Positions 1 to 64,000 of a DNA stretch of 64,000 nucleotides are shown here, piece after piece; position 1 is the first letter of the stretch, and the number at the start of each line of letters is the position of its first letter. The stretch lies in assembly GCF_018847375.1 (NCBI RefSeq), contig NZ_CP072036.1, positions 1,054,001 through 1,118,000 on the forward strand, given 5' to 3'. The notes below the pieces were generated by a model. It made no database searches, was not told the origin of the DNA, and was given only the letters and a program-made list of their open reading frames with translations. The DNA is from Akkermansia massiliensis. GTDB taxonomy: Bacteria; Verrucomicrobiota; Verrucomicrobiia; Verrucomicrobiales; Akkermansiaceae. Made by a program: the position numbers and the translations under genes.

Positions 1-71
1 GACAGCTCCAGTCCGGTCAGGGACGGAGCCCGCCCCAGACGTTTCAACCGTAGATGTTGTTTTCTTCTCAT
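1..71 (-). CDS. Partial 5' end of an unidentified gene
   Basis: An ATG at 71 opens a frame that runs without a stop to the left edge of the window (23 codons, beginning MRRKQHLRLKR). It starts 12 bases after the stop of the DUF932 gene on the same strand, so it would be the next gene of that operon. Too little is present to name a family; the basic N-terminus is the only visible character. Confidence 0.4.
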   Translation of the reverse strand, partial: MRRKQHLRLKRLGRAPSLTGLEL

Positions 72-83
72 GGTCGTTTCAGA

Positions 84-695
84 TCAGTTGTTCAGGGTAT
101 AGCTGTCGGCCAGATCCCAGAGCTCCCGGTTCAGGCGTGTGTTTCCGTCAATGCCATTGAGCGCACGCAGGGAGCGGCGACGATATACGCCGTCCGTCTG
201 CGGTTTTAAAGGAACGCCTCCCCGGATCAGGTTTTCCTGAACCCGGTTGAAGCACTGCCAGACGGTAGCTGGTCCTCCCGCCGTAAAGCCGATGTCGTTC
301 CAGCGCCGGGGCGACAGAAGGGCTTCGGGACGTATTTTGTCTTCGTAGTCGTCTCCCATTCGCAGCTGTGCCGCTTCATGAACGAAGTCCACCTGACGCT
401 TGTAGGGTAGTTCGACTCCCTGCATGCGGTGAATGTCGTCCATGATCCGGGGCGTTTCAGAGGCCAGCCGGAGACTGGCGGCGATCACCTCTTCTCCGGT
501 ATGACCCATGTGACGAATGTTGATCGCGGCAATACGCGCCCCGACAATCAGACCGTTGGTACACACCAGCCGGAAGATACCGGCCATGAGCTGGTAGGAG
601 CAGCTGCCGTTGTGACTGTTGATCATGACCACTTCGATGCGCTGCTCACGGTTGCGATAGAGTTCACGAGTGGATGTATGAGTATTCATATTCAT
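84..695 (-). CDS. DUF932 domain protein, short form
   Basis: The 203-residue product carries the DUF932 signature: an NSHNGSCSYQ stretch followed by FRLVCTNGLIVG near residues 27-50, then IRHMG near 62. DUF932 proteins are common on phages, plasmids and integrative elements, and their function is unknown. Many family members have roughly 80 more residues before this signature, so this copy is N-terminally short. The ATG at 695 and the one at 689 are both possible starts; a terminator-like hairpin lies only 28 bases upstream, so no longer frame is available. It is transcribed from the island-type promoter at about 790-820. Whether the short form is active or a remnant cannot be told from sequence. 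Confidence 0.75.
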   Translation of the reverse strand: MNMNTHTSTRELYRNREQRIEVVMINSHNGSCSYQLMAGIFRLVCTNGLIVGARIAAINIRHMGHTGEEVIAASLRLASETPRIMDDIHRMQGVELPYKRQVDFVHEAAQLRMGDDYEDKIRPEALLSPRRWNDIGFTAGGPATVWQCFNRVQENLIRGGVPLKPQTDGVYRRRSLRALNGIDGNTRLNRELWDLADSYTLNN

Positions 696-716
696 TGATG
701 ATTGGTTTGTTGCAAC

Positions 717-752
717 AAAAAGGCCGCCTCCCGGAACAAGGCCGGGAGGCGG
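717..752 (-). terminator. Leader hairpin with U5 tract before the DUF932 gene
   Basis: Reading the minus strand, an 11-bp perfect stem (CCGCCTCCCGG at 742-752 pairing with 724-734) is followed at once by five T. This has the form of an intrinsic terminator, but it lies between the promoter at 790-820 and the start codon at 695, so it may act as an attenuator. The gene starting at 10402 has the same arrangement. Confidence 0.6.
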
Positions 753-789
753 GCACAGGCAGGAAGCAGAGAAAGCTACTTCCTCAGGG

Positions 790-820
790 ATATATGACGT
801 GAGAAGAGAGTGATTTTCAG
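790..820 (-). promoter_or_regulatory. Island-type promoter for the DUF932 gene
   Basis: On the minus strand CTGAAA (820-815) is followed by 17 bases and then TCATATAT (797-790). The same pair with the same 17-base spacing occurs upstream of the gene at 10402 and, with two changes, upstream of the kinase gene at 20173. Assignment as -35 and -10 elements is inference from spacing and recurrence. Confidence 0.5.
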
Positions 821-871
821 GATGTCAGCAACTCTTTGTAAATATATGAATGCAATGATACATATTTTATA

Positions 872-899
872 TGTACAAGAGCATATCCGTGTGTATAAT
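872..899 (+). promoter_or_regulatory. Promoter of the winged-helix/nucleotidyltransferase pair
   Basis: TGTACA (872-877), 16 bases, then TATAAT (894-899). The ATG at 906 follows the -10 box by only six bases, so a normal transcription start would fall on or next to the start codon and give a leaderless mRNA. The repressor gene at 4017 has the same geometry. Confidence 0.5.
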
Positions 900-905
900 A
901 CTGTT

Positions 906-1892
906 ATGAGTATGTGGGAACCTTGGCAAAAAATCTGGATCAGGCTGTTCCATGAGTCCCTTCAGATAGAACTTGTTGATGGAGCAAAGCTGCCTTTGTC
1001 CCTCATCAAGCGTTTCCAATATGCCTACGCTTCTTGCCGGGGTAACAGGTTTTTGGCCGCTATGGACATGGATGTTGCAACTCCCAATCTTTACAGGCAG
1101 AACCTTCAACAGTTGGAAACTCTTTTCAAGCTTCCTGTTGTTTTTTTCCTGACCCGGACCCCGTCTTACCAGCGTAGCCGTATGATCAAGGCTAATGTCC
1201 CGTTCATGACCATGGACGGGTACGCGTATATGCCGCAGTTTTACATTCACTTGAAGACATGGGAACAGCATAAAAAAATTGAAAAGGAACCTCGTGAATT
1301 TCTCTCTCCCGTGGCTCAAGTCCTTGTGCTACGTCATATTCTTTTCCATGATATTCACGACCAGAATCTGCGACAAATAGGTTCCAGATTACCTTATTCG
1401 GCCATGTCGCTCAGTAATGCCAAAAATGAACTCGTCACCCATGGTCTGTGTCATTACGACGGGGTAACCACCAGGGGGCGCTTCAATATGAATCTTCCTG
1501 GTAATGTCTTGTGGGAAAAGGTGCTTCCCTTGCTGAGAAGCCCTGTTCAAAAACAACTTCACGTTCGTTTGCTTCCATTTCAGAGACGATTGCCTTTGGC
1601 GGGAGAGTCGGCGTTGAGCAGGCAGACTCTCCTTGTTGACGGAAACATCCCTACATATGCTGTGGGCAAACAGTCGATTCGGGAACTCTTTCTTCCCGGA
1701 GATCATCCGGAATCCGAACACGAGGAGGCTCAGGCCATCATCCAGCAATGGATGTATCCACCGGAAATACTCATGCAGCCGGGTGGCAAGTGGGTGGATC
1801 CTCTTTCGCTTTACCTTTCCCTTCGGGATTCATCGGACGATCGCGTCATTCAGGAACTCAATAAACTGCCCCTCTCATGCTTCGAAAAATAG
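906..1892 (+). CDS. Winged-helix protein, AbiEi-like partner of a nucleotidyltransferase
   Basis: The product is 328 residues from the ATG at 906, chosen because the -10 box lies just upstream; in-frame starts at 810, 822 and 846 exist. The middle region (LRQIGSRLPYSAMSLSNAKNEL) reads as a winged helix-turn-helix. The C-terminal half contains LAGESALSRQTLLVDG followed by PTYAV, a pattern I associate with AbiEi-like antitoxin/regulator proteins encoded beside nucleotidyltransferases. It overlaps the following nucleotidyltransferase gene by 16 bases, implying coupled translation. The expected role is DNA-binding regulator and antidote of a toxin-antitoxin or abortive-infection pair. The pairing is clear; the biochemical role is inferred. 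Confidence 0.6.
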   Translation: MSMWEPWQKIWIRLFHESLQIELVDGAKLPLSLIKRFQYAYASCRGNRFLAAMDMDVATPNLYRQNLQQLETLFKLPVVFFLTRTPSYQRSRMIKANVPFMTMDGYAYMPQFYIHLKTWEQHKKIEKEPREFLSPVAQVLVLRHILFHDIHDQNLRQIGSRLPYSAMSLSNAKNELVTHGLCHYDGVTTRGRFNMNLPGNVLWEKVLPLLRSPVQKQLHVRLLPFQRRLPLAGESALSRQTLLVDGNIPTYAVGKQSIRELFLPGDHPESEHEEAQAIIQQWMYPPEILMQPGGKWVDPLSLYLSLRDSSDDRVIQELNKLPLSCFEK

Positions 1893-2698
1893 AACATTTC
1901 TGCCACTACTTCGCCGAGTACAGTAATGCCTATGCGCTCATCGGAGGCGCGGCATGTACAGCATGGTACTCCGATCATATTCCTTCCTTTCGAGGGACGG
2001 AGGATTTGGACATTGTCCTGATTCTTGAATACATGGATATCCAGTTTACGGAAACGTTCCACGACTATATCAATCGGTCAGGATACAAAATACGTGAACG
2101 GATTGACCTCGAACAAGATGGAGTTTCCCGTAAAATCCTGTATCGTTTTTCCGAGCCGGAAGATACGGGAGCCCCTGCTCAGTTGGAGCTTCTCAGCCGC
2201 AAGGGAGATGCGCTACATCTGGTTCCCGGGCAACGGATTGTACCAGTAAAAGCACAGGATCAGTATACGGGGCTCTCCTGCATCGTTCTGGATGATACAT
2301 ACTACCATTTCTTCAGAGAGCACATCAGCCGGGACAAAGGCATTCCTCGTCCGACCATTCCCGTTCTCATGATCCTGAAGATAAAAGCTTGTCTGAACCT
2401 GTTTCACCAGTGGCAACAGGGAGAAGCACACGGTTCCGACAGTAGTCGGAACAACATCAGAAAGCATCGCAACGATGTCTTCTTCATGCTTTTTGATGTC
2501 GTCCAGGAAACGGATGCATTGCATCTTCCGGAAGCAATTCAGGACGATGTTCGAGAGTTCCTGAGAGAATATCAAGCCACCTCTCCCGACTGGCAGGGTA
2601 TCTTTGATCATTTACGTAAGCGACGAGGATCGGGAGCAACGACAGGGTTGACTTCGGAAGATCTTCTTCATGCCTTGACTGGTCTTTTCTATCTTTGA
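1877..2698 (+). CDS. Nucleotidyltransferase, AbiEii/MNT-like putative toxin
   Basis: The 273-residue product has a polymerase-beta-type nucleotidyltransferase core: LIGG at residues 21-24 and, about 20 residues later, TEDLDIVL with metal-ligand aspartates at 43 and 45. Basic and aromatic residues follow in the 130-190 region. Such enzymes transfer NMP groups to protein or RNA; in AbiE-type systems the enzyme is the toxin and the upstream winged-helix protein the antidote. The start lies inside the upstream gene (16-base overlap). No terminator is evident after the stop. The substrate cannot be predicted from sequence, and a housekeeping transferase role is not excluded. Confidence 0.65.
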   Translation: MLRKIEHFCHYFAEYSNAYALIGGAACTAWYSDHIPSFRGTEDLDIVLILEYMDIQFTETFHDYINRSGYKIRERIDLEQDGVSRKILYRFSEPEDTGAPAQLELLSRKGDALHLVPGQRIVPVKAQDQYTGLSCIVLDDTYYHFFREHISRDKGIPRPTIPVLMILKIKACLNLFHQWQQGEAHGSDSSRNNIRKHRNDVFFMLFDVVQETDALHLPEAIQDDVREFLREYQATSPDWQGIFDHLRKRRGSGATTGLTSEDLLHALTGLFYL

Positions 2699-2750
2699 TA
2701 AAAAGAGTGTCTCTCCATTCAAGGTGATTAAAAAGAAGGCTCCTCACGGT

Positions 2751-2860
2751 ATCCCTTTACCTTTTACACATTCGGAAGACTCCCTCCTATACTAATCCCT
2801 GAAACATTGCATTCTGGATTGTGGATGGAATCGCTCGGAGGTGGCGTCTTCATCGACTAA
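2751..2860 (-). pseudogene. Decayed 3' end of the RecB-like nuclease gene
   Basis: This segment aligns by eye, same strand, with the 3' end of the intact nuclease gene at about 8948-9050: both contain AACATTGCAT, GGATGGAA and matching spacing around the last cysteines, with many substitutions between. There is no open frame. It is a second, diverged copy of the nuclease gene end, lying on the far side of the regulator/Septu cargo from the intact gene. The flanks (2699-2750 and 2861-2928) show nothing recognisable. Confidence 0.6.
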
Positions 2861-2928
2861 CCCTGTCAAAGCAACGATGCATGACCAGCATGGCTCGTCT
2901 ATCAGTAAGAGGAGCATTCGAGTAATTT

Positions 2929-3146
2929 ATGATCGTGTCATAGCGACAAAGAGAACACCGCGACGATCTCGCTCCAGATTCGATTTACAAAAAACCAATT
3001 GAAGAGATCGGCGAAGTCGCCGACCAATTTGAAATGAGCCGCTCCGAAATTATCCGTCTCTCCTATTCTTTTGGGTTATTGGTCCTCAAAAACTTACTCC
3101 GGAAGGGCTTAAAAAAGCCGTTTCCCGATTGCTGACAGAAGAGTAG
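2929..3146 (+). pseudogene. Frameshifted ribbon-helix-helix regulator
   Basis: Pieces of one short DNA-binding protein can be read in successive frames: KENTATISL, then PIEEIGEVADQFEMSRSEI with IRLSYSFGLLVL, then LTPEGLKKAVSRLLTEE ending at the TAG of 3144-3146. The middle piece has the look of a CopG/Arc-type ribbon-helix-helix fold. At least two frameshifts separate the pieces and an in-frame stop follows the nearest ATG (2929), so the gene appears dead. Its end lies one base from the end of the convergent small gene at 3148-3300. Confidence 0.5.
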
Positions 3147-3147
3147 A

Positions 3148-3300
3148 TCATATAGGCTTCCCTTCCTTTTCGGATTTGGTGAGAACCTTCTCCTCTTCCT
3201 GTTCGAGGAGTACTTCTACGAGGGCGGACGCTTTCAGGCCGGTGGCCTTCTTGAGCCATTCCTGCGTCTTCGGTTTCGGGTGGGCTATGATCGTGTTCAT
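3148..3300 (-). CDS. Small ribbon-helix-helix-like protein, 50 residues
   Basis: An ATG at 3300 opens a 50-residue frame, MNTIIAHPKPKTQEWLKKAT onward, ending EKEGKPI. The TQEWLKKATGLKASALVEVL stretch resembles the helical part of Arc/CopG-like ribbon-helix-helix proteins and matches in pattern the 58-residue protein at 3730-3906 (KSAKWLRMAAGVSREKIVSS), so the two look paralogous. The stop is one base from the end of the convergent frameshifted regulator. Antitoxin or autoregulator roles are possible, but no toxin partner is visible next to it. Confidence 0.5.
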   Translation of the reverse strand: MNTIIAHPKPKTQEWLKKATGLKASALVEVLLEQEEEKVLTKSEKEGKPI

Positions 3301-3446
3301 TGTTGTAATTCATAACTTATGATTTATTTTCATTACTTTTCGCAACGTTATCAACAAAGAGATTACTTTTTTTATTTCTTGCAAAAAAAAATATTACTTT
3401 GTCATAACAGGCACATGAACGAACAATTCCGTGAAGAGCTACGTAA

Positions 3447-3728
3447 ATGCTTGAAGTCAAAGGAATCAGCCGGAAAACTTTGGCCGATGAATCAGGATAC
3501 AACGTCGTATACATCAACGGCTTGCTTACCTCTCGCGCCATCTCTCCGAAGGCAGAGCGCAACCTCCGTGCCGCCATGAAGCGTATTGAGGAAGACCCCG
3601 ACGAAGACCTTGGCAACATCCTCGTCAAACTCCCCGTCGAGACGGCGGAGAAAATCCAGCACGCCGCGGAAAAGCTCAAGATGGACATTGACGAGTTCGT
3701 CGCCATGGTGCTTGGGGAGAAAAAGTAG
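3447..3728 (+). CDS. Small helix-turn-helix regulator with ribbon-helix-helix-like tail, probably frameshifted at its 5' end
   Basis: The 93-residue frame from the ATG at 3447 reads MLEVKGISRKTLADESGYN and then VVYINGLLTSR, an XRE-like helix-turn-helix whose first helix is missing. The absent helix can be read just upstream in another frame from an ATG at 3415: MNEQFREELRK. Adding one A to the AAA at 3445-3447 would fuse the two into a normal helix-turn-helix protein of about 104 residues. The C-terminal part (VKLPVETAEKIQHAAEKL) resembles a ribbon-helix-helix segment. The gene ends one base before the convergent 58-residue gene. Either translation starts at 3447 or the gene has a single-base break. 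Confidence 0.55.
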   Translation: MLEVKGISRKTLADESGYNVVYINGLLTSRAISPKAERNLRAAMKRIEEDPDEDLGNILVKLPVETAEKIQHAAEKLKMDIDEFVAMVLGEKK

Positions 3729-3729
3729 T

Positions 3730-3906
3730 TCATACGGCTTTCTTCGGGTTCGGGGTTTCGGTCTCATGTTCGCTATGGGCCATTTCGTAAGTCATGCGGG
3801 CAAAGAGGGAACTAACGATCTTCTCTCTACTCACTCCGGCAGCCATCCGTAGCCACTTGGCCGATTTGGCGGACACGTCAATCGTGATACGTTCTTTCGT
3901 GTGCAT
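3730..3906 (-). CDS. Small ribbon-helix-helix protein, 58 residues
   Basis: An ATG at 3906 opens a 58-residue frame, MHTKERITIDVSAKSAKWLR onward. The RITIDVSAKSAKWLRMAAG opening (a beta strand then an amphipathic helix) and following VSREKIVSSLFARM match the ribbon-helix-helix layout. It is transcribed divergently from the LexA/CI-like repressor, with three operator-like half-sites in the gap at 3917-3952, so the two are probably cross-regulated in the manner of a phage Cro/CI region. It ends one base from the convergent regulator at 3447-3728. Confidence 0.55.
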   Translation of the reverse strand: MHTKERITIDVSAKSAKWLRMAAGVSREKIVSSLFARMTYEMAHSEHETETPNPKKAV

Positions 3907-3916
3907 GAGAAAGAAT

Positions 3917-3952
3917 TACCGAGCTTCTCGGTATAGTCCAAAAATATACCGA
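3917..3952. promoter_or_regulatory. Overlapping operator-like inverted repeats
   Basis: Three half-sites alternate here: TACCGA (3917-3922), TCGGTATA (3928-3935) and TATACCGA (3945-3952). The first and second form one inverted repeat with a 5-base gap; the second and third form a perfect 8-bp inverted repeat with a 9-base gap. They lie just upstream of the 58-residue gene and between it and the divergent repressor gene. Binding by that repressor is inference. Confidence 0.5.
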
Positions 3953-3982
3953 AAAAAACCGTTAAAAAGATATAAAAAAGCG

Positions 3983-4010
3983 TTGCTAATACCGGAAAAG
4001 TCCGTATTAT
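3983..4010 (+). promoter_or_regulatory. Repressor promoter with embedded operator
   Basis: TTGCTA (3983-3988), 16 bases, TATTAT (4005-4010), then six bases to the ATG at 4017. An inverted repeat, TAATACCGG (3987-3995) facing CCGTATTA (4002-4009), covers the spacer and -10 box and shares the ATACC core of the operator sites at 3917-3952. This fits negative autoregulation and a leaderless mRNA. Confidence 0.5.
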
Positions 4011-4016
4011 TAACGC

Positions 4017-4769
4017 ATGAAACCTACGAAAAAAGACATAAAAAAATGGCTCAAAGATATTGGAAAAGATAGGGTCTGGCTCGGAAAACAGTGTGGAGGA
4101 GCATCAAAAAGAACAGTTGATGACTGGCTCTCTACAGGAAGAGAGGTTCCAGCCAAGGCCATCTTAATCATTCAAGGGCTTATGAATAGAGGGCAAGATC
4201 CGCAAGACGAGGGCCGCAATTTTCAGCGAGTAGATACCATCACTCTCCAATTCTCAAAATCCGAATGGGAAGACATCCTTGCCTACCAAAAAATGAACCC
4301 CGGTAAAAACCTCGCCGAACTCGCAGAGGAATTCATTCTCAAACTGACAGACGACATTGAGAATGAAGCCAAATACAAGGATGATGACTATGCCCTCCCT
4401 GTCATTGGCAACATCGTTGCTGACAGATTCATGGCCGGCGACACTATCCCGTGGAAAGTCAAACCACGAAAAAAATACCCAAGTGACTATTTTGGCCTTC
4501 GTGTCTACGGAAACTCCATGGAGCCGCTTGTCAGTAATGACCAGATCGCCGTCATTCGTCCCTGGGATGATCCTGATATGCCCGACGTTGGCGACATTGT
4601 CGTTTACTCAGATGGGCGTGGTGTAATGCTCAAGCAACTTGCTCTCCGGGATGGAAAATATGTCCTCTCATCCCTCAATCCTCTTTACAAAGACATCACT
4701 CCAATCGACGGAGAAGGAAGAATCACGGGAATCTACGTTGACAAACTCGACGATTTCCGCAAGGCATAA
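4017..4769 (+). CDS. LexA/CI-like repressor with S24 self-cleavage domain
   Basis: The 250-residue product has an N-terminal DNA-binding region (VWLGKQCGGASKRTVDDWL, residues 20-38, helix-turn-helix-like), a linker, and a C-terminal S24 peptidase domain. The nucleophile is Ser167 in GNSMEP and the general base is Lys206 in GVMLKQL; Ala140-Gly141 (FMAGDT) fits the self-cleavage bond. Such repressors are inactivated when RecA filaments form after DNA damage. It lies 82 bases upstream of the adenine methylase gene, on the same strand, and divergent from a small ribbon-helix-helix gene. Control of the downstream methylase/Septu operon by DNA damage or phage infection is the natural inference, but the operators seen lie upstream of this gene only. 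Confidence 0.85.
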   Translation: MKPTKKDIKKWLKDIGKDRVWLGKQCGGASKRTVDDWLSTGREVPAKAILIIQGLMNRGQDPQDEGRNFQRVDTITLQFSKSEWEDILAYQKMNPGKNLAELAEEFILKLTDDIENEAKYKDDDYALPVIGNIVADRFMAGDTIPWKVKPRKKYPSDYFGLRVYGNSMEPLVSNDQIAVIRPWDDPDMPDVGDIVVYSDGRGVMLKQLALRDGKYVLSSLNPLYKDITPIDGEGRITGIYVDKLDDFRKA

Positions 4770-4851
4770 TCAAGCAAGCAACACCCACACGCCACCCAAA
4801 TACCACGAAATCCTCACAGACTGCAGTAACGTCTGAATCCTTCACCACGCC

Positions 4852-6024
4852 ATGAAAATCCCCATCCTCCCGCACATCCTAAAATACATGGGCTCCAAGC
4901 GGGAAATTCTCTCCTTCGTCATCGACACAATCCAAAAAACAGGAGTAGAAAGCAACTACTTCTGCGACCTTTTTGCAGGAACAGCACTCGTAGGATCAGC
5001 CTTCAAACATCAATACCGCGTCCACATCAACGATATACAATCCTATTCATCCATCTTCGCTCAAGCCTACCTCTACAACCTAAAAACATCAGCCCCTCTG
5101 GGAGTCATCGAAAACATCCACGAAAAAGCCCTCTCATACGTAAACGACCTCACAGCACACACCCCTGAACTAATTGCCGATTATTCAAAAATCACCCACC
5201 TCGACAATCTGCAAAGACTGGAAGAGCAACAGCGTGAACTACTCCATTCAGATATCCACACAGGCTTCCACCTATTCACCAAATACTACTCCGGCACCTA
5301 TTGGAGCTACGAACAATGCGCCTGGATCGATTCCATCCGGGCAGCTGCAGAAACCTACCGCAATACACTCATCTATGGCGCTATCCTATCAGCCCTCGTA
5401 TACGCCATGTCCTACACATCTCAGGGAACAGGCCACTTTGCTCAATACCGAGACATCACAGCCGCCAACATGCAAGACGTCCTCATCTATAGGACAAAAC
5501 AAATATGGCCACTCTTCGAGAAAAAATTTCACGAACTCATCACCACCATCGATTCAGACCCGCTCCATACCCCCCACCTCACCAGCCTCAACTACATCGA
5601 CTGTCTCAAAATAGTCGAACCCAAAAGCATCATTTACGCAGATCCTCCCTACAGCGCCGTCCACTATTCCAGATTCTACCACGCCATCGAAACCCTCGTC
5701 AAATACGACTACCCGGACATTCGCTACAAAGCTCGTTACCGCTGTGACCGCCACCAATCCCCATTCTGCACAAAAACTCAAGTCCACCAAGCATTCCGGG
5801 ATTTATTCCACTGTACACACGAACGCAACTCCCACCTCTTCCTCAGCTACAGCAACAGCGGCATGATTTCCATTGAAGAATTGCAACAAATTGCCAATAC
5901 TATCCTCGGCAGCAAGTACAAACAAAAAGTATTCGTTATGAACCACATGCATAGCAGAATGGGAAGTGCCGACACATACGGCTCCTATGTCAAAGAATAC
6001 ATCCTAGCCTTCACACAGTCATAA
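4852..6024 (+). CDS. D12-class DNA adenine N6-methyltransferase
   Basis: The 390-residue protein has the D12-class order of motifs: KYMGSKREI near the N-terminus (SAM-binding motif X), DLFAGTALVG at residues 39-48 (motif I), HINDIQ around 58-63, and the catalytic ADPPYSAVHYSRFYH with DPPY at 264-267 (motif IV). It should methylate adenine N6 in a specific DNA sequence that cannot be read from the protein. It is nine bases upstream of the Septu-like ATPase gene and appears co-transcribed. The base composition is visibly A+T-richer than the core genome, consistent with transfer. It could protect host DNA from the adjacent HNH nuclease or mark self DNA for it. Confidence 0.85.
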   Translation: MKIPILPHILKYMGSKREILSFVIDTIQKTGVESNYFCDLFAGTALVGSAFKHQYRVHINDIQSYSSIFAQAYLYNLKTSAPLGVIENIHEKALSYVNDLTAHTPELIADYSKITHLDNLQRLEEQQRELLHSDIHTGFHLFTKYYSGTYWSYEQCAWIDSIRAAAETYRNTLIYGAILSALVYAMSYTSQGTGHFAQYRDITAANMQDVLIYRTKQIWPLFEKKFHELITTIDSDPLHTPHLTSLNYIDCLKIVEPKSIIYADPPYSAVHYSRFYHAIETLVKYDYPDIRYKARYRCDRHQSPFCTKTQVHQAFRDLFHCTHERNSHLFLSYSNSGMISIEELQQIANTILGSKYKQKVFVMNHMHSRMGSADTYGSYVKEYILAFTQS

Positions 6025-6033
6025 CCTACAGCC

Positions 6034-7893
6034 ATGGCACAATCTCGCTCCTTCAGCAATCTTAAGACATCCTGGACAAAATACTCCATCGTCCAAGTCC
6101 TTGATGTACTCAAAAGCAAAGATATTCTCGAAGCATATCTCAATGGCCAAGAAGGAATAAAAATCAACCAACCCAACTTGAAAAGCTTCCTGGGCATCAA
6201 AAATACGCATGACGAAATACCGAAATTCTGGGAAAAGCTTTATAACTATCCTCAAGAAAAAATGCTCTTTGGTATGATGGCTTTAATCCTTACCCATCAT
6301 GAAATCATAGAGGCATTTATAGAATTTTCTTCCGGCGAAATGGACATGAAAGGAATTTTCATATGCGATGAAGAAAAAAACACAATAATCAAGTACAAAG
6401 AACAAACAAACGCGCGCAGTGCATTAGTCGAATCAGGCGCATCTTCATCAGAATACCGCCGAGCATCGAATGTCCCCTATGACTTTTCTGCAGTATTTCA
6501 GAATCCGGAACTAGGCCCTCTATTCAAAGAGCTCATCATCAACAGGTTCATTCGATGCGGATGGACGGAAGAAGAAATAGAGCAGAATATGCCTCAAATA
6601 TGTAGAGAAAATAAAATAGCTGAAATCTTCAATGTAGAACCGAATTTTTTCCAAATATGGCTCACTAGCGCAAAGCCCGGAAACTACATACAGAAATTAA
6701 ATATCAGTGAATTCATCGCAATGAAAAATATTGTGATGGATTTCTCCAATTCTAAAGAAATTTATTTTCTGGGTGAAAACGGCGACGGAAAAACACTCCT
6801 TCTCATGGCACTATTTCTCGCATTCCGTAAAGGCTACCTGGATCAACAGGAAGAAATAGGTGACTTTGCTAGAATATTAGACATCTTCAGGAAAAACCCA
6901 TCCTTCGAAATATCAGGTAATGATGAACAGGGAGGAATATACTCCACCAAAAACAAAGCATACCTTCCGAGAATATACGCCTATGGCCCCCAACGAGCCA
7001 GAACAGACGTAGAAACTGCCGACCCCCACGGATTCAGAACACTATTCAACTCCTATTTCGATAACAACATCCAGCTCATTTCGCCAGAAGCCTGGTTAAA
7101 AGACTTAAAGGGAAAAGAAAGCACAAAAACCCTTACAAATCAACAATCAGGAATGGAAAGGGGTCAATCAGATGAAGCATCTTCCACAAATATATCTCTC
7201 CATAAAGACAGACTCAGCTTGATTTCCACAACATCATTGGAAGAAGTTTTATCTGACATTCTTGAAAAAAATATCACAATAACATGGGTCGGGAACGAAC
7301 CACAATTCAAAGAACATGACACACCAATCTCATTCGACTGCCTTTCCGAAGGCTATAAAAGCATCATCATCTTTGTTGTCGATTTAATCTACAGACTCGT
7401 ACACGACGATAATGATGACGAAGAAACCAAGGTGCTCGAAAAAAAAGCAATAGTCCTTGTTGATGAAATAGAACTTCATATCCATCCAAGATGGCAAATG
7501 AATCTTGTCAAAAAGCTGAGAAACAACTTTCCAAACATTCAATTTTTCTTCACAACACACAGCCCAACAATCATTCAAGCTGCTTCAGATGAAGCAATCA
7601 TTTATCGAATATTCAGAGAAGAAGGTACCACATCCATAAGCCCATCATTTAAAAGGAAAGACCTAAATCGTTTAACAATCAATACACTTGCCACCTCTTC
7701 CCTGTTTGATCTGGATACCGCTCTCTTAAACCCCGTAACAGACGACTATACGACAGCAGATACATATGCGCTAGACCGCCTCAATACCAAGCTGGAACAT
7801 CTACTGAAACAACAGCGCAAACTAGGCAAAAAGTTCTTAACTGATAACGACATAGATCAAATTATTGACACCATTTTGAAAAAATATGTTTAA
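6034..7893 (+). CDS. ptuA: Septu-like defence ATPase (PtuA-like)
   Basis: The 619-residue ABC-like/AAA ATPase has a Walker A motif GENGDGKT at residues 247-254, a Walker B LVDEIELHIHP with Asp477-Glu478, and a switch histidine in TTHSPTIIQ (His509). The N-terminal 240 residues resemble no domain I can name and make the protein longer than a typical PtuA. The next gene, overlapping by 8 bases, encodes a PtuB-type HNH nuclease, which is the basis for the Septu assignment. In Septu the ATPase and nuclease form a complex that acts during phage infection. Gene order here is methylase, ATPase, nuclease. Other ATPase/HNH systems with the same core are possible. Confidence 0.75.
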   Translation: MAQSRSFSNLKTSWTKYSIVQVLDVLKSKDILEAYLNGQEGIKINQPNLKSFLGIKNTHDEIPKFWEKLYNYPQEKMLFGMMALILTHHEIIEAFIEFSSGEMDMKGIFICDEEKNTIIKYKEQTNARSALVESGASSSEYRRASNVPYDFSAVFQNPELGPLFKELIINRFIRCGWTEEEIEQNMPQICRENKIAEIFNVEPNFFQIWLTSAKPGNYIQKLNISEFIAMKNIVMDFSNSKEIYFLGENGDGKTLLLMALFLAFRKGYLDQQEEIGDFARILDIFRKNPSFEISGNDEQGGIYSTKNKAYLPRIYAYGPQRARTDVETADPHGFRTLFNSYFDNNIQLISPEAWLKDLKGKESTKTLTNQQSGMERGQSDEASSTNISLHKDRLSLISTTSLEEVLSDILEKNITITWVGNEPQFKEHDTPISFDCLSEGYKSIIIFVVDLIYRLVHDDNDDEETKVLEKKAIVLVDEIELHIHPRWQMNLVKKLRNNFPNIQFFFTTHSPTIIQAASDEAIIYRIFREEGTTSISPSFKRKDLNRLTINTLATSSLFDLDTALLNPVTDDYTTADTYALDRLNTKLEHLLKQQRKLGKKFLTDNDIDQIIDTILKKYV

Positions 7894-8668
7894 AATCGAC
7901 AAAGACCTGAATAACATCCCCAGCTCTCTTCTCTCACTGCCAACCCACCAAAAACGTCAAAAACATATAGCCGCTAAAAAATACATCACAGGCTCGCGAT
8001 ACAACGAATCCTACAAGGAAAAAGATATCAAGGAAACTCTCGAAAAAATCCACTATAACAAATGTGTTTATTGTGAAGTTTGGGTAGAAGAATACCATAT
8101 CGAACATTTCAGGCCAAAATCAATATACTATTGGCTCGCCTACAGTTGGGACAACCTATTGCTCGCCTGTCCAACTTGCAATAGAAGCAAGTTGGATCAA
8201 TTCCCTTGTAAGAATGCCAATTGCACAACCCTTCCCCAAGACATCGATCCAACTGATACATCCGAAGAAAATATAAAAAAAATCAACCTTCTCTCCGAGG
8301 AATTAAACCGCCAGGAACAACCATTACTTATAAATCCCGAACTAGAATCCCCTATTGGTAAATTGCAGTTTGAAGAAAACGGCACCATTAAATCATCTGA
8401 CGAACGATATACTGAGACCATCAACGTCTGCAAGTTGAACAGAAACAAACTCACGCTGCTAAGAAAAAAAATATTTGACGATTTGATTAACAAGATAAAA
8501 GCCGAACTTGTTACTAGTGACAGCATTCAAGAACAATGCAAGAACATATCCAAATTATTTAATGAAATCAAAAGAAAATCATTGGATAGATCAGAATGTT
8601 TATTAACATTGTTGGTTTACATTTCCGAAAACTTCCATGAAATAGTAAGTAAAAATATACTAAAATGA
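7886..8668 (+). CDS. ptuB: Septu-like HNH endonuclease (PtuB-like)
   Basis: The 260-residue protein contains a zinc-supported HNH nuclease. Cys60 and Cys63 (KCVYCE) with Cys95 and Cys98 (CPTCN) make the zinc site; the HIEH motif (His71, His74) followed by FRPK and Asn99 make the catalytic part. The phrase HFRPKS then SWDNLLLACPTCN is typical of PtuB proteins. The start overlaps the ATPase gene by 8 bases, so translation is probably coupled. It is expected to be the effector that cuts nucleic acid when the ATPase partner is triggered. The C-terminal 120 residues are charged and without a recognisable domain. A hairpin follows at 8738-8759. Confidence 0.8.
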   Translation: MFKIDKDLNNIPSSLLSLPTHQKRQKHIAAKKYITGSRYNESYKEKDIKETLEKIHYNKCVYCEVWVEEYHIEHFRPKSIYYWLAYSWDNLLLACPTCNRSKLDQFPCKNANCTTLPQDIDPTDTSEENIKKINLLSEELNRQEQPLLINPELESPIGKLQFEENGTIKSSDERYTETINVCKLNRNKLTLLRKKIFDDLINKIKAELVTSDSIQEQCKNISKLFNEIKRKSLDRSECLLTLLVYISENFHEIVSKNILK

Positions 8669-8737
8669 ATTTAAATATTGCATGCTGATTTTTGTATTCA
8701 ACACGTCATCTCCTGCAAGAAACCACCTTTTCCTAAA

Positions 8738-8759
8738 ATTTTGTTACATCTAACAAAAT
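8738..8759 (+). repeat. A+T-rich inverted repeat after the Septu operon
   Basis: ATTTTGTTA (8738-8746) faces TAACAAAAT (8751-8759) around a four-base loop. It follows the nuclease stop by 70 bases, without a T run, so it is a weak terminator candidate or an mRNA-end structure. The remainder of 8669-8900 shows no gene. Confidence 0.4.
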
Positions 8760-8900
8760 GATCTTACATCTCATCCATCCCAATCCTCCAGTACCTGTCA
8801 GCCGCTTCTCTGTACACCCGTGCTCTGTAATGTCTCAACCAATAGAAAACTTATAGGTGTGAAGCATAAAGCACTTCTAAGTGTTTAATAAGCCTCGACT

Positions 8901-8931
8901 AAAAAGAAACCCCTCATTATGACGGGTTTCT
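8901..8931 (-). terminator. Terminator of the nuclease operon
   Basis: On the minus strand AGAAACCC (8931-8924) pairs with GGGTTTCT (8912-8905) and is followed by four more T. It lies 17 bases after the stop of the RecB-like nuclease gene. The vWA gene at 18140 ends with a similar AGAAAG/CTTTCT hairpin followed by TTTTAG. Confidence 0.65.
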
Positions 8932-8947
8932 GAATAAACGCCTTTCC

Positions 8948-9817
8948 TCATCCTTTGCACCACCCGAAGCATTCCTTCTTGTACTGGCACCAGGAACATT
9001 GCATCCCGGACTGGGGATGGAAACGTTTGGTGGTGATGCCTTCACAGGCGATCTTGTACAGGTCGGCGGCGCGTTGCTTTCGCTGTTCGTTGGCTGGCGG
9101 GATTTTGACTCGGACCACTTGCGGTGTCTTCGTCTTGGCCAGGTAGATCAGATCCAGTGACGGAGGAGTGTCTCCCGTGGCTTCTTCGATCATCATCTGG
9201 TAAGTGACCAGCTGGAGTTCATGATCGAAGGTTGCATGCCCGGTGTCCGGTTTGGCGGCAGCGGATTTGTAGTCCACTGCCGTCAGGTCGCGCTGGACGA
9301 GGTCGATGACGCCTCGCACGGGAACCGGCAGGCCGGGGATGGCGGCAGACAAGCCGACTTCCACTCCCAGGGGCATTTGTGAAGCAACCTCGTTGGAGGC
9401 CATGTAGGCTTTGATCGTATTCCAGGCACAGGAACGTATCTTCTGTCTCGTTTCTTCGTCGACGTAGTCCACCGGGCCTTCCGTCTTCTCCAACTCCAGA
9501 AAGTGGGCGGAGAAGGCTTCTTCCATGGCCGTCTCACTACTGTCCTCTTCCCGCCATCGGGCGAGGTTGAAGGACTGGAGTGTGGCGTGGATGGCCTTGC
9601 CGACATGCGGGGCAACCGTCGTCGGCTTCCGTATCTGTGCTACCCTCTCGAAGAAGAAGCGCAGAGAACACGACAGATACGATTTGACCGAGGAGGGAGA
9701 CAGGTAGTCCGGGCGGATGGCAGAAGGAGAAGAAGCCTCCGAAGGAAATTTGTTCACCAATGCGATAGCCGGGTGCAGGGAGGATGAACGTATGGGACAG
9801 GTTACGGGAGCAATCAT
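8948..9817 (-). CDS. Cas4/AddB-like PD-(D/E)XK nuclease with iron-sulphur cysteines
   Basis: The 289-residue protein has the RecB-family nuclease core: GVID with Asp172, then VDYKSA with Asp182 and Lys184, preceded by an HVGKAIHATL helix around residues 71-80. Cys50 plus Cys274, Cys277 and Cys283 have the one-plus-three layout of the 4Fe-4S cluster in Cas4 and AddB. It should be a DNA exonuclease that trims ends for recombination. The gene lies three bases after the stop of an upstream gene with a recombination-protein-like tail, so the two form an operon. A diverged copy of its 3' end is at 2751-2860. No CRISPR array or cas gene is nearby, so a CRISPR role is not supported. Confidence 0.8.
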   Translation of the reverse strand: MIAPVTCPIRSSSLHPAIALVNKFPSEASSPSAIRPDYLSPSSVKSYLSCSLRFFFERVAQIRKPTTVAPHVGKAIHATLQSFNLARWREEDSSETAMEEAFSAHFLELEKTEGPVDYVDEETRQKIRSCAWNTIKAYMASNEVASQMPLGVEVGLSAAIPGLPVPVRGVIDLVQRDLTAVDYKSAAAKPDTGHATFDHELQLVTYQMMIEEATGDTPPSLDLIYLAKTKTPQVVRVKIPPANEQRKQRAADLYKIACEGITTKRFHPQSGMQCSWCQYKKECFGWCKG

Positions 9818-9820
9818 AGG

Positions 9821-10402
9821 TCAGTACGGGTTGGAGTTACCGGCATAGGTCGTAGCGGGACGGCGGGTGTAGTTGTTCCTGCCTGATGCCGAACGTTTGG
9901 ATGTCGCACCGGAGCGGTTCATCAGTTCGTCGATTAACCCGGAGGCTTCCATGCGGTTGAGCATGGCAACGGACTTGTTGAATCTCCGGGAAGCCAGTTC
10001 GTTCAGGGCAGAGTCATCCAACCCGGCCTTCCCGGCCAGTTCCAGGATGAGAGACTGTTGCTTCTCCGAGAACTTCCATGTGGGAACGGTTGCAACAGAG
10101 GTCTCGGGAGCGCTTGCAGGCGGTGTTTGTTTCACGGATGATGTGGATATCATCTGTGAGCAGGAAGCCCCAAGGGCAGGCCTTTGCGTGACCTGTGAGC
10201 CGTAATGTTCGTCAGGAACGAACCCGACCTGTTGGATCCGGGCGTCGACGGCAGTCTGAAGGGAGCCGTAGAGCCGCTCGGTTTCCGCAGCCAGTTCGGA
10301 TGTGTGGGTGATTTCGGTTTCGATGGAGACCTCGAACTGGTGGGAGGAATATCCCGGCAGTCCGAGTCGTTTGCTGTAGTTGGCGATGAGTTTGATAGCC
10401 AT
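9821..10402 (-). CDS. Partner protein of the nuclease, with a recombination-protein-like C-terminus
   Basis: The 193-residue frame begins at the ATG at 10402 (MAIKLIANYSKRLGLPGYSS); an upstream in-frame ATG at 10468 lies inside the leader hairpin and is unlikely. The N-terminal half (KLIANYSKRLGLPGYSSHQF, then VSIETEI) is a conserved-looking domain without a name I know. After a Ser/Thr/Pro-rich linker, residues about 115-165 (KFSEKQQSLILELAGKAGL to ASGLIDEL) resemble the short helical module found near the end of several phage single-strand annealing and related proteins. The tail is basic. With the nuclease three bases downstream, a DNA end-processing or annealing role is plausible but unproven. 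Confidence 0.55.
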   Translation of the reverse strand: MAIKLIANYSKRLGLPGYSSHQFEVSIETEITHTSELAAETERLYGSLQTAVDARIQQVGFVPDEHYGSQVTQRPALGASCSQMISTSSVKQTPPASAPETSVATVPTWKFSEKQQSLILELAGKAGLDDSALNELASRRFNKSVAMLNRMEASGLIDELMNRSGATSKRSASGRNNYTRRPATTYAGNSNPY

Positions 10403-10438
10403 GATGGTGGTTCTTTCGTTGTTGATGGATGGATACAG

Positions 10439-10473
10439 AAAAACCGCCATGCCCCGGGATGGGACCATGGCGG
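10439..10473 (-). terminator. Leader hairpin with U5 tract before the 10402 gene
   Basis: On the minus strand CCGCCATG (10473-10466) pairs with CATGGCGG (10451-10444), with additional G/C pairing inside the loop, and five T follow. It lies between the promoter at 10515-10545 and the start codon 41 bases further on. The arrangement is the same as at 717-752 although the stem sequences differ. Confidence 0.55.
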
Positions 10474-10514
10474 CTCTTCGAAGGATGACAGGCAGGTAAA
10501 TCCCTGTGTCTGGT

Positions 10515-10545
10515 ATATATGACGGGAGGGAAGGTGTTATTTCAG
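10515..10545 (-). promoter_or_regulatory. Island-type promoter of the nuclease operon
   Basis: CTGAAA (10545-10540), 17 bases, TCATATAT (10522-10515) on the minus strand, identical in both boxes and spacing to the promoter at 790-820; the spacers share a pyrimidine-rich character. The stretch from 10546 to 10745 shows no gene. Confidence 0.5.
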
Positions 10546-10745
10546 ATGAGAAAGAGCTTCATATCCCGTTGTCCCGGGAAAGTGGACATGAACTTGTCGT
10601 ACCCGGAACCATGAATCGTAGTAGCTGTCTTGGTCAGCTGATGCCAGTAGGAAGATCGCATGAACAGTATTTACGAGCCAGGTAAAGACACGAAGTTAAA
10701 TCAGAATTGGCGCAGCCTTCTCCCGGAGATACTGTGGATCCACAG

Positions 10746-11681
10746 TTAAAGAGAAGGATCATCTCCATTTGGCAAATGGACGGAAGTTTTCTTTGATACC
10801 TGACCGGAGAACATGGAAACTAAATCCATTACCCGCGGATTCTGTTTTCCCTTGAGCCAAACCGCCCAGAGTTCAAAATTCAACCGCTCACGGGGGTCAG
10901 ACAGTTCCTTATATAAAATTTGGTTCCTTACCGGTGCCGAAAATTCACGAGGCAACAGAGTCATGCCGGAACCGGAACCTACCAGCAACAGCATTTCCGC
11001 CATATTTGTAACTCCCCTGAATTTCAAAGTTTCCAGAACGTCTTCCGGAAGAAAATTCCGTATTTCCTGATAATGCAGTCCGCCTTTTCTGTTCCCCATA
11101 TACAGGAAGGTTTCCCCGGATATATCCTTGCTGGTTAATGATCTCTTGCGAGCCAAGGGGAGCTCCTTTCCTAAAAAAAGTTTCATGGGAGATGAAAAAA
11201 TCCGTCGGGTCTTGAACCTGGGATGGGAAGGAACGTTATGCGCTATGACAAAACCAATCTGGATTTTTCCCTGAAGAAGCGCGTCCAGTTGCTGAATATC
11301 CGGTATATCAGCAAGCTCAAATTTGAGTCCGGGATGTTTTTTGCAAAAGGCGGATATTGTTTCCATCAGGGTAGCTATTCCAAATGGTCCCGGTGTTCCA
11401 ATAGTAATTATCTTGGTCTCATCCGAAATAGTTCTGGCCCTGGCTACCATCTCTTCTGCTTTCAGCAGAAGATTCCTTGCATCATCCAAAAAAGCCTCTC
11501 CCGCAGGAGTCAGCCGAACGCCCGCCGTATTCCGCTTGAGCAGAATCACTCCTATGGAATCTTCCAGATCCCTGATCTGCTTGCTTAATGCAGGATGGCT
11601 GACATGCAGCTTATCTCCGGCCCTGCGGAAATTCAATTCTTCGGCCACCGTGATGAAGTATTTTAAATGGCGGATTTCCAT
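10746..11681 (-). CDS. LysR-family regulator of the RND efflux operon
   Basis: The 311-residue protein has the LysR layout: an N-terminal winged helix (MEIRHLKYFITVAEELNFRR, then HVSHPALSKQIRDLE) and a C-terminal periplasmic-binding-like effector domain from about residue 90. It is divergent from the efflux operon, with 85 bases between the start codons containing two overlapping inverted repeats, the usual arrangement for a LysR activator of its neighbour. The inducer cannot be inferred. Transcribed alone; no clear terminator is seen after the stop. Confidence 0.9.
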   Translation of the reverse strand: MEIRHLKYFITVAEELNFRRAGDKLHVSHPALSKQIRDLEDSIGVILLKRNTAGVRLTPAGEAFLDDARNLLLKAEEMVARARTISDETKIITIGTPGPFGIATLMETISAFCKKHPGLKFELADIPDIQQLDALLQGKIQIGFVIAHNVPSHPRFKTRRIFSSPMKLFLGKELPLARKRSLTSKDISGETFLYMGNRKGGLHYQEIRNFLPEDVLETLKFRGVTNMAEMLLLVGSGSGMTLLPREFSAPVRNQILYKELSDPRERLNFELWAVWLKGKQNPRVMDLVSMFSGQVSKKTSVHLPNGDDPSL

Positions 11682-11692
11682 GGTCGTTTCTC

Positions 11693-11720
11693 TGGTAAGT
11701 TGCAGTTACCAACACGGTAA
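11693..11720. promoter_or_regulatory. LysR-type operator between the regulator and the efflux operon
   Basis: TGGTAA (11693-11698) faces TTACCA (11706-11711) with a 7-base gap, and the same TTACC faces GGTAA (11716-11720) with a 5-base gap. Overlapping palindromes in the shared gap of a divergent LysR gene and its target are typical binding sites. Confidence 0.5.
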
Positions 11721-11766
11721 TATCAAAGTCATTCCCGATTTTCGAACAAAACGATACTTTACAGCC

Positions 11767-13023
11767 ATGAGAAATTCTCCACCCAATCTGCCGTCACTTC
11801 TGTCCCGGTTCCAACGGCAAGCCAAGGCATGCGCGTCTGCACCGGCAACCGTATTGGCCGTGGCCTTGATGCTGCTGACCGGCTGTACTCCATCCGAGGA
11901 AAAAGCGGATGGGGCTGGCGACCCCATGCGGAATAGCCCTCTGGAAGTCGGGACACTCACGTTGGACACAGAGGAAGTCGTCATCACGCAAGAACTTCCT
12001 GCCCGCATTTCTTCGCTCCGCGTTGCCGAGGTCCGTTCCCGCGTTGACGGCATCGTCCAGAAGTGCTGCTTCGAAGAGGGCGCCTTCGTAAAAGAAGGAG
12101 AACTTTTGTATCAAATCGACGATGCTTCATATAGAGCGGCAGCCAACAGGGCCAAAGCGGCGCTAGCCAAAGCCCGATCTAATCTGGAATCCGCCGAACT
12201 GAAAGAAAAACGTTACAAGGCCTTGCTCGGAAACCGTGTCGCCAGTCAACAGGAGTATGAAGATGCCAAGGCTTCCCTGCTTGCCTGCCAGGCCGATGTC
12301 ATGTCGGCCGAGGCTGATTTGGAATCAGCATTGATCGATCTCAATTATACCCGCGTAACAGCCCCTGTAAGTGGCCAAATAGGGAAATCGGAAATCACGG
12401 AAGGAGCTTATGTCCGCAAGGACGAAGCCACTCTCATGGCTACTGTGCGACAAAATGATCCGGTTTATGTGGACATGACCCAGTCCAGCGCTAATCTGGT
12501 ACAGCTTAAACAAGCTCTTCACAGCAATGAACTTCACCGGGCCGATTCGTCGGATACGGCAAGAGTCACTCTGGCCCTGGAAAACGGCGCCGACTACGAT
12601 CAGGAAGGGATATGGAAATTTACCGACACCGTCACCAACGCCAATACAAGTTCCGTCACCATCAGGGCGGTATTCCCCAACCCGGACAACTACCTGCTTC
12701 CTGGGATGTTCGTTAAGGCCTTCATTGTAGAGGCCAGAAAGGAAAACGCCATTCTCATTCCGCAGGCGGTTGTCATGCGTGATACCAAAGGAGAACCATA
12801 TGTTTATATTGCAGGCAAAAACGGAACCGCTGAACAAAAAAGCATCGAGATATCCCGTTCCATGGGAAATCGGTGGCTGGTCAATTCCGGACTCAACAAA
12901 GGCGACAGGATCATTGTCGATCATCTGCAAAAAATGGCCGATGGCGTGCCAATTGTTGTTGTCGATGTTTCCGGCCAGGAAAAAGGCTCCGGGGAACATT
13001 CATCAAATGCCACGGACTGTTAA
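11767..13023 (+). CDS. RND efflux periplasmic adaptor (AcrA-like lipoprotein)
   Basis: The 418-residue frame starts at the ATG at 11767; the open frame extends further upstream through the regulator but without a signal. The N-terminus carries a lipoprotein signal ending LLTGC. The middle shows the membrane-fusion order: barrel/lipoyl half (VRSRVDGIVQK), alpha-helical hairpin (ANRAKAALAKARSNLESAEL), second lipoyl half (YTRVTAPVSGQIGKSEI), then a beta barrel ending in LLPGMFVKAFI. It links the inner-membrane pump to the outer-membrane channel encoded downstream. First gene of the adaptor-pump-channel operon, 17 bases before the pump gene. Confidence 0.92.
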   Translation: MRNSPPNLPSLLSRFQRQAKACASAPATVLAVALMLLTGCTPSEEKADGAGDPMRNSPLEVGTLTLDTEEVVITQELPARISSLRVAEVRSRVDGIVQKCCFEEGAFVKEGELLYQIDDASYRAAANRAKAALAKARSNLESAELKEKRYKALLGNRVASQQEYEDAKASLLACQADVMSAEADLESALIDLNYTRVTAPVSGQIGKSEITEGAYVRKDEATLMATVRQNDPVYVDMTQSSANLVQLKQALHSNELHRADSSDTARVTLALENGADYDQEGIWKFTDTVTNANTSSVTIRAVFPNPDNYLLPGMFVKAFIVEARKENAILIPQAVVMRDTKGEPYVYIAGKNGTAEQKSIEISRSMGNRWLVNSGLNKGDRIIVDHLQKMADGVPIVVVDVSGQEKGSGEHSSNATDC

Positions 13024-13040
13024 CTTGATGCATTGACTGT

Positions 13041-16000
13041 ATGATGTCCCGTTTTTTCATCGACCGTCCTGTCTTTGCGTGGGCGCTTGCCATTGCCGTC
13101 ATGACAATAGGGCTTGTCTCACTGCTGCAAATGCCCATTGAACAATACCCTCGCGTCGCTCCTCCCAGCGTCACCATTGAAGCAACCTATCCCGGCGCCT
13201 CCGCACAAACTGTTGAAGACAGCGTTGTTCAGGTTATCGAACAACAGCTCACCGGACTCGATTACCTGCGCTATATTGAATCGGAAAGCGATTCCACCGG
13301 CAATGCGAGCATTACCCTGACCTTCAATTCGGAGGCTGACCCCGACATTGCCCAGGTTCAAGTGCAGAACAAGGTTCAGAGCGCTACTTCCATGTTGCCT
13401 CAAGCTGTACAAAATCAAGGACTCACCGTCAAGAAGGCCTCCGGCAACTTCCTGATCATTATTGGATTTTATTCCGATGACGCTTCGCTTTCCGCAGAAG
13501 AGATTGACGATTACGTCATGAGTCATCTGAAAGATCCGCTTAGCCGTATTCAAGGCGTAGGTAACATCACGACATTCGGCGCCCAGTATTCCATCCGCGT
13601 CTGGTTTGATCCCTACAAACTGGTTCAATACAATCTTACTACTTCAGAGATCATTGACGCCATCAAATCACAGAATGCCCAGATATCCGTCGGTTTGCTC
13701 GGTGCCCGGCCTGCCATGGAAGGGCAGCCCCTTGACATTACACTGGCTACCCGTGGACGTCTGCATACAGCAGACGAGTTCAAAGATATCGTCGTACGGG
13801 CCGATGCCGATGGATCCCAAGTAAGGCTTGGCGATGTGGCCCGGATTGAACTGGGTAGTGAAAGCTATTCCACGATAGCTCGTTTCAACGGCAAACCAGC
13901 TTCCGGACTAGCCATCATGCCGGCGGAAGGAGCGAATGCGCTGGAAACCGTCGCGGCCATCAAGGCGAAAGTTGCGGAACTGTCCGAGTTTTTCCCGAAG
14001 AGCCTCAAGGTGTCTTACCCGATGGATTCGACGCCATTCGTACAGCATTCCATCAAGGAAGTGATCAAGACTCTATTTGAAGCCATGATCCTTGTCTTTT
14101 TCGTCATGTACCTGTTTTTGGGCAGTATCCGGGCCACTCTTGTGCCGACTTTGGCCATCCCCGTTGTTCTGCTCGGCACGTTCGCTGTTTTGGCGGCGGC
14201 GGGTTTCACATTGAATACGATGACTCTGTTCGGCATGGTTCTGGCCATCGGTCTTCTCGTGGATGATGCCATTGTCGTTGTAGAAAACGTGGAACGAGTC
14301 ATGGAAGAGGAAGGGCTTTCCCCGCGCGAAGCCACGCGTAAATCCATGAATCAAATTTCGGGAGCGCTCGTCGGAATAGGTCTCGTCATCTGTGCTGTCT
14401 TTATTCCGATGGCGTTTTTCGGAGGTTCCAGCGGCATCATTTATCGTCAATTTGCGATGACCATTGCCATCTCAGTCGCTCTGTCCGTCGCCGTGGCTCT
14501 CACATTCTCACCCGCATTGTGCGCGAGCCTTTTGAAACCGGCCCAACAAGGAGGACTACAAGCCCGCCGAGGATTCTTCAGCTGGTTTAACCGTATGTTC
14601 AACCGGGGCGCAGACAAATACGCGGGCGTGATGCAGAAGGTTCTGTCCCGGGGAGCAAGAGTGACAGCCATCTGCGGTTTGTTCGTCATTCCGGTTATTG
14701 CCCACATGTACAATAATTTGCCGACCAGCTTCCTGCCTCTGGAAGACAAAGGGTTTCTGCTGGCGATGTCTCAGCTGCCCGCGGGAGCGACCAGCGAACA
14801 GTCCCTGCGTGTTGCAAACAAGATTACGGAAGGTTTTTTGACGGAAATGCCCGATTCCGTGGAGGACGTGTTTGCAACGGTAGGATTCGGTTTTGGCGGT
14901 TCGGGCCAGAACCAGCTCGCCTGTTTCATTAAACTCAAAGATTGGGAACAGCGCAAAAATCCGGGGCAAAGCGCGAGCGGCATTCAGGGTCGGGCGATGG
15001 CCATTTTTTCCAGGATTCGTGAAGCAAGTACATTTGTCATGGTTCCGCCTCCGATTCAAGAGCTGGCCAACTCCAGCGGATTTGAACTTTACCTGATTGA
15101 TAACGGCAATCTTGGTCACGACGGTCTTGTCGCGGCCCAGCAGCAGCTGATCGCCCTTGCCGCAAAACACCCCTCCCTGCGTTCTGTCCGAAGCGGTACG
15201 CTTGATGATAAAACCGATCTGCGGCTCGATATCGACTACGAGAAAGCCGGGGTCCTGGGAGTATCGGCGGAGACCATCAACAACGAATTGTCCCATATCT
15301 TTGGAAGCACCTATCTGGATGATTTCATCGACCGTGGACGAGTGAAAAAGGTCTACGCTCAGGGTGACGCTCCCTTCCGGATGCAGCCTGAAGACATCAC
15401 CAACTGGTATGTGCGCAATGAAGACGGTGATATGGTGTCCTTTTCTTCTTTCATCACGGCGCAATGGCAGGCGGGGTCTCCAAAATTGACGCGTTTCAAT
15501 GGGGTTTCCTCCATGTCCGTCGCAGGAGAAGCAGCCCCCGGATACAGCACGGGGCAGGCCATGGACGCAATGGAAGAACTGATCCGTCAGCTCCCGGCAG
15601 GCATCGGTTATTCCTGGATTGACAGTTCCTATGAAGAACGGCTGGCTGGCTCCAACACCATGGCTCTTTACGGCCTGGCGCTCCTTTTTGTCTTCCTCTG
15701 CCTCGCTTCTCTTTATGAAAATTGGGCCATCCCCGTTTCCGTTCTGCTCATCATGCCCTTCGGAGCATTCGGCGTACTGGCGGCATGCGGCTTGTTCGAT
15801 TTGCCCAACGACGTCTATTTCCAGGTGGCTCTTATTACTATTATCGGCCTTACGGCCAAAAATGCCATTCTGATCGTGGAATTTGCCAAGGAAGAATACG
15901 ATCAGGGTAAAAACCTCATTGCCGCAACCGTCCATGCCCTGCGCCAACGTGTGCGGCCCGTGCTGATGACTTCGCTCGCCTTCGGTCTTGGTGTTCTCCC

Positions 16001-16232
16001 CCTGGCCGTCAGCAGCGGCCCAGGTTCCGAAACCCAGAACGCTGTCGGCATCGGGGTTGTCGGAGGAGTGCTTGCCACAACGATTCTTGGCCTGTTTTTC
16101 ATCCCCGCCTATTTTGTCAGCATCCTTCAATTATTCCGCGTAAAACCCAGACAACTCCCCGGAGAGGCATCGGATTCTGCATCCGTTTCCGAATCTTCCT
16201 CCAGCCACGGAAAGGAGACTGCCCATGTGTAA
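13041..16232 (+). CDS. RND multidrug efflux pump (HAE1/AcrB-like)
   Basis: The 1063-residue protein is slightly longer than AcrB. It opens with SRFFIDRPVFAWALAI, the standard HAE1 start, has the PIEQYPRVAPP loop, and carries the proton-relay pair Asp-Asp in IGLLVDDAIVVVENVERVM of transmembrane helix 4. The two large periplasmic loops and the second set of helices (LTAKNAILIVEFAKEEYDQG) are intact. It exports hydrophobic or amphipathic compounds using the proton gradient. The last codons overlap the outer-membrane channel gene by 8 bases. Placement inside the island suggests acquired resistance or bile/antimicrobial tolerance; the substrate is unknown. Confidence 0.95.
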   Translation: MMSRFFIDRPVFAWALAIAVMTIGLVSLLQMPIEQYPRVAPPSVTIEATYPGASAQTVEDSVVQVIEQQLTGLDYLRYIESESDSTGNASITLTFNSEADPDIAQVQVQNKVQSATSMLPQAVQNQGLTVKKASGNFLIIIGFYSDDASLSAEEIDDYVMSHLKDPLSRIQGVGNITTFGAQYSIRVWFDPYKLVQYNLTTSEIIDAIKSQNAQISVGLLGARPAMEGQPLDITLATRGRLHTADEFKDIVVRADADGSQVRLGDVARIELGSESYSTIARFNGKPASGLAIMPAEGANALETVAAIKAKVAELSEFFPKSLKVSYPMDSTPFVQHSIKEVIKTLFEAMILVFFVMYLFLGSIRATLVPTLAIPVVLLGTFAVLAAAGFTLNTMTLFGMVLAIGLLVDDAIVVVENVERVMEEEGLSPREATRKSMNQISGALVGIGLVICAVFIPMAFFGGSSGIIYRQFAMTIAISVALSVAVALTFSPALCASLLKPAQQGGLQARRGFFSWFNRMFNRGADKYAGVMQKVLSRGARVTAICGLFVIPVIAHMYNNLPTSFLPLEDKGFLLAMSQLPAGATSEQSLRVANKITEGFLTEMPDSVEDVFATVGFGFGGSGQNQLACFIKLKDWEQRKNPGQSASGIQGRAMAIFSRIREASTFVMVPPPIQELANSSGFELYLIDNGNLGHDGLVAAQQQLIALAAKHPSLRSVRSGTLDDKTDLRLDIDYEKAGVLGVSAETINNELSHIFGSTYLDDFIDRGRVKKVYAQGDAPFRMQPEDITNWYVRNEDGDMVSFSSFITAQWQAGSPKLTRFNGVSSMSVAGEAAPGYSTGQAMDAMEELIRQLPAGIGYSWIDSSYEERLAGSNTMALYGLALLFVFLCLASLYENWAIPVSVLLIMPFGAFGVLAACGLFDLPNDVYFQVALITIIGLTAKNAILIVEFAKEEYDQGKNLIAATVHALRQRVRPVLMTSLAFGLGVLPLAVSSGPGSETQNAVGIGVVGGVLATTILGLFFIPAYFVSILQLFRVKPRQLPGEASDSASVSESSSSHGKETAHV

Positions 16233-17598
16233 GAAATTGCCACATCTATTATCGGCCGGGATTGCGGTCTCCCTCATGGGTGGCTGCTCATTTATCCCGG
16301 AGTATGAACGCCCGGAATCTCCCGTACCCGGAACATATCCGGGAAGCGGAACTTTGTCTGAACATGTGTCTCCGGTAAGCTGGCGGCAGTTTTTCCTGGA
16401 TTCCCGCTTGAGACAATACATAGCTGATTCCCTTGACAACAACCGCGACCTCCAAATTGCCGCCTTGAAAGTAGAACAGGCACACGCTCAATACCGTATT
16501 GAAAAGTCCGCCTTGCTGCCATCCGTTAATGGATCAGGAGCCTTTACCCGGGAACGCGCCAACAATTCCACCGGAAACCGGTACAATGCTTCAGTGAACC
16601 TGACTTCCTATGAAGTTGATTTGTTTGGCAAAATCAGGAGCAGTGCACAAGCCGCCCTGGAAGATTACTTTGCTCTGGAAGAAACGCGCCGCAGTACGCA
16701 GATTGCGTTGATTGCACAGGTTGCCGTCCAGTACTTTGCCTATCTGGAGTATGCCGAACAACTGGATCTTTCCCGCAAAACGCTTGATACTGTACAAAAT
16801 TATGCAGACATGACAAAGCGGAAAGTCCAGTTTGGGAAAGACCCGGAAAGCAACTTGGCCATGATGGATGTCCAGATTGAAACGGCCCGCGCCAGCGTAC
16901 ATGCTTACAGCCGTCTCATGACCCAGGCGGCCCATGCCCTTGAAGAACTGACGAGCAAGCCGATTGTCGGAGAAAAAATGGCAAGCCGTTCCCTGGAAAG
17001 ACGTTACCTCGTTGCCGATATTCCGGCGGGACTTCCTTCGAATTTGATCACGCGCAGACCCGATATTCTGGCCGCCGAACATGCGCTGCGGGCGGCCAAT
17101 GCCAATATCGGGGCGTCCCGGGCCGCATTCTTCCCCAGCATTACGCTCACCGGCAGTATGGGTGGGGAAAGTTCCGAACTTTCCAGGCTTTTCGACAAAC
17201 CAGGACGTGCATGGTCTTTTTCCCCGCAGGTTTCTCTCCCCATTTTCACAGGAGGCAGAAACAAGGCCTCGCTGGATGCTTCCAGAATCGGCAAACGCAT
17301 TGAAATCGCCAATTACGAAAAAACAATTCAGACCGCCTTCCGGGAAGTGTCGGATGCTCTGGTAGCCCGGCGTGAATACCGGAAGCAGCTTGAAGCGCAA
17401 CAGGCGCTTGTTGCTACGCAACAGAGGAGGTTGGAATTCTCCCAGATTAAATACAACAACGGCATCACTGGATACCTTGACGTACTCACGGCTCAGCAGG
17501 ATCTTTTTTCCGCCCAACAGGATCTGATTTCCATTCGTTCCGCCCAACTCCAAAATCTCGTGATGCTATACAAAGCTTTGGGGGGAGGATGTGAATAA
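16225..17598 (+). CDS. Outer-membrane efflux channel lipoprotein (TolC/NodT family)
   Basis: The 457-residue protein begins with a lipoprotein signal (SLMGGC) and contains the duplicated outer-membrane factor repeat: LQIAALKVEQAHAQYRIEKS in the first half, RPDILAAEHALRAANANIGA with FFPSITLTGSMG in the second, and the closing YLDVLTAQQDLFSAQQDL helix. This is the NodT-type subgroup used by RND pumps. It overlaps the pump gene by 8 bases and completes the three-part exporter. No clear terminator follows; the next 70 bases are without signal before the vWA relic. Confidence 0.93.
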   Translation: MCKKLPHLLSAGIAVSLMGGCSFIPEYERPESPVPGTYPGSGTLSEHVSPVSWRQFFLDSRLRQYIADSLDNNRDLQIAALKVEQAHAQYRIEKSALLPSVNGSGAFTRERANNSTGNRYNASVNLTSYEVDLFGKIRSSAQAALEDYFALEETRRSTQIALIAQVAVQYFAYLEYAEQLDLSRKTLDTVQNYADMTKRKVQFGKDPESNLAMMDVQIETARASVHAYSRLMTQAAHALEELTSKPIVGEKMASRSLERRYLVADIPAGLPSNLITRRPDILAAEHALRAANANIGASRAAFFPSITLTGSMGGESSELSRLFDKPGRAWSFSPQVSLPIFTGGRNKASLDASRIGKRIEIANYEKTIQTAFREVSDALVARREYRKQLEAQQALVATQQRRLEFSQIKYNNGITGYLDVLTAQQDLFSAQQDLISIRSAQLQNLVMLYKALGGGCE

Positions 17599-17667
17599 CA
17601 CACTCCTTCCAAATTAGGATAAATATCTTATTTACAAATCTTTCGAGAAAGGCTTTTGATATTTTCT

Positions 17668-17745
17668 ACCCTGTACCTGTCAGATGCCATCCGGGGGAGA
17701 GGAGTCAACGATACCCCGTCGCCTGGCATGGACATGCTGAGTCCA
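17668..17745 (-). pseudogene. Decayed 3' end of a TerY-like vWA gene
   Basis: The minus strand encodes MSMPGDGVSLTP followed by a small shift, matching the last residues of the intact vWA gene at 18140-18215. By eye about four in five bases agree over 70 bases. The rest of the gene is missing. The following stretch 17746-18099 holds no gene or repeat I can identify, apart from weak similarity to the vWA coding sequence up to about 17790. Confidence 0.65.
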
Positions 17746-18095
17746 TTTTTTAGCTCTGCGGTATTTGCGGACGGCATCGCCGATGATATTGAGTTGTCCC
17801 TTCATGTAATGAAGGTGTTACAATATCAGGATAACTTTCAGTAGAGGGAACGATACTGTTACATTCAATAGAGGCTTCAGACGGGTTATAGAAAAATTTC
17901 CAGTTCAACTGCTCCATGAATCTACCCATTGAGTCTGTAGGAAACCTGAAAGAGAGCGAATCGCTATTTTAGAAAAACAGATGAACTTAAAATAAGCGGT
18001 CCGGCTATTTTAGGTTAATCATAACCGTATGAACAAGAATCATACGGGAGATTATGAATTTACGACAACTGATTTCCTGGCGATTCTGTCGTAAC

Positions 18096-18126
18096 TAAAA
18101 GAAAGCCCCCATGAGAGAGACTTTCT
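18096..18126 (-). terminator. Terminator of the kinase-vWA operon
   Basis: On the minus strand AGAAAG (18126-18121) pairs with CTTTCT (18105-18100) across a 15-base loop that can pair further, followed by TTTAG. It lies 14 bases after the vWA stop and resembles the terminator at 8901-8931. Confidence 0.5.
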
Positions 18127-18139
18127 GATTTTACCTGTC

Positions 18140-18934
18140 CTACACCTGCCACACATCCTCCGGGGGAGGAGTCAGAGATACCCCGTCACCCGGCATAGAC
18201 ATACTGACCATTCGGACGCTGCGGCTCAGCCATGCGAACAGTTCCGTGAACTTCTGATCGTTGATTTGCATGGGAGGCCGTCCCGGGCTGATGAAGGAAA
18301 GCTCCGACAGGTCAGCGCGGCCAATACCGAAGACGAACACGCTGAGCTTGCGGCTGGCCGACAGTTCTTTCAGATGTTCCTGCAATTCCCGGTGCCGGGC
18401 GCTGGTTGGTACTCCGTCCGTCATCACGACAAGCCAGGGCTGGTAGTATTCGACCCCGTGTTCCTGGTAAGTTCTCTTGCGACTGTCAAGTTCGGTCAGA
18501 GCCAGCTCGACGGCTTCGCCAAGGAGTGTTTCGTTTTCTCGGGATGTGGTGATTTTAAGATCTGAGTCCGATTCACGGATCGGGCCGAATTCTTTCACTG
18601 TCGTCGTTGTCCAAGCGAATGTGATCACCGCTACGTCAGCGGCCAGTTTTGCCAGAGGATCGGCAAGAATGTCGCTGATGAACCACTGAAGGCCAGTATT
18701 GAGTTCGTCCATCCGGGTGACAATGTTGTCTCCCGTGACGATATTCCAGTTGATCCCGTCAGAATACTCCTGACGGACGATGTGTTGGTTGTCGCCCCGG
18801 ACGATGCCGTTCATACTGCTGCTGGCATCCAGCAGGAAGAGAACGGGAAGCCGGGCGTTGGTGTTGTTACCGAACTCGCGCATGGCGGCGAGCTGTTCCT
18901 GTTTGTTTGGTTGTGTCGATGATGATATAGACAT
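18140..18934 (-). CDS. TerY-like von Willebrand factor A protein
   Basis: The 264-residue protein is one vWA domain. LFLLDASSSM gives the MIDAS metal site DxSxS (Asp36, Ser38, Ser40), and YYQPWLVVMTDGVPTS is the second metal-binding loop in the form typical of TerY proteins. There is no signal peptide. TerY proteins occur with a PP2C phosphatase and a protein kinase in stress or defence gene triads. Here the kinase gene is 12 bases upstream in the same operon; a phosphatase is not present within the island. Phospho-dependent assembly of a stress complex is the likely role, by family association only. Confidence 0.8.
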   Translation of the reverse strand: MSISSSTQPNKQEQLAAMREFGNNTNARLPVLFLLDASSSMNGIVRGDNQHIVRQEYSDGINWNIVTGDNIVTRMDELNTGLQWFISDILADPLAKLAADVAVITFAWTTTTVKEFGPIRESDSDLKITTSRENETLLGEAVELALTELDSRKRTYQEHGVEYYQPWLVVMTDGVPTSARHRELQEHLKELSASRKLSVFVFGIGRADLSELSFISPGRPPMQINDQKFTELFAWLSRSVRMVSMSMPGDGVSLTPPPEDVWQV

Positions 18935-18946
18935 AGTTTATTCAAG

Positions 18947-20173
18947 TTAATGGTTGGTGGTTGGATTCCGGGTTGCCTGATTCAATGCGCTACGACGCCG
19001 TATGCAGAGCTTGCATAAAGATTTGGCATGAGATTGCCGTAAACGCCGTGCGACATCGTCAGGAGCCTCCCGGAAGAGAATCCCGCAGTCTGTACAGACA
19101 TTGGGTGTCATCTGCACCAGCAGACTGTGGGGCGGACAGGGACGGTCATGCAGAAGATCCCGGTACATGGGATGATCCCTTCCGCCTCCCGGTTCCATAT
19201 CCCTGAGGTATTGCTGCAAACAACGCGCCAGATACCCCGGCATGACGCGTGGACGCAAATCGCGACGCTGGACACAGGTAAGATTGTGACCGAGAGCATC
19301 GCGGAGCTTGCGGGGGAGATACGACCAGACATAGCGTCCGGGGGTATCGGGCGGGTAGAATCCCGCCGGAGGCTTGTACGAAGCAAACGGGTACGGCAGT
19401 ATGCCCTTTCCGGCGGCTTCCCGCATGTCTCCTTCTCCCCCTTGCCGGGCAAAGGGAGACAGGCCGAGAGCCAATGTCATGAAGAGCAGGACGGACAGGG
19501 CGTAGGCATCGTGGCTGCGGGCACGGAGGAAGTCTCCGTAGTTACCTCTAAGTTCCGGTGCCCGGAACCGTTCCGTGCCGACGGAACAGGGATAGTCCTC
19601 GACCTGAAAACTGTCGGCATCCACCCAGCAGATGGAGCCATCAGGAGAAACCAGCACATTGCCGGGATGCAGATCGCCCAGGACGACACCGCAACGGTGC
19701 AGCGTATGGACTGATTCCGACAGGTTCAGGCATAGCCTGGTCAGATCGTAACGGGTCCATGAGGGGAACTGGTTCGTCAGCAGTTCCGCATGAAACGCGA
19801 ATGCCCCGAGCGGAACACCGTCCGCCCGGGGCATCAGCACGCCGACAAAGCGCCGCAGTTCGTCGTACAGGATCTCGCGCGGCCACGCCACGCACGGGGA
19901 ACGAATGGGGCGGGAACACATCAGCCGAAGCTTCTGCTCACGCCAACGCATCCGTTGCGTTGGATGATAGAGCTTGGCTACGAGTGGCGATCCTAATGCC
20001 GAATGGGCAGTAAAGACCGATCCTTCACCGCCTTCCGCAATGGGTTTTCCCAGAACGATTCGTTTCCCCTCACCTGAAAACAGAACATCTCCGGTCGGAT
20101 ACTTCCCGCCATTGCCGCAGAGTTCTTCATCCAGCCGCCTCACCTGATGGCGGAGTGCATAGAATGGAGTCAT
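18947..20173 (-). CDS. Serine/threonine protein kinase of a TerY-type system
   Basis: The 408-residue product from the ATG at 20173 has a Hanks-type kinase fold: glycine loop IAEGGEGSVF (45-54), Lys67 in VAKLY, catalytic GDLHPGN (Asp167, Asn172) and a DFG equivalent VDADSF (Asp185/187), then APELRG. The C-terminus carries CTDCGILF and CKLC, a four-cysteine zinc-ribbon-like element. Kinases of this form are found beside TerY vWA proteins, and the vWA gene follows after 12 bases. The longer frame to 20263 runs through the promoter and is unlikely. The target is unknown; the partner vWA protein is the obvious candidate. Confidence 0.78.
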   Translation of the reverse strand: MTPFYALRHQVRRLDEELCGNGGKYPTGDVLFSGEGKRIVLGKPIAEGGEGSVFTAHSALGSPLVAKLYHPTQRMRWREQKLRLMCSRPIRSPCVAWPREILYDELRRFVGVLMPRADGVPLGAFAFHAELLTNQFPSWTRYDLTRLCLNLSESVHTLHRCGVVLGDLHPGNVLVSPDGSICWVDADSFQVEDYPCSVGTERFRAPELRGNYGDFLRARSHDAYALSVLLFMTLALGLSPFARQGGEGDMREAAGKGILPYPFASYKPPAGFYPPDTPGRYVWSYLPRKLRDALGHNLTCVQRRDLRPRVMPGYLARCLQQYLRDMEPGGGRDHPMYRDLLHDRPCPPHSLLVQMTPNVCTDCGILFREAPDDVARRLRQSHAKSLCKLCIRRRSALNQATRNPTTNH

Positions 20174-20205
20174 GAGAACATGACGGCGGATAATGAAGCC
20201 GTCAC

Positions 20206-20238
20206 ATATAGATGACGCTGTCAACAGCGTTATTTCAT
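20206..20238 (-). promoter_or_regulatory. Island-type promoter of the kinase-vWA operon
   Basis: ATGAAA (20238-20233), 17 bases, TCATCTAT (20215-20208) on the minus strand, one change in each box from the promoters at 790-820 and 10515-10545. The spacer contains a CGCTGTTGACAGCG near-palindrome that could bind a regulator. Confidence 0.45.
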
Positions 20239-20250
20239 CGTTTCCGCAGC

Positions 20251-20282
20251 CTGAAAAAGACATCTCAGAAATGCCATATATA
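20251..20282 (+). promoter_or_regulatory. Divergent promoter for the 20289 gene
   Basis: CTGAAA (20251-20256), 17 bases, CCATATATA (20274-20282), again nearly the island promoter. It runs divergently from the kinase promoter, with 12 bases between the two -35-like boxes, and ends six bases before the ATG at 20289, which suggests a leaderless mRNA. Confidence 0.4.
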
Positions 20283-20288
20283 CTTGCT

Positions 20289-20699
20289 ATGAGTATATTA
20301 TATCATTCACAACAATGTCCTCCTGTTATTGCCTGCATTCTCTCAATTGAATGTTCCGGACTAATAGGAGATGCCCCTTACGCTTATGTAGAAATGCAGA
20401 ATCTGCATATGGATTCCCTTTCATCCGTCCGATTGAAAGTCATCCTTCTTGATTCTCTTCCACTTTTAAGAGGAAAGAATTCTGGTAGGATACTCCGTAA
20501 GCAGGGCAGCCTTCTTCTTGACAGCCCTTTATCAAAACGTGACCTCAAGAAGTTGGTCTCTCCTGGGCAAGTAGAACATGCCGTGCTGAAAGTCAGTCAC
20601 AAGAAAATCATATTAACGGCACGAAGTGTACGTGGGGATGATTCCTACTGGGGAGACCTCACCTATGCCCTTAGTCAGAAATATTTCCCTGACCACTGA
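20289..20699 (+). CDS. Hypothetical protein
   Basis: I do not recognise this 136-residue protein (from the ATG at 20289; the frame is open to an ATG at 20193, which would overlap the kinase promoter). It begins MSILYHSQQCPPVIACILSI, has no clear signal peptide or membrane segment, and contains a basic stretch LSKRDLKKLVSPGQVEHAV near the C-terminal half. It is divergent from the kinase-vWA operon, has an island-type promoter, and is followed by a good terminator, which support it being a real gene. A link to the TerY-like pair is possible through the shared promoter region. Confidence 0.5.
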   Translation: MSILYHSQQCPPVIACILSIECSGLIGDAPYAYVEMQNLHMDSLSSVRLKVILLDSLPLLRGKNSGRILRKQGSLLLDSPLSKRDLKKLVSPGQVEHAVLKVSHKKIILTARSVRGDDSYWGDLTYALSQKYFPDH

Positions 20700-20716
20700 T
20701 TTCAGGGAATCACATC

Positions 20717-20754
20717 AACATCATCGCAGGGGTAACTCTACGGTGATGTTTTTT
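20717..20754 (+). terminator. Terminator after the 20289 gene
   Basis: AACATCATCG (20717-20726) pairs with CGGTGATGTT (20741-20750) with one bulged or mismatched position and is followed by T to 20754. It is 17 bases after the stop. The region 20755-20890 shows nothing else. Confidence 0.7.
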
Positions 20755-20891
20755 ATCTGCTACCAGACTACTGAATAGAAATGGTATCTATTGTCAGAAA
20801 ATAGTCAGAAAAATATATTCCTTTTTGTGCCGTTTTAGGCGCTTTTCAGGGTAGCGAACAGATATGGAAGAAGGCTGATACAGATAAAAGA

Positions 20892-20926
20892 AAAGAGCCT
20901 CAATCCTTTCGGAATGAGGCTCTTAT
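20892..20926 (-). terminator. Terminator of tRNA-Asn
   Basis: On the minus strand AAGAGCCTCATTCC pairs with GGATTGAGGCTCTT around a GAAA tetraloop and runs into TTCTTTT. It begins four bases after the tRNA 3' end. Confidence 0.8.
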
Positions 20927-20929
20927 TAA

Positions 20930-21004
20930 TGGCTCCCCCGGTTGGGCTCGAACCAACGACCTAGTGATTAACAGTCACCCGCTCTACCGCTGAGCTACAG
21001 GGGA
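20930..21004 (-). tRNA. tRNA-Asn (GTT)
   Basis: The minus strand folds as a complete tRNA: acceptor TCCCCTG with CGGGGGA, D arm GCTC/GAGC, anticodon arm GGTGA-CTGTTAA-TCACT with anticodon GTT, T arm GTTGG-TTCGAGC-CCAAC, discriminator G and encoded CCA. It separates the accessory island (left) from core genes (right). Its 3' end faces the island, the usual orientation for an integration site, but no integrase gene or second copy of the tRNA end is visible in the window. Confidence 0.95.
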
Positions 21005-21142
21005 GTTTGCGTTCCATGGAGCGCGGAGGGATTTTTACTGGAGGCACAGGCGTTTGGCAAGTACTTTTTTGTTTCTGTAGGCTTTTTGACGCAAAAAGGC
21101 TTCCGCGGCGTGGGCATGCCAACGGTGCTTCTTGACCTTTGA

Positions 21143-22279
<1,137 letters not shown>

Positions 22280-22298
22280 AAGGGCCGTTTTTCCAGCT

Positions 22299-22332
22299 CC
22301 GCAGGCGCTTCCATCCCCTGCGGGGCATTTTT
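22299..22332 (+). terminator. Terminator after leuB
   Basis: CCGCAGG (22299-22305) pairs with CCTGCGG (22317-22323), followed by GGCATTTTT. It starts 19 bases after the stop. Confidence 0.5.
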
Positions 22333-22408
22333 CCTTCCGGAGGAAGGCTGGACTGTTCCTCTGTTTTTTCCTCACTTCCGGATTTCTCCGGTTCTTCATC
22401 CACCTATC

Positions 22409-23449
22409 ATGAACGTTCTTATCATTGGCCAGGGAATCGCCGGCAGCTGCCTGGCGTGGGAGTTGAAACGCCGCGGCGCGGATTTCACGATTGCGGACCG
22501 CCCCATCGCGGAAACGGCCTCCCGGGTGGCGGCTGGATTGGTGAATCCCCTGACGGGCCGGGCCTTCCGCCCCGGCTGGCGGCAGGAGGAATGCCTGTCC
22601 GCAGCGGAGGCCTTTTATCCGGAGACGGAACGGGAACTGGGCGGCTCCTGGTGGCAGAAGACCCCTATTTTCCGGGAACTGGAAACGGAGGACCAACTGG
22701 AAGTCTGGCAGGAACGCCAGACGGCCCCGGAGTCCTGCGCCTATGCGGGCCCCCTTTTCCCATGGCCTGAACACTGGGAAGGCCGCGGAAAAGCCGCCTA
22801 TACGCGCGGCTCCGCCGTGCTGCACGTGGAGGACATGGTCAACGCCATGCGGAGGTTTTTCACGGAACAGGGCCGTTTTGTGGAAGCGGACGTGTCCCCT
22901 GCGGATATCCGTCCGGATGAAAACGGCCTTTTCCATTGGAACGGCCAGACGTTTTCCCATATAGCCTGGTGCACCGGCTGGGAAGCCGGATGCCACCCGG
23001 ACATGGCTCCCTTGAAGGGACGCCCTTCCAAGGGCACTATTCTGGACCTGGACCTGAAGGAGCTGGACTGGCACGCCGGCATCCTGCATTTCGGCCACTG
23101 GCTGGTTCACAACGGTTCTTTCTGGCGCTTCGGCGCCACTTACGCGTGGGCGTGGGACGCTCCCGGCATTCCGGAAGCCCCCGCCGTCCAGGAATTGATG
23201 CTGGACCTCGTCAAACGCTATTCCGGGGAGACGGGCTTCCTCCGCGCCCGAGCCGCCGTGCGCCCCATCATCCGGCGCAGCCAGCCCGTCGCCGGGCCCA
23301 TTCCCGGCCTGAACGGCCAGTTCGTCTTCTCCGGACTGGGCAGCAAGGGAGTGACCACTTCCCCGTGGGCCGCGGCCCAGCTGGCGGAACATCTTGTGCA
23401 CGGGGCGGAACTGCCGCCGGACCTGCTGCCCGCCGCGCTATGGAAATAA
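22409..23449 (+). CDS. FAD-dependent oxidoreductase (DadA/glycine oxidase-like)
   Basis: The 346-residue protein opens with LIIGQGIAGSCLAWELKRRG, the GxGxxG dinucleotide fold, followed by an acidic residue region TIADRP. The middle has RVAAGLVNPLTGRAF, and the C-terminus (VFSGLGSKGVTTSPWAAAQL) matches the FAD-contact segment of D-amino-acid oxidase and MnmC-like oxidases. The family oxidises amines or amino acids; the substrate is not predictable. It precedes the rhomboid gene by about 70 bases and could share a transcript. A role in tRNA modification is possible but weakly supported. Confidence 0.75.
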   Translation: MNVLIIGQGIAGSCLAWELKRRGADFTIADRPIAETASRVAAGLVNPLTGRAFRPGWRQEECLSAAEAFYPETERELGGSWWQKTPIFRELETEDQLEVWQERQTAPESCAYAGPLFPWPEHWEGRGKAAYTRGSAVLHVEDMVNAMRRFFTEQGRFVEADVSPADIRPDENGLFHWNGQTFSHIAWCTGWEAGCHPDMAPLKGRPSKGTILDLDLKELDWHAGILHFGHWLVHNGSFWRFGATYAWAWDAPGIPEAPAVQELMLDLVKRYSGETGFLRARAAVRPIIRRSQPVAGPIPGLNGQFVFSGLGSKGVTTSPWAAAQLAEHLVHGAELPPDLLPAALWK

Positions 23450-23521
23450 TGCGGCGCGGTTCCCGTACTTCCTTGAACGGGACAGCTATTTTCCTTGTCA
23501 AAACGCCCTGAACACGATTAC

Positions 23522-24409
23522 ATGCGGCCTTATATGCGAGCGGAGAACGAGAACTGGGGAGATACGGTACGGGAGCATTTGTTTGACCAGCGCGGCGCCG
23601 TGATGGTGCACTGGCTGATCCTGCTCAATGTGGTCGTCTTTATCCTCGGGTTTTTCTTCCAGGTGGATATTCCACGGGATATTTACCCGCCGGGCCGTCT
23701 GGACCTGATCCAGCTTTACGGGGCCTACAGTGAATACACGTGCTTTCATGAAGGGGAATTGTGGCGATTGTTCACCTACCAGTTCCTGCACGCCAATCTG
23801 GGGCACATTATGTTCAACATGATCGCCCTGTGGTTTTTCGGGCCGGTCGTGGAGGAACGCTTCGGCCATCTGCGCTTCCTGCTGTATTATCTTTTCTGCG
23901 GCGTGGCGGCGGCCCTGTTTTCCTCCCTGCTGGGGTACATGGGGTTCTTTGATCCGGAATGGCGCTTCATTCCCATGGTGGGGGCCTCCGGCTCCATTTA
24001 CGGCATCATGGCCGCGTGCGCGGTGCTTTTTCCGCGCGCCCGGGTGCAGCTTCTGTTCCCTCCGGTCAATTTGAGCGTGCGCCAGTTCGCCCTGGCCGTC
24101 CTCGGCATCGCCTGCGCCGTCATTATTTTCCAGTGGAACAACGCGGGCGGGGAAGCCGGACACCTGGGCGGCATGTTCGCCGGGTTCATCCTGACATTGC
24201 TGATCCTGTGGAAGGAAAAACTGTCCTCTCCCAGGCGGCGGGTCGTTTCTTCCTCCCACCATTCCACCTCGCACTCCGCACGCCGCCCCGCCGGTAACCA
24301 TCCCTCCGAAGAGGAGGTGGATGAAATCATGGAAAAAATATCCCGCTCCGGCCTGTCCAGCCTGACGGAAGAGGAACGGGAAGTTCTCCGGCGCGCCTCC
24401 CGCCGTTGA
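23522..24409 (+). CDS. Rhomboid family intramembrane serine protease
   Basis: The product is about 295 residues from the ATG at 23522; a TTG start at 23495 would add nine residues. It has six or so membrane helices, the family motif LHANLGHIMFNM, catalytic Ser in VGASGSIYG (residue 156) and catalytic His in GGEAGHLGGMFAG (residue 214). Rhomboids cut membrane proteins within the bilayer. The C-terminal 75 residues form a basic, Ser/His-rich cytoplasmic tail ending in an acidic amphipathic helix (EEEVDEIMEKISRSGLSSL), the form seen in many bacterial rhomboids. The substrate is unknown. Confidence 0.88.
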   Translation: MRPYMRAENENWGDTVREHLFDQRGAVMVHWLILLNVVVFILGFFFQVDIPRDIYPPGRLDLIQLYGAYSEYTCFHEGELWRLFTYQFLHANLGHIMFNMIALWFFGPVVEERFGHLRFLLYYLFCGVAAALFSSLLGYMGFFDPEWRFIPMVGASGSIYGIMAACAVLFPRARVQLLFPPVNLSVRQFALAVLGIACAVIIFQWNNAGGEAGHLGGMFAGFILTLLILWKEKLSSPRRRVVSSSHHSTSHSARRPAGNHPSEEEVDEIMEKISRSGLSSLTEEEREVLRRASRR

Positions 24410-24482
24410 ATTATTTGTTAGATATTCCCCGTATTTTTGTTATTTTTCTTTCTTTTTTATTATTTCCTCCTAGCATGGAGGA

Positions 24483-26018
24483 ATGATGACGCGGCTGTAT
24501 TCCTCCACCGTTCTGGGCGTGGATGGCGTAGAAGTGGAGGTGGAAGTGGATTTTCGCCCCATGGCGGAAAAACGCACCTTTATCGTGGGGCTGCCTGATG
24601 CGGCCGTGAAGGAGAGCGGGCAGCGCGTGGATACGGCCATCCAGAACAGCGGGCTGCCCTTCCAGCAGGGCGTTTTCGTCGTCAATCTGGCTCCGGCGGA
24701 TTTAAGGAAGCAGGGACCGGGGTTTGACCTCCCCATCGCCCTGGGAATGGTCGCCGGAGCGGCGGAAAGGGACATGGACGCTTCTTCCTGGTGCATCGTG
24801 GGGGAATTGGCCCTGGATGGCGCCGTACGCCCCGTGCAGGGCATCCTGCCGCAGATTATGGAGGCGCGGCGCATGGGCAGGAAGCGCATCATGCTGCCAC
24901 GTGCTAACGCACACGAAGGAACGCCCGTGCAGGGCGTGGAGATTTACCCCGTGGCTTCTTTGAAGGAGGCGTGGGCACTCCTTACCTCCTCCGTTCTGCC
25001 CCCTCCCTTCACGGCTTCCGGAAGAGAGGACCGGGAGGCCGAAGACAAGGAGACTGCCGTTGACTTCGACGAGATCAAGGGGCAGCCCTATGCGCGCCGC
25101 GCCATGGAGATTGCGGCGGCAGGCGGCCATAACATCCTTCTCTGCGGTTCTCCGGGTTCGGGCAAGTCCATGCTGGCGCAGAGGCTCCCGACCATTCTCC
25201 CTCCGCTGAATCCGGAGGAAGCTCTGGAAACCAGTAAAATCCATTCCGTATGCGGACTGCTGAAACGGGGGAACGGCCTGGTGGCCCGGCGTCCGTTCCG
25301 GGCTCCGCACCATACCATTTCCGATGCCGGGCTGATGGGCGGAGGAGCGAATATCACGCCGGGGGAAGTGTCCCTGGCCCACAACGGCGTGCTCTTTCTG
25401 GACGAATTGCCGGAGTTCCGCCGCGCCGCGCTGGAAACTCTGCGGCAACCGCTGGAATCCGGCCAGGTGGTCATTTCCCGCGCTTCCGGCACCATGACGT
25501 TTCCGTGCCGCTTCATGCTGGCAGCCGCCATGAATCCGTGCCCCTGCGGCTATCTGGGCGACAGGAGAAGAACCTGCACCTGTCCCCCGGCGCAGGTCGC
25601 ACGCTACCGCCGCAAGATTTCAGGACCGCTTCTGGACCGGTTCGACTTGCTGATGGAAGTTCCCGCCGTGGACCCCTCTATTCTGGCCTCCGCACCCGCC
25701 GGGGAATGTTCCGCCGGCATCAGGGAACGCGTGATGGCCGCCCGGCAGCTCCAGTGCAGCAGATATGCGGGCACTCCCTTCCGCAGCAATGCGGCACTTT
25801 CCGGAAAAGCGCTCCAGAGGCATTGCCGCCTGCTGCCGGAAAGCCGCGCCATCCTGCTCCGCGCCGTGGAAGAACTGGCCCTTTCCGCCAGAGCCTACGA
25901 CCGCATTCTGAAGGTGGCCCGCACCATAGCGGATCTGGAGGGCAGCCCTGATATTCAGGATTCCCATTTGTATGAGGCCGTGCAGTACCGGGCCTTTGAA
26001 CATTCTCTCCGGGAATGA
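24483..26018 (+). CDS. comM: ComM/YifB-like Mg-chelatase-type AAA+ ATPase
   Basis: The 511-residue protein has an N-terminal Lon-like substrate domain (VEVDFRPMAEKRTFIVGLPD onward), then an AAA+ module with Walker A CGSPGSGKS, Walker B VLFLDELPEF, and the conserved AAMNPCPCGYLGD loop with cysteines. The C-terminus is the helical YifB domain. In naturally transformable bacteria ComM is a branch-migration helicase that helps integrate incoming DNA. A GGAGG ribosome site lies just before the ATG at 24483. Stands alone between the rhomboid and a PEP-CTERM gene. Confidence 0.92.
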   Translation: MMTRLYSSTVLGVDGVEVEVEVDFRPMAEKRTFIVGLPDAAVKESGQRVDTAIQNSGLPFQQGVFVVNLAPADLRKQGPGFDLPIALGMVAGAAERDMDASSWCIVGELALDGAVRPVQGILPQIMEARRMGRKRIMLPRANAHEGTPVQGVEIYPVASLKEAWALLTSSVLPPPFTASGREDREAEDKETAVDFDEIKGQPYARRAMEIAAAGGHNILLCGSPGSGKSMLAQRLPTILPPLNPEEALETSKIHSVCGLLKRGNGLVARRPFRAPHHTISDAGLMGGGANITPGEVSLAHNGVLFLDELPEFRRAALETLRQPLESGQVVISRASGTMTFPCRFMLAAAMNPCPCGYLGDRRRTCTCPPAQVARYRRKISGPLLDRFDLLMEVPAVDPSILASAPAGECSAGIRERVMAARQLQCSRYAGTPFRSNAALSGKALQRHCRLLPESRAILLRAVEELALSARAYDRILKVARTIADLEGSPDIQDSHLYEAVQYRAFEHSLRE

Positions 26019-26071
26019 ACCATTCCGGAATGCCGCGTTACGCCATGCCAAAGCGTGCCTTTTCCGACCGG

Positions 26072-26109
26072 AAAAAGGAAAGGAGGCGTTTTTCAGGCCG
26101 CCTCCTTCC
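26072..26109 (-). terminator. Terminator after the PEP-CTERM gene
   Basis: On the minus strand GGAAGGAGGCG (26109-26099) pairs with CGCCTCCTTTCC (26088-26077), with one bulge, followed by TTTTT. Confidence 0.75.
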
Positions 26110-26128
26110 CGATTGAAAAGTTTACCGC

Positions 26129-26827
26129 TCACCGGTTCCGGGAACGCCGGAAGACGAGGGCTCCCAGGCCAAGCATTCCCAGAGATGCGGTAGCCGGTTC
26201 CGGAACGGTTTCATAGGATACCTGGATGTTGGCAAGCGTATAGGGGGAGGTGGCGCCGCCCGCGCCGCCGCGCACTCCGGCAACCAGCTTGTATCCTTCC
26301 CCCCACGCCAGGGGAGAATCCGCCATGTCCAGGGAAACGGTCGTCGTTCTTGAAGTGGAATCAAAGGTAAAGCTTTCCACGGTGGAAAGGTTCCGGACCA
26401 ACGTTCCGGCGGAGTCGTAAATCGCCAGCACCATGGTGTAGCTCGTGATGACGGAGGTGGGCGTGTCACAGGAAAAGATGATGGAGGAAACAAGCTCTCC
26501 CTGCCGGGGGCCGCCCAGCACCATGGCAAAGGAGTCTCCGGCCACGCCGCTTCTGCCGCACAGGATGATGGAACCGACGTCATCATGGTTGACCCAGGTT
26601 CCCTCCCCATTCTGGGGCCAGTTGGCCAGGCTGTTGTTATTGCCTCCCGCATAGACGCCAAATTCACGGCCTTTTACTTTATCCAGCAGCTGGTTTCCCG
26701 TTTGCGGCGCCATGGTCGCGGTTTGCGACAGATTGGCTGATTCGGGCAGTTCGGCAATGATGGTAGCAGCATTTGCAGCCAGCACACTGGCGCAACTTAT
26801 TAATACAGCACAATATCTATTTTTCAT
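26129..26827 (-). CDS. Secreted PEP-CTERM protein
   Basis: The 232-residue protein has an N-terminal signal peptide (MKNRYCAVLISCASVLAANA), a beta-rich body without a domain I can name, and a C-terminal sorting signal VPEPATASLGMLGLGALVF followed by RRSRNR. That tail is recognised by an exosortase and removed during export to the cell surface. The 26828-27222 region upstream contains its promoter area (A+T-rich at 26828-26880) and otherwise no gene that I can support. Confidence 0.8.
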   Translation of the reverse strand: MKNRYCAVLISCASVLAANAATIIAELPESANLSQTATMAPQTGNQLLDKVKGREFGVYAGGNNNSLANWPQNGEGTWVNHDDVGSIILCGRSGVAGDSFAMVLGGPRQGELVSSIIFSCDTPTSVITSYTMVLAIYDSAGTLVRNLSTVESFTFDSTSRTTTVSLDMADSPLAWGEGYKLVAGVRGGAGGATSPYTLANIQVSYETVPEPATASLGMLGLGALVFRRSRNR

Positions 26828-27222
26828 AAGTTACACACCATAATAAATTTATTATGGTGTGTCAATTTACATTTAAGAAGAAAAGTCTTTGAATTTTCCG
26901 CTTTTTCTGAAATCTGGCGCATCTTCTTGAGGTTGAATGGCCGAGCCGTTCCCCGTAATTCGCCGTTGCTGGATTTTTCTTTATAACCCTATTAAAATAC
27001 CTGTTTTACGTGGAATTAAACTTTGGAATAAGGAGAACATGAAATGAAGTTATTTTTCTGCGGAGTTTCCGCAGGTTTTTACAGGAGCCGGGAGGCCCCT
27101 GCTCCCGGAAACGGTCTTTCCCCAGCGGGAGCATATGCCTCGCCCTCCCGTCTGCCGGCGCTCTTTTCCGGAAACGTTCAATACGCCGGGCCATCCCGGC
27201 TTTTTCACCCGTCACCCACGCA

Positions 27223-27260
27223 GAACAGCCGCTCCGCGGACATGCGCGGAACGGCTGTTC
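27223..27260 (-). terminator. Hairpin after metY
   Basis: A 16-bp stem with one mismatch, GAACAGCCGCTCCGCG (27223-27238) facing 27245-27260 around a six-base loop, lies 23 bases past the metY stop. There is no strong T run, so it may end transcription with help from Rho or stabilise the mRNA end. Confidence 0.5.
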
Positions 27261-27282
27261 GCACGAGAAAGGAAAGACCGGT

Positions 27283-28572
27283 TTAACGGATGGCTTCCAG
27301 AGCCTGCTTGAGGTCCGCAATGATGTCTTCCACGGCTTCCGTTCCCACGGAGAACCGGATGAGGTCCGGCCGGACGCCCGCCTCCATGAGCTGCTCATCC
27401 GTCAACTGGCGGTGCGTATGGCTGGCGGGATGGAGGACGCAGGTGCGGGAATCCGCCACATGGGTAACGATGGCGGCCAGTTTCAGGCTGTCCATGAACT
27501 TGATGGCGCGTTCACGGCCGCCCTTGATGCCGAAGGTCACTACGCCGCAGGATTGCCCGTTGCGGAATTGCTTCTGCGCCAGGTCATGGTATTTGTTGGA
27601 CGGCAGGCCCGGATAGTTGATCCAGGCCACATCCTCCTGCCCTTGCAGGAATTCCGCCACCTTTTGCGCGTTTTCACAGTGCCGCGGCACGCGCAGGTGG
27701 AGGGTTTCCAGGCCCAGGTTGAGCAGGAAGGCATTCTGCGGGGATTGAATGGAACCCAGGTCGCGCATGAGCTGGACGGTCGCCTTGGTGATGTAGGCGC
27801 CCTTGCCGAAGCTCTTGCTGTAAGAAAGCCCGTGATAGGAAGGGTCCGGCTCCGTCAGGCCCGGGAATTTGTCCCTGTGGGCTTCCCAGTCAAAGTTGCC
27901 GCTGTCCACGATCACGCCGCCCACCGCCGCGGCATGGCCGTCCATGTACTTGGTGGTGGAGTGGGTGACGATATCCGCCCCCCATTCAAAGGGGCGGCAG
28001 TTGATGGGGGTGGCGAAGGTGTTGTCCACGATCAGGGGGACGCCGTGCGCATGGGCGATGTCCGCCATTTTGCGGATGTCCAGCACGCAAAGCGTGGGGT
28101 TGGAGATGGTTTCCGCAAAGAGGGCCTTCGTATTGGGACGGAAGGCTTTGGCGATTTCCTCCGCCGGGGCGTCCTGGTCCACAAAGGTGACCTCAATGCC
28201 CATTTTCCGGAACGTGACGGCAAAAAGGTTGTACGTGCCTCCGTAAATGGACGCGGTGCTGACGATGTGGTCCCCCGCCTCGCAGATGTTGAAGACGGCA
28301 AAGAAGGAGGCCGCCTGCCCGGAAGAGGTCAGAATGGCGGCCACGCCGCCTTCCAGTTCGGCGATTTTTCTGGCAACCGCCTCATTGGTGGGGTTCTGGA
28401 GGCGCGTATAGAAGAATCCGGCTTCCTCCAGATCGAACAGTTTGGCCATTTGTTCGCTGGTTTCATACTTGAACGTGGTGCTCTGGTAAATGGGCAATAC
28501 GCGGGGTTCACCCTTTCTGGGGGTCCAACCCGCCTGCACGCACAGGGTTTCCGGTCTCAATTCCTGACTCAT
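27283..28572 (-). CDS. metY: O-acetylhomoserine sulfhydrylase
   Basis: The 429-residue PLP enzyme of the Cys/Met metabolism family joins O-acetylhomoserine with sulfide to give homocysteine. It starts with PETLCVQAGWTP, has the phosphate-contact stretch TSSGQAASFFAVFNI, the cofactor aspartate loop LIVDNTFATPINCRPFEWGA, and the PLP lysine in THSTTKYMDGHAAAVGG. The length of about 430 is that of MetY rather than the shorter MetB/MetC. A methionine-related riboswitch was looked for in the 200 bases upstream and not seen. Confidence 0.92.
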   Translation of the reverse strand: MSQELRPETLCVQAGWTPRKGEPRVLPIYQSTTFKYETSEQMAKLFDLEEAGFFYTRLQNPTNEAVARKIAELEGGVAAILTSSGQAASFFAVFNICEAGDHIVSTASIYGGTYNLFAVTFRKMGIEVTFVDQDAPAEEIAKAFRPNTKALFAETISNPTLCVLDIRKMADIAHAHGVPLIVDNTFATPINCRPFEWGADIVTHSTTKYMDGHAAAVGGVIVDSGNFDWEAHRDKFPGLTEPDPSYHGLSYSKSFGKGAYITKATVQLMRDLGSIQSPQNAFLLNLGLETLHLRVPRHCENAQKVAEFLQGQEDVAWINYPGLPSNKYHDLAQKQFRNGQSCGVVTFGIKGGRERAIKFMDSLKLAAIVTHVADSRTCVLHPASHTHRQLTDEQLMEAGVRPDLIRFSVGTEAVEDIIADLKQALEAIR

Positions 28573-28770
28573 GATGCAGGGATGCTATGCCATGCCGCCT
28601 CCCTTGTAAAGCAGGGAAAGGAGGCATTTCCAGCCGCTCCCTGCCTCCCCGCCTTCGCGGTTACAATCAGCCGCGTTCAAGTGCCGGGAGGCTCTTGTTC
28701 CCAAAGACGGCCTGAGAAATATGCCACCGTATTTGGAGCTTCTTCCGGAGAAGGGAACAGCCTGCGGATT

Positions 28771-30018
28771 TTACCTGATTTCCGGCAGAGGGGTGGAAAT
28801 TTCCTCTTCCGTCAGGTAGCAGCCGGGGTCGGACCCGTACCAGTGCCCGTTGGCAAACGCGGCGCGCGTGCGGAAGCCACCGCCGCACAGGGCAAAGTGC
28901 ACGCAGCGGCCGCAGCGGCCTTCAATTTTTTTCTGCCGTTCCAGGGGATTGTCGGACCCGCGCAACTCAGGCAGCATCTCCGCCGCGGCCCCCGCCTTGG
29001 CGTCCCACAGATCGGAAAACAGGTTGTTCTTCACATTGCCCAGCGTGACGGATTGCCAGAATTGGTCCGGGTGCACCACGCCCTGCGTGTCAATGTTGGC
29101 GATGCCGCGGCCGGAGCTGTTCGCCCCGCCGCCGTTCCATTGAAGAAGGTTCAGGGTTTCCTTCGCCAGCGGGGAGCCTTCCCGGAGCTGGCGCAGCAGC
29201 AGGTAAATGCCGTCCGCTGGCTGGGTGACGGTCAGCACTTCACGGTTTTTGCCTTCCGCCTTCCATTCCTCCACGCGGGCAATCAGCGTATCCATGGCGT
29301 TCCGCGCTTCCTCCTGCGTCAACGTCTGCACTTCCACGCCGCGGCCCGTGGGGACCAGATGGTAGAAGCAGACGCGCTGGATGTCATTGGCGTCAATGAA
29401 GTCCAGAATCTCTTCCATGCACTGAACGTTGTTACGAGTCAGCGTCAGGCGCAGGCCCGTCTTCTGCCCCACTTCACTGCAGAGCTTGAAACCGCGCACC
29501 GCCTGTTCAAAGGAGCCTTCCACTCCGCGGAACTTGTCATGCACGGCGCCGATGCCGTCCAGGGAAATGCCCACGTACGCCACGCCCAGTTCCTTGAACC
29601 GCGCGGCGGCCTCCGGCGTAATGCGGGTGCCGTTCGTGGAGATGGTCACCTTCAGCCCCTTCCCGGTGGCGCGTTCCAGCAGCTCCATGAAGCGCGGATG
29701 CACCAGCGGCTCCCCGCCGGAAAACAGCAGGGCGTTTACCTTGTAGTCCGCCAGATCGTCAATGACCGCGCAGCACTGGTCCCAGTCCAGCTCCCCTTCA
29801 AATTTCCGGGCGGAGGCATCCGCGTAGCAGTGCACGCACTTGAGGTTGCAGGTGCGCGTGATGTTCCAGACCACAATGGGCTTGCGGACGCGGGACGAAG
29901 CCGGGGCGCAGGATTCCACGGCGCCTCCCGCAGAGCGGCCGTGCCCGTGGCCCTGCCCGTATCTTAAATGGTCCGCGGGCTGTTCCGCCCCTGTCCAAAG
30001 TCTGGTAATATTAATCAT
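28771..30018 (-). CDS. Radical SAM/SPASM protein, AhbC/NirJ-like
   Basis: The 415-residue protein begins MINITRLW and has the radical SAM cluster motif CNLKCVHC, then LLFSGGEPLVHP and a C-terminal SPASM cluster region (CGRCVHFALCGGGFRTRAAF). This layout and the PIVVWNITRTCNLKCVHCYA opening match the haem d1/alternative haem family (NirJ, AhbC), which modify sirohaem-derived tetrapyrroles. The first codons overlap the upstream radical SAM gene by 8 bases, so the two are an operon. It contains a His/Gly-rich insertion (HLRYGQGHGHGR) near residue 17. Exact reaction not certain. Confidence 0.7.
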   Translation of the reverse strand: MINITRLWTGAEQPADHLRYGQGHGHGRSAGGAVESCAPASSRVRKPIVVWNITRTCNLKCVHCYADASARKFEGELDWDQCCAVIDDLADYKVNALLFSGGEPLVHPRFMELLERATGKGLKVTISTNGTRITPEAAARFKELGVAYVGISLDGIGAVHDKFRGVEGSFEQAVRGFKLCSEVGQKTGLRLTLTRNNVQCMEEILDFIDANDIQRVCFYHLVPTGRGVEVQTLTQEEARNAMDTLIARVEEWKAEGKNREVLTVTQPADGIYLLLRQLREGSPLAKETLNLLQWNGGGANSSGRGIANIDTQGVVHPDQFWQSVTLGNVKNNLFSDLWDAKAGAAAEMLPELRGSDNPLERQKKIEGRCGRCVHFALCGGGFRTRAAFANGHWYGSDPGCYLTEEEISTPLPEIR

Positions 30019-31073
30019 GGTGTTGTGAAAGCCTGGGCTGGTAGGGGCAGAGGTTGTCTTCCGCCATCATGTCTCCGTAAACGGCATAGGCGCGGGAACG
30101 GGAGCCGCCGCATACGGTGCGGTACTCGCACCGGCCGCATTTGCCTTCCAGAGCATTGTCGTCCCGGAGTTTGAGGAAAAGGGGGTGCGTGCGGTAAATT
30201 TCCCCCGGATCATCCGTTCGCACGTTTCCCGCCGCAATGGGCAGGAAGCCGGAAGGCTGGATTTCCCCGGTATGGGAGATGAACATGATTCCCTTGCCGT
30301 CCCGGGTGGGAACGGCGCGGCGCGCGGGCTTGCTCCCCTGCGCGCGGGCTTCCTGAAGCGCCACGCGGCGGTAATGGTGCCCTTCCGTGGTCTTGACGCC
30401 GAAGGGGACTTCACGGCTTACCTTGCTGAGTTTTTCCCAGACGGCCTCCACTTCTTCCGCCGTGGGCATTTCATCCATGGCGGCCCGGCCCGTAGGCACC
30501 AGCAGGAACACGCTCCACATGCCCGGCTCCATCTTCTTCATCAGCTCCACAAAGTCGTCAAACTCGCCCAGGGTGCTTTTGGTGATGGTGGTGTTGATTT
30601 GCAGGTGCATGCCCGCTTCCTTCGCCATTTCCGCCGCGCGCAGGGTCCGCTCATACGTGTGGGGAACGCCGCGGAAGGCGTCATGGGTGGCCTCATGCGC
30701 ACCGTCCAGGCTCAGGGACATGCTTTGAACTCCGGCCTCCTTCAAGGCATGAAAGTCCGCATGCAGCAGCCGGGCTGTAGCGGCGGGGCTTAACGCCACG
30801 TGCAGCCCCTTGCCGGCGGCCGCGCGGATCAATTCCAGAATGTCCGGCCTCATGACGGGGTCTCCGCCCGTCAGCACCAGCATGGGGGGGCCGCAGCTCC
30901 GCCAGCTGGTCAATCAGGCGCAGGGCTTCCTCATGGGTCAGTTCATCAGGATGGGGCCGCGGCTGGGCTACGGCGCGGCAATGCTTGCACGCCAGCGCGC
31001 AGGCGCGCGTCACTTCCCAGAAAACCAGGAAGGGGCGTTCATTGAGATCTGTTTCACTAAAAATCGGTCGCAT
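30011..31073 (-). pseudogene. Radical SAM/SPASM gene (TIGR04053-like), broken by one extra C
   Basis: The protein starts [20 protein letters not shown], a radical SAM motif, runs to QLAELRPP, and then shifts frame at a run of seven C on the minus strand (G at 30884-30890). With six C it would continue [16 protein letters not shown] and on to the SPASM region CGRCEYRTVCGGSRSRAYA, about 353 residues in all. That form matches the TIGR04053 family linked to haem-related radical SAM enzymes such as AhbD. Every other part is well conserved, so the break is recent, variable or a sequencing error. It overlaps the next radical SAM gene by 8 bases. Confidence 0.7.
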
Positions 31074-31145
31074 TCCTCAGGACAGCCACTTTAGAACAAT
31101 TATAATTTTTGACCAGTCCAAAAGAGGGGCATTCCCCCAAAAAGT

Positions 31146-31964
31146 TCACTTGGCCGCCTCTTCACGGATTTTCTGAACTTCCTTGGGCAGTTCGGAAAGG
31201 GAATTCAGGGCCTCCTTCAAATTCCTGGAGGCATCCGGAGAGAGCATGATGGCCGTCACATGCTTGACGATGGGCTGCATCATTTCCACAAGCTGCTGCT
31301 GCACTCCCGTCAGCTTGGCCTGCTGGTTGCGGGTGAGGGGCGGCAGGGCGGCCTGTTTCTTGGCGATGTCCAGCAGGGCGGCCCGGTAATGCCCTATCTG
31401 GTCCACAGCGGCCTTGCTGGTTTCCTCATCCTTCACCCTGGACAGGGATTCATCCAGGTTTTTGACTTCATCCACGGTTTTTGCCAGCAGGGTTTCATGC
31501 GTGTTGCCCTCCGCATCCTTCGGGAACGGCTCCGCCTGCGCGGCCTTGTCCTGGGAAGCCTGCGCCAGTTCCGTCTGCACGGACTGCAAATCCATCAGGG
31601 CCTTCTGCAAATCGGGCGTGAGCAGACCTTCCTTTTTCAAGCGCGCAAGGGATTTCACCAATTCACCGGAAATTTTCTGCACTTCCGTCATCTGGGCGGA
31701 AATCTGCGCCTGCTCCTGCGGCGTGGCGCCGGGAAGTTCAAGCTGCCTTTTTCCGAGGTCCACCAGCTTTTCACGCACCTTTTTGACCGTTTTCACGGCG
31801 TCCGCCGCTCCGGGCTCGTCCGTCACCTTGTCCAGCGCCGCCGTGATTTCATGCATGCTGGCAACGCTCTCCTTGGTCAGGGAAAGATGGGTGTCCTGGG
31901 CAAATGCGGGGGCCGTCATGCAGACGGCAGCGCCCAGGCCGATGAAAGCAACTGTTTTATTCAT
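31146..31964 (-). CDS. Secreted hypothetical coiled-coil protein
   Basis: The 272-residue product from the ATG at 31964 has a clear signal peptide (AFIGLGAAVCMTAPAFAQ, cut after AFA). The rest is almost wholly helical and rich in Glu, Lys, Gln and Leu, with heptad-like repeats suggesting a coiled coil or helical bundle in the periplasm. No family is recognised. It stands alone between the radical SAM genes and the TIGR04073 gene, with a terminator behind the latter. Confidence 0.7.
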   Translation of the reverse strand: MNKTVAFIGLGAAVCMTAPAFAQDTHLSLTKESVASMHEITAALDKVTDEPGAADAVKTVKKVREKLVDLGKRQLELPGATPQEQAQISAQMTEVQKISGELVKSLARLKKEGLLTPDLQKALMDLQSVQTELAQASQDKAAQAEPFPKDAEGNTHETLLAKTVDEVKNLDESLSRVKDEETSKAAVDQIGHYRAALLDIAKKQAALPPLTRNQQAKLTGVQQQLVEMMQPIVKHVTAIMLSPDASRNLKEALNSLSELPKEVQKIREEAAK

Positions 31965-32057
31965 GATGGGAAAGCCTTTCCGGTACGGAAGAATACGTTT
32001 TCCCCCTTTTCCCGTCAATGGCGGCTATTGTCAAGACCACTCAACCGCACCATAATA

Positions 32058-32093
32058 AAAAGGGCTGTCTGCTTCATTACAGACAGCCCTTTT
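32058..32093 (-). terminator. Terminator after the TIGR04073 gene
   Basis: A perfect 14-bp stem, AAAAGGGCTGTCTG (32058-32071) with 32080-32093, around an eight-base loop; on the minus strand it ends in TTTTTATT. It lies 18 bases after the stop. Confidence 0.85.
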
Positions 32094-32111
32094 GAAATTT
32101 TTAACAGTGAC

Positions 32112-32546
32112 TTAGTCGCGCTGCTGGCGGGAGTACTTGTAGTAGCTCTGGAAGCTGAGTTCCGCAGGGAATTCGCTCAGGCCGCCGTTGGGATTGTATT
32201 CCTTAAGGCCGCTCATGCCGCAACGTCCCTGATAGGGGGGCTTGTACGTGCACTTGTAGGTGGGAGCCCAGAACGTGACAAGTTCATAGATGCCGTAGCC
32301 CATGCGTTCAAGCATGGTGGTGGTGCCATCAACAATGCCCACGGAAAAACCGGCATAGTCACCTTCGCGGCTCGTCCAGTTGATGATTCCCAGGGGAATT
32401 TCTTCAACGGAGTAAATGATGTTGGCGATGGCGCGGCCCAGCTTGCGGGTGGGGGTGTATTCGGAAGCGGGTGGAGCCTGAATGTCCGCACTGGCGACAC
32501 CGATGGCGCCGGCGGCAAAAAGAGCTGAGATGATGGCACGTTTCAT
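32112..32546 (-). CDS. Exosortase-associated protein, TIGR04073 family
   Basis: The 144-residue protein has a signal peptide (IISALFAAGAIGVASA) and the TIGR04073 pattern: RKLGRAIANIIYSVEEIPLG, then SREGDYAGFSVGIVDG and YGIYELVTFWAPTYK. The family occurs in genomes with the PEP-CTERM/exosortase system and fits the three PEP-CTERM proteins in this window. Function unknown; likely a small periplasmic or outer-membrane component. Confidence 0.85.
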   Translation of the reverse strand: MKRAIISALFAAGAIGVASADIQAPPASEYTPTRKLGRAIANIIYSVEEIPLGIINWTSREGDYAGFSVGIVDGTTTMLERMGYGIYELVTFWAPTYKCTYKPPYQGRCGMSGLKEYNPNGGLSEFPAELSFQSYYKYSRQQRD

Positions 32547-32603
32547 ACTGATTGTTTATATAGTATAATTTGTCGAGGGAAAGCAACTCAAAAAAACAAA
32601 AAA

Positions 32604-33614
32604 TCAATCTAATTCCGGACGGGGGTCCCGCGTCATGAGTTCCACAAGCGCTTCCATGGGCGGCTTGGATTCATAAAGAACGGAATAGACGGCGTCAATC
32701 AGCGGCGTCCTCACTCCCAGCTTCCGCGCAATTTCATAGACGGAGAGCGTGTTGGGCACCCCTTCCGCCACCATGCCCAGGACGTCCAGAATTTCCTGGA
32801 GGCTTTTTCCTTCCGCCAGCCTCCGCCCCACCGTCTGGTTGCGGGAGTGGCGGGAATAGCAGGTGACGATGAGATCGCCCACGCCGGAAAGGCCCATGAA
32901 GGTTTCCCTGCGGCCTCCGCTGGCTACGCCGATGCGCGTCATTTCCGCCAGGCCGCGGGTCAGCAGGGCGGCCTGGGCGTTATCTCCCAGGTTCAGCCCC
33001 TCGCACAGTCCGGCCCCGATGGCAAAGACGTTCTTGATGGTTCCCCCCAGCTGCATGCCGATGATGTCCGTAGCGGAATAAACGCGGAAGGTCTTGGAGG
33101 CGAATATCTGCTGCACCCAGTCCGCATATTTCGGATCCTCAAACCCGATCAGGGAGGCGGACGGGAGGCCCAGGCAGATGTCTTCCGCATGGTTGGGGCC
33201 GGAGAGCACGCCTATGGGATTGGAGGGCAGATATTCCTGAAGGATTTCCGTCATTCTTTTATGGGAGCCCTGTTCAATGCCCTTGGTGCAGGAGACGATG
33301 ACGGCGTCCGGCCTCACCGGCAGGTCACGCAGCCGCTGCGCTACGGAACGCATGGCTACGGAAGGCACCACCACCACGATGAGCTCCGCGTCCTTCACCT
33401 GGTCCAGGTCGCAAGTGGGATGGATGTTGGGGGCCAGGGGCGCGGCGGTTTCCGACAGGACCGGGCTGCGCCTGGTTTCAGCAAGCTGCCGGGCCTGCGC
33501 TTCTTCCGGCGTCCACAGGACGACTTCACATTCCCGGGTCGCCAGGACCATGGAGAGGGCCGTACCCCAGGAACCGGCGCCGATGACTGCTATTTTATGT
33601 AACCGATTCATCAT
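32604..33614 (-). CDS. gpsA: NAD(P)-dependent glycerol-3-phosphate dehydrogenase
   Basis: The 336-residue enzyme makes sn-glycerol 3-phosphate from dihydroxyacetone phosphate for phospholipid synthesis. It shows AVIGAGSWGTALSMVLA (NAD-binding), GVLSGPNHAEDICLGLPSAS, the catalytic lysine in LGGTIKNVFAIGAGLCEGL, and TFMGLSGVGDLIVTC. Its start is one base beyond the plsY stop, so plsY and gpsA form a two-gene operon for the first steps of phospholipid synthesis. Confidence 0.95.
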   Translation of the reverse strand: MMNRLHKIAVIGAGSWGTALSMVLATRECEVVLWTPEEAQARQLAETRRSPVLSETAAPLAPNIHPTCDLDQVKDAELIVVVVPSVAMRSVAQRLRDLPVRPDAVIVSCTKGIEQGSHKRMTEILQEYLPSNPIGVLSGPNHAEDICLGLPSASLIGFEDPKYADWVQQIFASKTFRVYSATDIIGMQLGGTIKNVFAIGAGLCEGLNLGDNAQAALLTRGLAEMTRIGVASGGRRETFMGLSGVGDLIVTCYSRHSRNQTVGRRLAEGKSLQEILDVLGMVAEGVPNTLSVYEIARKLGVRTPLIDAVYSVLYESKPPMEALVELMTRDPRPELD

Positions 33615-33615
33615 C

Positions 33616-34272
33616 TTACTTGGACTTTTTGGAATAGAAGGAGTGTTCCGTTCCGTTGAGGAGCCTCACGATGTTGGAACGGTGCTTGAGAATGACCAGA
33701 GCCCCCACCACCGTGAAAAAGGCAATGTAAAGTATCTGGGGAGAAACGGCCCCGCCCTGGCAAAGCGGGTAGAACCACCATCCGGCGGCGATCATCGCCA
33801 CGGCAGCCACCAGGCTGGACAGCGACACGATGCCGGAGATTCCCATGAATACCAGCCACGCACCCAGGGCCACGCAGGCCACCACCGGATTGAGGGCAAA
33901 CAAGACGCCCGCAGTCGTCGCCACGCCCTTTCCGCCCCTGAACCCAAGGAAACAGGTATAGGTATGGCCGAGCACCACGGCGAAACAGACGAGGACGACT
34001 ACGGCGTTGAAGTCCCAGCCGCCCGCATCCCCCGTCAGGAACGGCAGCCAGTTCAGGGCGCCGAACACGGGCACGAACCCCTTTAAAAAATCCAGCGCAA
34101 AAACGGAGAGGCCCCACTTCCAGCCCAGCACGCGCCATGCATTGGTAGCGCCTATGTTGCAGGAACCCTCCCGCCTCAGGTCAAGGCCCCTGATCCTGCC
34201 GGCAAGGTAGCCGAACGGAACCGCTCCAACCAGGTAGGAGGCTGCAATATAGAGAACTATCCAGGCAATCAT
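33616..34272 (-). CDS. plsY: Acyl-phosphate:glycerol-3-phosphate acyltransferase
   Basis: The 218-residue integral membrane protein (from the ATG at 34272) acylates glycerol 3-phosphate using acyl phosphate. The three family motifs are present: YLVGAVPFGYLAGR with the SCNIGATNAWRVLG acyl-phosphate loop, TCFLGFRGGKGVATTAG, and a later STF-like turn. Several hydrophobic helices follow. It is directly upstream of gpsA, which makes its substrate. The 34273-34541 gap upstream holds no supported gene. Confidence 0.92.
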   Translation of the reverse strand: MIAWIVLYIAASYLVGAVPFGYLAGRIRGLDLRREGSCNIGATNAWRVLGWKWGLSVFALDFLKGFVPVFGALNWLPFLTGDAGGWDFNAVVVLVCFAVVLGHTYTCFLGFRGGKGVATTAGVLFALNPVVACVALGAWLVFMGISGIVSLSSLVAAVAMIAAGWWFYPLCQGGAVSPQILYIAFFTVVGALVILKHRSNIVRLLNGTEHSFYSKKSK

Positions 34273-34541
34273 GTCGTGCGGAGGGTATTCTACCCCCCCG
34301 CCCGTCAAATGACAATGGGGAAATCGTCTCCGGGACGCTTCTTTCCGGCGGCCTGCTCCCGCGGAACAGCGGAACGTTCAACGGCCTTCCCCGGCACCGG
34401 ATTTCCAGAAGGCTTCCTGCACCGCCCCCGTCCGGAGGAAAGGCCCTCTTTTAAAAAGCGACGCAGTAAAAACGGCACAGGCTCGCCCCGCGCTCGTGGG
34501 GAAGATGCCCCCGGTCTTATTTTTCCTTTTCCGGAACGGGT

Positions 34542-35328
34542 TTATTTACCGTCCGTGCAGGGTTTCCGCATCACGGCGGCCCAGACGGAGGCATTGTCCT
34601 GCTGCGGTTCCAGCATGTCCTTCACCTGCTCCATGATGGTTCCCACCAGCTCCCGGCTGGAACAGTCCCTGGCCTTTTGGAGAGCCAGGAAAGAAGGCTC
34701 CCTCAGCAGTTCGCTCCAGACCTGCAAGCCGTCCGAGCAGGCCAGCACCGCATCCCCCGGATGCAGAAGCAGGGGCATGGCGCTGATGTCCACCAGTTCC
34801 ATGGCCCCCCCCATGACGGCGGACCGCAGAACGCAGCGCTGGCGCAGAGCGCCCTGGAGGGACATTTCCCCCTTCCGGTAGAGGCAATCCGCAATGGGCC
34901 TCATGGAGTGGTCTTCATTCAGGCGGTCCATGCGGAAGCTGTCCGCTCCGCTCCATAAGTACAGGGGGGGAATCCCCCACGCTGATCCACCACAGGGAGT
35001 GGCCGCGGATGAAGACGGCCAGCAGCGTGGTTCCGGATTCCTCCGGCTCCTTCTGGATGGCGGCCAGCGCCCGGTTGGCGGCATGCAGCGCTTCCGTCAG
35101 ACGCTCCGGAATATCCTCCACGCCGCTTTCCGCAAATACTGCGGCAAATTCCTGCGCCACCACGCAGGAGGCGCAGTCTCCGCGGAGATGGCCCCCCATG
35201 CCGTCGCACACGATGCCCAGCATCCCGCCGGCGGCGGGAAGGCTTTTAACCACGTCTTCCTGCTCACGGCGTTTGCCGATCCATTGGGCGGAAGCGCAGT
35301 CCAGGGTATCCGGGGTGGGGGGGGCCAT
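34542..35328 (-). pseudogene. PP2C-type protein phosphatase, broken by one extra C
   Basis: The protein starts MAPPTPDTLDCASAQWIGKR, has the PP2C metal motif GIVCDGMGGHLRGDCAS and EESGTTLLAVFIRGHSLWWI, then shifts frame in SVGDSP at seven C on the minus strand (G at 34964-34970). With six C it continues LYLWSGADSFRMDRLNEDHS, later DAVLACSDGLQVWSE and a C-terminal PQQDNASVWAAVM, giving about 261 residues. It removes phosphate from Ser/Thr in proteins. It begins 17 bases after lysS. A second G-run (G4-T-G8) sits right at its start codon. Sequence error and phase variation cannot be separated here. Confidence 0.7.
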
Positions 35329-35345
35329 GCGGCTGGGGGGCTGAA

Positions 35346-36827
35346 TTAACTGTCCTTCCGTTTCAGTTGCGGGAAGAGCAGGACGTCGCGGATGGAAGAG
35401 GCGCCCGTCAGCATCATGATGACGCGGTCAATGCCGATGCCGATGCCGCCTGCGGAGGGCATGCCGTATTCCAGCGTTTCAATGAAGTCGTAGTCCACGC
35501 GCTGGGTTTCCCCGGCGGCCTGGTGTTCCAGGCGCTCTTTCTGCACGTCCGGATCGTTCAGCTCCGAGTAACCGGGGGAAATTTCCTGCCCGTTGATTAC
35601 CAGTTCATACACGTCCACCACGTCCGGGTTTTCTTTGTTCAGCTTGGCGAGGGGAACCAGGTCCTTGGCCACATGGGTGACGAAGCAGGGATTCATGGTT
35701 TTTTCCTCCACCAGCTTTTCATAAACCTGCTGGGAAACGTCCACATCCTTCATGTCCGGGCTGATTTCCACATCCAGCTCCTCACAGCGGGCGCGGCGCG
35801 CCTCGGGAGAAATGTCAAACCAGTCCTGCCCGGCCACGGCGCGGATCAGGTCCTGGTAGTCGGCGCGCTTCCAGGGGCGGCTGAGGTCGATCGTGTAAAG
35901 CACGTTGCCTTCTGCATCCTTGTGGTCTATCTGGAGGCCTCCGCAGAATTTTTCCGCCAGGTGGCAGATGAGTTCTTCCACCATGTTCGCCATGGTTTCA
36001 AAATCCCCGCAGGCGCAGTAGGCTTCCAGCATCGTGAATTCCGGATTGTGGCGGCGGTCGATGCCTTCATTACGGAAGCTGCGGTTGAGTTCAAAAATCT
36101 TGGTGAAGCCGCCTACCATCAGTCGCTTGAGGAAGAGTTCCGGAGCAATGCGCAGCGTCAGCGGCATGTCCAGCGCGTTATGGTACGTTTCAAACGGCTT
36201 GGCGGCGGCGCCTCCGGCCACGTCCTGAAGCATGGGGGTTTCCACTTCCAGATAGCCGCGTTCCTGGAGAAAGCGGCGGATTTCCGCAATCATGAGGGAG
36301 CGCGTGACGAACAGGGACGCGCTTTCCTCATTGGAAATGAGGTCCAGATGGCGCTTGCGGTAGGTGACCTCCTTGTCCGCCAGGCCATGCCATTTGTCCG
36401 GCAGGGGACGGAGGCTCTTGGAAAGAATGGTCAGGCCGGAGACCTTCACGGTGGGTTCTCCGGTACGGGTCAGGAAGGTGGTTCCTTCCATGCCGATCCA
36501 GTCTCCGCGGTCCAGGAGCTTCCACAGCTTCCAGGTGGTTTCATCCACTTCATTCCTGTGCAGGAACCCCTGGATTTTGCCACGTACATCTCCAATGACG
36601 AAAAACTGGGATTTGCCCATGTCGCGAATAGCCAGCAGGCGGCCGGCCACGGCTACCTGTTTGTCTTCCTGGAAATCGGCTTTCAATCCGGCGGGGGTGG
36701 TGGTCACGTCAAATCTTGCGCCGTAGGGATCAATCCCCAGCTCGCGGATTTTGGCGAGCTTGTCGCGGCGCACGGCAATAAGTTCGGATTCCGTCGTATT
36801 CGGATGTGCCTGCTGTTGTTCGGACAT
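35346..36827 (-). CDS. lysS: Lysyl-tRNA synthetase, class II
   Basis: The 493-residue enzyme attaches lysine to tRNA-Lys. It has an OB-fold anticodon domain in the first 150 residues, class II motif 2 in FRNEGIDRRHNPEFTMLEAY, and motif 3 in AGGIGIGIDRVIMML. Length is that of bacterial LysS. It is followed after 17 bases by the PP2C phosphatase gene on the same strand. Confidence 0.95.
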   Translation of the reverse strand: MSEQQQAHPNTTESELIAVRRDKLAKIRELGIDPYGARFDVTTTPAGLKADFQEDKQVAVAGRLLAIRDMGKSQFFVIGDVRGKIQGFLHRNEVDETTWKLWKLLDRGDWIGMEGTTFLTRTGEPTVKVSGLTILSKSLRPLPDKWHGLADKEVTYRKRHLDLISNEESASLFVTRSLMIAEIRRFLQERGYLEVETPMLQDVAGGAAAKPFETYHNALDMPLTLRIAPELFLKRLMVGGFTKIFELNRSFRNEGIDRRHNPEFTMLEAYCACGDFETMANMVEELICHLAEKFCGGLQIDHKDAEGNVLYTIDLSRPWKRADYQDLIRAVAGQDWFDISPEARRARCEELDVEISPDMKDVDVSQQVYEKLVEEKTMNPCFVTHVAKDLVPLAKLNKENPDVVDVYELVINGQEISPGYSELNDPDVQKERLEHQAAGETQRVDYDFIETLEYGMPSAGGIGIGIDRVIMMLTGASSIRDVLLFPQLKRKDS

Positions 36828-37183
36828 AGTGCGGGGATTTTAAAGGCTTGCCTCCGTTTTGGCTAGTGCATTGTCAGGCAGGGGGCATTTTTGGCGGCCT
36901 GTCCGGAACCGGGGACCTTTTTGCCCTCCTTTCCGGAGTCCAAGCGCCGGGGGACGCACCCGCGGGGGTGGATGCCCGTCCGCAGCCTCTGTAAAAAGGA
37001 GCGGGAGAACCACGCAAGGCACGATATTCAAAGGAATTGAAAAGAAACTGGTCTTATTATTAAAAAATAGCCGTCAAAACCCCACATACGCATAATTGCT
37101 TTTACCTTCGGCGTCAGACATGTTATAAATAACTCCGTTAAGGCGCACCTTATTTATCAATTATATACTATCCGTGCAGACTT
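36828..37183. other. Intergenic region between lysS and nifJ
   Basis: Divergent promoter region of 356 bases. The part next to nifJ is A+T-rich, with TATACT at 37164-37169 just before the nifJ start as a possible -10 box; the part next to lysS is G+C-rich and shows only short imperfect repeats. No gene or riboswitch was recognised. Confidence 0.4.
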
Positions 37184-40100
37184 ATGAGTGATCAGACAAC
37201 CGTAACTTACAGCACGATTGACGCTAACGAAGCCGTAGCCTCCGTAGCCTATCGTTTTTCTGAAGTCATTGCCATTTACCCCATTACACCGTCCTCTCCG
37301 ATGGGTGAATCAGCCGAAAGCTGGGCCGCTGTCAACCGGAAGAACCTGTGGGGCACCGTTCCCTCCGTGGTGGAAATGCAGAGTGAAGGCGGCGCGGCAG
37401 GCACCGTTCACGGCGCCCTCCAGACCGGAGCCATGGCAACTACCTTCACCGCATCCCAGGGCCTCCTGCTGATGATCCCGAACATGTTCAAGATCGCAGG
37501 GGAACTGACTCCGGCCGTGTTCCATGTGGCCGCCCGTTCCCTGGCCTACCAGGGCCTCTCCATTTTCGGCGACCACAGCGACGTGATGAGCGCCCGCTCC
37601 TGCGGCTGGGCCATGCTGTGCGGCTCCTCCACGCAGGAAGCCGCGGACTTTGCCGCCATTTCCCACGCCGCCACGCTGGAATCCCGCGTTCCGTTCATGA
37701 ACTTCTTTGACGGCTTCCGCACGTCCCATGAAATCGGCAAGATTGCAGATATCACGGACGATACGCTCAACGGCATGATCAAGCAGGAATGGGCGGACTC
37801 CTTCCGCGAACGCGCCCTGACGCCTGACGCTCCCGTGCTGCGCGGCACCGCCCAGAACCCGGACGTTTACTTCCAGGGCCGTGAAACGGTCAACCAGTTC
37901 TATGAAGCCACCCCCGCCATCGTGCAGAAGGCCATGGACAGGTTTGCGGACCTCACGGGCCGTTCCTACCATCTGGTGGACTACTCCGGCGCCCCGGACG
38001 CTGAACGCGTGATCATCCTGATGGGTTCCGGCGCGGAAGCTGTGGAAGAAACGGTGGAAGCCATGATCGCCCGTGAAAACGCCAAGGTGGGCGTGCTCAA
38101 GGTGCGCCTGTTCCGCCCCTTCCCCGCCGCGGAACTGATCAAGGCGCTCCCCGCCACGGTCAGGAAGATCGCCGTGCTGGACCGCACCAAGGAACCCGGC
38201 TCCCAGGGCGAACCGCTCCACCAGGACGTCATCCAGGCCCTCTTTGACGCCCAAGGCTCCGGCACGCTCCCCTTCACCAACGGCATGCCCAAGGTGGTAG
38301 GCGGCCGCTACGGCCTCTCCTCCAAGGAATTCACTCCCGCCATGGTCAAGGGCGTCTATGACAGCCTGGAACAGGACGCTCCCAAGAACCACTTCACCAT
38401 CGGCATCAACGACGACGTGCTGGGCACCAGCCTTCCGTATGATGAAGATTACTCCACGGAAGCGGACGACGTGACGCGCGCCATGTTCTTCGGCCTCGGT
38501 TCCGACGGCACCGTGGGCGCCAACAAGGACGCCATCAAGATCATCGGCCAGCACACGGACCTGTACGTTCAGGGCTACTTCGTGTACGACTCCAAGAAGG
38601 CCGGTTCCTCCACCATCTCCCACCTGCGCTTCGGCCCGCGCCCGATCAAGTCCACGTACCTGATCACCAAGGCGAACTTCCTGGCGCTGCACCAGCCCAC
38701 GCTGCTGAACCTGTTTGACTTCCTGAAGAACGCCGCCAACGGCGCCACCTTCCTGATGAACAGCCCGCACCCCGCGGACAAGCTGTGGGACACGCTGCCC
38801 GCCCGCATGCAGCAGCAGATTCTGGACAAGAACCTCAAGCTTTACACGATTGACGCCTTCTCCGTGGCCCGGAAAACGGGCATGGGCGGCCGCATCAACA
38901 TGATCATGCAGACCTGCTTCTTCAAGCTGGCCGGCGTGATTCCCGCTGATGAAGCCATCGGCTACATCAAGAAAGCCATCGCCAAGACCTACGCCAAGAA
39001 GGGCCAGGAAGTGGTGGACAAGAACATCGCCGCCGTGGACGCCACGCTGGAAAACCTCCACCAGGTGGACACCACCGGCAAGACCATCACCGGCCATGCC
39101 ATTCCGCCCGTCATGTCCGCTGACGCTCCGGACTACGTCCAGAACGTCCTCGGCAAGATGATGTGCGGCGAAGGGGACAGCATCCCCGTCAGCCAGATGC
39201 CCGTGGACGGCACGTTCCCGAACGGCACTTCCCAGTACGAAAAGCGCAACCTGGCCCTGGACCTCCCGGAATGGGATCCCGCCCTCTGCATCCAGTGCGG
39301 CAAGTGCACGGCCGTTTGCCCGCACGCCGCCATCCGCAGCAAGTTCTTCTCTCCGGACGCCCTCTCCGGCGCGCCGGAAGGCTTTGAATGCCTGGATGCC
39401 AAGCATCCGGACTGGAAGGGTGAAAAATTCGTCATCCAGGTCTCCCCGAACGACTGCACGGGCTGCACGCTCTGCTCCGACGTCTGCCCGGCCAAGAGCA
39501 AGACGGACCCCACCCACAAGGCCCTGACCATGGTGCCCACCCTGAAGATTCACGACAAGGAGGAAGCCAACTGGGACTTCTTCATGAGCCTTCCGGACGT
39601 GGACCGCACCAAGGTAAGGACGGACAACATCCGCTCCATGCAGGTGCTGCGCCCGCTGTTTGAATTCTCCGGCGCCTGCGCCGGCTGCGGTGAAACCCCG
39701 TACGTGAAAATGCTCTCCCAGCTCTTCGGCAACCGCCTAGTGGTCGCCAACGCTACGGGCTGCTCCTCCATCTACGGCGGCAACCTGCCCACCACCCCGT
39801 GGTCCCATGACTCCGAAGGGCGCGGACCGGCCTGGTCCAACTCCCTGTTTGAAGACAACGCCGAATTCGGCCTTGGCTTCCGCGTCTCCCTGGACAAGCA
39901 GATGGAACACGCCATTGAGCTCCTCCATGAAGCCGCCGGCATCGTGGGCCAGGAACTGGTGGACCAGATCCTGACCAACCCGCAGAAGGATGAGGCGGAC
40001 ATCGCGCAGCAGCGTGAAAACGTCGCCGAACTCAAGAAGAGAATCACCGGCAAGCCGGAATGCGCACGCCTCCTGACCATGGCGGACAAACTCGTCCGCA

Positions 40101-40762
40101 AGAGCGTCTGGATCCTCGGCGGCGACGGCTGGGCCTACGACATCGGCTACGGCGGCCTGGACCACATCCTGGCCAGCGGCAGGAACGTGAAGGTGCTGGT
40201 CATGGATACGGAAGTGTACTCCAACACCGGCGGCCAGTGCTCCAAGTCCACCCCGCGCGCTGCCGTGGCCAAGTTCGCCACGACCGGCAAGCCCGGCGTG
40301 AAAAAGGACCTGGGCCTCATGGCCATGACCTACGGGAACGTGTACGTGGCTTCCGTCGCCCTCGGCGCGAAGGACGAACATACGCTGAAAGCCTTTGTGG
40401 AAGCGGAAGCCTATGACGGCCCCGCCATCATCATCGCCTACTCCCACTGCATCTCTCACGGCATCAACATGGCCAAGGGCCTGCAGCAGCAGAAGGCATG
40501 GGTGGATTCCGGCCGCATCCTGCTCTACCGCTACAATCCGGACCTGGCCCTCCAGGGCAAGAATCCGCTGATCGTGGAAGGCAAGGGACCGAAGGGCGAC
40601 CTTCGCGACGTGCTTCTCAGCGAAAACCGCTTCAAGCTTCTGGCGAAGACCAACAAGGAAGGATTTGAAAAACTCCTTGAAGAAGCCCAGAAGGACGTCT
40701 GGCACCGCTGGAACCTGTACCAGAGCATTGCCAACATGGGCGCCGACAAGTCCGCGGAATAA
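37184..40762 (+). CDS. nifJ: Pyruvate:ferredoxin (flavodoxin) oxidoreductase
   Basis: The 1192-residue single-chain enzyme turns pyruvate and CoA into acetyl-CoA, CO2 and reduced ferredoxin. Order of domains: pyrimidine-binding (YPITPSSPMGE near residue 33), CoA-binding middle, two 4Fe-4S clusters around residues 700-770 (CIQCGKCTAVCPH and CTGCTLCSDVCPA), and the TPP-binding C-terminal part with GDGWAYDIGYGG near 980 and SNTGGQCSKSTPRAAV. Full length. The enzyme is oxygen-sensitive and marks anaerobic fermentation. Single-gene transcript ending in a strong terminator. Confidence 0.96.
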   Translation: MSDQTTVTYSTIDANEAVASVAYRFSEVIAIYPITPSSPMGESAESWAAVNRKNLWGTVPSVVEMQSEGGAAGTVHGALQTGAMATTFTASQGLLLMIPNMFKIAGELTPAVFHVAARSLAYQGLSIFGDHSDVMSARSCGWAMLCGSSTQEAADFAAISHAATLESRVPFMNFFDGFRTSHEIGKIADITDDTLNGMIKQEWADSFRERALTPDAPVLRGTAQNPDVYFQGRETVNQFYEATPAIVQKAMDRFADLTGRSYHLVDYSGAPDAERVIILMGSGAEAVEETVEAMIARENAKVGVLKVRLFRPFPAAELIKALPATVRKIAVLDRTKEPGSQGEPLHQDVIQALFDAQGSGTLPFTNGMPKVVGGRYGLSSKEFTPAMVKGVYDSLEQDAPKNHFTIGINDDVLGTSLPYDEDYSTEADDVTRAMFFGLGSDGTVGANKDAIKIIGQHTDLYVQGYFVYDSKKAGSSTISHLRFGPRPIKSTYLITKANFLALHQPTLLNLFDFLKNAANGATFLMNSPHPADKLWDTLPARMQQQILDKNLKLYTIDAFSVARKTGMGGRINMIMQTCFFKLAGVIPADEAIGYIKKAIAKTYAKKGQEVVDKNIAAVDATLENLHQVDTTGKTITGHAIPPVMSADAPDYVQNVLGKMMCGEGDSIPVSQMPVDGTFPNGTSQYEKRNLALDLPEWDPALCIQCGKCTAVCPHAAIRSKFFSPDALSGAPEGFECLDAKHPDWKGEKFVIQVSPNDCTGCTLCSDVCPAKSKTDPTHKALTMVPTLKIHDKEEANWDFFMSLPDVDRTKVRTDNIRSMQVLRPLFEFSGACAGCGETPYVKMLSQLFGNRLVVANATGCSSIYGGNLPTTPWSHDSEGRGPAWSNSLFEDNAEFGLGFRVSLDKQMEHAIELLHEAAGIVGQELVDQILTNPQKDEADIAQQRENVAELKKRITGKPECARLLTMADKLVRKSVWILGGDGWAYDIGYGGLDHILASGRNVKVLVMDTEVYSNTGGQCSKSTPRAAVAKFATTGKPGVKKDLGLMAMTYGNVYVASVALGAKDEHTLKAFVEAEAYDGPAIIIAYSHCISHGINMAKGLQQQKAWVDSGRILLYRYNPDLALQGKNPLIVEGKGPKGDLRDVLLSENRFKLLAKTNKEGFEKLLEEAQKDVWHRWNLYQSIANMGADKSAE

Positions 40763-40784
40763 AGCGTACAGCCGCTGAATTTCA

Positions 40785-40820
40785 ACGCCCCTGCACGGTT
40801 CGTCCGGCAGGGGCGTTTTT
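40785..40820 (+). terminator. Terminator after nifJ
   Basis: ACGCCCCTGC (40785-40794) pairs perfectly with GCAGGGGCGT (40807-40816), with TTTTT after it. Confidence 0.9.
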
Positions 40821-40881
40821 ATTCATTCAACAGGAGAGAGCTCTTTTCTGCGCGCCGGATACGGGCGCCTTCCGCGCAGGT

Positions 40882-41310
40882 TCACAGAACCCTTTTCTTC
40901 CACAGCTTCAGTCCCACGGCATGTCCGGCCACAAGACCCGCGCAGGCCGCCAGGCATCCGAGCGCGTCCGTCCACAGCCACCCGTTCTTCCAGTCCCGGA
41001 ACAGCAGCAGGTGCACCGCCTGCCCCGCGGTGACAGCCGCGAGAAACCACGCCAGAAAGTAGCCGCAGCTCCATGCGCCACGGAACAGCAGAAACCTTTT
41101 CAGGGAAGGTCTTTCACATCTGCGGCCTTTCCACGGATTCCCGCACTGGATGAAAATCATCACCAGCTGGAAACAGAAGCACCCCGCAAACAGCAGGGAA
41201 TCCATGATCAAATACCCCTTCGCGGAAAAGCAATGAGCAGCGTCCGGCTCCACCCCTGGAACGATGGATGACAGCAGAAACAACGCAAGCAAAACAATAT
41301 TTCCGTACAT
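40882..41310 (-). CDS. Small membrane protein of unknown function
   Basis: The 142-residue protein has four hydrophobic segments (about residues 2-20, 33-53, 68-92, 112-132), separated by short polar loops, one of them cysteine-containing (FIQCGNPWKGRRCE). No family is recognised. It is convergent with nifJ. Confidence 0.55.
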   Translation of the reverse strand: MYGNIVLLALFLLSSIVPGVEPDAAHCFSAKGYLIMDSLLFAGCFCFQLVMIFIQCGNPWKGRRCERPSLKRFLLFRGAWSCGYFLAWFLAAVTAGQAVHLLLFRDWKNGWLWTDALGCLAACAGLVAGHAVGLKLWKKRVL

Positions 41311-41419
41311 GGGACTTGTCTGAATGCATCAAGCATAGGTGCAGCCTTTCCTCCCCGCAAGAAATAAACCAATCCCGGCATGCTATCCGCCGGGAAGAAA
41401 AACGGTCCCAGGCATCTCC

Positions 41420-41463
41420 TTCCCCAGGCGCGGCCCGCGTGAAGGCAGACCGCGCCTGGGGAA
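41420..41463 (-). terminator. Strong hairpin after the cupin remnant
   Basis: A perfect 14-bp stem, TTCCCCAGGCGCGG (41420-41433) with 41450-41463, 16-base loop. On the plus strand it is followed by AAA only, on the minus strand by GGAGAT; it lies 36 bases past the cupin stop, so it is probably that gene's 3' end. Confidence 0.5.
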
Positions 41464-41498
41464 AAACCGGAAGAACGCTCCCGGAGCAGGAATACTGC

Positions 41499-41770
41499 TC
41501 AGGACTCCTGGAAATGGTGCATGCCGGAGGAAGAACATACCATTCCGGAAGCCGTATCCGGGAAGTGCACCACATCGGGCATGAAGCGGGTACCGACATC
41601 CGGAGAGAGCGCATCCCCTTCTTCAGATTCTTTTCACCCTCCGGAGTACGCACGGCGGCATGGTCCCTGATGATGTAAAATACTTCTTCACTTACTTCAT
41701 GATAACGGTGGCCGCAGGCAAACTGCACCGGTTGCACTGCCACGAACCCGGGCGCGCATTTGCGCTTCAT
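41499..41770 (-). pseudogene. Cupin-like remnant with a single-base deletion
   Basis: From an ATG at 41770 the frame encodes FACGHRYHEVSEEVFYIIRD, then HAAVRTPEGEKNLKKG, a cupin metal-site and beta-barrel pattern. At a run of four C/G (41615-41618) the frame shifts; adding one base gives GDALSPDVGTRFMPDVVHF and a stop at 41499-41501, making a 90-residue protein. The second half is less like a cupin, so further decay is likely. The stretch 41771-41922 upstream shows nothing that can be called a gene. Confidence 0.4.
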
Positions 41771-41922
41771 GGAAGAAAATGGCCTGCTTACGTGGAAAGT
41801 GCATGCGGAAGTACCTCTTAACTCTGTGCGCGGAATGTACCCATTCTGGCCCCATGTCCCCGCTGGGGAAAGCCTATCAGCAAATGAACACGCCAAGCCC
41901 GCAGATCAAGGACATTTCTGTT

Positions 41923-42990
41923 TTACGGTTCTTCCCCGCCCATGGGACTGCCCGGCGGCGTTTTATCATCTTTCAATGCGGTTTCAGCCGGAGATTGGAA
42001 TAAGGGACAATTTTTTACCCCTTGGGGATTCTTCACGTTAAGAAACGCATCCATAGCCTGCACGGCTTCTTTCTGATTCCATTTCCGGGATTGCTCAAGG
42101 GCAGGACCGGAAATTTTCCTCCATTCTTTTTCCGCCTCTTTTAAAGAAACCGCCTTAAAACATTTCCACTGGGGAGCATCCTGTGTAAGAAGTTCAAAGA
42201 GGGACACAACCCAAACCGTTTCAGAGGGCATGTCCTCTGCCAATTTTTCCTGTTCAGGTGATGCAGGCGATTTTGTCTTTTCTTTTACTATTGTTTCAAA
42301 CGGATCTTCACCCTCGGTTTCCTGGGAAAGAGGCACCCGGCGGCTGCCTGGGGAAAGGGAGCATGTTTTCTTAATGACGCCCGTATTTACATAAACGCTT
42401 TCCGTCTGCTCCATGCCGCTTTTCCAGCGGGTTCCATCTTTGGGATTGGTCTCTTCACAGCCGCTCCATTCCAATACCCTGCCATACTGTCCCGTCAGTT
42501 CCCATTGCTTCCATCCATAGGTAAAGCGATACCTGTTAACATACCTGTCAGGACAAAAATAATAAGCTTCTTCACCACGAAAAACACTGCCGATTTTCTT
42601 CCCGTGCAGGCAAAAGGAAGGAACCGTATAAAGATAAGAGTTATCCGCATTGCAGATAAACCTTACATGTTCATCCTGCGGGGGAGGAGTTCCAGCTATT
42701 TCAGGGTTCCGGTACAGGAAAATTCTTTCTTTTCCATGGTCTCCCACAAGATCAATTTCCTGCATAAAAACAAGGCCGCCGTTGGGGCCGTCTGAATTCT
42801 TTAATGCAGGATTCCAGCCCGTCCATGATTCAATAAGATCGCCCTGTCCGGAAACCTGTTTGCGAATATTCCACTGGAGAAAAGAAGGAAGCTGGGAAAA
42901 ATGAAGGGAAAAAACAGGCGGCTGCTCTGCCGCCTTTAACAAGGCGGCAGAGCAGCATAAAAAGCATAATCCTGTGATTAAAGCATTCAT
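41923..42990 (-). CDS. Secreted hypothetical protein
   Basis: The 355-residue product begins with a signal peptide (LITGLCFLCCSAALLKAAEQ). The body contains GRVLEWSGCEETNPKDG and many aromatic residues, with no recognised domain, and a C-terminal half rich in Glu and Lys ending in a Pro/Gly tail. It follows the 651-residue gene after one base and is certainly co-transcribed with it. Function unknown. Confidence 0.6.
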   Translation of the reverse strand: MNALITGLCFLCCSAALLKAAEQPPVFSLHFSQLPSFLQWNIRKQVSGQGDLIESWTGWNPALKNSDGPNGGLVFMQEIDLVGDHGKERIFLYRNPEIAGTPPPQDEHVRFICNADNSYLYTVPSFCLHGKKIGSVFRGEEAYYFCPDRYVNRYRFTYGWKQWELTGQYGRVLEWSGCEETNPKDGTRWKSGMEQTESVYVNTGVIKKTCSLSPGSRRVPLSQETEGEDPFETIVKEKTKSPASPEQEKLAEDMPSETVWVVSLFELLTQDAPQWKCFKAVSLKEAEKEWRKISGPALEQSRKWNQKEAVQAMDAFLNVKNPQGVKNCPLFQSPAETALKDDKTPPGSPMGGEEP

Positions 42991-42991
42991 T

Positions 42992-44947
42992 CTAAATTTG
43001 ATTTACCCTGGACAGAACCCTGTCCACATAATCAAAATTATTGCTATTATATCTGGAAATGCACCATTGTCTAGAAGTATTCATCCAGGCGCAGTAGTGG
43101 CCGCTTTTTCCGGGATCATAAAGAAAACCGGGGGAGCGTACCTTGGTGCCGGGTTCGTTAATCTGCCGGGAACATTTGGAAGCTCCGTTATATGCCTTAA
43201 GCGTGCAAAGCTGGGCGATGGTACAGGCCGTTCCTTCCGCAAATGAATAATCATACGGAACCCCCTGGCCTGGATTGGTATCGGCCGCACGATAAACCGG
43301 GAGAGCACTTTCAGGCGCTTCCGCCTGCTGCTGCTGGAGTTGACGGAGCATCCACCTGTGCGCCTCATTGTATTTGACAAGGATGATTTGAAGGGCTGCC
43401 TGGATGTTTTTCTGCCAGTTCCATATTTGCTCCCTTGGGATGGCGGTATATATGCCGTCTCCCCCTGCCGTTCCCGTCACTTGAAAAATGCCGTAACCGC
43501 CGGCGCCGGCGGTATCCTGGCTATGAAGCGGAATTCCTTCCGCCCCGGGCTCCCTCCGGTACTTGCCGCCTCCGGCCAAAAATTGATTGTACAAGGATGA
43601 CGGGGCATTACTCCAGGAGAAGGGGTAATAAACCGCCTCGCCGCCATATCCAAATGATTCGCTTTTGCCTACGGCGGGAAGACACCATTCCATGGAGGCC
43701 AAAGTATCCGGATACATTTGCAGCACGTAGGACTGAATATACCGGGTGCACATTTGATCGTCCGGATTCTGCCCTCCGATGCGGAAACGATAGATATCCG
43801 CTCCTGTATAGGAGGAGTGGCCGTTTTTGGATTTAATTTCAAATTCCAGACTGGCATTTCCTCCAAAAAAGCCTTCATTCACCTCTTCAAGCCAATCCGT
43901 ATCCTCCGCAATATTCCATAAGGACACTGGCTGTTCTTTCCAATTTTCCGGAATGGAAGGGATATGTACTGTATCTTTAGCCAAAACGGCCCGGTTGCGA
44001 TCCCGGGTTCCGGCAGGGGCATCTGCATATTGGATCGCCGGGCGGCTGTAGCTTACCGTCAGCCTGGTTTTCCAGGAAAAACGCCCGGCATCCAACCCTT
44101 TTATTTCAAAATGCAAACAGGGCATTCTAGGGCTGCTTTCCTGGCCGGAACCTGTCTCTGCATAATCAATCCATGCAATCGTGTCAGTATTCCTGCCGTC
44201 CACATATCCCAGCGTATCGGAATGATCATCTTCCTGTGGTACGACCAATCTCTCCAATACTCCAAACAGCGGAGCCGGAAAAGCTTTCAAGGTGACGGGA
44301 TGAATATCCACTTCCGTAATCAAAGTTCCAAAAGTTCCGCCTTCCTCACATTCCATGGAGAGCCATATGTCCTCCCTTCCCGTATTGAATTCCTGGGAAC
44401 GCTTGAGGCGCATCAGCAAGCATCTGTCTCTCCATTCCCCCGGGATAATTTCACCCTCCTTGACATTCAACGAGGCGATTACTTCTCCGGTATTTTGCGA
44501 CGGGTCTCCCAGCGTGACTTTAACATGGTAACTATTGTTAACCTTGTTGCCATCATCACCGCGCCTGCCCCGGTCCTTCCACGAAATTACATAAAATCCC
44601 GCGGCATAATCCGGAGTGTCAAACGAGTCCCTGTCTTCAAAGAACATGATCCTTTGTTTGATGCCTCCGGAAGTTTTGTCAGAATCCAGTTCTGCACATG
44701 TAACATGATCACTTTCTACGGACCAGTATTCTATTTTTGTTCCGCGGAGGGCATACCATTTCCGGATTCTGGAAGCACGGTCGGAAGTTCCTTCCGTGGA
44801 AGAAATGAATCCATATTTAAATTCGACGCCTTCCGCATATCCCTGATCGTGTTTCTGATTTAATGCTCCCGTTGAGCCCATCTTCCCGTTTTCAATCTTT
44901 ATTTCATGCCGGGAATTACCGTTATTTACTGAAATTGCGTTATTCAT
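42992..44947 (-). CDS. Large hypothetical protein with possible lysozyme-like end
   Basis: The 651-residue protein has no signal peptide at the chosen start. The first 350 residues look beta-rich and have no named domain. Residues about 410-520 contain LASMEWCLPAVGKSESFGYG and, after a loop, DTAGAGGYGIFQVTG, an arrangement recalling the catalytic Glu and the GxGIxQ loop of lytic transglycosylase/lysozyme folds. The C-terminal part (APESALPVYRAADTNPGQG onward) is again unique, with several cysteines. The resemblance is weak and the enzyme role is only a hypothesis. First gene of a pair with the secreted protein that follows one base later. Confidence 0.5.
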   Translation of the reverse strand: MNNAISVNNGNSRHEIKIENGKMGSTGALNQKHDQGYAEGVEFKYGFISSTEGTSDRASRIRKWYALRGTKIEYWSVESDHVTCAELDSDKTSGGIKQRIMFFEDRDSFDTPDYAAGFYVISWKDRGRRGDDGNKVNNSYHVKVTLGDPSQNTGEVIASLNVKEGEIIPGEWRDRCLLMRLKRSQEFNTGREDIWLSMECEEGGTFGTLITEVDIHPVTLKAFPAPLFGVLERLVVPQEDDHSDTLGYVDGRNTDTIAWIDYAETGSGQESSPRMPCLHFEIKGLDAGRFSWKTRLTVSYSRPAIQYADAPAGTRDRNRAVLAKDTVHIPSIPENWKEQPVSLWNIAEDTDWLEEVNEGFFGGNASLEFEIKSKNGHSSYTGADIYRFRIGGQNPDDQMCTRYIQSYVLQMYPDTLASMEWCLPAVGKSESFGYGGEAVYYPFSWSNAPSSLYNQFLAGGGKYRREPGAEGIPLHSQDTAGAGGYGIFQVTGTAGGDGIYTAIPREQIWNWQKNIQAALQIILVKYNEAHRWMLRQLQQQQAEAPESALPVYRAADTNPGQGVPYDYSFAEGTACTIAQLCTLKAYNGASKCSRQINEPGTKVRSPGFLYDPGKSGHYCAWMNTSRQWCISRYNSNNFDYVDRVLSRVNQI

Positions 44948-45145
44948 TGCATTTAGTATTTTTATGGAATGTCATCGTAAATATCGGTTTTTTGGGATTC
45001 AACCATTACTTGACGAATTAAACACGGATGATACGTGCCTCTACTCCCTCCTGTTGAAAATAAGCAAATTCCATAAATGCTGCCACTACGGGTGGAAAGT
45101 CCAGAGGACTGCCCAAACTGCTCGCTCCCAGAGGCGGAAGAACAA

Positions 45146-45199
45146 TAAATAAAGCTTGCCCGTTGTCCCCCAGCAACCTGAAAGACAAGGACAAGCTTT
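45146..45199 (-). terminator. Hairpin after the glycoside hydrolase gene
   Basis: On the minus strand AAAGCTTG (45199-45192) pairs with CAAGCTTT (45158-45151) across a long loop that can pair partly, followed by ATTTATT. It lies 40 bases past the stop. The rest of 44948-45238 has no gene. Confidence 0.4.
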
Positions 45200-45238
45200 T
45201 TATAAAAATAAAGAATCGAAAACGCGGAAGCTATAAAA

Positions 45239-47371
45239 TCATCTAGCGGCTTCCGTCGTTTTACGGATGATTTCACGGGCCTTGCGCACGTCGTCCTCAT
45301 GGGAATCGCCGCGGCTTCTTTCCACGGTGAAGAGCTTGGAAAGCTCCTCATCCATGCGGGCCACGGCGGCTTTCGCCTTCGGGTTCTTCGCGGCGCGGGC
45401 GCGCAGGATATTGACCTTTTCAAATTCTTCCAGCCCGTCTCGGAGTTTTTCAAACCGCAGGGAACTGAGGTTGCCGGGATAAACCAGGTAGCAGTCTCCC
45501 GCGGGCCAGTTGCCGAAGTCCGTCTTTTCAAACGGATTGCGGTTCCAGGAGTTGTAGGCCCACCTCAAAAAGCCGTCCAGATGGTTGGCGGCGGCAAAGA
45601 GGGGCAGCCATTCCGCCTCCGCCAGCGGGGAGATGGTGAAGGTGTTGGGCTTTTTGGGATGGACGCAAACATAGAACGTCGTCTTCTTCCCCTCTTTCTT
45701 GCGCTGCGCCAGGAGATCGCCCGTGACCGTGTCCGCATGGTCGAGCACGGGAGAGACATCATACACGTCCCGGGTCATGGCGGTAGGCCGGTTGACGGCG
45801 GAGACGATCTTGAATTCCGGAGCATACTTGTCCAGCACGTTCTTGGCCGCCTTTACCATGGAGTCCGGCCGTTCATCCAGCCCGATGCAGGTCTTGTCCA
45901 GCCATCCCTTGCTCTTGACGTGCTTGCGGAAATCCGTCAGGAAAGGCCCCCAGATGGCTTCGTAGGAAGGGTCGTTCGGCTTGAGGTCCAGGAACTTGTA
46001 TTTTCCGGTAGCTTCATCCAGATAACGGACTTTCATGTTCCACGGAATCATGGTGTAGCAGGATATCTGGCCCTTGACGCCCACCTCGTTGATCATGAAG
46101 GAAACCCATTTGTCAAAGTTGGCGTAGTTCCAGCGCATGGTTCCGTTCTTGCCCTTGATCCATTCGATCATGGGGGGGAACCAATCGTAGGTCTGGGCGT
46201 TCCAGGCTTCATCAATCAGGGAGCAGGTAATGGCCTTCTGCCCGGCATCCGCCAGCCTTTTCATCACCGGCTTCATCAGCGCGAAATGTTCCGGGGACCA
46301 CGGTTCCACATCATGCCAGCGCGCCACGGCCTGCGGATGCTGCCAAAGGTCCAGGTGAACCTGCCAATTGGCGGGCGCAGGCAGAGATTCCGGAGCCACT
46401 TCCAGAACTACGGGAACGCTCACGGGAGAGCCGCTTTCCGCGGAAACCACTATTTTTCCCTTGTACACGCCGGGTTTGGCGGACGGGGGAATGTTAACTT
46501 CCACCCAGACGGGACGCACGCCCCCGGCCTGCAGGTCACAGCTGTTTTCACTGCCGATGATATCTGAAATGAGCCTGTTGCCTCCCTTGGTGTAGCGTAT
46601 CATGGAGGTCCGGACGGGAATGACCTGTCCGGCAGCATTTTTTACCCCGGCGCAGGTAGCGGATAACTGGGGCTGCGCCTGGGAAGACCAGACGGCAATC
46701 TGTCCGGCGGCGCGTTCGCCCCTCCAGCCGGACAGGCGCACGGAATCCTGAAGCATTTCCTGCCTGGGAGCGCCGCTGTAAGGGATGCGGTCATAATCCT
46801 TCACCGCCGCGGCTTGCAGGTTCAGGGCGGCATCAGGGCCGTAGCCCTTGATTTCCACCAGGTGCCCTCCCTTGTCATTGCCGGCGTTGTTGCCCAGGAA
46901 GGTGATTTTGACGTACCGGACCGTCTGGGGATTGAATTTGAAGGGGACGCCTTCCGAGGTGGCCGCAATGCTGTTGGAAGACTGGTCCGCCAGCATTTTC
47001 CAATTTTTGCCGTCTTCAGAGCCTTCTATTTTATATTTGTAAATACGTCCCCCCTCCCAATACGGCCAGACATGCAGGGCGGAAAGCGCGCGGGGCTTCC
47101 CCATGTCTATTTGAAGCCAGACGGGAATGCCCTCACAGCCCCAGTATTTGCCGGCGTTGCTCGCCTGGCCGTCCACGGCCAGTTCCGGACGGTCGTTGCC
47201 GTAATGCCCGGAAGCGGTGACTTTGGCCCCGGCAAACAGATTGCCCGCATCACCCGGCGCTCCAGCGGAAACCAGGGCGGGTTCGTACAGAGGGTGCCTG
47301 TCCGGCGACTGGGCCTGAACAAAAGACGTTAAGGCAATAACGGAACACAGAGGAAAAAGAAAACGGCGCAT
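45239..47371 (-). CDS. Secreted glycoside hydrolase-like protein (F5/8-type + DUF4091)
   Basis: The 710-residue protein from the ATG at 47371 has a signal peptide (FLFPLCSVIALTSFVQA). Residues about 45-165 form an F5/8-type C (discoidin) carbohydrate-binding domain (VTASGHYGNDRPELAVDG to RYVKITFLGNNAG). A beta-sandwich linker follows, then an alpha/beta catalytic-like region and a C-terminal DUF4091 segment (FLRWAYNSWNRNPFEKTDFG and SLRFEKLRDGLEEFEKV). Such proteins act on host or dietary glycans; the exact linkage is unknown. It fits a mucin-degrading lifestyle. Confidence 0.8.
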   Translation of the reverse strand: MRRFLFPLCSVIALTSFVQAQSPDRHPLYEPALVSAGAPGDAGNLFAGAKVTASGHYGNDRPELAVDGQASNAGKYWGCEGIPVWLQIDMGKPRALSALHVWPYWEGGRIYKYKIEGSEDGKNWKMLADQSSNSIAATSEGVPFKFNPQTVRYVKITFLGNNAGNDKGGHLVEIKGYGPDAALNLQAAAVKDYDRIPYSGAPRQEMLQDSVRLSGWRGERAAGQIAVWSSQAQPQLSATCAGVKNAAGQVIPVRTSMIRYTKGGNRLISDIIGSENSCDLQAGGVRPVWVEVNIPPSAKPGVYKGKIVVSAESGSPVSVPVVLEVAPESLPAPANWQVHLDLWQHPQAVARWHDVEPWSPEHFALMKPVMKRLADAGQKAITCSLIDEAWNAQTYDWFPPMIEWIKGKNGTMRWNYANFDKWVSFMINEVGVKGQISCYTMIPWNMKVRYLDEATGKYKFLDLKPNDPSYEAIWGPFLTDFRKHVKSKGWLDKTCIGLDERPDSMVKAAKNVLDKYAPEFKIVSAVNRPTAMTRDVYDVSPVLDHADTVTGDLLAQRKKEGKKTTFYVCVHPKKPNTFTISPLAEAEWLPLFAAANHLDGFLRWAYNSWNRNPFEKTDFGNWPAGDCYLVYPGNLSSLRFEKLRDGLEEFEKVNILRARAAKNPKAKAAVARMDEELSKLFTVERSRGDSHEDDVRKAREIIRKTTEAAR

Positions 47372-47425
47372 GCGTACATTACGTACCGGAATTCCATTTT
47401 CTCTCAAGAAAAAAGAGCGTTTCCG

Positions 47426-48193
47426 CTATTCCGCCAACGGACGCACCGGAATACCCCTGGAGGCAAAGTAGGTTTTGGCTTCCGGCACCGTGTATTCGCC
47501 GAAGTGGAAGATGGAAGCCGCCAGCACGGCGTCCGCCTTGCCCTCCACCAGCACGTCCACCATGTGGTCCAGGCTGCCCGCTCCTCCGCTGGCGATCACG
47601 GGAATGCGCACCGCCTCGCTGACGGCGCGGGTCAGTTCAATATCGTACCCGGTTTTGGCCCCGTCCGCATCCATGCTGGTCAGCAGGATTTCCCCGGCAC
47701 CGCGGCGTTCCGCCTCCACGGCCCATTCCACGGCATCCAGCCCCACGAATTTACGGCCGCCATGAGTGGAAACGCCCCATTTGCCGGGCGCCTGCCTCTT
47801 GGCGTCAATGGCTACGACGATGCACTGGCTGCCGAAGGCCGCCGCGCCTTCATTGATCAGTTCCGGACGGTTGATGGCCGCCGTATTCAGGGACACCTTG
47901 TCCGCGCCCGCCAGAAGCATTTCACGCATGTCCATTACGGAACGGATGCCTCCTCCCACGGTCAGCGGCATGAAGCAGCAGGCCGCCGTGCGGCGCACCA
48001 CGTCCACCATGGTGGCGCGGCCGTCGGAAGAAGCGGTGATGTCCAGAAAAACAAGCTCGTCCGCCTGCTGGGCATCATATGCCCTGGCGCATTCCACCGG
48101 GTCACCGGCATCCCTCAGGTTGACGAAATTGGTCCCCTTGACGACTCTGCCGTCCGTTACGTCCAGACATGGAATGATTCTTTTTGCCAGCAC
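47426..48193 (-). CDS. hisF: Imidazole glycerol phosphate synthase cyclase subunit
   Basis: The 255-residue TIM-barrel protein closes the imidazole ring in histidine synthesis together with HisH. It begins [19 protein letters not shown] (catalytic Asp11), carries [20 protein letters not shown] with the second catalytic Asp, and the phosphate loops [11 protein letters not shown] and [13 protein letters not shown]. Length is normal. No other his gene is beside it. Confidence 0.96.
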
Positions 48194-48416
48194 GGCCTTA
48201 TCAAGCCATCACCGCCAGCAAAGGGGAAGCCTAAAATACGGCTTGCCGCAGGATGCCTATGATGGGAAAAAACGTCTCTTTCCTACAAATATCCCGTTGC
48301 AGGCTTTCTTTGTCACCTCCATCAAATTTGAAGACAATTCCTTGAATTTCAATAAATGGATAAATGTATAGAAAGCATTTTACACACGCTTTCCTCCTCC
48401 TGTTCAATAAATGTCT

Positions 48417-48598
48417 GCGGATTAAGAATCCGCAAACAATAAAAAATATTAACAATTAATTTACTGTACATTTTAATGCATTGAAAATACTATCATTATA
48501 GTATTCCTGGTCTTTTTTGAATTCATCCTTTCCATACTTGCTCCGCAAGTTATACAAAATTTGTATTTCACATAAAAAAACCGGATTCTTAATCCGGT
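48417..48598. repeat. Four inverted repeats in the hisF/PEP-CTERM gap
   Basis: Within an A+T-rich gap of 457 bases (48194-48650) there are four inverted repeats: GCGGATT-AAG-AATCCGC (48417-48433), AATACTAT-CATT-ATAGTATT (48486-48505), the palindrome ATACAAAATTTGTAT (48552-48566) and ACCGGATT-CTT-AATCCGGT (48580-48598). The first and last share GGATT/AATCC arms. The last, read on the minus strand, is followed by seven T like a terminator. Their purpose is not known. Confidence 0.5.
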
Positions 48599-48650
48599 AA
48601 ACGGGTAGAAATACTTCCTTCCAGTATTTTTTACTCAAAAGTTTAATAAA

Positions 48651-49424
48651 ATGAAGAAAACACTTTCTCTTCTGGCCGTCACGCTTCTCGGCATTTCCGG
48701 CGGCCAGGCCGCCGTCACCCTGGTTTCCGGATTTTCCCGGTTTGACCAGACTTCACCGGACAGCGGCACCGCTGTTTCCGACCTGGGAACGAAGTCCCTC
48801 AGCTGGACGCTTAACGACGCTCTCTGGAATAACGACGGAACATGGACGTCCAATGCGACCAATTCAAAGAAAAACGGGCTTGACGTTTCCTCCCTTCAGC
48901 TTTCCGGAGCTGCCGGCTATACGGTGAACATTAACTTCTCCAGCGCCGCCAGCCTGGACAACACGGATTCCCTCTTCTGCGCTTCCATTGGCGGAACCGG
49001 TCTTAATTCCATTGTAGGACGCTATGAAAGCGGCAAGATAGGCATCGCCAACAATGGCAGCAGCTCGGGACGTCCCGCAAGCGGCTTAAGCAGCACCGCC
49101 ATTGACTTCAACAGCCCGTTTTCACTGACTCTCTCCGTTCAGGCAGGGGGAGCCTACAGCGTGTTCATTACGCAGAATGGCACCACTCAGACCGTGTCCT
49201 GGCCCAACATGGCCCAAGCCGGAAATCTGGACCAGCTCTATATCGGCTGCTGGGCAACCTTGAACGGGAACCAGAGTTCCCCAACGGTATCCGGCCTCAG
49301 CTTCTGGGAAGGCGCGGCAACGCAGGATGACCTGGCAGCCATCATCAACGTTCCGGAACCGGCCACTGCCTCCCTGAGCCTTCTGGGGCTGGGCGCATTG
49401 CTCCTGCGCCGCCGGAGAAAGTAA
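48651..49424 (+). CDS. Secreted PEP-CTERM protein
   Basis: The 257-residue protein has a signal peptide (LSLLAVTLLGISGGQA), a body resembling a LamG/concanavalin-like beta sandwich (VNINFSSAASLDNTDSLFC onward), and the sorting tail VPEPATASLSLLGLGALLL followed by RRRRK. It is exported and cut by an exosortase. It precedes the SGNH esterase gene and is separated from it by a strong terminator. Confidence 0.85.
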   Translation: MKKTLSLLAVTLLGISGGQAAVTLVSGFSRFDQTSPDSGTAVSDLGTKSLSWTLNDALWNNDGTWTSNATNSKKNGLDVSSLQLSGAAGYTVNINFSSAASLDNTDSLFCASIGGTGLNSIVGRYESGKIGIANNGSSSGRPASGLSSTAIDFNSPFSLTLSVQAGGAYSVFITQNGTTQTVSWPNMAQAGNLDQLYIGCWATLNGNQSSPTVSGLSFWEGAATQDDLAAIINVPEPATASLSLLGLGALLLRRRRK

Positions 49425-49440
49425 AATTTCCTCTTGTCGG

Positions 49441-49480
49441 GCCGCTGGCGGTTTCATGCAGCCAGCGGCTTTTGTTTTTT
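49441..49480 (+). terminator. Terminator between the two PEP-CTERM genes
   Basis: GCCGCTGGC (49441-49449) pairs perfectly with GCCAGCGGC (49461-49469), followed by TTTTGTTTTTT. Confidence 0.88.
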
Positions 49481-49501
49481 ATCCCTTTGAATCCAACTGC
49501 C

Positions 49502-51952
49502 ATGAAATTTTCATCACTTTACCGCAGTCTGCTGTTCATCCCCATAACGGCGGCTTTCATCGGCGCGGCAGAAGCCAAGACGCTTCAATTATACATCCTG
49601 ACAGGACAATCCAATTCCCTGGGAGCCGTCAAGGGGTCTCCGGCGTCCGCGGAGCTGCTGGAACAGTACAGGTCCGATGGAAGCACCAAATTCTGGCACA
49701 ATAATTTCAACAAGATCACCGGCAGTTCCGTAGACTGCAATCCGCCAGCTTCCTCTTCCTGGGGTTCTGTCGTACCCCAGGTGTGCGGAACGGAGTCAAG
49801 CAATTACAACTGCATGGGGCCGGAGTACGGCTTTGCCGCCATGATGGAGCGCAAGGGATGGTCCCTGGGCGGCCCTGGCTCCGGACATGCGGACATGGGA
49901 ATCGTCAAGGCCGCTCTGGACGGAGGAGGCAATTCCTATTGGAACAAAGGCACGAACGCCTATAATGCCATAGTGGAGACCGTCAGGAAGGCCTGTGAAA
50001 ACGCCCTGGCCAACGGTTACGACAAGGTGGAGATCATGGGCGTAATGTACCTTCAGGGAGAGTCCAATACAGTCACTGACAGCAGTAATGCCGCCAATTC
50101 ATTTTTAACGTTTCTGGACAACTTGCAGGGGGACCTTGCCCGGGATGGAGTGGACACCGGCCCTCTGGCGGCACATCAGGCCATTCTGGGAGAACAGGCC
50201 AAGTGGGGCACAACCAACGTCACAAATGCTGAAACGGGGGACGTCACAGGAGGATTCAACGGCAATGAAGGTTCTTCCGGAACAACCCGCGACCAGCAGG
50301 AAGCCCTGGCCCGGGCAAACGACAACATGGGCTGGGTTCCGACACGGGACCTCGCCAAAATCACCTCCGGCGACAGCATGGGCGTCCATTACGACGGAAA
50401 GTCCCAGATCACCATCGGAGCGCGGTATGCCTATGAGGCGGCCAGGCTGGCCGGGTATGATACGGGTACGGTCCGCAGCGGAAATTACGACGCCGCTCTC
50501 TCTTCCACGGAAGCCTGGATGAACGGCAAGCTTCCCGTGGACAGCACGGCCGTCTGGGACGCAGCCTCCTCCGCCAAGGATAACATGGTGAGTTCCGCCG
50601 CCGGAACCAACGCCGCGCTTTACGGCATCAGGATTGAAGATACATACCTGAACACCATCACCATCCGGGGCGTGGCCGTTGACGGCAGTTCCGCTCCCTC
50701 CATGCAGGACGGCCATTTGATCCTGGGGAGCGGCGGCATCGACATCGCAACCGGAAAAAACCTGAACATCGCTTCCGTGCTGGAGCTTCAGGGCGACCAG
50801 CAATGGAACATTGCGGGAGGAAGCACCCTGTCCATCCGGGGGAGCAGTTCTTCCGGCAACCATCAGCTCACGTTCATCACGGGAACGGGAGACGTCGCCA
50901 TCCGCAATTCCACCCTTGCGGCTGATCCCTCCGGAATCGCCAGAGTGGAGGTCAGCGCCTACGTCAATACGGATGCCGCCGCTTTTACGGGAAACTGGAC
51001 CGTCGGTCCCGGCGTGGAATTAACAATGAACGGCACGGATACCAAGACCGCCGGCTCCGGCTGGGGAACGGGCTCCGTCACGCTCCAGGGGGCAACCGTC
51101 CTTGCCGGCTGGGAACACGTGACGTCCAATACGTGGAGCAACCGTTTCATTCTGGAGGAAGGCACCGTTTCCTCCTTCGGGAGCTCCACCAACGCCACCG
51201 GAAAAGTCCTGACCCTGTCCGGCGGGATTTCCGGAAATGGGGCCTTGTCCAAGACCACCGGCAATACGCTGGTTCTGGCCCATGCCAATACCTATGCGGG
51301 AGGCACCCAAATCCGGGGAGGCACTTTGCGGCTCGGAGACAGAAACGCCCTGGGCACGGGAACGGCGGCCGTTCACATGGGAGGAACGCTGGATTTGAAC
51401 CGTTATGACGTTTCCAACACCATCCGCTTGTCCGGAGGGGAGGTGCTGAACTGGGGCACCGTTGCACGGGTAGAAATCGGCCACCAGGTGGTCTGGGCGG
51501 ACCAGCACCTGGAGGGAACGCTCGCCTTGTCCGACGGCTCCCGTATCCTGGCCGGCAATTCCATGACGCTGGGAACGGCCGACAGCCTGGCGGCGGGGAA
51601 TTTTACCGTGGAGCTTTCATCCACGAATCTGGTGGAAGGAGGCGAAGGGTTGGCCGCCATCATCATGACGGGAGGCGCCTTGAACCTGCTGGACGGCCTG
51701 ACTCTGGACGTCAGCGGCATCCTTGCTCGCGCCGGCACCATGTCCTTCAGAATTACGGACATTTCAGGGGGTACCCTGGAAGGGCTTTCCTCTGCGGAAG
51801 ATTTTTCCCTGGCAGAGGCCGCCCATGGCTGGAATGTGCTGGATTACGACGCTTCCACGGGAATCGTGACGCTTTCCGTCCCCGAACCGTCCTGTGCCCT
51901 GCTGGGGCTCCTGGGCATGGCGGCTCTGCTGGCAATGCGCCGCAGGGCCTGA
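49502..51952 (+). CDS. Secreted SGNH esterase with autotransporter-type repeats and PEP-CTERM tail
   Basis: The 816-residue product from the ATG at 49502 has a signal peptide (LLFIPITAAFIGAAEA). Residues 30-330 are an SGNH/sialate O-acetylesterase-like domain: Ser37 in ILTGQSNSLG, YLQGESNT, and the His-containing GVHYDGKSQITIG. The second half is beta-helical with an autotransporter-associated strand repeat (ANTYAGGTQIRGGTLRLGD). It ends VPEPSCALLGLLGMAALLA then MRRRA. The esterase probably removes acetyl groups from sialic acids or other sugars of mucin; the substrate is inferred from family only. Confidence 0.82.
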   Translation: MKFSSLYRSLLFIPITAAFIGAAEAKTLQLYILTGQSNSLGAVKGSPASAELLEQYRSDGSTKFWHNNFNKITGSSVDCNPPASSSWGSVVPQVCGTESSNYNCMGPEYGFAAMMERKGWSLGGPGSGHADMGIVKAALDGGGNSYWNKGTNAYNAIVETVRKACENALANGYDKVEIMGVMYLQGESNTVTDSSNAANSFLTFLDNLQGDLARDGVDTGPLAAHQAILGEQAKWGTTNVTNAETGDVTGGFNGNEGSSGTTRDQQEALARANDNMGWVPTRDLAKITSGDSMGVHYDGKSQITIGARYAYEAARLAGYDTGTVRSGNYDAALSSTEAWMNGKLPVDSTAVWDAASSAKDNMVSSAAGTNAALYGIRIEDTYLNTITIRGVAVDGSSAPSMQDGHLILGSGGIDIATGKNLNIASVLELQGDQQWNIAGGSTLSIRGSSSSGNHQLTFITGTGDVAIRNSTLAADPSGIARVEVSAYVNTDAAAFTGNWTVGPGVELTMNGTDTKTAGSGWGTGSVTLQGATVLAGWEHVTSNTWSNRFILEEGTVSSFGSSTNATGKVLTLSGGISGNGALSKTTGNTLVLAHANTYAGGTQIRGGTLRLGDRNALGTGTAAVHMGGTLDLNRYDVSNTIRLSGGEVLNWGTVARVEIGHQVVWADQHLEGTLALSDGSRILAGNSMTLGTADSLAAGNFTVELSSTNLVEGGEGLAAIIMTGGALNLLDGLTLDVSGILARAGTMSFRITDISGGTLEGLSSAEDFSLAEAAHGWNVLDYDASTGIVTLSVPEPSCALLGLLGMAALLAMRRRA

Positions 51953-51980
51953 CTTTTTCCCCCTGCTCCCGAAGCCAGCA

Positions 51981-52008
51981 GGAGCGCCGCCAGCCTTTGC
52001 GGCGCTCC
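51981..52008 (+). terminator. Hairpin after the SGNH esterase gene
   Basis: GGAGCGCCGC (51981-51990) pairs perfectly with GCGGCGCTCC (51999-52008) over an eight-base loop; no T run follows. Confidence 0.5.
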
Positions 52009-52186
52009 GTGACCGGACCTGAACAGCCCGGGGATTTAACTGGAAGTTATGCCTTCCTCCCCCCAGCCGCCTTTCCTCTGCGCGCGTTGGAAATAACCGG
52101 AGTAAACAGGGCGAAATGGGGCAAACGGCTTAATAGCTTTTCTTTCCATGTCCAGGTGCTAGACTCCGCGCAAGGCATCTCCACCC

Positions 52187-53935
52187 ATGACAACCACACG
52201 CTCGGGATTTACCAAACTTGCAGCTATCTGCATTGCCATCCTTCTGGGGGCCGTCATCTGGGAGCTGGGGTGGCCCCTGACGCATGCGGAGCATGAATGG
52301 TCGCGCCTGATTGCGGCCGTCGCCACGCTGGGCCATTTGACGGGCGTGCTGGGCTCCTTCTTCCGGAAGGAGATCAACCACCCTTCCCTGAGGCTGCTGA
52401 TTTTCCAGATTATCTGCTGCCTGCTGATCTTCCTGCTGATCGCCAGGGAGCAGCAGGAGGACAGTTACATGAGGTTTACGGAGCTTTCCCGCCTGGTGAT
52501 TACGGCAGGGCTGATCGCCATCCCCACGCTGATGTCCCTGACCAGGATTTTTGAATGGCTGCTGGGCAAGCAGAAAAAAGGGCGCCCGCTGATGGCTCCC
52601 GCCATGCAGTTTGTGACCTCCCTGGGGGTGGTCATCCTGGCGGGCACCGGGCTGCTTCTGCTCCCCAATTCCACGTATCCCGGCATCACGCTGAGCTTTA
52701 CGGACGCCCTGTTCACCAGCACCAGCGCCGTGTGCGTCACCGGGCTGAACGCCGTGGACTTCGCCAGCACTTTCACCCCGCTGGGGGAAATGTTCACGCT
52801 TGCCCTCATCCAGATCGGCGGGTTCGGCATCATGACGTTCGCCTACTTCGTGGCCATGGTGGCGGGCCAGGGCTTTTCCCTGCGTGACCGCGTGCTGCTG
52901 ACGGACCTGCTGGACGAAGGGAACCTGGGGTCCGTGGTCTCCTTCATCACCACCATCGTAGTCAGCACGCTGTTCATTGAACTGTGCGGGGCCGTCCTCC
53001 TGTACTTTTCCTGGGAAGGAAAGGATATCAACCTGATGGGGGAACCCCTGTGGTGGCACTCCCTCTTCCACTCCGTTTCCGCCTTCTGCAACGCGGGTTT
53101 TTCCACGTTCCCGATGAATCTGATGGAGCCGGGCATCCGCCTGTGCTACAGCGGGCAGGCCGTCATCATGGCGCTGATCGTATGCGGCGGCCTGGGATTC
53201 GGCATTTACAAGGAAATCAACTCCCGCCTGGTCAACCGCTTTCTGGCCAAGCACCGCCGCCTGCGCATGCAGTGGACCCCGTATTTCAAACTGGTGATGA
53301 TCGCCACGGGCATTCTGCTGGCTGGGGGCGCCCTGTCCATTTTCGCCGTTTCCGCCCCCCACACTTCCGAACCGTTGGGGCAGCACCTCTGGAGCTGCCT
53401 TTTTGACAGCGTCACGGCCCGCACGGCGGGATTCAATATCAGCGACTACAGCCGCTACCTGCCCGCGGCCAGCCTCATCATGTGCGGCCTGATGGTGGTG
53501 GGCGGCAGCCCCGGCGGCACGGCGGGCGGCATGAGAACCACCACCTGCGCCATTGCGGGCGCGGAAATCCTGCGCATCCTCCGCGGCCGGGACCACGTGG
53601 AATTCTTCCACCGCCGCATTGACCAGCGCACCGTGGCGCGGTGCGTGATCACGGTGGTGGTCTCCTGCGCCTGGATCGGCTGTTTCACCATTCTTATTTG
53701 CAGCCTGGAGCCCGCCATGAGCTCACTGGATATCTTCTTTGAAAACTGCAGCGCTTTTGCTACGGTAGGCGTGTCGCGGGGAATCACGCCCAATCTGAGC
53801 GACCCTTCCAAGTATCTTCTCATCATCAACATGCTCGCCGGCCGCGTGGGGCTTTTCGCCTTCCTCATCGCGCTGGCCGGCACCCCTACCCCGCGGCATT
53901 ACCGCTATCCATCCGTCAAAATTCCGTTAACCTGA
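52187..53935 (+). CDS. trkH: Trk/Ktr-type potassium transporter, membrane subunit
   Basis: The 582-residue integral membrane protein carries the four pore loops of the TrkH/KtrB superfamily (SAVCVTGLNAVDF, SAFCNAGFSTF, ARTAGFNISDY, SAFATVGVSRGITP) with a central conserved Gly in each. An additional N-terminal region of three membrane helices (about residues 10-100) is not part of KtrB and makes it longer than that family. It transports K+, probably with Na+ or H+. It is followed 10 bases later by the regulatory subunit gene. Confidence 0.9.
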   Translation: MTTTRSGFTKLAAICIAILLGAVIWELGWPLTHAEHEWSRLIAAVATLGHLTGVLGSFFRKEINHPSLRLLIFQIICCLLIFLLIAREQQEDSYMRFTELSRLVITAGLIAIPTLMSLTRIFEWLLGKQKKGRPLMAPAMQFVTSLGVVILAGTGLLLLPNSTYPGITLSFTDALFTSTSAVCVTGLNAVDFASTFTPLGEMFTLALIQIGGFGIMTFAYFVAMVAGQGFSLRDRVLLTDLLDEGNLGSVVSFITTIVVSTLFIELCGAVLLYFSWEGKDINLMGEPLWWHSLFHSVSAFCNAGFSTFPMNLMEPGIRLCYSGQAVIMALIVCGGLGFGIYKEINSRLVNRFLAKHRRLRMQWTPYFKLVMIATGILLAGGALSIFAVSAPHTSEPLGQHLWSCLFDSVTARTAGFNISDYSRYLPAASLIMCGLMVVGGSPGGTAGGMRTTTCAIAGAEILRILRGRDHVEFFHRRIDQRTVARCVITVVVSCAWIGCFTILICSLEPAMSSLDIFFENCSAFATVGVSRGITPNLSDPSKYLLIINMLAGRVGLFAFLIALAGTPTPRHYRYPSVKIPLT

Positions 53936-53945
53936 ACATACCATC

Positions 53946-54650
53946 ATGAGATATACCGTTATCGGCCTGGGCCAGTTTGGACAGGAGCTCTGCACGGAGC
54001 TTTCCGCCCGCAACATTGAAGTAGTGGCCGTCGCCTCCACGGATGAAGAACTGGAGCAGATCAAGGACCTGGTGACTTACGCCGTGGTAACGGATTATAC
54101 CAATCCGGCCGCCCTGCGGGAACTGGAGCTGGACGACCAGTCCGCCGTCATCGTCGCCATCGGGGACAGCTTTGAAGAAAACCTCCTCGTCGTCACGCAC
54201 CTCCAGAAAATGGGCGTGCGCTACATCTACGCCCGCGTGATGAGCCCGGTGCACGAGCACATTTTAAGCCAAATGAACGTGTACGCGCTCATCAACCTGT
54301 CGCGCGTGGCCTCCAAGCAACTCGCCAGCCAGCTGGAATCCCCGGAATTCCTGCGCGTCTCCCCCATGGATGAGAACCACAGCATCGTGGAAATAGCCGT
54401 GCCGCGCATCTGGGTGGGCAAACGCCTCCGGGACGTGGGCCTGCGCACGGAGCACCATCTCAACCTGCTCACCATCCGCCGCGGAGAAGCCCAGACCCCG
54501 CAGGGGCGCCGGGAAATTCTTTCCATCCCGCGCATTCCCGTCATTGGCACCCCTTCCCCGGACCTCGTCTTTGAAGACCACGACATCCTGATCCTGTTCG
54601 GCAAGGAGACGAACCTGATTGAATTCGCCCAGTTGTCCAAGGGCCTGTAA
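53946..54650 (+). CDS. trkA: Potassium uptake regulator, TrkA/KtrA type
   Basis: The 234-residue cytoplasmic protein has one RCK_N domain (RYTVIGLGQFGQELCTEL, the nucleotide-binding GxGxxG) and one RCK_C domain (residues about 140-225). E. coli TrkA has two such modules, so this is KtrA-like. It binds adenine nucleotides and gates the transporter encoded just upstream. Convergent with the HrpA-like gene. Confidence 0.9.
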   Translation: MRYTVIGLGQFGQELCTELSARNIEVVAVASTDEELEQIKDLVTYAVVTDYTNPAALRELELDDQSAVIVAIGDSFEENLLVVTHLQKMGVRYIYARVMSPVHEHILSQMNVYALINLSRVASKQLASQLESPEFLRVSPMDENHSIVEIAVPRIWVGKRLRDVGLRTEHHLNLLTIRRGEAQTPQGRREILSIPRIPVIGTPSPDLVFEDHDILILFGKETNLIEFAQLSKGL

Positions 54651-54683
54651 ACCCGGACCAGTCCCATTCCGGAAACCGGGCTT

Positions 54684-57600
54684 TCAGGACAGCTCTTCAA
54701 AAGCGGTCATCAAGCGCTTTTCAGAGATACGGCCCTTGACGGAGATAGCGGGGGCGAAGACGGCCAGGCGGTATTCTTCCAGCAGATAGCCGTACTGCGT
54801 CCAGCGCGGGTCGCCGTCATGTTCCGGCAGGGCCTGATGCCAGGGGAGGTACACGCGTTCAAAGAGGTCCAGGCGTTCCAGCTCCCTGGCCAGGGGCTGC
54901 TGGCCGATGCGCCTGATGCGTTCCGCGATGCCCTGCATGTACCGTTTCAGGTCCGGCAGGCGTTCCGCTCCATGCGCCCACAGGAAGCGGGAGCGGAGCA
55001 GCCAGTCAAGCTGGCGCCGGAGATCAGCCGTGATGCGCTCCGTATGGCGCACGCCCTGCTGCGCGGCCATAAAGTCCCTGGCGGCATGCTCCGTGGCCGC
55101 TATCAACTCCCAGACGTCCGCCACGCTGTGGGCGGCGTCAAAGAGGTTCTGGCGCAGGCTCATTTCCGCAGCGGCGAATTGTTCCGCCGTGCGCGGGAGG
55201 GGGCGGCCCATGGCGATCTCCGCGGAGACGTCCACCAGGTCGTCCGCATTGGTGGACGGGTCCCTGCCCAGCATGTGCAGGGAAAGCTTCCCTTCCAGTT
55301 TCAGCGGGAATTTCTTGCGGAGGTGGTTGAGCTGGTCCGTCTGGCGCAGGCGCATGAAGCGCAGGCAGCCTCTCCGGTGGGCTTCTTCCGCGCGCAGTTC
55401 ATCCTCAAAAACGCGGACGCCTACAGACGGGCCTTCATCCACCAGGGCTACGTAACCCGGCCTTCCCGCCACGTCCACCGTGCGCTCCAAATCTCCGCAG
55501 GTCCATTCCTTCATTCCGGTTACGGATACGATGTCCGCCGCTGTTTCCCGGAACCGGCGGGAGAGCTTTTTGCCCAGCCGCGCATTCAGCTCCGCAACGT
55601 CCGTACCCATGGCAAGCTCTTCTCCTTCGTCGTCGCAGACCCAGATTTTCGTGACCAGCTCCGCCGGAATGCGGTTCATGTCAAAGAAGGAGGGAGCGCA
55701 GAAACGCCCGGTTTCCGCTTCCACGAATTCCGCCAGCTTCTGCGCCAGCGGCCCGTCCGGATCCAGGCCATGCCGCAGCTCTGCGAAGTATGCGGCCTTC
55801 TGGCTGATGGGCTGGAGAAAGACGCGCAGGTCCTTGGGAAGGGTGCGCAGCAGGCATTCCGCCCGCTGGGCCAAATGGCCCGGGACGCCCCATTCCGGCA
55901 GCCATTCCGGCACGTCCGGCAACTGGTCGATATGGACGCCCAGCGTCACGCCGTCATCTTCCGCGCCGGGGTCATTCTGGTAATACACGGCGTATTCCGC
56001 GCCGCCGCAGGAAATTTCATCCGGAAAGCCGTCCAGAAGGTCCCTGCCCCAGAAATCATACATGGCCTCCTGCGGCGGAACGTGCAGGGCTTCCGGGTTG
56101 TCTTTTTCCATGCTTCCGGCCCAGCGCAGAAAGGCCCTGGCCGTGCAACAGTCCTGCGGAATGAGCCTGTCAAAGAATTCAAAAACGCCTTCCTCGCACC
56201 AGACCTGGTCCGGGCGGCGCAGCTTCAGTTCTATCTGCCGCACTTCCTCCCGGAGCGTTTCCAGATGCCTGATGCATCCGGGTTTCGTACGGAAACCGCC
56301 GCCCAGCAGCCCTTCACGGATCATGATTTCCCGCGCATGGGCGGGATTGATGCGGCCATAGTGCACGCGCCTGTTGTCAATGATGCGCAGACCGCCGCAC
56401 ACCACGCGCTCCACGGCGTAAACCGCGCCCTGCTCTTTGTCCCACCGGGCTCCGGAATAATGGGATTCACAGAGATGGGGAGCCACCTGTTCCACCCATT
56501 CCGGCTCCAGCCGGGCGGCGCGGCGCATCCACAGGCGCGTGGTGTCCACCAGCTCCACGCCCATCACCCATTCGCTCCGCTTCTTGCGGCGGAACAGGCC
56601 GGAACCGGGAAAGATGCCGAAAGAGCGTCCCCCGGCGCCGCGGTATTCCCGGTTGTCCGCATCCCAGAGGCCGAACTGGCGCGGAACGCCCGCCAGGATG
56701 CTCCGGTGAATCATGGCGAAGGAAGCCTGCCGTTCCACTTCCGCCTCCAGGGGGGGGATCCTGCATTTCAAGGTCTCCTTCAGCAGCCGGGAAAGGTCTT
56801 CCCACAGGTTGAACCATTCCATCATGCGGTTGAAATTGAGGAAGTTTTTCCCGCACCATTTCCGGAGCTGGTTTTTGTGCCAGCGCCGGCCTTCCCGGAA
56901 CTGCCACGCAGCCTTCCACAGTTTGAGCAGGGACAGGAAATCGCTGTCTTCATCCTTCCACTGCGCGTGGGCCTGGTCCGCCTTCTGCGCGGCATCCGCC
57001 GGACGTTCCCGGGGATCCATGATGCCCAGGCCGGCCACAATCACCAGCATCTCCGGCAAGGCCTGTTCATGCTGCGCTTCCAGCAGCATGCGGCCCAGCC
57101 GCGGGTCAATGGGCAGCCGCGCCAGCTTCCTGCCCACGGGCGTGAGCTGCCGGGCCTTGTCCAGGGCGCCGATTTCCCGCAGGGTGCGGTAGCCCTCCGT
57201 GACCAGCTTGGAGGAAGGAGGGTCCGGAAGGGGGAATTCCGGCATTTCCGGAAGACCCAGGTCCTTCATCCGGAGAAGAGCCCCGGCCAGCGCGCTGCGC
57301 CTGATTTCCGGGTCCGTGAAGTCCGGCCTGTCCTCCCAGTCCTCCTCACTGTACAGGCGGATGCAGACGCCCTCGCACACGCGGCCGCAGCGGCCAGCAC
57401 GCTGGCGCGCGCTGGCCTTGGAGACGGGTTCTATCTGAAGCCGCTGCACCTGCCGCGCCGGACTGTAGCGGCTGACGCGCGCCAGGCCGGAGTCAATGAC
57501 GTAAATGATGCCGGGAATGGTCAGGGATGTTTCCGCCACGTTGGTCGCCAGCACGATGCGGCGGCAGCCGCGTTCCGGATGAAAAATCCTTTGCTGGTCT

Positions 57601-58373
57601 CCAAGGCCCAGCCTGGCAAAGAGGGGGAGGATGCGCGTATTCCTCAAATTCCGGCCTTCCAGCTTTTCCGCCACTTCACGTATTTCACGCTCTCCGGGGA
57701 GGAAGACGAGCACGTCCCCGCGGTCGTCCAGGGTGTCCAGCCAGTCCACGGCGCGCGCCACATGGGCGGGGAGCTCTTCATCATCACGCAGAGGCGGCAG
57801 GTAATGAAGGTCCACCGGATAGGTACGGCCTTCCACCTGGACGATGGGGGCGCCCCCGAAGAACTCGGAAAAGCCACCCGCATCCAGCGTAGCGGAGCTG
57901 ATGACCAGCCGCAGATCCTTCCGCCTGTCCAGCAGAAGCTTCAGGTAGCCCAGCAGAAAGTCGATGTTGAGGCTGCGTTCATGGGCTTCATCCAGAATCA
58001 GGGTATGATACTGGCGCAGGTCCGGATCATGCTGCGTTTCCGCCAGCAGAATGCCGTCCGTCATGAACTTCAACCGCGTATCCGGCCCGGCTTTTTCCTC
58101 AAAGCGCACCTGGTAGCCCACCAGGCCGCCCAGTTCGCAATTCAGTTCTTCCGCCACACGGCGGGAAACGGAAGCCGCGGCCAGCCTTCTGGGCTGGGTG
58201 CACCCCACCCTGCCCCGCGCCTCCCCGGCAAGCTCCATGGCCATTTTGGGAAGCTGGGTGGTCTTGCCGGACCCGGTTTCACCCACCACCACAATGACCT
58301 GATGCTCCCGCATCGCCGCCAGAATGTCGTCCCGGCGGCGGGAAATGGGGAGGTCCGGATAAGTGATGTTCAT
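54684..58373 (-). CDS. hrpA: HrpA-like DEAH-box ATP-dependent RNA helicase
   Basis: The 1229-residue protein from the ATG at 58373 has Walker A GETGSGKTTQL (residues 31-41), DEAH in TLILDEAHERSLNID, motif III SSAT, motif VI QRAGRCGRVCEG, then HA2 and OB regions and a long C-terminal DUF3418-type region. HrpA acts on mRNA and on stalled ribosomes. The start at 58400 would run through the terminator of ilvN and is less likely. Near-family-length; convergent with trkA. Confidence 0.93.
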   Translation of the reverse strand: MNITYPDLPISRRRDDILAAMREHQVIVVVGETGSGKTTQLPKMAMELAGEARGRVGCTQPRRLAAASVSRRVAEELNCELGGLVGYQVRFEEKAGPDTRLKFMTDGILLAETQHDPDLRQYHTLILDEAHERSLNIDFLLGYLKLLLDRRKDLRLVISSATLDAGGFSEFFGGAPIVQVEGRTYPVDLHYLPPLRDDEELPAHVARAVDWLDTLDDRGDVLVFLPGEREIREVAEKLEGRNLRNTRILPLFARLGLGDQQRIFHPERGCRRIVLATNVAETSLTIPGIIYVIDSGLARVSRYSPARQVQRLQIEPVSKASARQRAGRCGRVCEGVCIRLYSEEDWEDRPDFTDPEIRRSALAGALLRMKDLGLPEMPEFPLPDPPSSKLVTEGYRTLREIGALDKARQLTPVGRKLARLPIDPRLGRMLLEAQHEQALPEMLVIVAGLGIMDPRERPADAAQKADQAHAQWKDEDSDFLSLLKLWKAAWQFREGRRWHKNQLRKWCGKNFLNFNRMMEWFNLWEDLSRLLKETLKCRIPPLEAEVERQASFAMIHRSILAGVPRQFGLWDADNREYRGAGGRSFGIFPGSGLFRRKKRSEWVMGVELVDTTRLWMRRAARLEPEWVEQVAPHLCESHYSGARWDKEQGAVYAVERVVCGGLRIIDNRRVHYGRINPAHAREIMIREGLLGGGFRTKPGCIRHLETLREEVRQIELKLRRPDQVWCEEGVFEFFDRLIPQDCCTARAFLRWAGSMEKDNPEALHVPPQEAMYDFWGRDLLDGFPDEISCGGAEYAVYYQNDPGAEDDGVTLGVHIDQLPDVPEWLPEWGVPGHLAQRAECLLRTLPKDLRVFLQPISQKAAYFAELRHGLDPDGPLAQKLAEFVEAETGRFCAPSFFDMNRIPAELVTKIWVCDDEGEELAMGTDVAELNARLGKKLSRRFRETAADIVSVTGMKEWTCGDLERTVDVAGRPGYVALVDEGPSVGVRVFEDELRAEEAHRRGCLRFMRLRQTDQLNHLRKKFPLKLEGKLSLHMLGRDPSTNADDLVDVSAEIAMGRPLPRTAEQFAAAEMSLRQNLFDAAHSVADVWELIAATEHAARDFMAAQQGVRHTERITADLRRQLDWLLRSRFLWAHGAERLPDLKRYMQGIAERIRRIGQQPLARELERLDLFERVYLPWHQALPEHDGDPRWTQYGYLLEEYRLAVFAPAISVKGRISEKRLMTAFEELS

Positions 58374-58385
58374 GATGGAGGGGAG

Positions 58386-58417
58386 AAAAAAACCCTGCAA
58401 GAACGTCCTGCAGGGTT
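58386..58417 (-). terminator. Terminator of ilvN
   Basis: On the minus strand AACCCTGCA (58417-58409) pairs with TGCAGGGTT (58399-58391), followed by seven T. It ends ilvN transcription before the helicase gene. Confidence 0.85.
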
Positions 58418-58442
58418 GATGGAAAAGCCGGAAAGGATTTCT

Positions 58443-58925
58443 TTACTGCCGGGGTTTGGGAAGGGCGATGCGGCCGCTCCGGGTCAGCATCTGCACGTCG
58501 TAATCCTCAATGAGAGACAGGAAGCGGTCAATCTTGTGCTCACCGCCCGTCACTTCAATGGTCAGGGCGTCCCGCGTGACGTCCACGATGCTGGCGCCCA
58601 GGATCTGGCAGAATTCAATGACTTCATGCCGCGAAGCGGAATCCACGCCGATGCGGGTCAATACCGTCTCCCGGTACACGTTGTCCGTGTTGCGGAAATC
58701 CACTACTTCCACCGTGTTGACGAGTTTTTCCAGATGCTTGATGATCTGGTCCAGAACATCCTCCTTTTCGCGTACGACGATGGTCATCCGTGAAAAGCGC
58801 GGGTCCTGGCTAGGGGCAACGTTCAACGAATGAATATTGTAGCCCCGTCCACTGAACAAACCGGCAATGCGGGCAAGCACGCCAAATTTGTTTTCAACAA
58901 GTACGGAGATAGTATGACGAGTCAT
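58443..58925 (-). CDS. ilvN: Acetolactate synthase regulatory subunit
   Basis: The 160-residue protein has an N-terminal ACT domain (HTISVLVENKFGVLARIAGL then SGRGYNIHSLNV) and a C-terminal ALS-regulatory half. It confers valine feedback control on the catalytic subunit of branched-chain amino acid synthesis. The catalytic gene is not in the window. Could equally be called ilvH. Confidence 0.92.
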   Translation of the reverse strand: MTRHTISVLVENKFGVLARIAGLFSGRGYNIHSLNVAPSQDPRFSRMTIVVREKEDVLDQIIKHLEKLVNTVEVVDFRNTDNVYRETVLTRIGVDSASRHEVIEFCQILGASIVDVTRDALTIEVTGGEHKIDRFLSLIEDYDVQMLTRSGRIALPKPRQ

Positions 58926-59049
58926 AAGTTTAATTTCTTAAAGGTGATGCATTATAGGCGCTTTTGACTGCCAGTCAAGCCCGCGGCATAAGGATGCCGG
59001 AAAACGCTTCTCCGGATGCGGTCTTCCGCAGACGCCGCACAGGCGGAAT

Positions 59050-60552
59050 TCAAAGCTCCCGCGGCATGATGGCGTTGCTCTTCGTCGCCGTGGGAATGCG
59101 GGGCAGCAGCGTCTTTTCGGAAACCGGGCGGGCATCCACTTTCACGTTGAACTGCTGCCCGTCACGGGAAACGGTCAGCAGGGCCGGCCCCTCCCTCAAA
59201 GCCCTGACCAGTGCATCCATAGTGCTGACGCTCTGATGATTCACGGCAAAGACCATGTCCCCGGCCTGGAGGATCTGCCCCACGGATTTCTTCGGATTCA
59301 CCTGGATGACCAGCAATCCCCGCGCGCCGATGGACTGTTCCTCAGCGGTGAGTTCACGCAGGTGCATGCCCACTCCTTCCATAAAGTCCTCCCACGGAGA
59401 AGGAACGTTCTTTAAAATGCTGTCCCCCACTTTCAGGGTGACGTTCATTTTTTGTCCCTTGCGCCAGATTTTCAGCCGGAATTTGTCGCCGATGGAAAGA
59501 TTTTCAATGTGGTCCTTCACATCCTTGTCGGTCTGGATGGGAACTTCATTGAAGCTCAGCATCACGTCTCCCGTCTGAAGGCCCGCCTGCTCCGCCGGGG
59601 AACCGGGCTTCACGATGTTGACTACTGCGCCGCCTGCTTCATGGTAGTCCAGGAAACTGCGGAGCGGGGGAGTATTGCGCACAATGTCCAGCCCCAGGTA
59701 TCCTCTCATGGGGCGTCCATGCCTGCAAATCTGCTCAAAGCTGTGCACCACCAGATTGGAGGGAATGGCAAAGCCAATGCCAGCGTAGTTTTTCTCCACA
59801 TTGGGAAGCACCGATTTGTTGATGCCGATGATTTCACCGCGGATGTTGATGAGAGGCCCTCCGGAATTGCCGGGAAAGATGCTGGCATCCGTCTGGATCA
59901 GGTCCAGGCCGGAATCCACCAGCTTGCGTTCACGGGCGCTGATGATGCCGCGGGAAACCGTCGTCCCCAGTCCATAGGGGTTGCCGCAGGCCAGGACGAT
60001 CATGCCGGGTGCAATCTCGTCACTGTTGCCGAACGGAAGAGGCGTGAAGGCCATCGGGTTTTCCACCTGCAGCACGGCGATGTCCAGCTCCGGATCCACC
60101 CCTACCAGGCGCACGGAAACGCTTTTCCCGTTGCTCAGCGTGACGCGCAGCGCATGCTTGTTCTGAATGACATGGTAGGCGGTAATGATATGCCCCTCTT
60201 CCGTGACGATGACGCCGGAACCCAGGCCATGGACCGCCAGCCTTTTTTCAATCATGGATTCGCCGTCTTCGGAAGGCTGCGGCACGCTGGTCACGCCCGT
60301 GGTGTCTATGCTGACCAGCACCCGTTCCACCAGCCGGGCGACGCGTGAATATTCTTCATTGAGCTGGTGCAGGATGGGAACGTCCTCCTCTTTGAGTTCG
60401 GACTGCTGCGCCATCGTAAACACCTCAGACCGGAAGGAAACGTTCTTCTCCGTAACGCGGCTGTTCCACCTCCAATAGGCAACGGAGACGACGGTCATCA
60501 TAACCGTCATCATGATGACAAGTAAAGCCCGTGTCCATATAGTCGATCTCAT
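59050..60552 (-). CDS. HtrA/DegP-like periplasmic serine protease
   Basis: The 500-residue protein is anchored by one N-terminal membrane segment (ALLVIMMTVMMTVVSVAYW). A trypsin-like domain follows with catalytic His127 in IITAYHVIQ, Asp157 in PELDIAVL and Ser230 in FPGNSGGPL. Two PDZ domains end the protein (VVNIVKPGSPAEQAGLQTGD and QVNPKKSVGQILQAGDMVFA). It degrades or refolds damaged envelope proteins. Stands alone, divergent from holA. Confidence 0.9.
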   Translation of the reverse strand: MRSTIWTRALLVIMMTVMMTVVSVAYWRWNSRVTEKNVSFRSEVFTMAQQSELKEEDVPILHQLNEEYSRVARLVERVLVSIDTTGVTSVPQPSEDGESMIEKRLAVHGLGSGVIVTEEGHIITAYHVIQNKHALRVTLSNGKSVSVRLVGVDPELDIAVLQVENPMAFTPLPFGNSDEIAPGMIVLACGNPYGLGTTVSRGIISARERKLVDSGLDLIQTDASIFPGNSGGPLINIRGEIIGINKSVLPNVEKNYAGIGFAIPSNLVVHSFEQICRHGRPMRGYLGLDIVRNTPPLRSFLDYHEAGGAVVNIVKPGSPAEQAGLQTGDVMLSFNEVPIQTDKDVKDHIENLSIGDKFRLKIWRKGQKMNVTLKVGDSILKNVPSPWEDFMEGVGMHLRELTAEEQSIGARGLLVIQVNPKKSVGQILQAGDMVFAVNHQSVSTMDALVRALREGPALLTVSRDGQQFNVKVDARPVSEKTLLPRIPTATKSNAIMPREL

Positions 60553-60739
60553 GGAAATGCCCTGCCGTAGTAACGATCAAACGGTTTGCGGCTTGATCAC
60601 GAGGAGATGCCTGAAAAATGGACCTGGAAGACTCCAGCCGCTTTTTGACATTCCGGTTCTATTGATACTATTTAAGCCTATTCTCTTCAAATGAAAAAAC
60701 TTTCAAATGACAAATACGTCTTTTAACGAGGCATATTTT

Positions 60740-61870
60740 ATGATACCGTATGGGTACGGTTTTATGGGTACCAGCACTTTACAACAACAAGCCATTCACC
60801 TCGTTTTCGGTACGGACGAAGGAATGGTGCGTGAAAAGGCTTCCGGCATCTTTGCCGCCCTGACGGAAGGCACGAATGAATTTTCCCATGAAATCCTGGA
60901 AGCGGCCTGCGGCGATTCCGATGAAGCGGACCAGGTGACGCGCCAGGTCATGGAAGCCCTGCGCACGCTGCCGTTTTTTCCGGGCCGCAAGGTGGTCTGG
61001 ATGAAGAACTGCAATTTTCTGGGGGATTCCGTCACGGGGCGTTCCTCCACCACGGAAGCGGCTCTGGACTCTCTCAGGCATCTGCTGGAAGGGGGACTGG
61101 GACCGGACGTCCTGCTGCTCATCTCCGCCACCGAATTTGACAAGCGCCGTTCCTTTAACAAATTCCTGCTCCAATCCTCCGCCGCGGAGGAACTGAACAA
61201 GCCGGACATCACCAAGGCCGGCTGGGAAGGCAGCCTGATGCCCCTTATCAACAAGGAGGCAGGCGCGCGGGGCATGAACTTCGATTCCGCCGCTCTGGAG
61301 TTATTCATTCACCGCGTCAGCGAATCCTCCCGCCAGATTATTTCCGAAATTGAAAAACTGGATCTTTATCTGGGCGCGGACAGGCGCACCGTGATGCCGG
61401 AGGATGTGGAGCGCATGGTTCCGCTGACGCGCACGGGCGTTATTTTTGAAATTTCACGTGCTCTGGAAAACAAGAAGAGCGATGCGGCCATCTCCCTGAT
61501 TGACTTTCAACTGGAACGCGGTGAAAACGCCGTCACGATCATGCGCGCAGCGTTCATCCCCACGCTGAGAAATCTGCTGGCCGCCAGGCTTTTATGTGAC
61601 GCGTTCAATCTGAAGCCCACCAACTTCAAGGAATTTACGGCCCGCATCTCCTCCCTGCCCTCCTATGCCGCCGCGCTGATTCCCCTGAAAAAAGACGGCA
61701 CTCCCAATGCGTACCCGCTTTTCCTGGCGGCGCAGAACGCTTCCAAATTCAAGACGGAACGGTTGAAGCAGACTTTAAAGGAATGCATGAAGGCGGACAA
61801 GGCCCTGGTATCTTCTTCGCTTGATCCGCGGCTGATTCTGCACCGTCTTGCCATTTGCTCCGCATCCTGA
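60740..61870 (+). CDS. holA: DNA polymerase III subunit delta
   Basis: The 376-residue clamp-loader subunit shows [14 protein letters not shown] near the N-terminus, the [20 protein letters not shown] segment, [20 protein letters not shown] of the middle, and the C-terminal collar region. The ATG at 60740 is chosen because GAGG lies nine bases upstream; an ATG at 60707 adds 11 residues. The stop TGA shares one base with the mnmG start (TGATG), coupling the two. Confidence 0.88.
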
Positions 61871-63756
61871 TGAATTCCTCTCCTTCCCCCGCCTCCCCCC
61901 TGTTCGACGTCCTCGTCGTCGGCGCCGGGCACGCAGGCATTGAAGCGGCGTTGGCCGCCTCCCGCCTGGGGTGCTCCGTCGCCGTTCTGACCCACAACCT
62001 GGATACCATCGGGCAAATGTCCTGCAACCCGGCCATCGGGGGGCTTGCCAAAGGCCACATTGTCCGGGAAATAGACGCCCTGGGAGGGGCCATGGGACTG
62101 AATACGGACGCCACCGCCATCCAGTTCCGGATGCTGAACGCCTCCAAGGGGCCCAGCGTGCGCGCACCCCGCGCCCAATGCGACAAAACGGCCTACCGCG
62201 CACGAATGAAAATGGTTCTGGAAACCGCCCCGGGCATACGCCTGTTCCAGGGTGACGTGGTCAAACTGCTCGTCAACGGGGAGCAGCAGGTGACGGGAGC
62301 CGTCACTTCCCTGGACTACACCATCTGCGCGCGCAGCGTGGTCATCTGCTCCGGAACATTCATGCAGGGGCTGCTGCACGTGGGCCTTCAGCACATAACG
62401 GGAGGCCGCATGGGCTGCGCTCCTTCCAGCCTTTCCACCGACCTCGCCGCGCTTGGCTTTCAAGTGGAACGGCTTAAAACGGGCACTTCCCCGCGCGTCA
62501 ATGGAAGATCCATTGACTTTTCCATTTGTGAAATGCAGCCCGGAGACGCGCCGGAGGCTCTGTTCAGTTACCGTTCCCGCGACGTACTGAAACGCGCTTC
62601 CGAACCTTTCTGCACCCTGAACACATGGGGAGACGAAGACTTCCGCATGAAGCAAATGCCGTGCTGGATTACCTACACCAATCAGACCACCCACGACATC
62701 ATCCGGGACAATTTAAAATTCAGCCCTCTCTATAGCGGCATCATTGAGGGCATAGGCCCCCGGTACTGTCCTTCCATTGAAGACAAAATCGTGCGCTTTG
62801 CGGAAAAAACCAGCCACCAGGTCTTCCTGGAGCCGGAAGGCCGCAGTACGGAGGAATTCTACCTCAATGGCGTTTCCACCTCCCTGCCCTACTCCGCGCA
62901 ATGCGATTTCATCCACACCATTCCCGGCCTGGAAAACGCCCAACTGATTCGTCCGGGATATGCGGTGGAATATGATTTCTGCCCTCCCACGCAGCTGCAC
63001 CCTACTCTGGAAACCAAGCTGGTGGAAAACCTGTACTTTGCAGGACAAATCAACGGCACCTCCGGTTATGAAGAAGCCGCCGCGCAAGGTCTGATGGCGG
63101 GAACAAACGCCGCTCTGAAAACTCTGGGCAAGCCCTCCCTGGTGCTGCGCCGCGACCAGGCCTACATCGGCGTCATGATAGACGACCTTGTCACCAAGGG
63201 AACGGACGAACCGTACCGCATGTTCACCAGCCGGGCGGAATTCCGGCTGCTGCTGCGCCAGGACAACGCGGACCTGCGCCTGGCCCCCCTGGCTTTTGAA
63301 ACGGGCCTCATCACCCGCGAAACGTTCAGGAAAACGGAAGACAGGCAAAACGCCATTGAGGAAGGAATAGCAAAAGCAGCTTTGCTTAAACATGAAGGCG
63401 TTTCCCTTTCCACCTGGCTCAAGAGGCCAGGCAATGACTGGACCCTGCTGCCTGAAGAACTGAAAAAAATGTTCCACGTGGAACATTTGGATGCCATTGC
63501 CACGGATATCCAGTACGAAGGCCACATTGAAAGACAGAAAAAACAGGCGGAAAAAATCACCCGGATGGAAAGTAAAATCATTCCTGCCGACATTGATTAC
63601 GAACGCGTTCACGCCCTGAAAAAAGAAGCGGTCATCAAGCTGGGCAGCATACGTCCTGCCACTATCGGGCAGGCTTCCCGCATTCCGGGCATTACTCCGG
63701 CGGACATTGCCCTGCTGCTTGTTCATTTGCAAAAGCGCGGCAGGCAGCAGGCATGA
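61870..63756 (+). CDS. mnmG: tRNA uridine-5-carboxymethylaminomethyl modification enzyme
   Basis: The 628-residue flavoprotein, with MnmE, makes the 5-carboxymethylaminomethyl group on U34 of certain tRNAs. It begins [20 protein letters not shown] (FAD site), has [21 protein letters not shown], the catalytic cysteine region [32 protein letters not shown], and the C-terminal tRNA-binding helices ending [15 protein letters not shown]. The ATG at 61870 is chosen for its TGATG overlap with holA. Full length. Confidence 0.95.
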
Positions 63757-63778
63757 AAGCCTGCGCCGTTTTCATGCC
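63750..63778 (+). terminator. Hairpin at the mnmG stop
   Basis: GGCATGAAA (63750-63758), which contains the stop codon, pairs with TTTCATGCC (63770-63778). There is no T run. The remaining 63779-64000 shows no gene I can support. Confidence 0.35.
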
Positions 63779-64000
63779 GGGGCTTTAAATTTGAATACGG
63801 CCCGGCTCCTGAATGCTGAAAACTTGCATGCACGGTAAAAGCCTCATGCTCTCCCTATGACCCGTTTTCCACTCCCTGCAGGCTCCGGTTTATAAACGAG
63901 GGGGAGGTCTTTTTCCTGAATATTTTCCCCTGTATGACCGATACGCTTCCGGCTCGGTTCATGCCATCCGGCTTGTCTTAAAAAAGGGACACGAACAGAG

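Follow-up and report, generated by a model that had tools for sequence, protein, structure and literature searches.

An adenine methylase in operon with a Septu-type ATPase and HNH nuclease: a putative restriction-modification-like variant of Septu

Septu is described in excerpts of PMC8565338 as occurring in two known forms, type I and a retron form (type II), with the Hma operon often located near Septu. According to parts of PMC11555353 and PMC13096335, DNA is the cited substrate of the Septu system from E. coli ATCC 25922, whereas Retron-Eco7 PtuAB and the Septu system EcB88 act on tRNA-Tyr. Arrangements of an ABC ATPase, a nuclease and a methylase are said to have been reported already (Krishnan et al., 2020, as cited in excerpts of PMC10853773 and PMC12839542). 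Methylase-linked Septu does not appear among the titles and abstract starts listed in our literature searches, and may nonetheless have been described earlier.

Here we analyze a locus of a gut bacterium, within a 64 kb stretch of DNA (the window), where a tight operon of methylase, PtuA-type ATPase and PtuB-type HNH nuclease genes follows the gene for an S24 repressor. Its features are as follows:

3917..3933: perfect inverted repeat TACCGAG-CTT-CTCGGTA, 5' of the repressor gene, putatively an operator
3928..3952: second inverted repeat, overlapping the first (8-base arms, 9 bases apart), also a candidate operator
4017..4769, forward strand: S24/CI-like repressor gene (250 aa; Ser167 and Lys206; Ala135-Asp136)
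4852..6024, forward strand: D12-class adenine DNA methylase (390 aa; DPPY at 264-267)
6034..6672, forward strand: N-terminal domain of the ATPase (approximately residues 1-213), a methylase-linked module and proposed DNA reader
6673..7893, forward strand: PtuA-type ATPase core (Walker A at 247-254; Asp477-Glu478)
7886..8668, forward strand: PtuB-type HNH nuclease (260 aa; Cys60/63/95/98; His71/74)

The whole ATPase reading frame spans 6034-7893, 9 bases after the methylase frame and overlapping the HNH frame by 8 bases, and 82 bases separate the end of the S24 gene from the methylase start. Our recheck bore out the reading-frame coordinates, named motifs, gap and overlap of the original prediction, whose title spoke of genetic fusion in the sense of one operon, not one protein. 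The G+C content of the three operon genes (0.36-0.48) lies under that of positions 10700-64000 (0.574), which suggests imported DNA. The host is probably Akkermansia, the source of named proteins closely related to the methylase and the HNH protein. No Rfam family matched within positions 1-12000 of the window, and promoter-like sites in 3700-9000 (7 found versus 10.1 expected from shuffles) showed no excess.

Multiple lines of evidence identify the ATPase and the nuclease as relatives of PtuA and PtuB, as had been predicted. Pfam detects AAA_21 in the ATPase (2.8e-15) and HNH in the nuclease (1.2e-06), and PADLOC assigns the two proteins to PtuA1 (1.4e-41) and PtuB1 (1.4e-47), with the ATPase core devoid of the N-terminal domain (hereinafter N-domain) scoring slightly better than the whole protein (3.1e-42 vs 1.4e-41). 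The NCBIfam scores for PtuA (115.1 of 500) and PtuB (67.7 of 150) fall below cut-offs that are set for retron Ec78. Against PDB sequences, the profile of ATPase alignment A1 retrieves PtuA (8ee4) at 1.8e-25, and the HNH protein retrieves PtuB at 7.6e-06. Moreover, the ATPase was modeled by AlphaFold with a mean pLDDT of 78.6, and the 50 PDB fold matches listed for this model, whose TM-scores normalized by query length are 0.31-0.39, comprise only complexes of retrons I-A, Ec78, Eco7 and Ec83 and entries of Septu. The Walker A motif GENGDGKT and Asp477-Glu478 within VLVDEIE belong to active-site motifs that, judged by sequence, are intact in the ATPase and the HNH protein. A PtuA-type ATPase with a PtuB-type HNH gene directly downstream and overlapping it places the locus within Septu; the usual two-gene form, however, comes without a dedicated methylase, and we therefore file the locus as a variant rather than as ordinary Septu type I, so that the variant reading of the original prediction stands.

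The methylase is a conserved partner of one particular form of this ATPase. Although a single-sequence scan of genome contigs found nothing, scanning them with two peptides, from the Walker A region and from the N-domain, on the basis of the alignment of 30 ATPase relatives (A1) yielded 52 loci. The N-domain is present in 18 of these (L001-L016, L023 and L049), and a methylase of the same family lies upstream on the same strand in all 18 (the L005 methylase, split in two open frames, being counted as positive), whereas none of the 34 ATPase-relative loci without the N-domain, 28 of which have at least 1300 bases upstream, has the methylase. In 17 of the 18, the methylase frame ends no more than 100 bases from the start of the next frame or overlaps it, the gap in L015 being 331 bases. 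The HNH gene is found in 15 of the 18; of the other three, the L009 sequence stops approximately 100 bases past the ATPase, the ATPase of L015 is shortened, and L049 lacks an ATPase core and carries another effector. Judged by record titles, seventeen of the 18 loci belong to Bacteroidota and one (L009) to a Methylococcaceae bin. The neighborhood of the methylase and the N-domain ATPase is not due to chance, given this contrast of 18/18 and 0/34, and the co-location check set beforehand was passed. An ordinary two-gene Septu next to an independent orphan methylase would fit the PADLOC output, which names PtuA, PtuB and a type II methylase separately and has no combined model for them; but both the 18/18 versus 0/34 distribution and the close spacing speak against such loose neighbors, and we reject independence on the former count, considering it barely credible.

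In searches of other collections the system is sparse. The 22 ATPase relatives from virus contigs include 15 with an HNH match and none with either the N-domain or the methylase. A single-sequence methylase search of virus contigs likewise found nothing; the methylase alignment A3 recovered seven virus-contig loci, two of them close, and the IMG/VR contig L098, found via the methylase, carries the complete three-gene set. In the 39 relatives of the nearest genome, a set that holds no positive control, the methylase was absent (0/39), and the ATPase profile matched in 13, all matches starting beyond the N-domain. Among 395 Bacteroidota genomes, centered on a genome (G049) chosen because it carries the system, the methylase occurs in three and the N-domain in two of those three, and among 393 Bacteroidales genomes the P0160-type methylase was found in one only, the center genome itself. 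In a mirror-tree test, the methylase/N-domain pair did not stand out.

The conservation of the methylase does not extend to the repressor, which had been predicted to be cleavable and to imply induction by DNA damage. According to that scheme, the S24 repressor would repress the operon and cleave itself upon the SOS response, inducing the system during infection or damage. The protein does match Peptidase_S24 in Pfam (1.3e-11) and has the LexA/CI Ser/Lys dyad (Ser167 and Lys206), and its gene lies on the same strand shortly before the methylase with operator-like repeats upstream. The canonical LexA/CI-type cleavage dipeptide is Ala-Gly or Cys-Gly. At the position that aligns with the LexA-type Ala-Gly, however, the repressor has Ala135-Asp136, two full-length paralogs in the nearest genome (L110 and L117) having Ala-Gly; another Ala-Gly occurs at residues 140-141. 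Furthermore, relatives of the repressor occur in seven of the 39 related genomes, full-length only in the nearest one (G001), the methylase being present in none of the same 39, and open frames within 3 kb 5' of the methylase, compared in 20 loci over whatever length the contig allowed (L005 has none), are not common to the loci: the single small shared frame, in L001 and L016, is an HTH gene. In L001, L007 and L016, the three loci in which the small HTH genes were checked by Pfam, the place of the S24 gene immediately 5' of the methylase is taken by a small HTH_3/HTH_26 gene. The operator-like sites that had been noted do exist, in front of the repressor gene rather than immediately before the methylase: of 10 copies of the half-site TACCGA/TCGGTA in the window, three lie within the stretch of these repeats, and neither the repressor gene nor the 82-base gap contains any. 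Hence the inference of DNA-damage induction is not supported, the repressor not being conserved with the system and its dipeptide being Ala-Asp, and we deem a damage switch unlikely; the repressor may control this copy, but it does not belong to the system of the relatives.

The N-domain, in contrast to the repressor, is a separate mobile module that is tied to the methylase and occurs on other effectors. The roughly 240 N-terminal residues of the ATPase that the original prediction could not assign indeed comprise a domain of approximately residues 1-213. The window copy has no match at 0.01 in PADLOC or PHROGs and a Pfam match at E 0.15 only, and no Pfam family matched more than one of the 22 members scanned (best 0.003). 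The domain is strongly conserved, for example in the motifs TSWTK and TNxRSxL, and its profile also detects it beside the same methylase family on proteins other than PtuA. In two loci, L049 and L094, it is carried by DGQHR-domain proteins; both exceed the cut-off of NCBIfam TIGR03187, and the L094 protein also exceeds that of Pfam DndB, which the L049 protein matches below threshold. A further copy (1.2e-20) belongs to a P-loop protein in the Roseibium plasmid record L097, after which a DUF2357/PD-(D/E)XK protein is encoded. This pair looked McrBC-like by eye; PDB sequences and NCBIfam gave no confirmation, so that we call the former simply a P-loop protein, and PADLOC names the first L097 protein PDC-M26A. 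The Roseibium record is the only N-domain match in the plasmid collection and the L098 contig the only one in virus contigs, and there is none in the phage collection. That the N-domain is a mobile methylase-linked module had escaped the original prediction.

With respect to the fold of the N-domain, its profile has one match among PDB sequences (E 0.049), taken as chance. A VIA-align structure comparison, with a structure alignment (A5) of 20 of the 22 rows of alignment A4, ranks BrxA first; other reader folds are absent from its rows, which excludes none of them. Kinship with BrxA was rejected at the sequence level, hhalign giving a probability of 0.3% with 15 BrxA sequences (the profile excluded 5 of 20 BrxA loci), and the structural lead alone remains. 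Among the front parts of seven PtuA relatives that lack the N-domain, Pfam identifies TIR in L019, NB-ARC and TPR in L032, and TPR in L031, and no family in the other four. Since TIR, NB-ARC/TPR and the N-domain all occur there, a sensor slot seems to be located at the front of PtuA.

The methylase itself has the PF02086 match (E 3.6e-19) and the DPPY motif, starting at residue 264, that, as far as sequence goes, may indicate a site-specific methylase of a type II-like restriction-modification system; its profile has no match at E 0.01 among PDB sequences. Close relatives of the methylase without the N-domain were seen in four loci (L093, L095, L096 and L099), each with a BglII-family gene (PF09195) that adjoins the methylase in three and is separated from it by one HTH gene in L096, where a DndB-like (DGQHR) gene is also present. 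BglII cuts AGATCT and BstYI cuts RGATCY. As related methylases sit with BglII-family genes, we would guess by analogy that the methylase site is probably GATC-centered, of the BglII/BstYI type. In a tree of 27 methylases, of whose 24 inner branches eight are weak and from which, as from the distance tests, the split L005 methylase was excluded, the window copy falls within a supported set of eight rows, seven with N-domain/PtuAB and one with N-domain/DGQHR, and the methylases of L096 (BglII) and L097 (N-domain/P-loop) are supported sisters. The well-supported branches force at least two gains or losses each for the PtuAB, BglII and DGQHR labels.

Starting from the computed genes, families, methylase/N-domain linkage and differing effectors, we infer a restriction-modification-like form of Septu, whose chances we rate somewhat above even, with the reading of DNA by the N-domain, the site, the unmarked trigger and the target of PtuB as its predicted elements. 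The methylase would mark self by modifying adenines wherever a particular short site occurs in the host genome; the N-domain of the PtuA-like ATPase would bind the same site when it is unmarked, the state expected of phage or plasmid DNA entering the cell, and thereby switch on the PtuA ATPase core and the partner HNH nuclease; PtuAB, as the effector, would then cut either the invading DNA or a component of the host, for example a tRNA, and the infection would be stopped. The logic would be that of LlaJI, in which, according to excerpts of PMC1459862, unmethylated DNA is the target of McrBC-like subunits working together with methylases. Of the original claim that a methylase in the operon implies self/non-self marking, the dedicated methylase stands on the 18/18 versus 0/34 contrast, and marking is the best available interpretation.

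More generally, with a likelihood that we would place just short of even, the N-domain could be an undescribed DNA-recognition domain and, paired with the cognate adenine methylase, make up a portable self/non-self module plugged into at least three effectors (PtuAB, the P-loop protein with its PD-(D/E)XK partner, and the DGQHR-domain protein), with related methylases also serving ordinary BglII-family enzymes that act at sites of this kind, and Septu would then be one effector of a modular restriction platform. The invariable co-occurrence of the N-domain with the methylase and its presence on other effectors could also be explained if the N-domain bound the methylase protein and not DNA, so that the methylase, or the methylase on DNA, silences PtuAB until a phage, by attacking the methylase or the DNA of the host, frees the toxin. 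In excerpts of PMC11555353, Retron-Eco7 PtuAB is a toxin with the reverse transcriptase (RT) and msDNA as antitoxin, and RT and msDNA are proposed as the silencers of PtuAB in the type I-A retron. However, related methylases sit with BglII-family enzymes where there is no N-domain and no guard role is needed, and we give this guard function a minor share of the probability, perhaps one chance in several. The McrB kinship of the L097 protein not having been confirmed, we slightly lowered our estimates for the restriction-modification-like form and for the portable module and slightly raised that for the guard. Finally, the N-domain might bind methylated sites, in the manner of the recognition of methylated DNA by McrBC via the McrB N-terminus (excerpts of PMC1459862); under such type IV-like action, however, the host methylase would make its own genome the target, and we consider it very improbable.

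In the restriction-modification-like form of Septu, the presence of a dedicated methylase and of a front domain that can be separated renders a trigger directly testable, as unmarked DNA at a predictable site. If it is true, the front of PtuA is a sensor slot that ties Septu defense to restriction-modification.

Among the known systems, retron type I-A (Septu type II; Ec78/Eco7) has the same effector pair with an extra upstream gene, according to excerpts of PMC8565338. In contrast, the window has the methylase and the N-domain rather than RT and msDNA: no RT family was found among the ten window proteins scanned, consistent with the empty Rfam search. LlaJI-type (McrBC-like) restriction-modification, as described in excerpts of PMC1459862, shares an NTPase protein with its own N-terminal half, a nuclease and methylases, acting on unmethylated DNA; unlike LlaJI, the window has a PtuAB effector and one D12 adenine methylase, not two 5mC methylases. 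BglII/BstYI-family type II restriction-modification has a related D12 methylase in the four loci described above, whereas the ten window proteins scanned include no PF09195 gene, PtuAB being in its place. Septu type I likewise consists of a PtuA-type ATPase followed by a PtuB-type HNH nuclease, to which the window operon adds a dedicated adenine methylase and an N-terminal domain of approximately 213 residues; the three-gene set is shared by related bacteria and is probably a self/non-self version of Septu.

The operon of adenine methylase, PtuA-type ATPase and PtuB-type HNH nuclease has the following neighbors in the window:

84-695 and 8948-10468, minus strand: DUF932 protein, PD-(D/E)XK (PDDEXK_1) nuclease and one protein without an assigned family, on both sides of the operon
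810-2698, plus strand: two mutually overlapping genes (360 and 273 aa)

Genes of the DUF932 and PD-(D/E)XK types are frequent on mobile elements, and their presence here agrees with the low G+C of the operon. Neither product of the overlapping pair was matched in Pfam or PHROGs; the 273-aa product, from the second gene, weakly matched HEC-02B in PADLOC (0.0071) and, judged by eye, appears nucleotidyltransferase-like, resembling AbiEii. The pair is possibly a further defense or toxin-antitoxin pair.

The methylase-linked N-terminal domain of the ATPase (N-domain) and the PtuA-like core each recur in other fusions at related loci outside the window (own coordinates):

L049, 9001-11178, and L094, 7495-9642: N-domain-DGQHR fusion protein beside the same methylase, without the PtuA core
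L019, 2659-4338: PtuA-like core with TIR front part
L032, 6112-10158: PtuA-like core with NB-ARC/TPR front part
L031, 3-2162: PtuA-like core with TPR front part

About 130 additional residues separate the N-domain from the ATPase core in L016 (7972-10164). Separately, two adjacent, differing BglII-family genes adjoin one methylase in L093 (9306-10633). The TIR, NB-ARC/TPR and TPR fusions, each with an adjoining PtuB-like gene, could represent further sensor forms of Septu.
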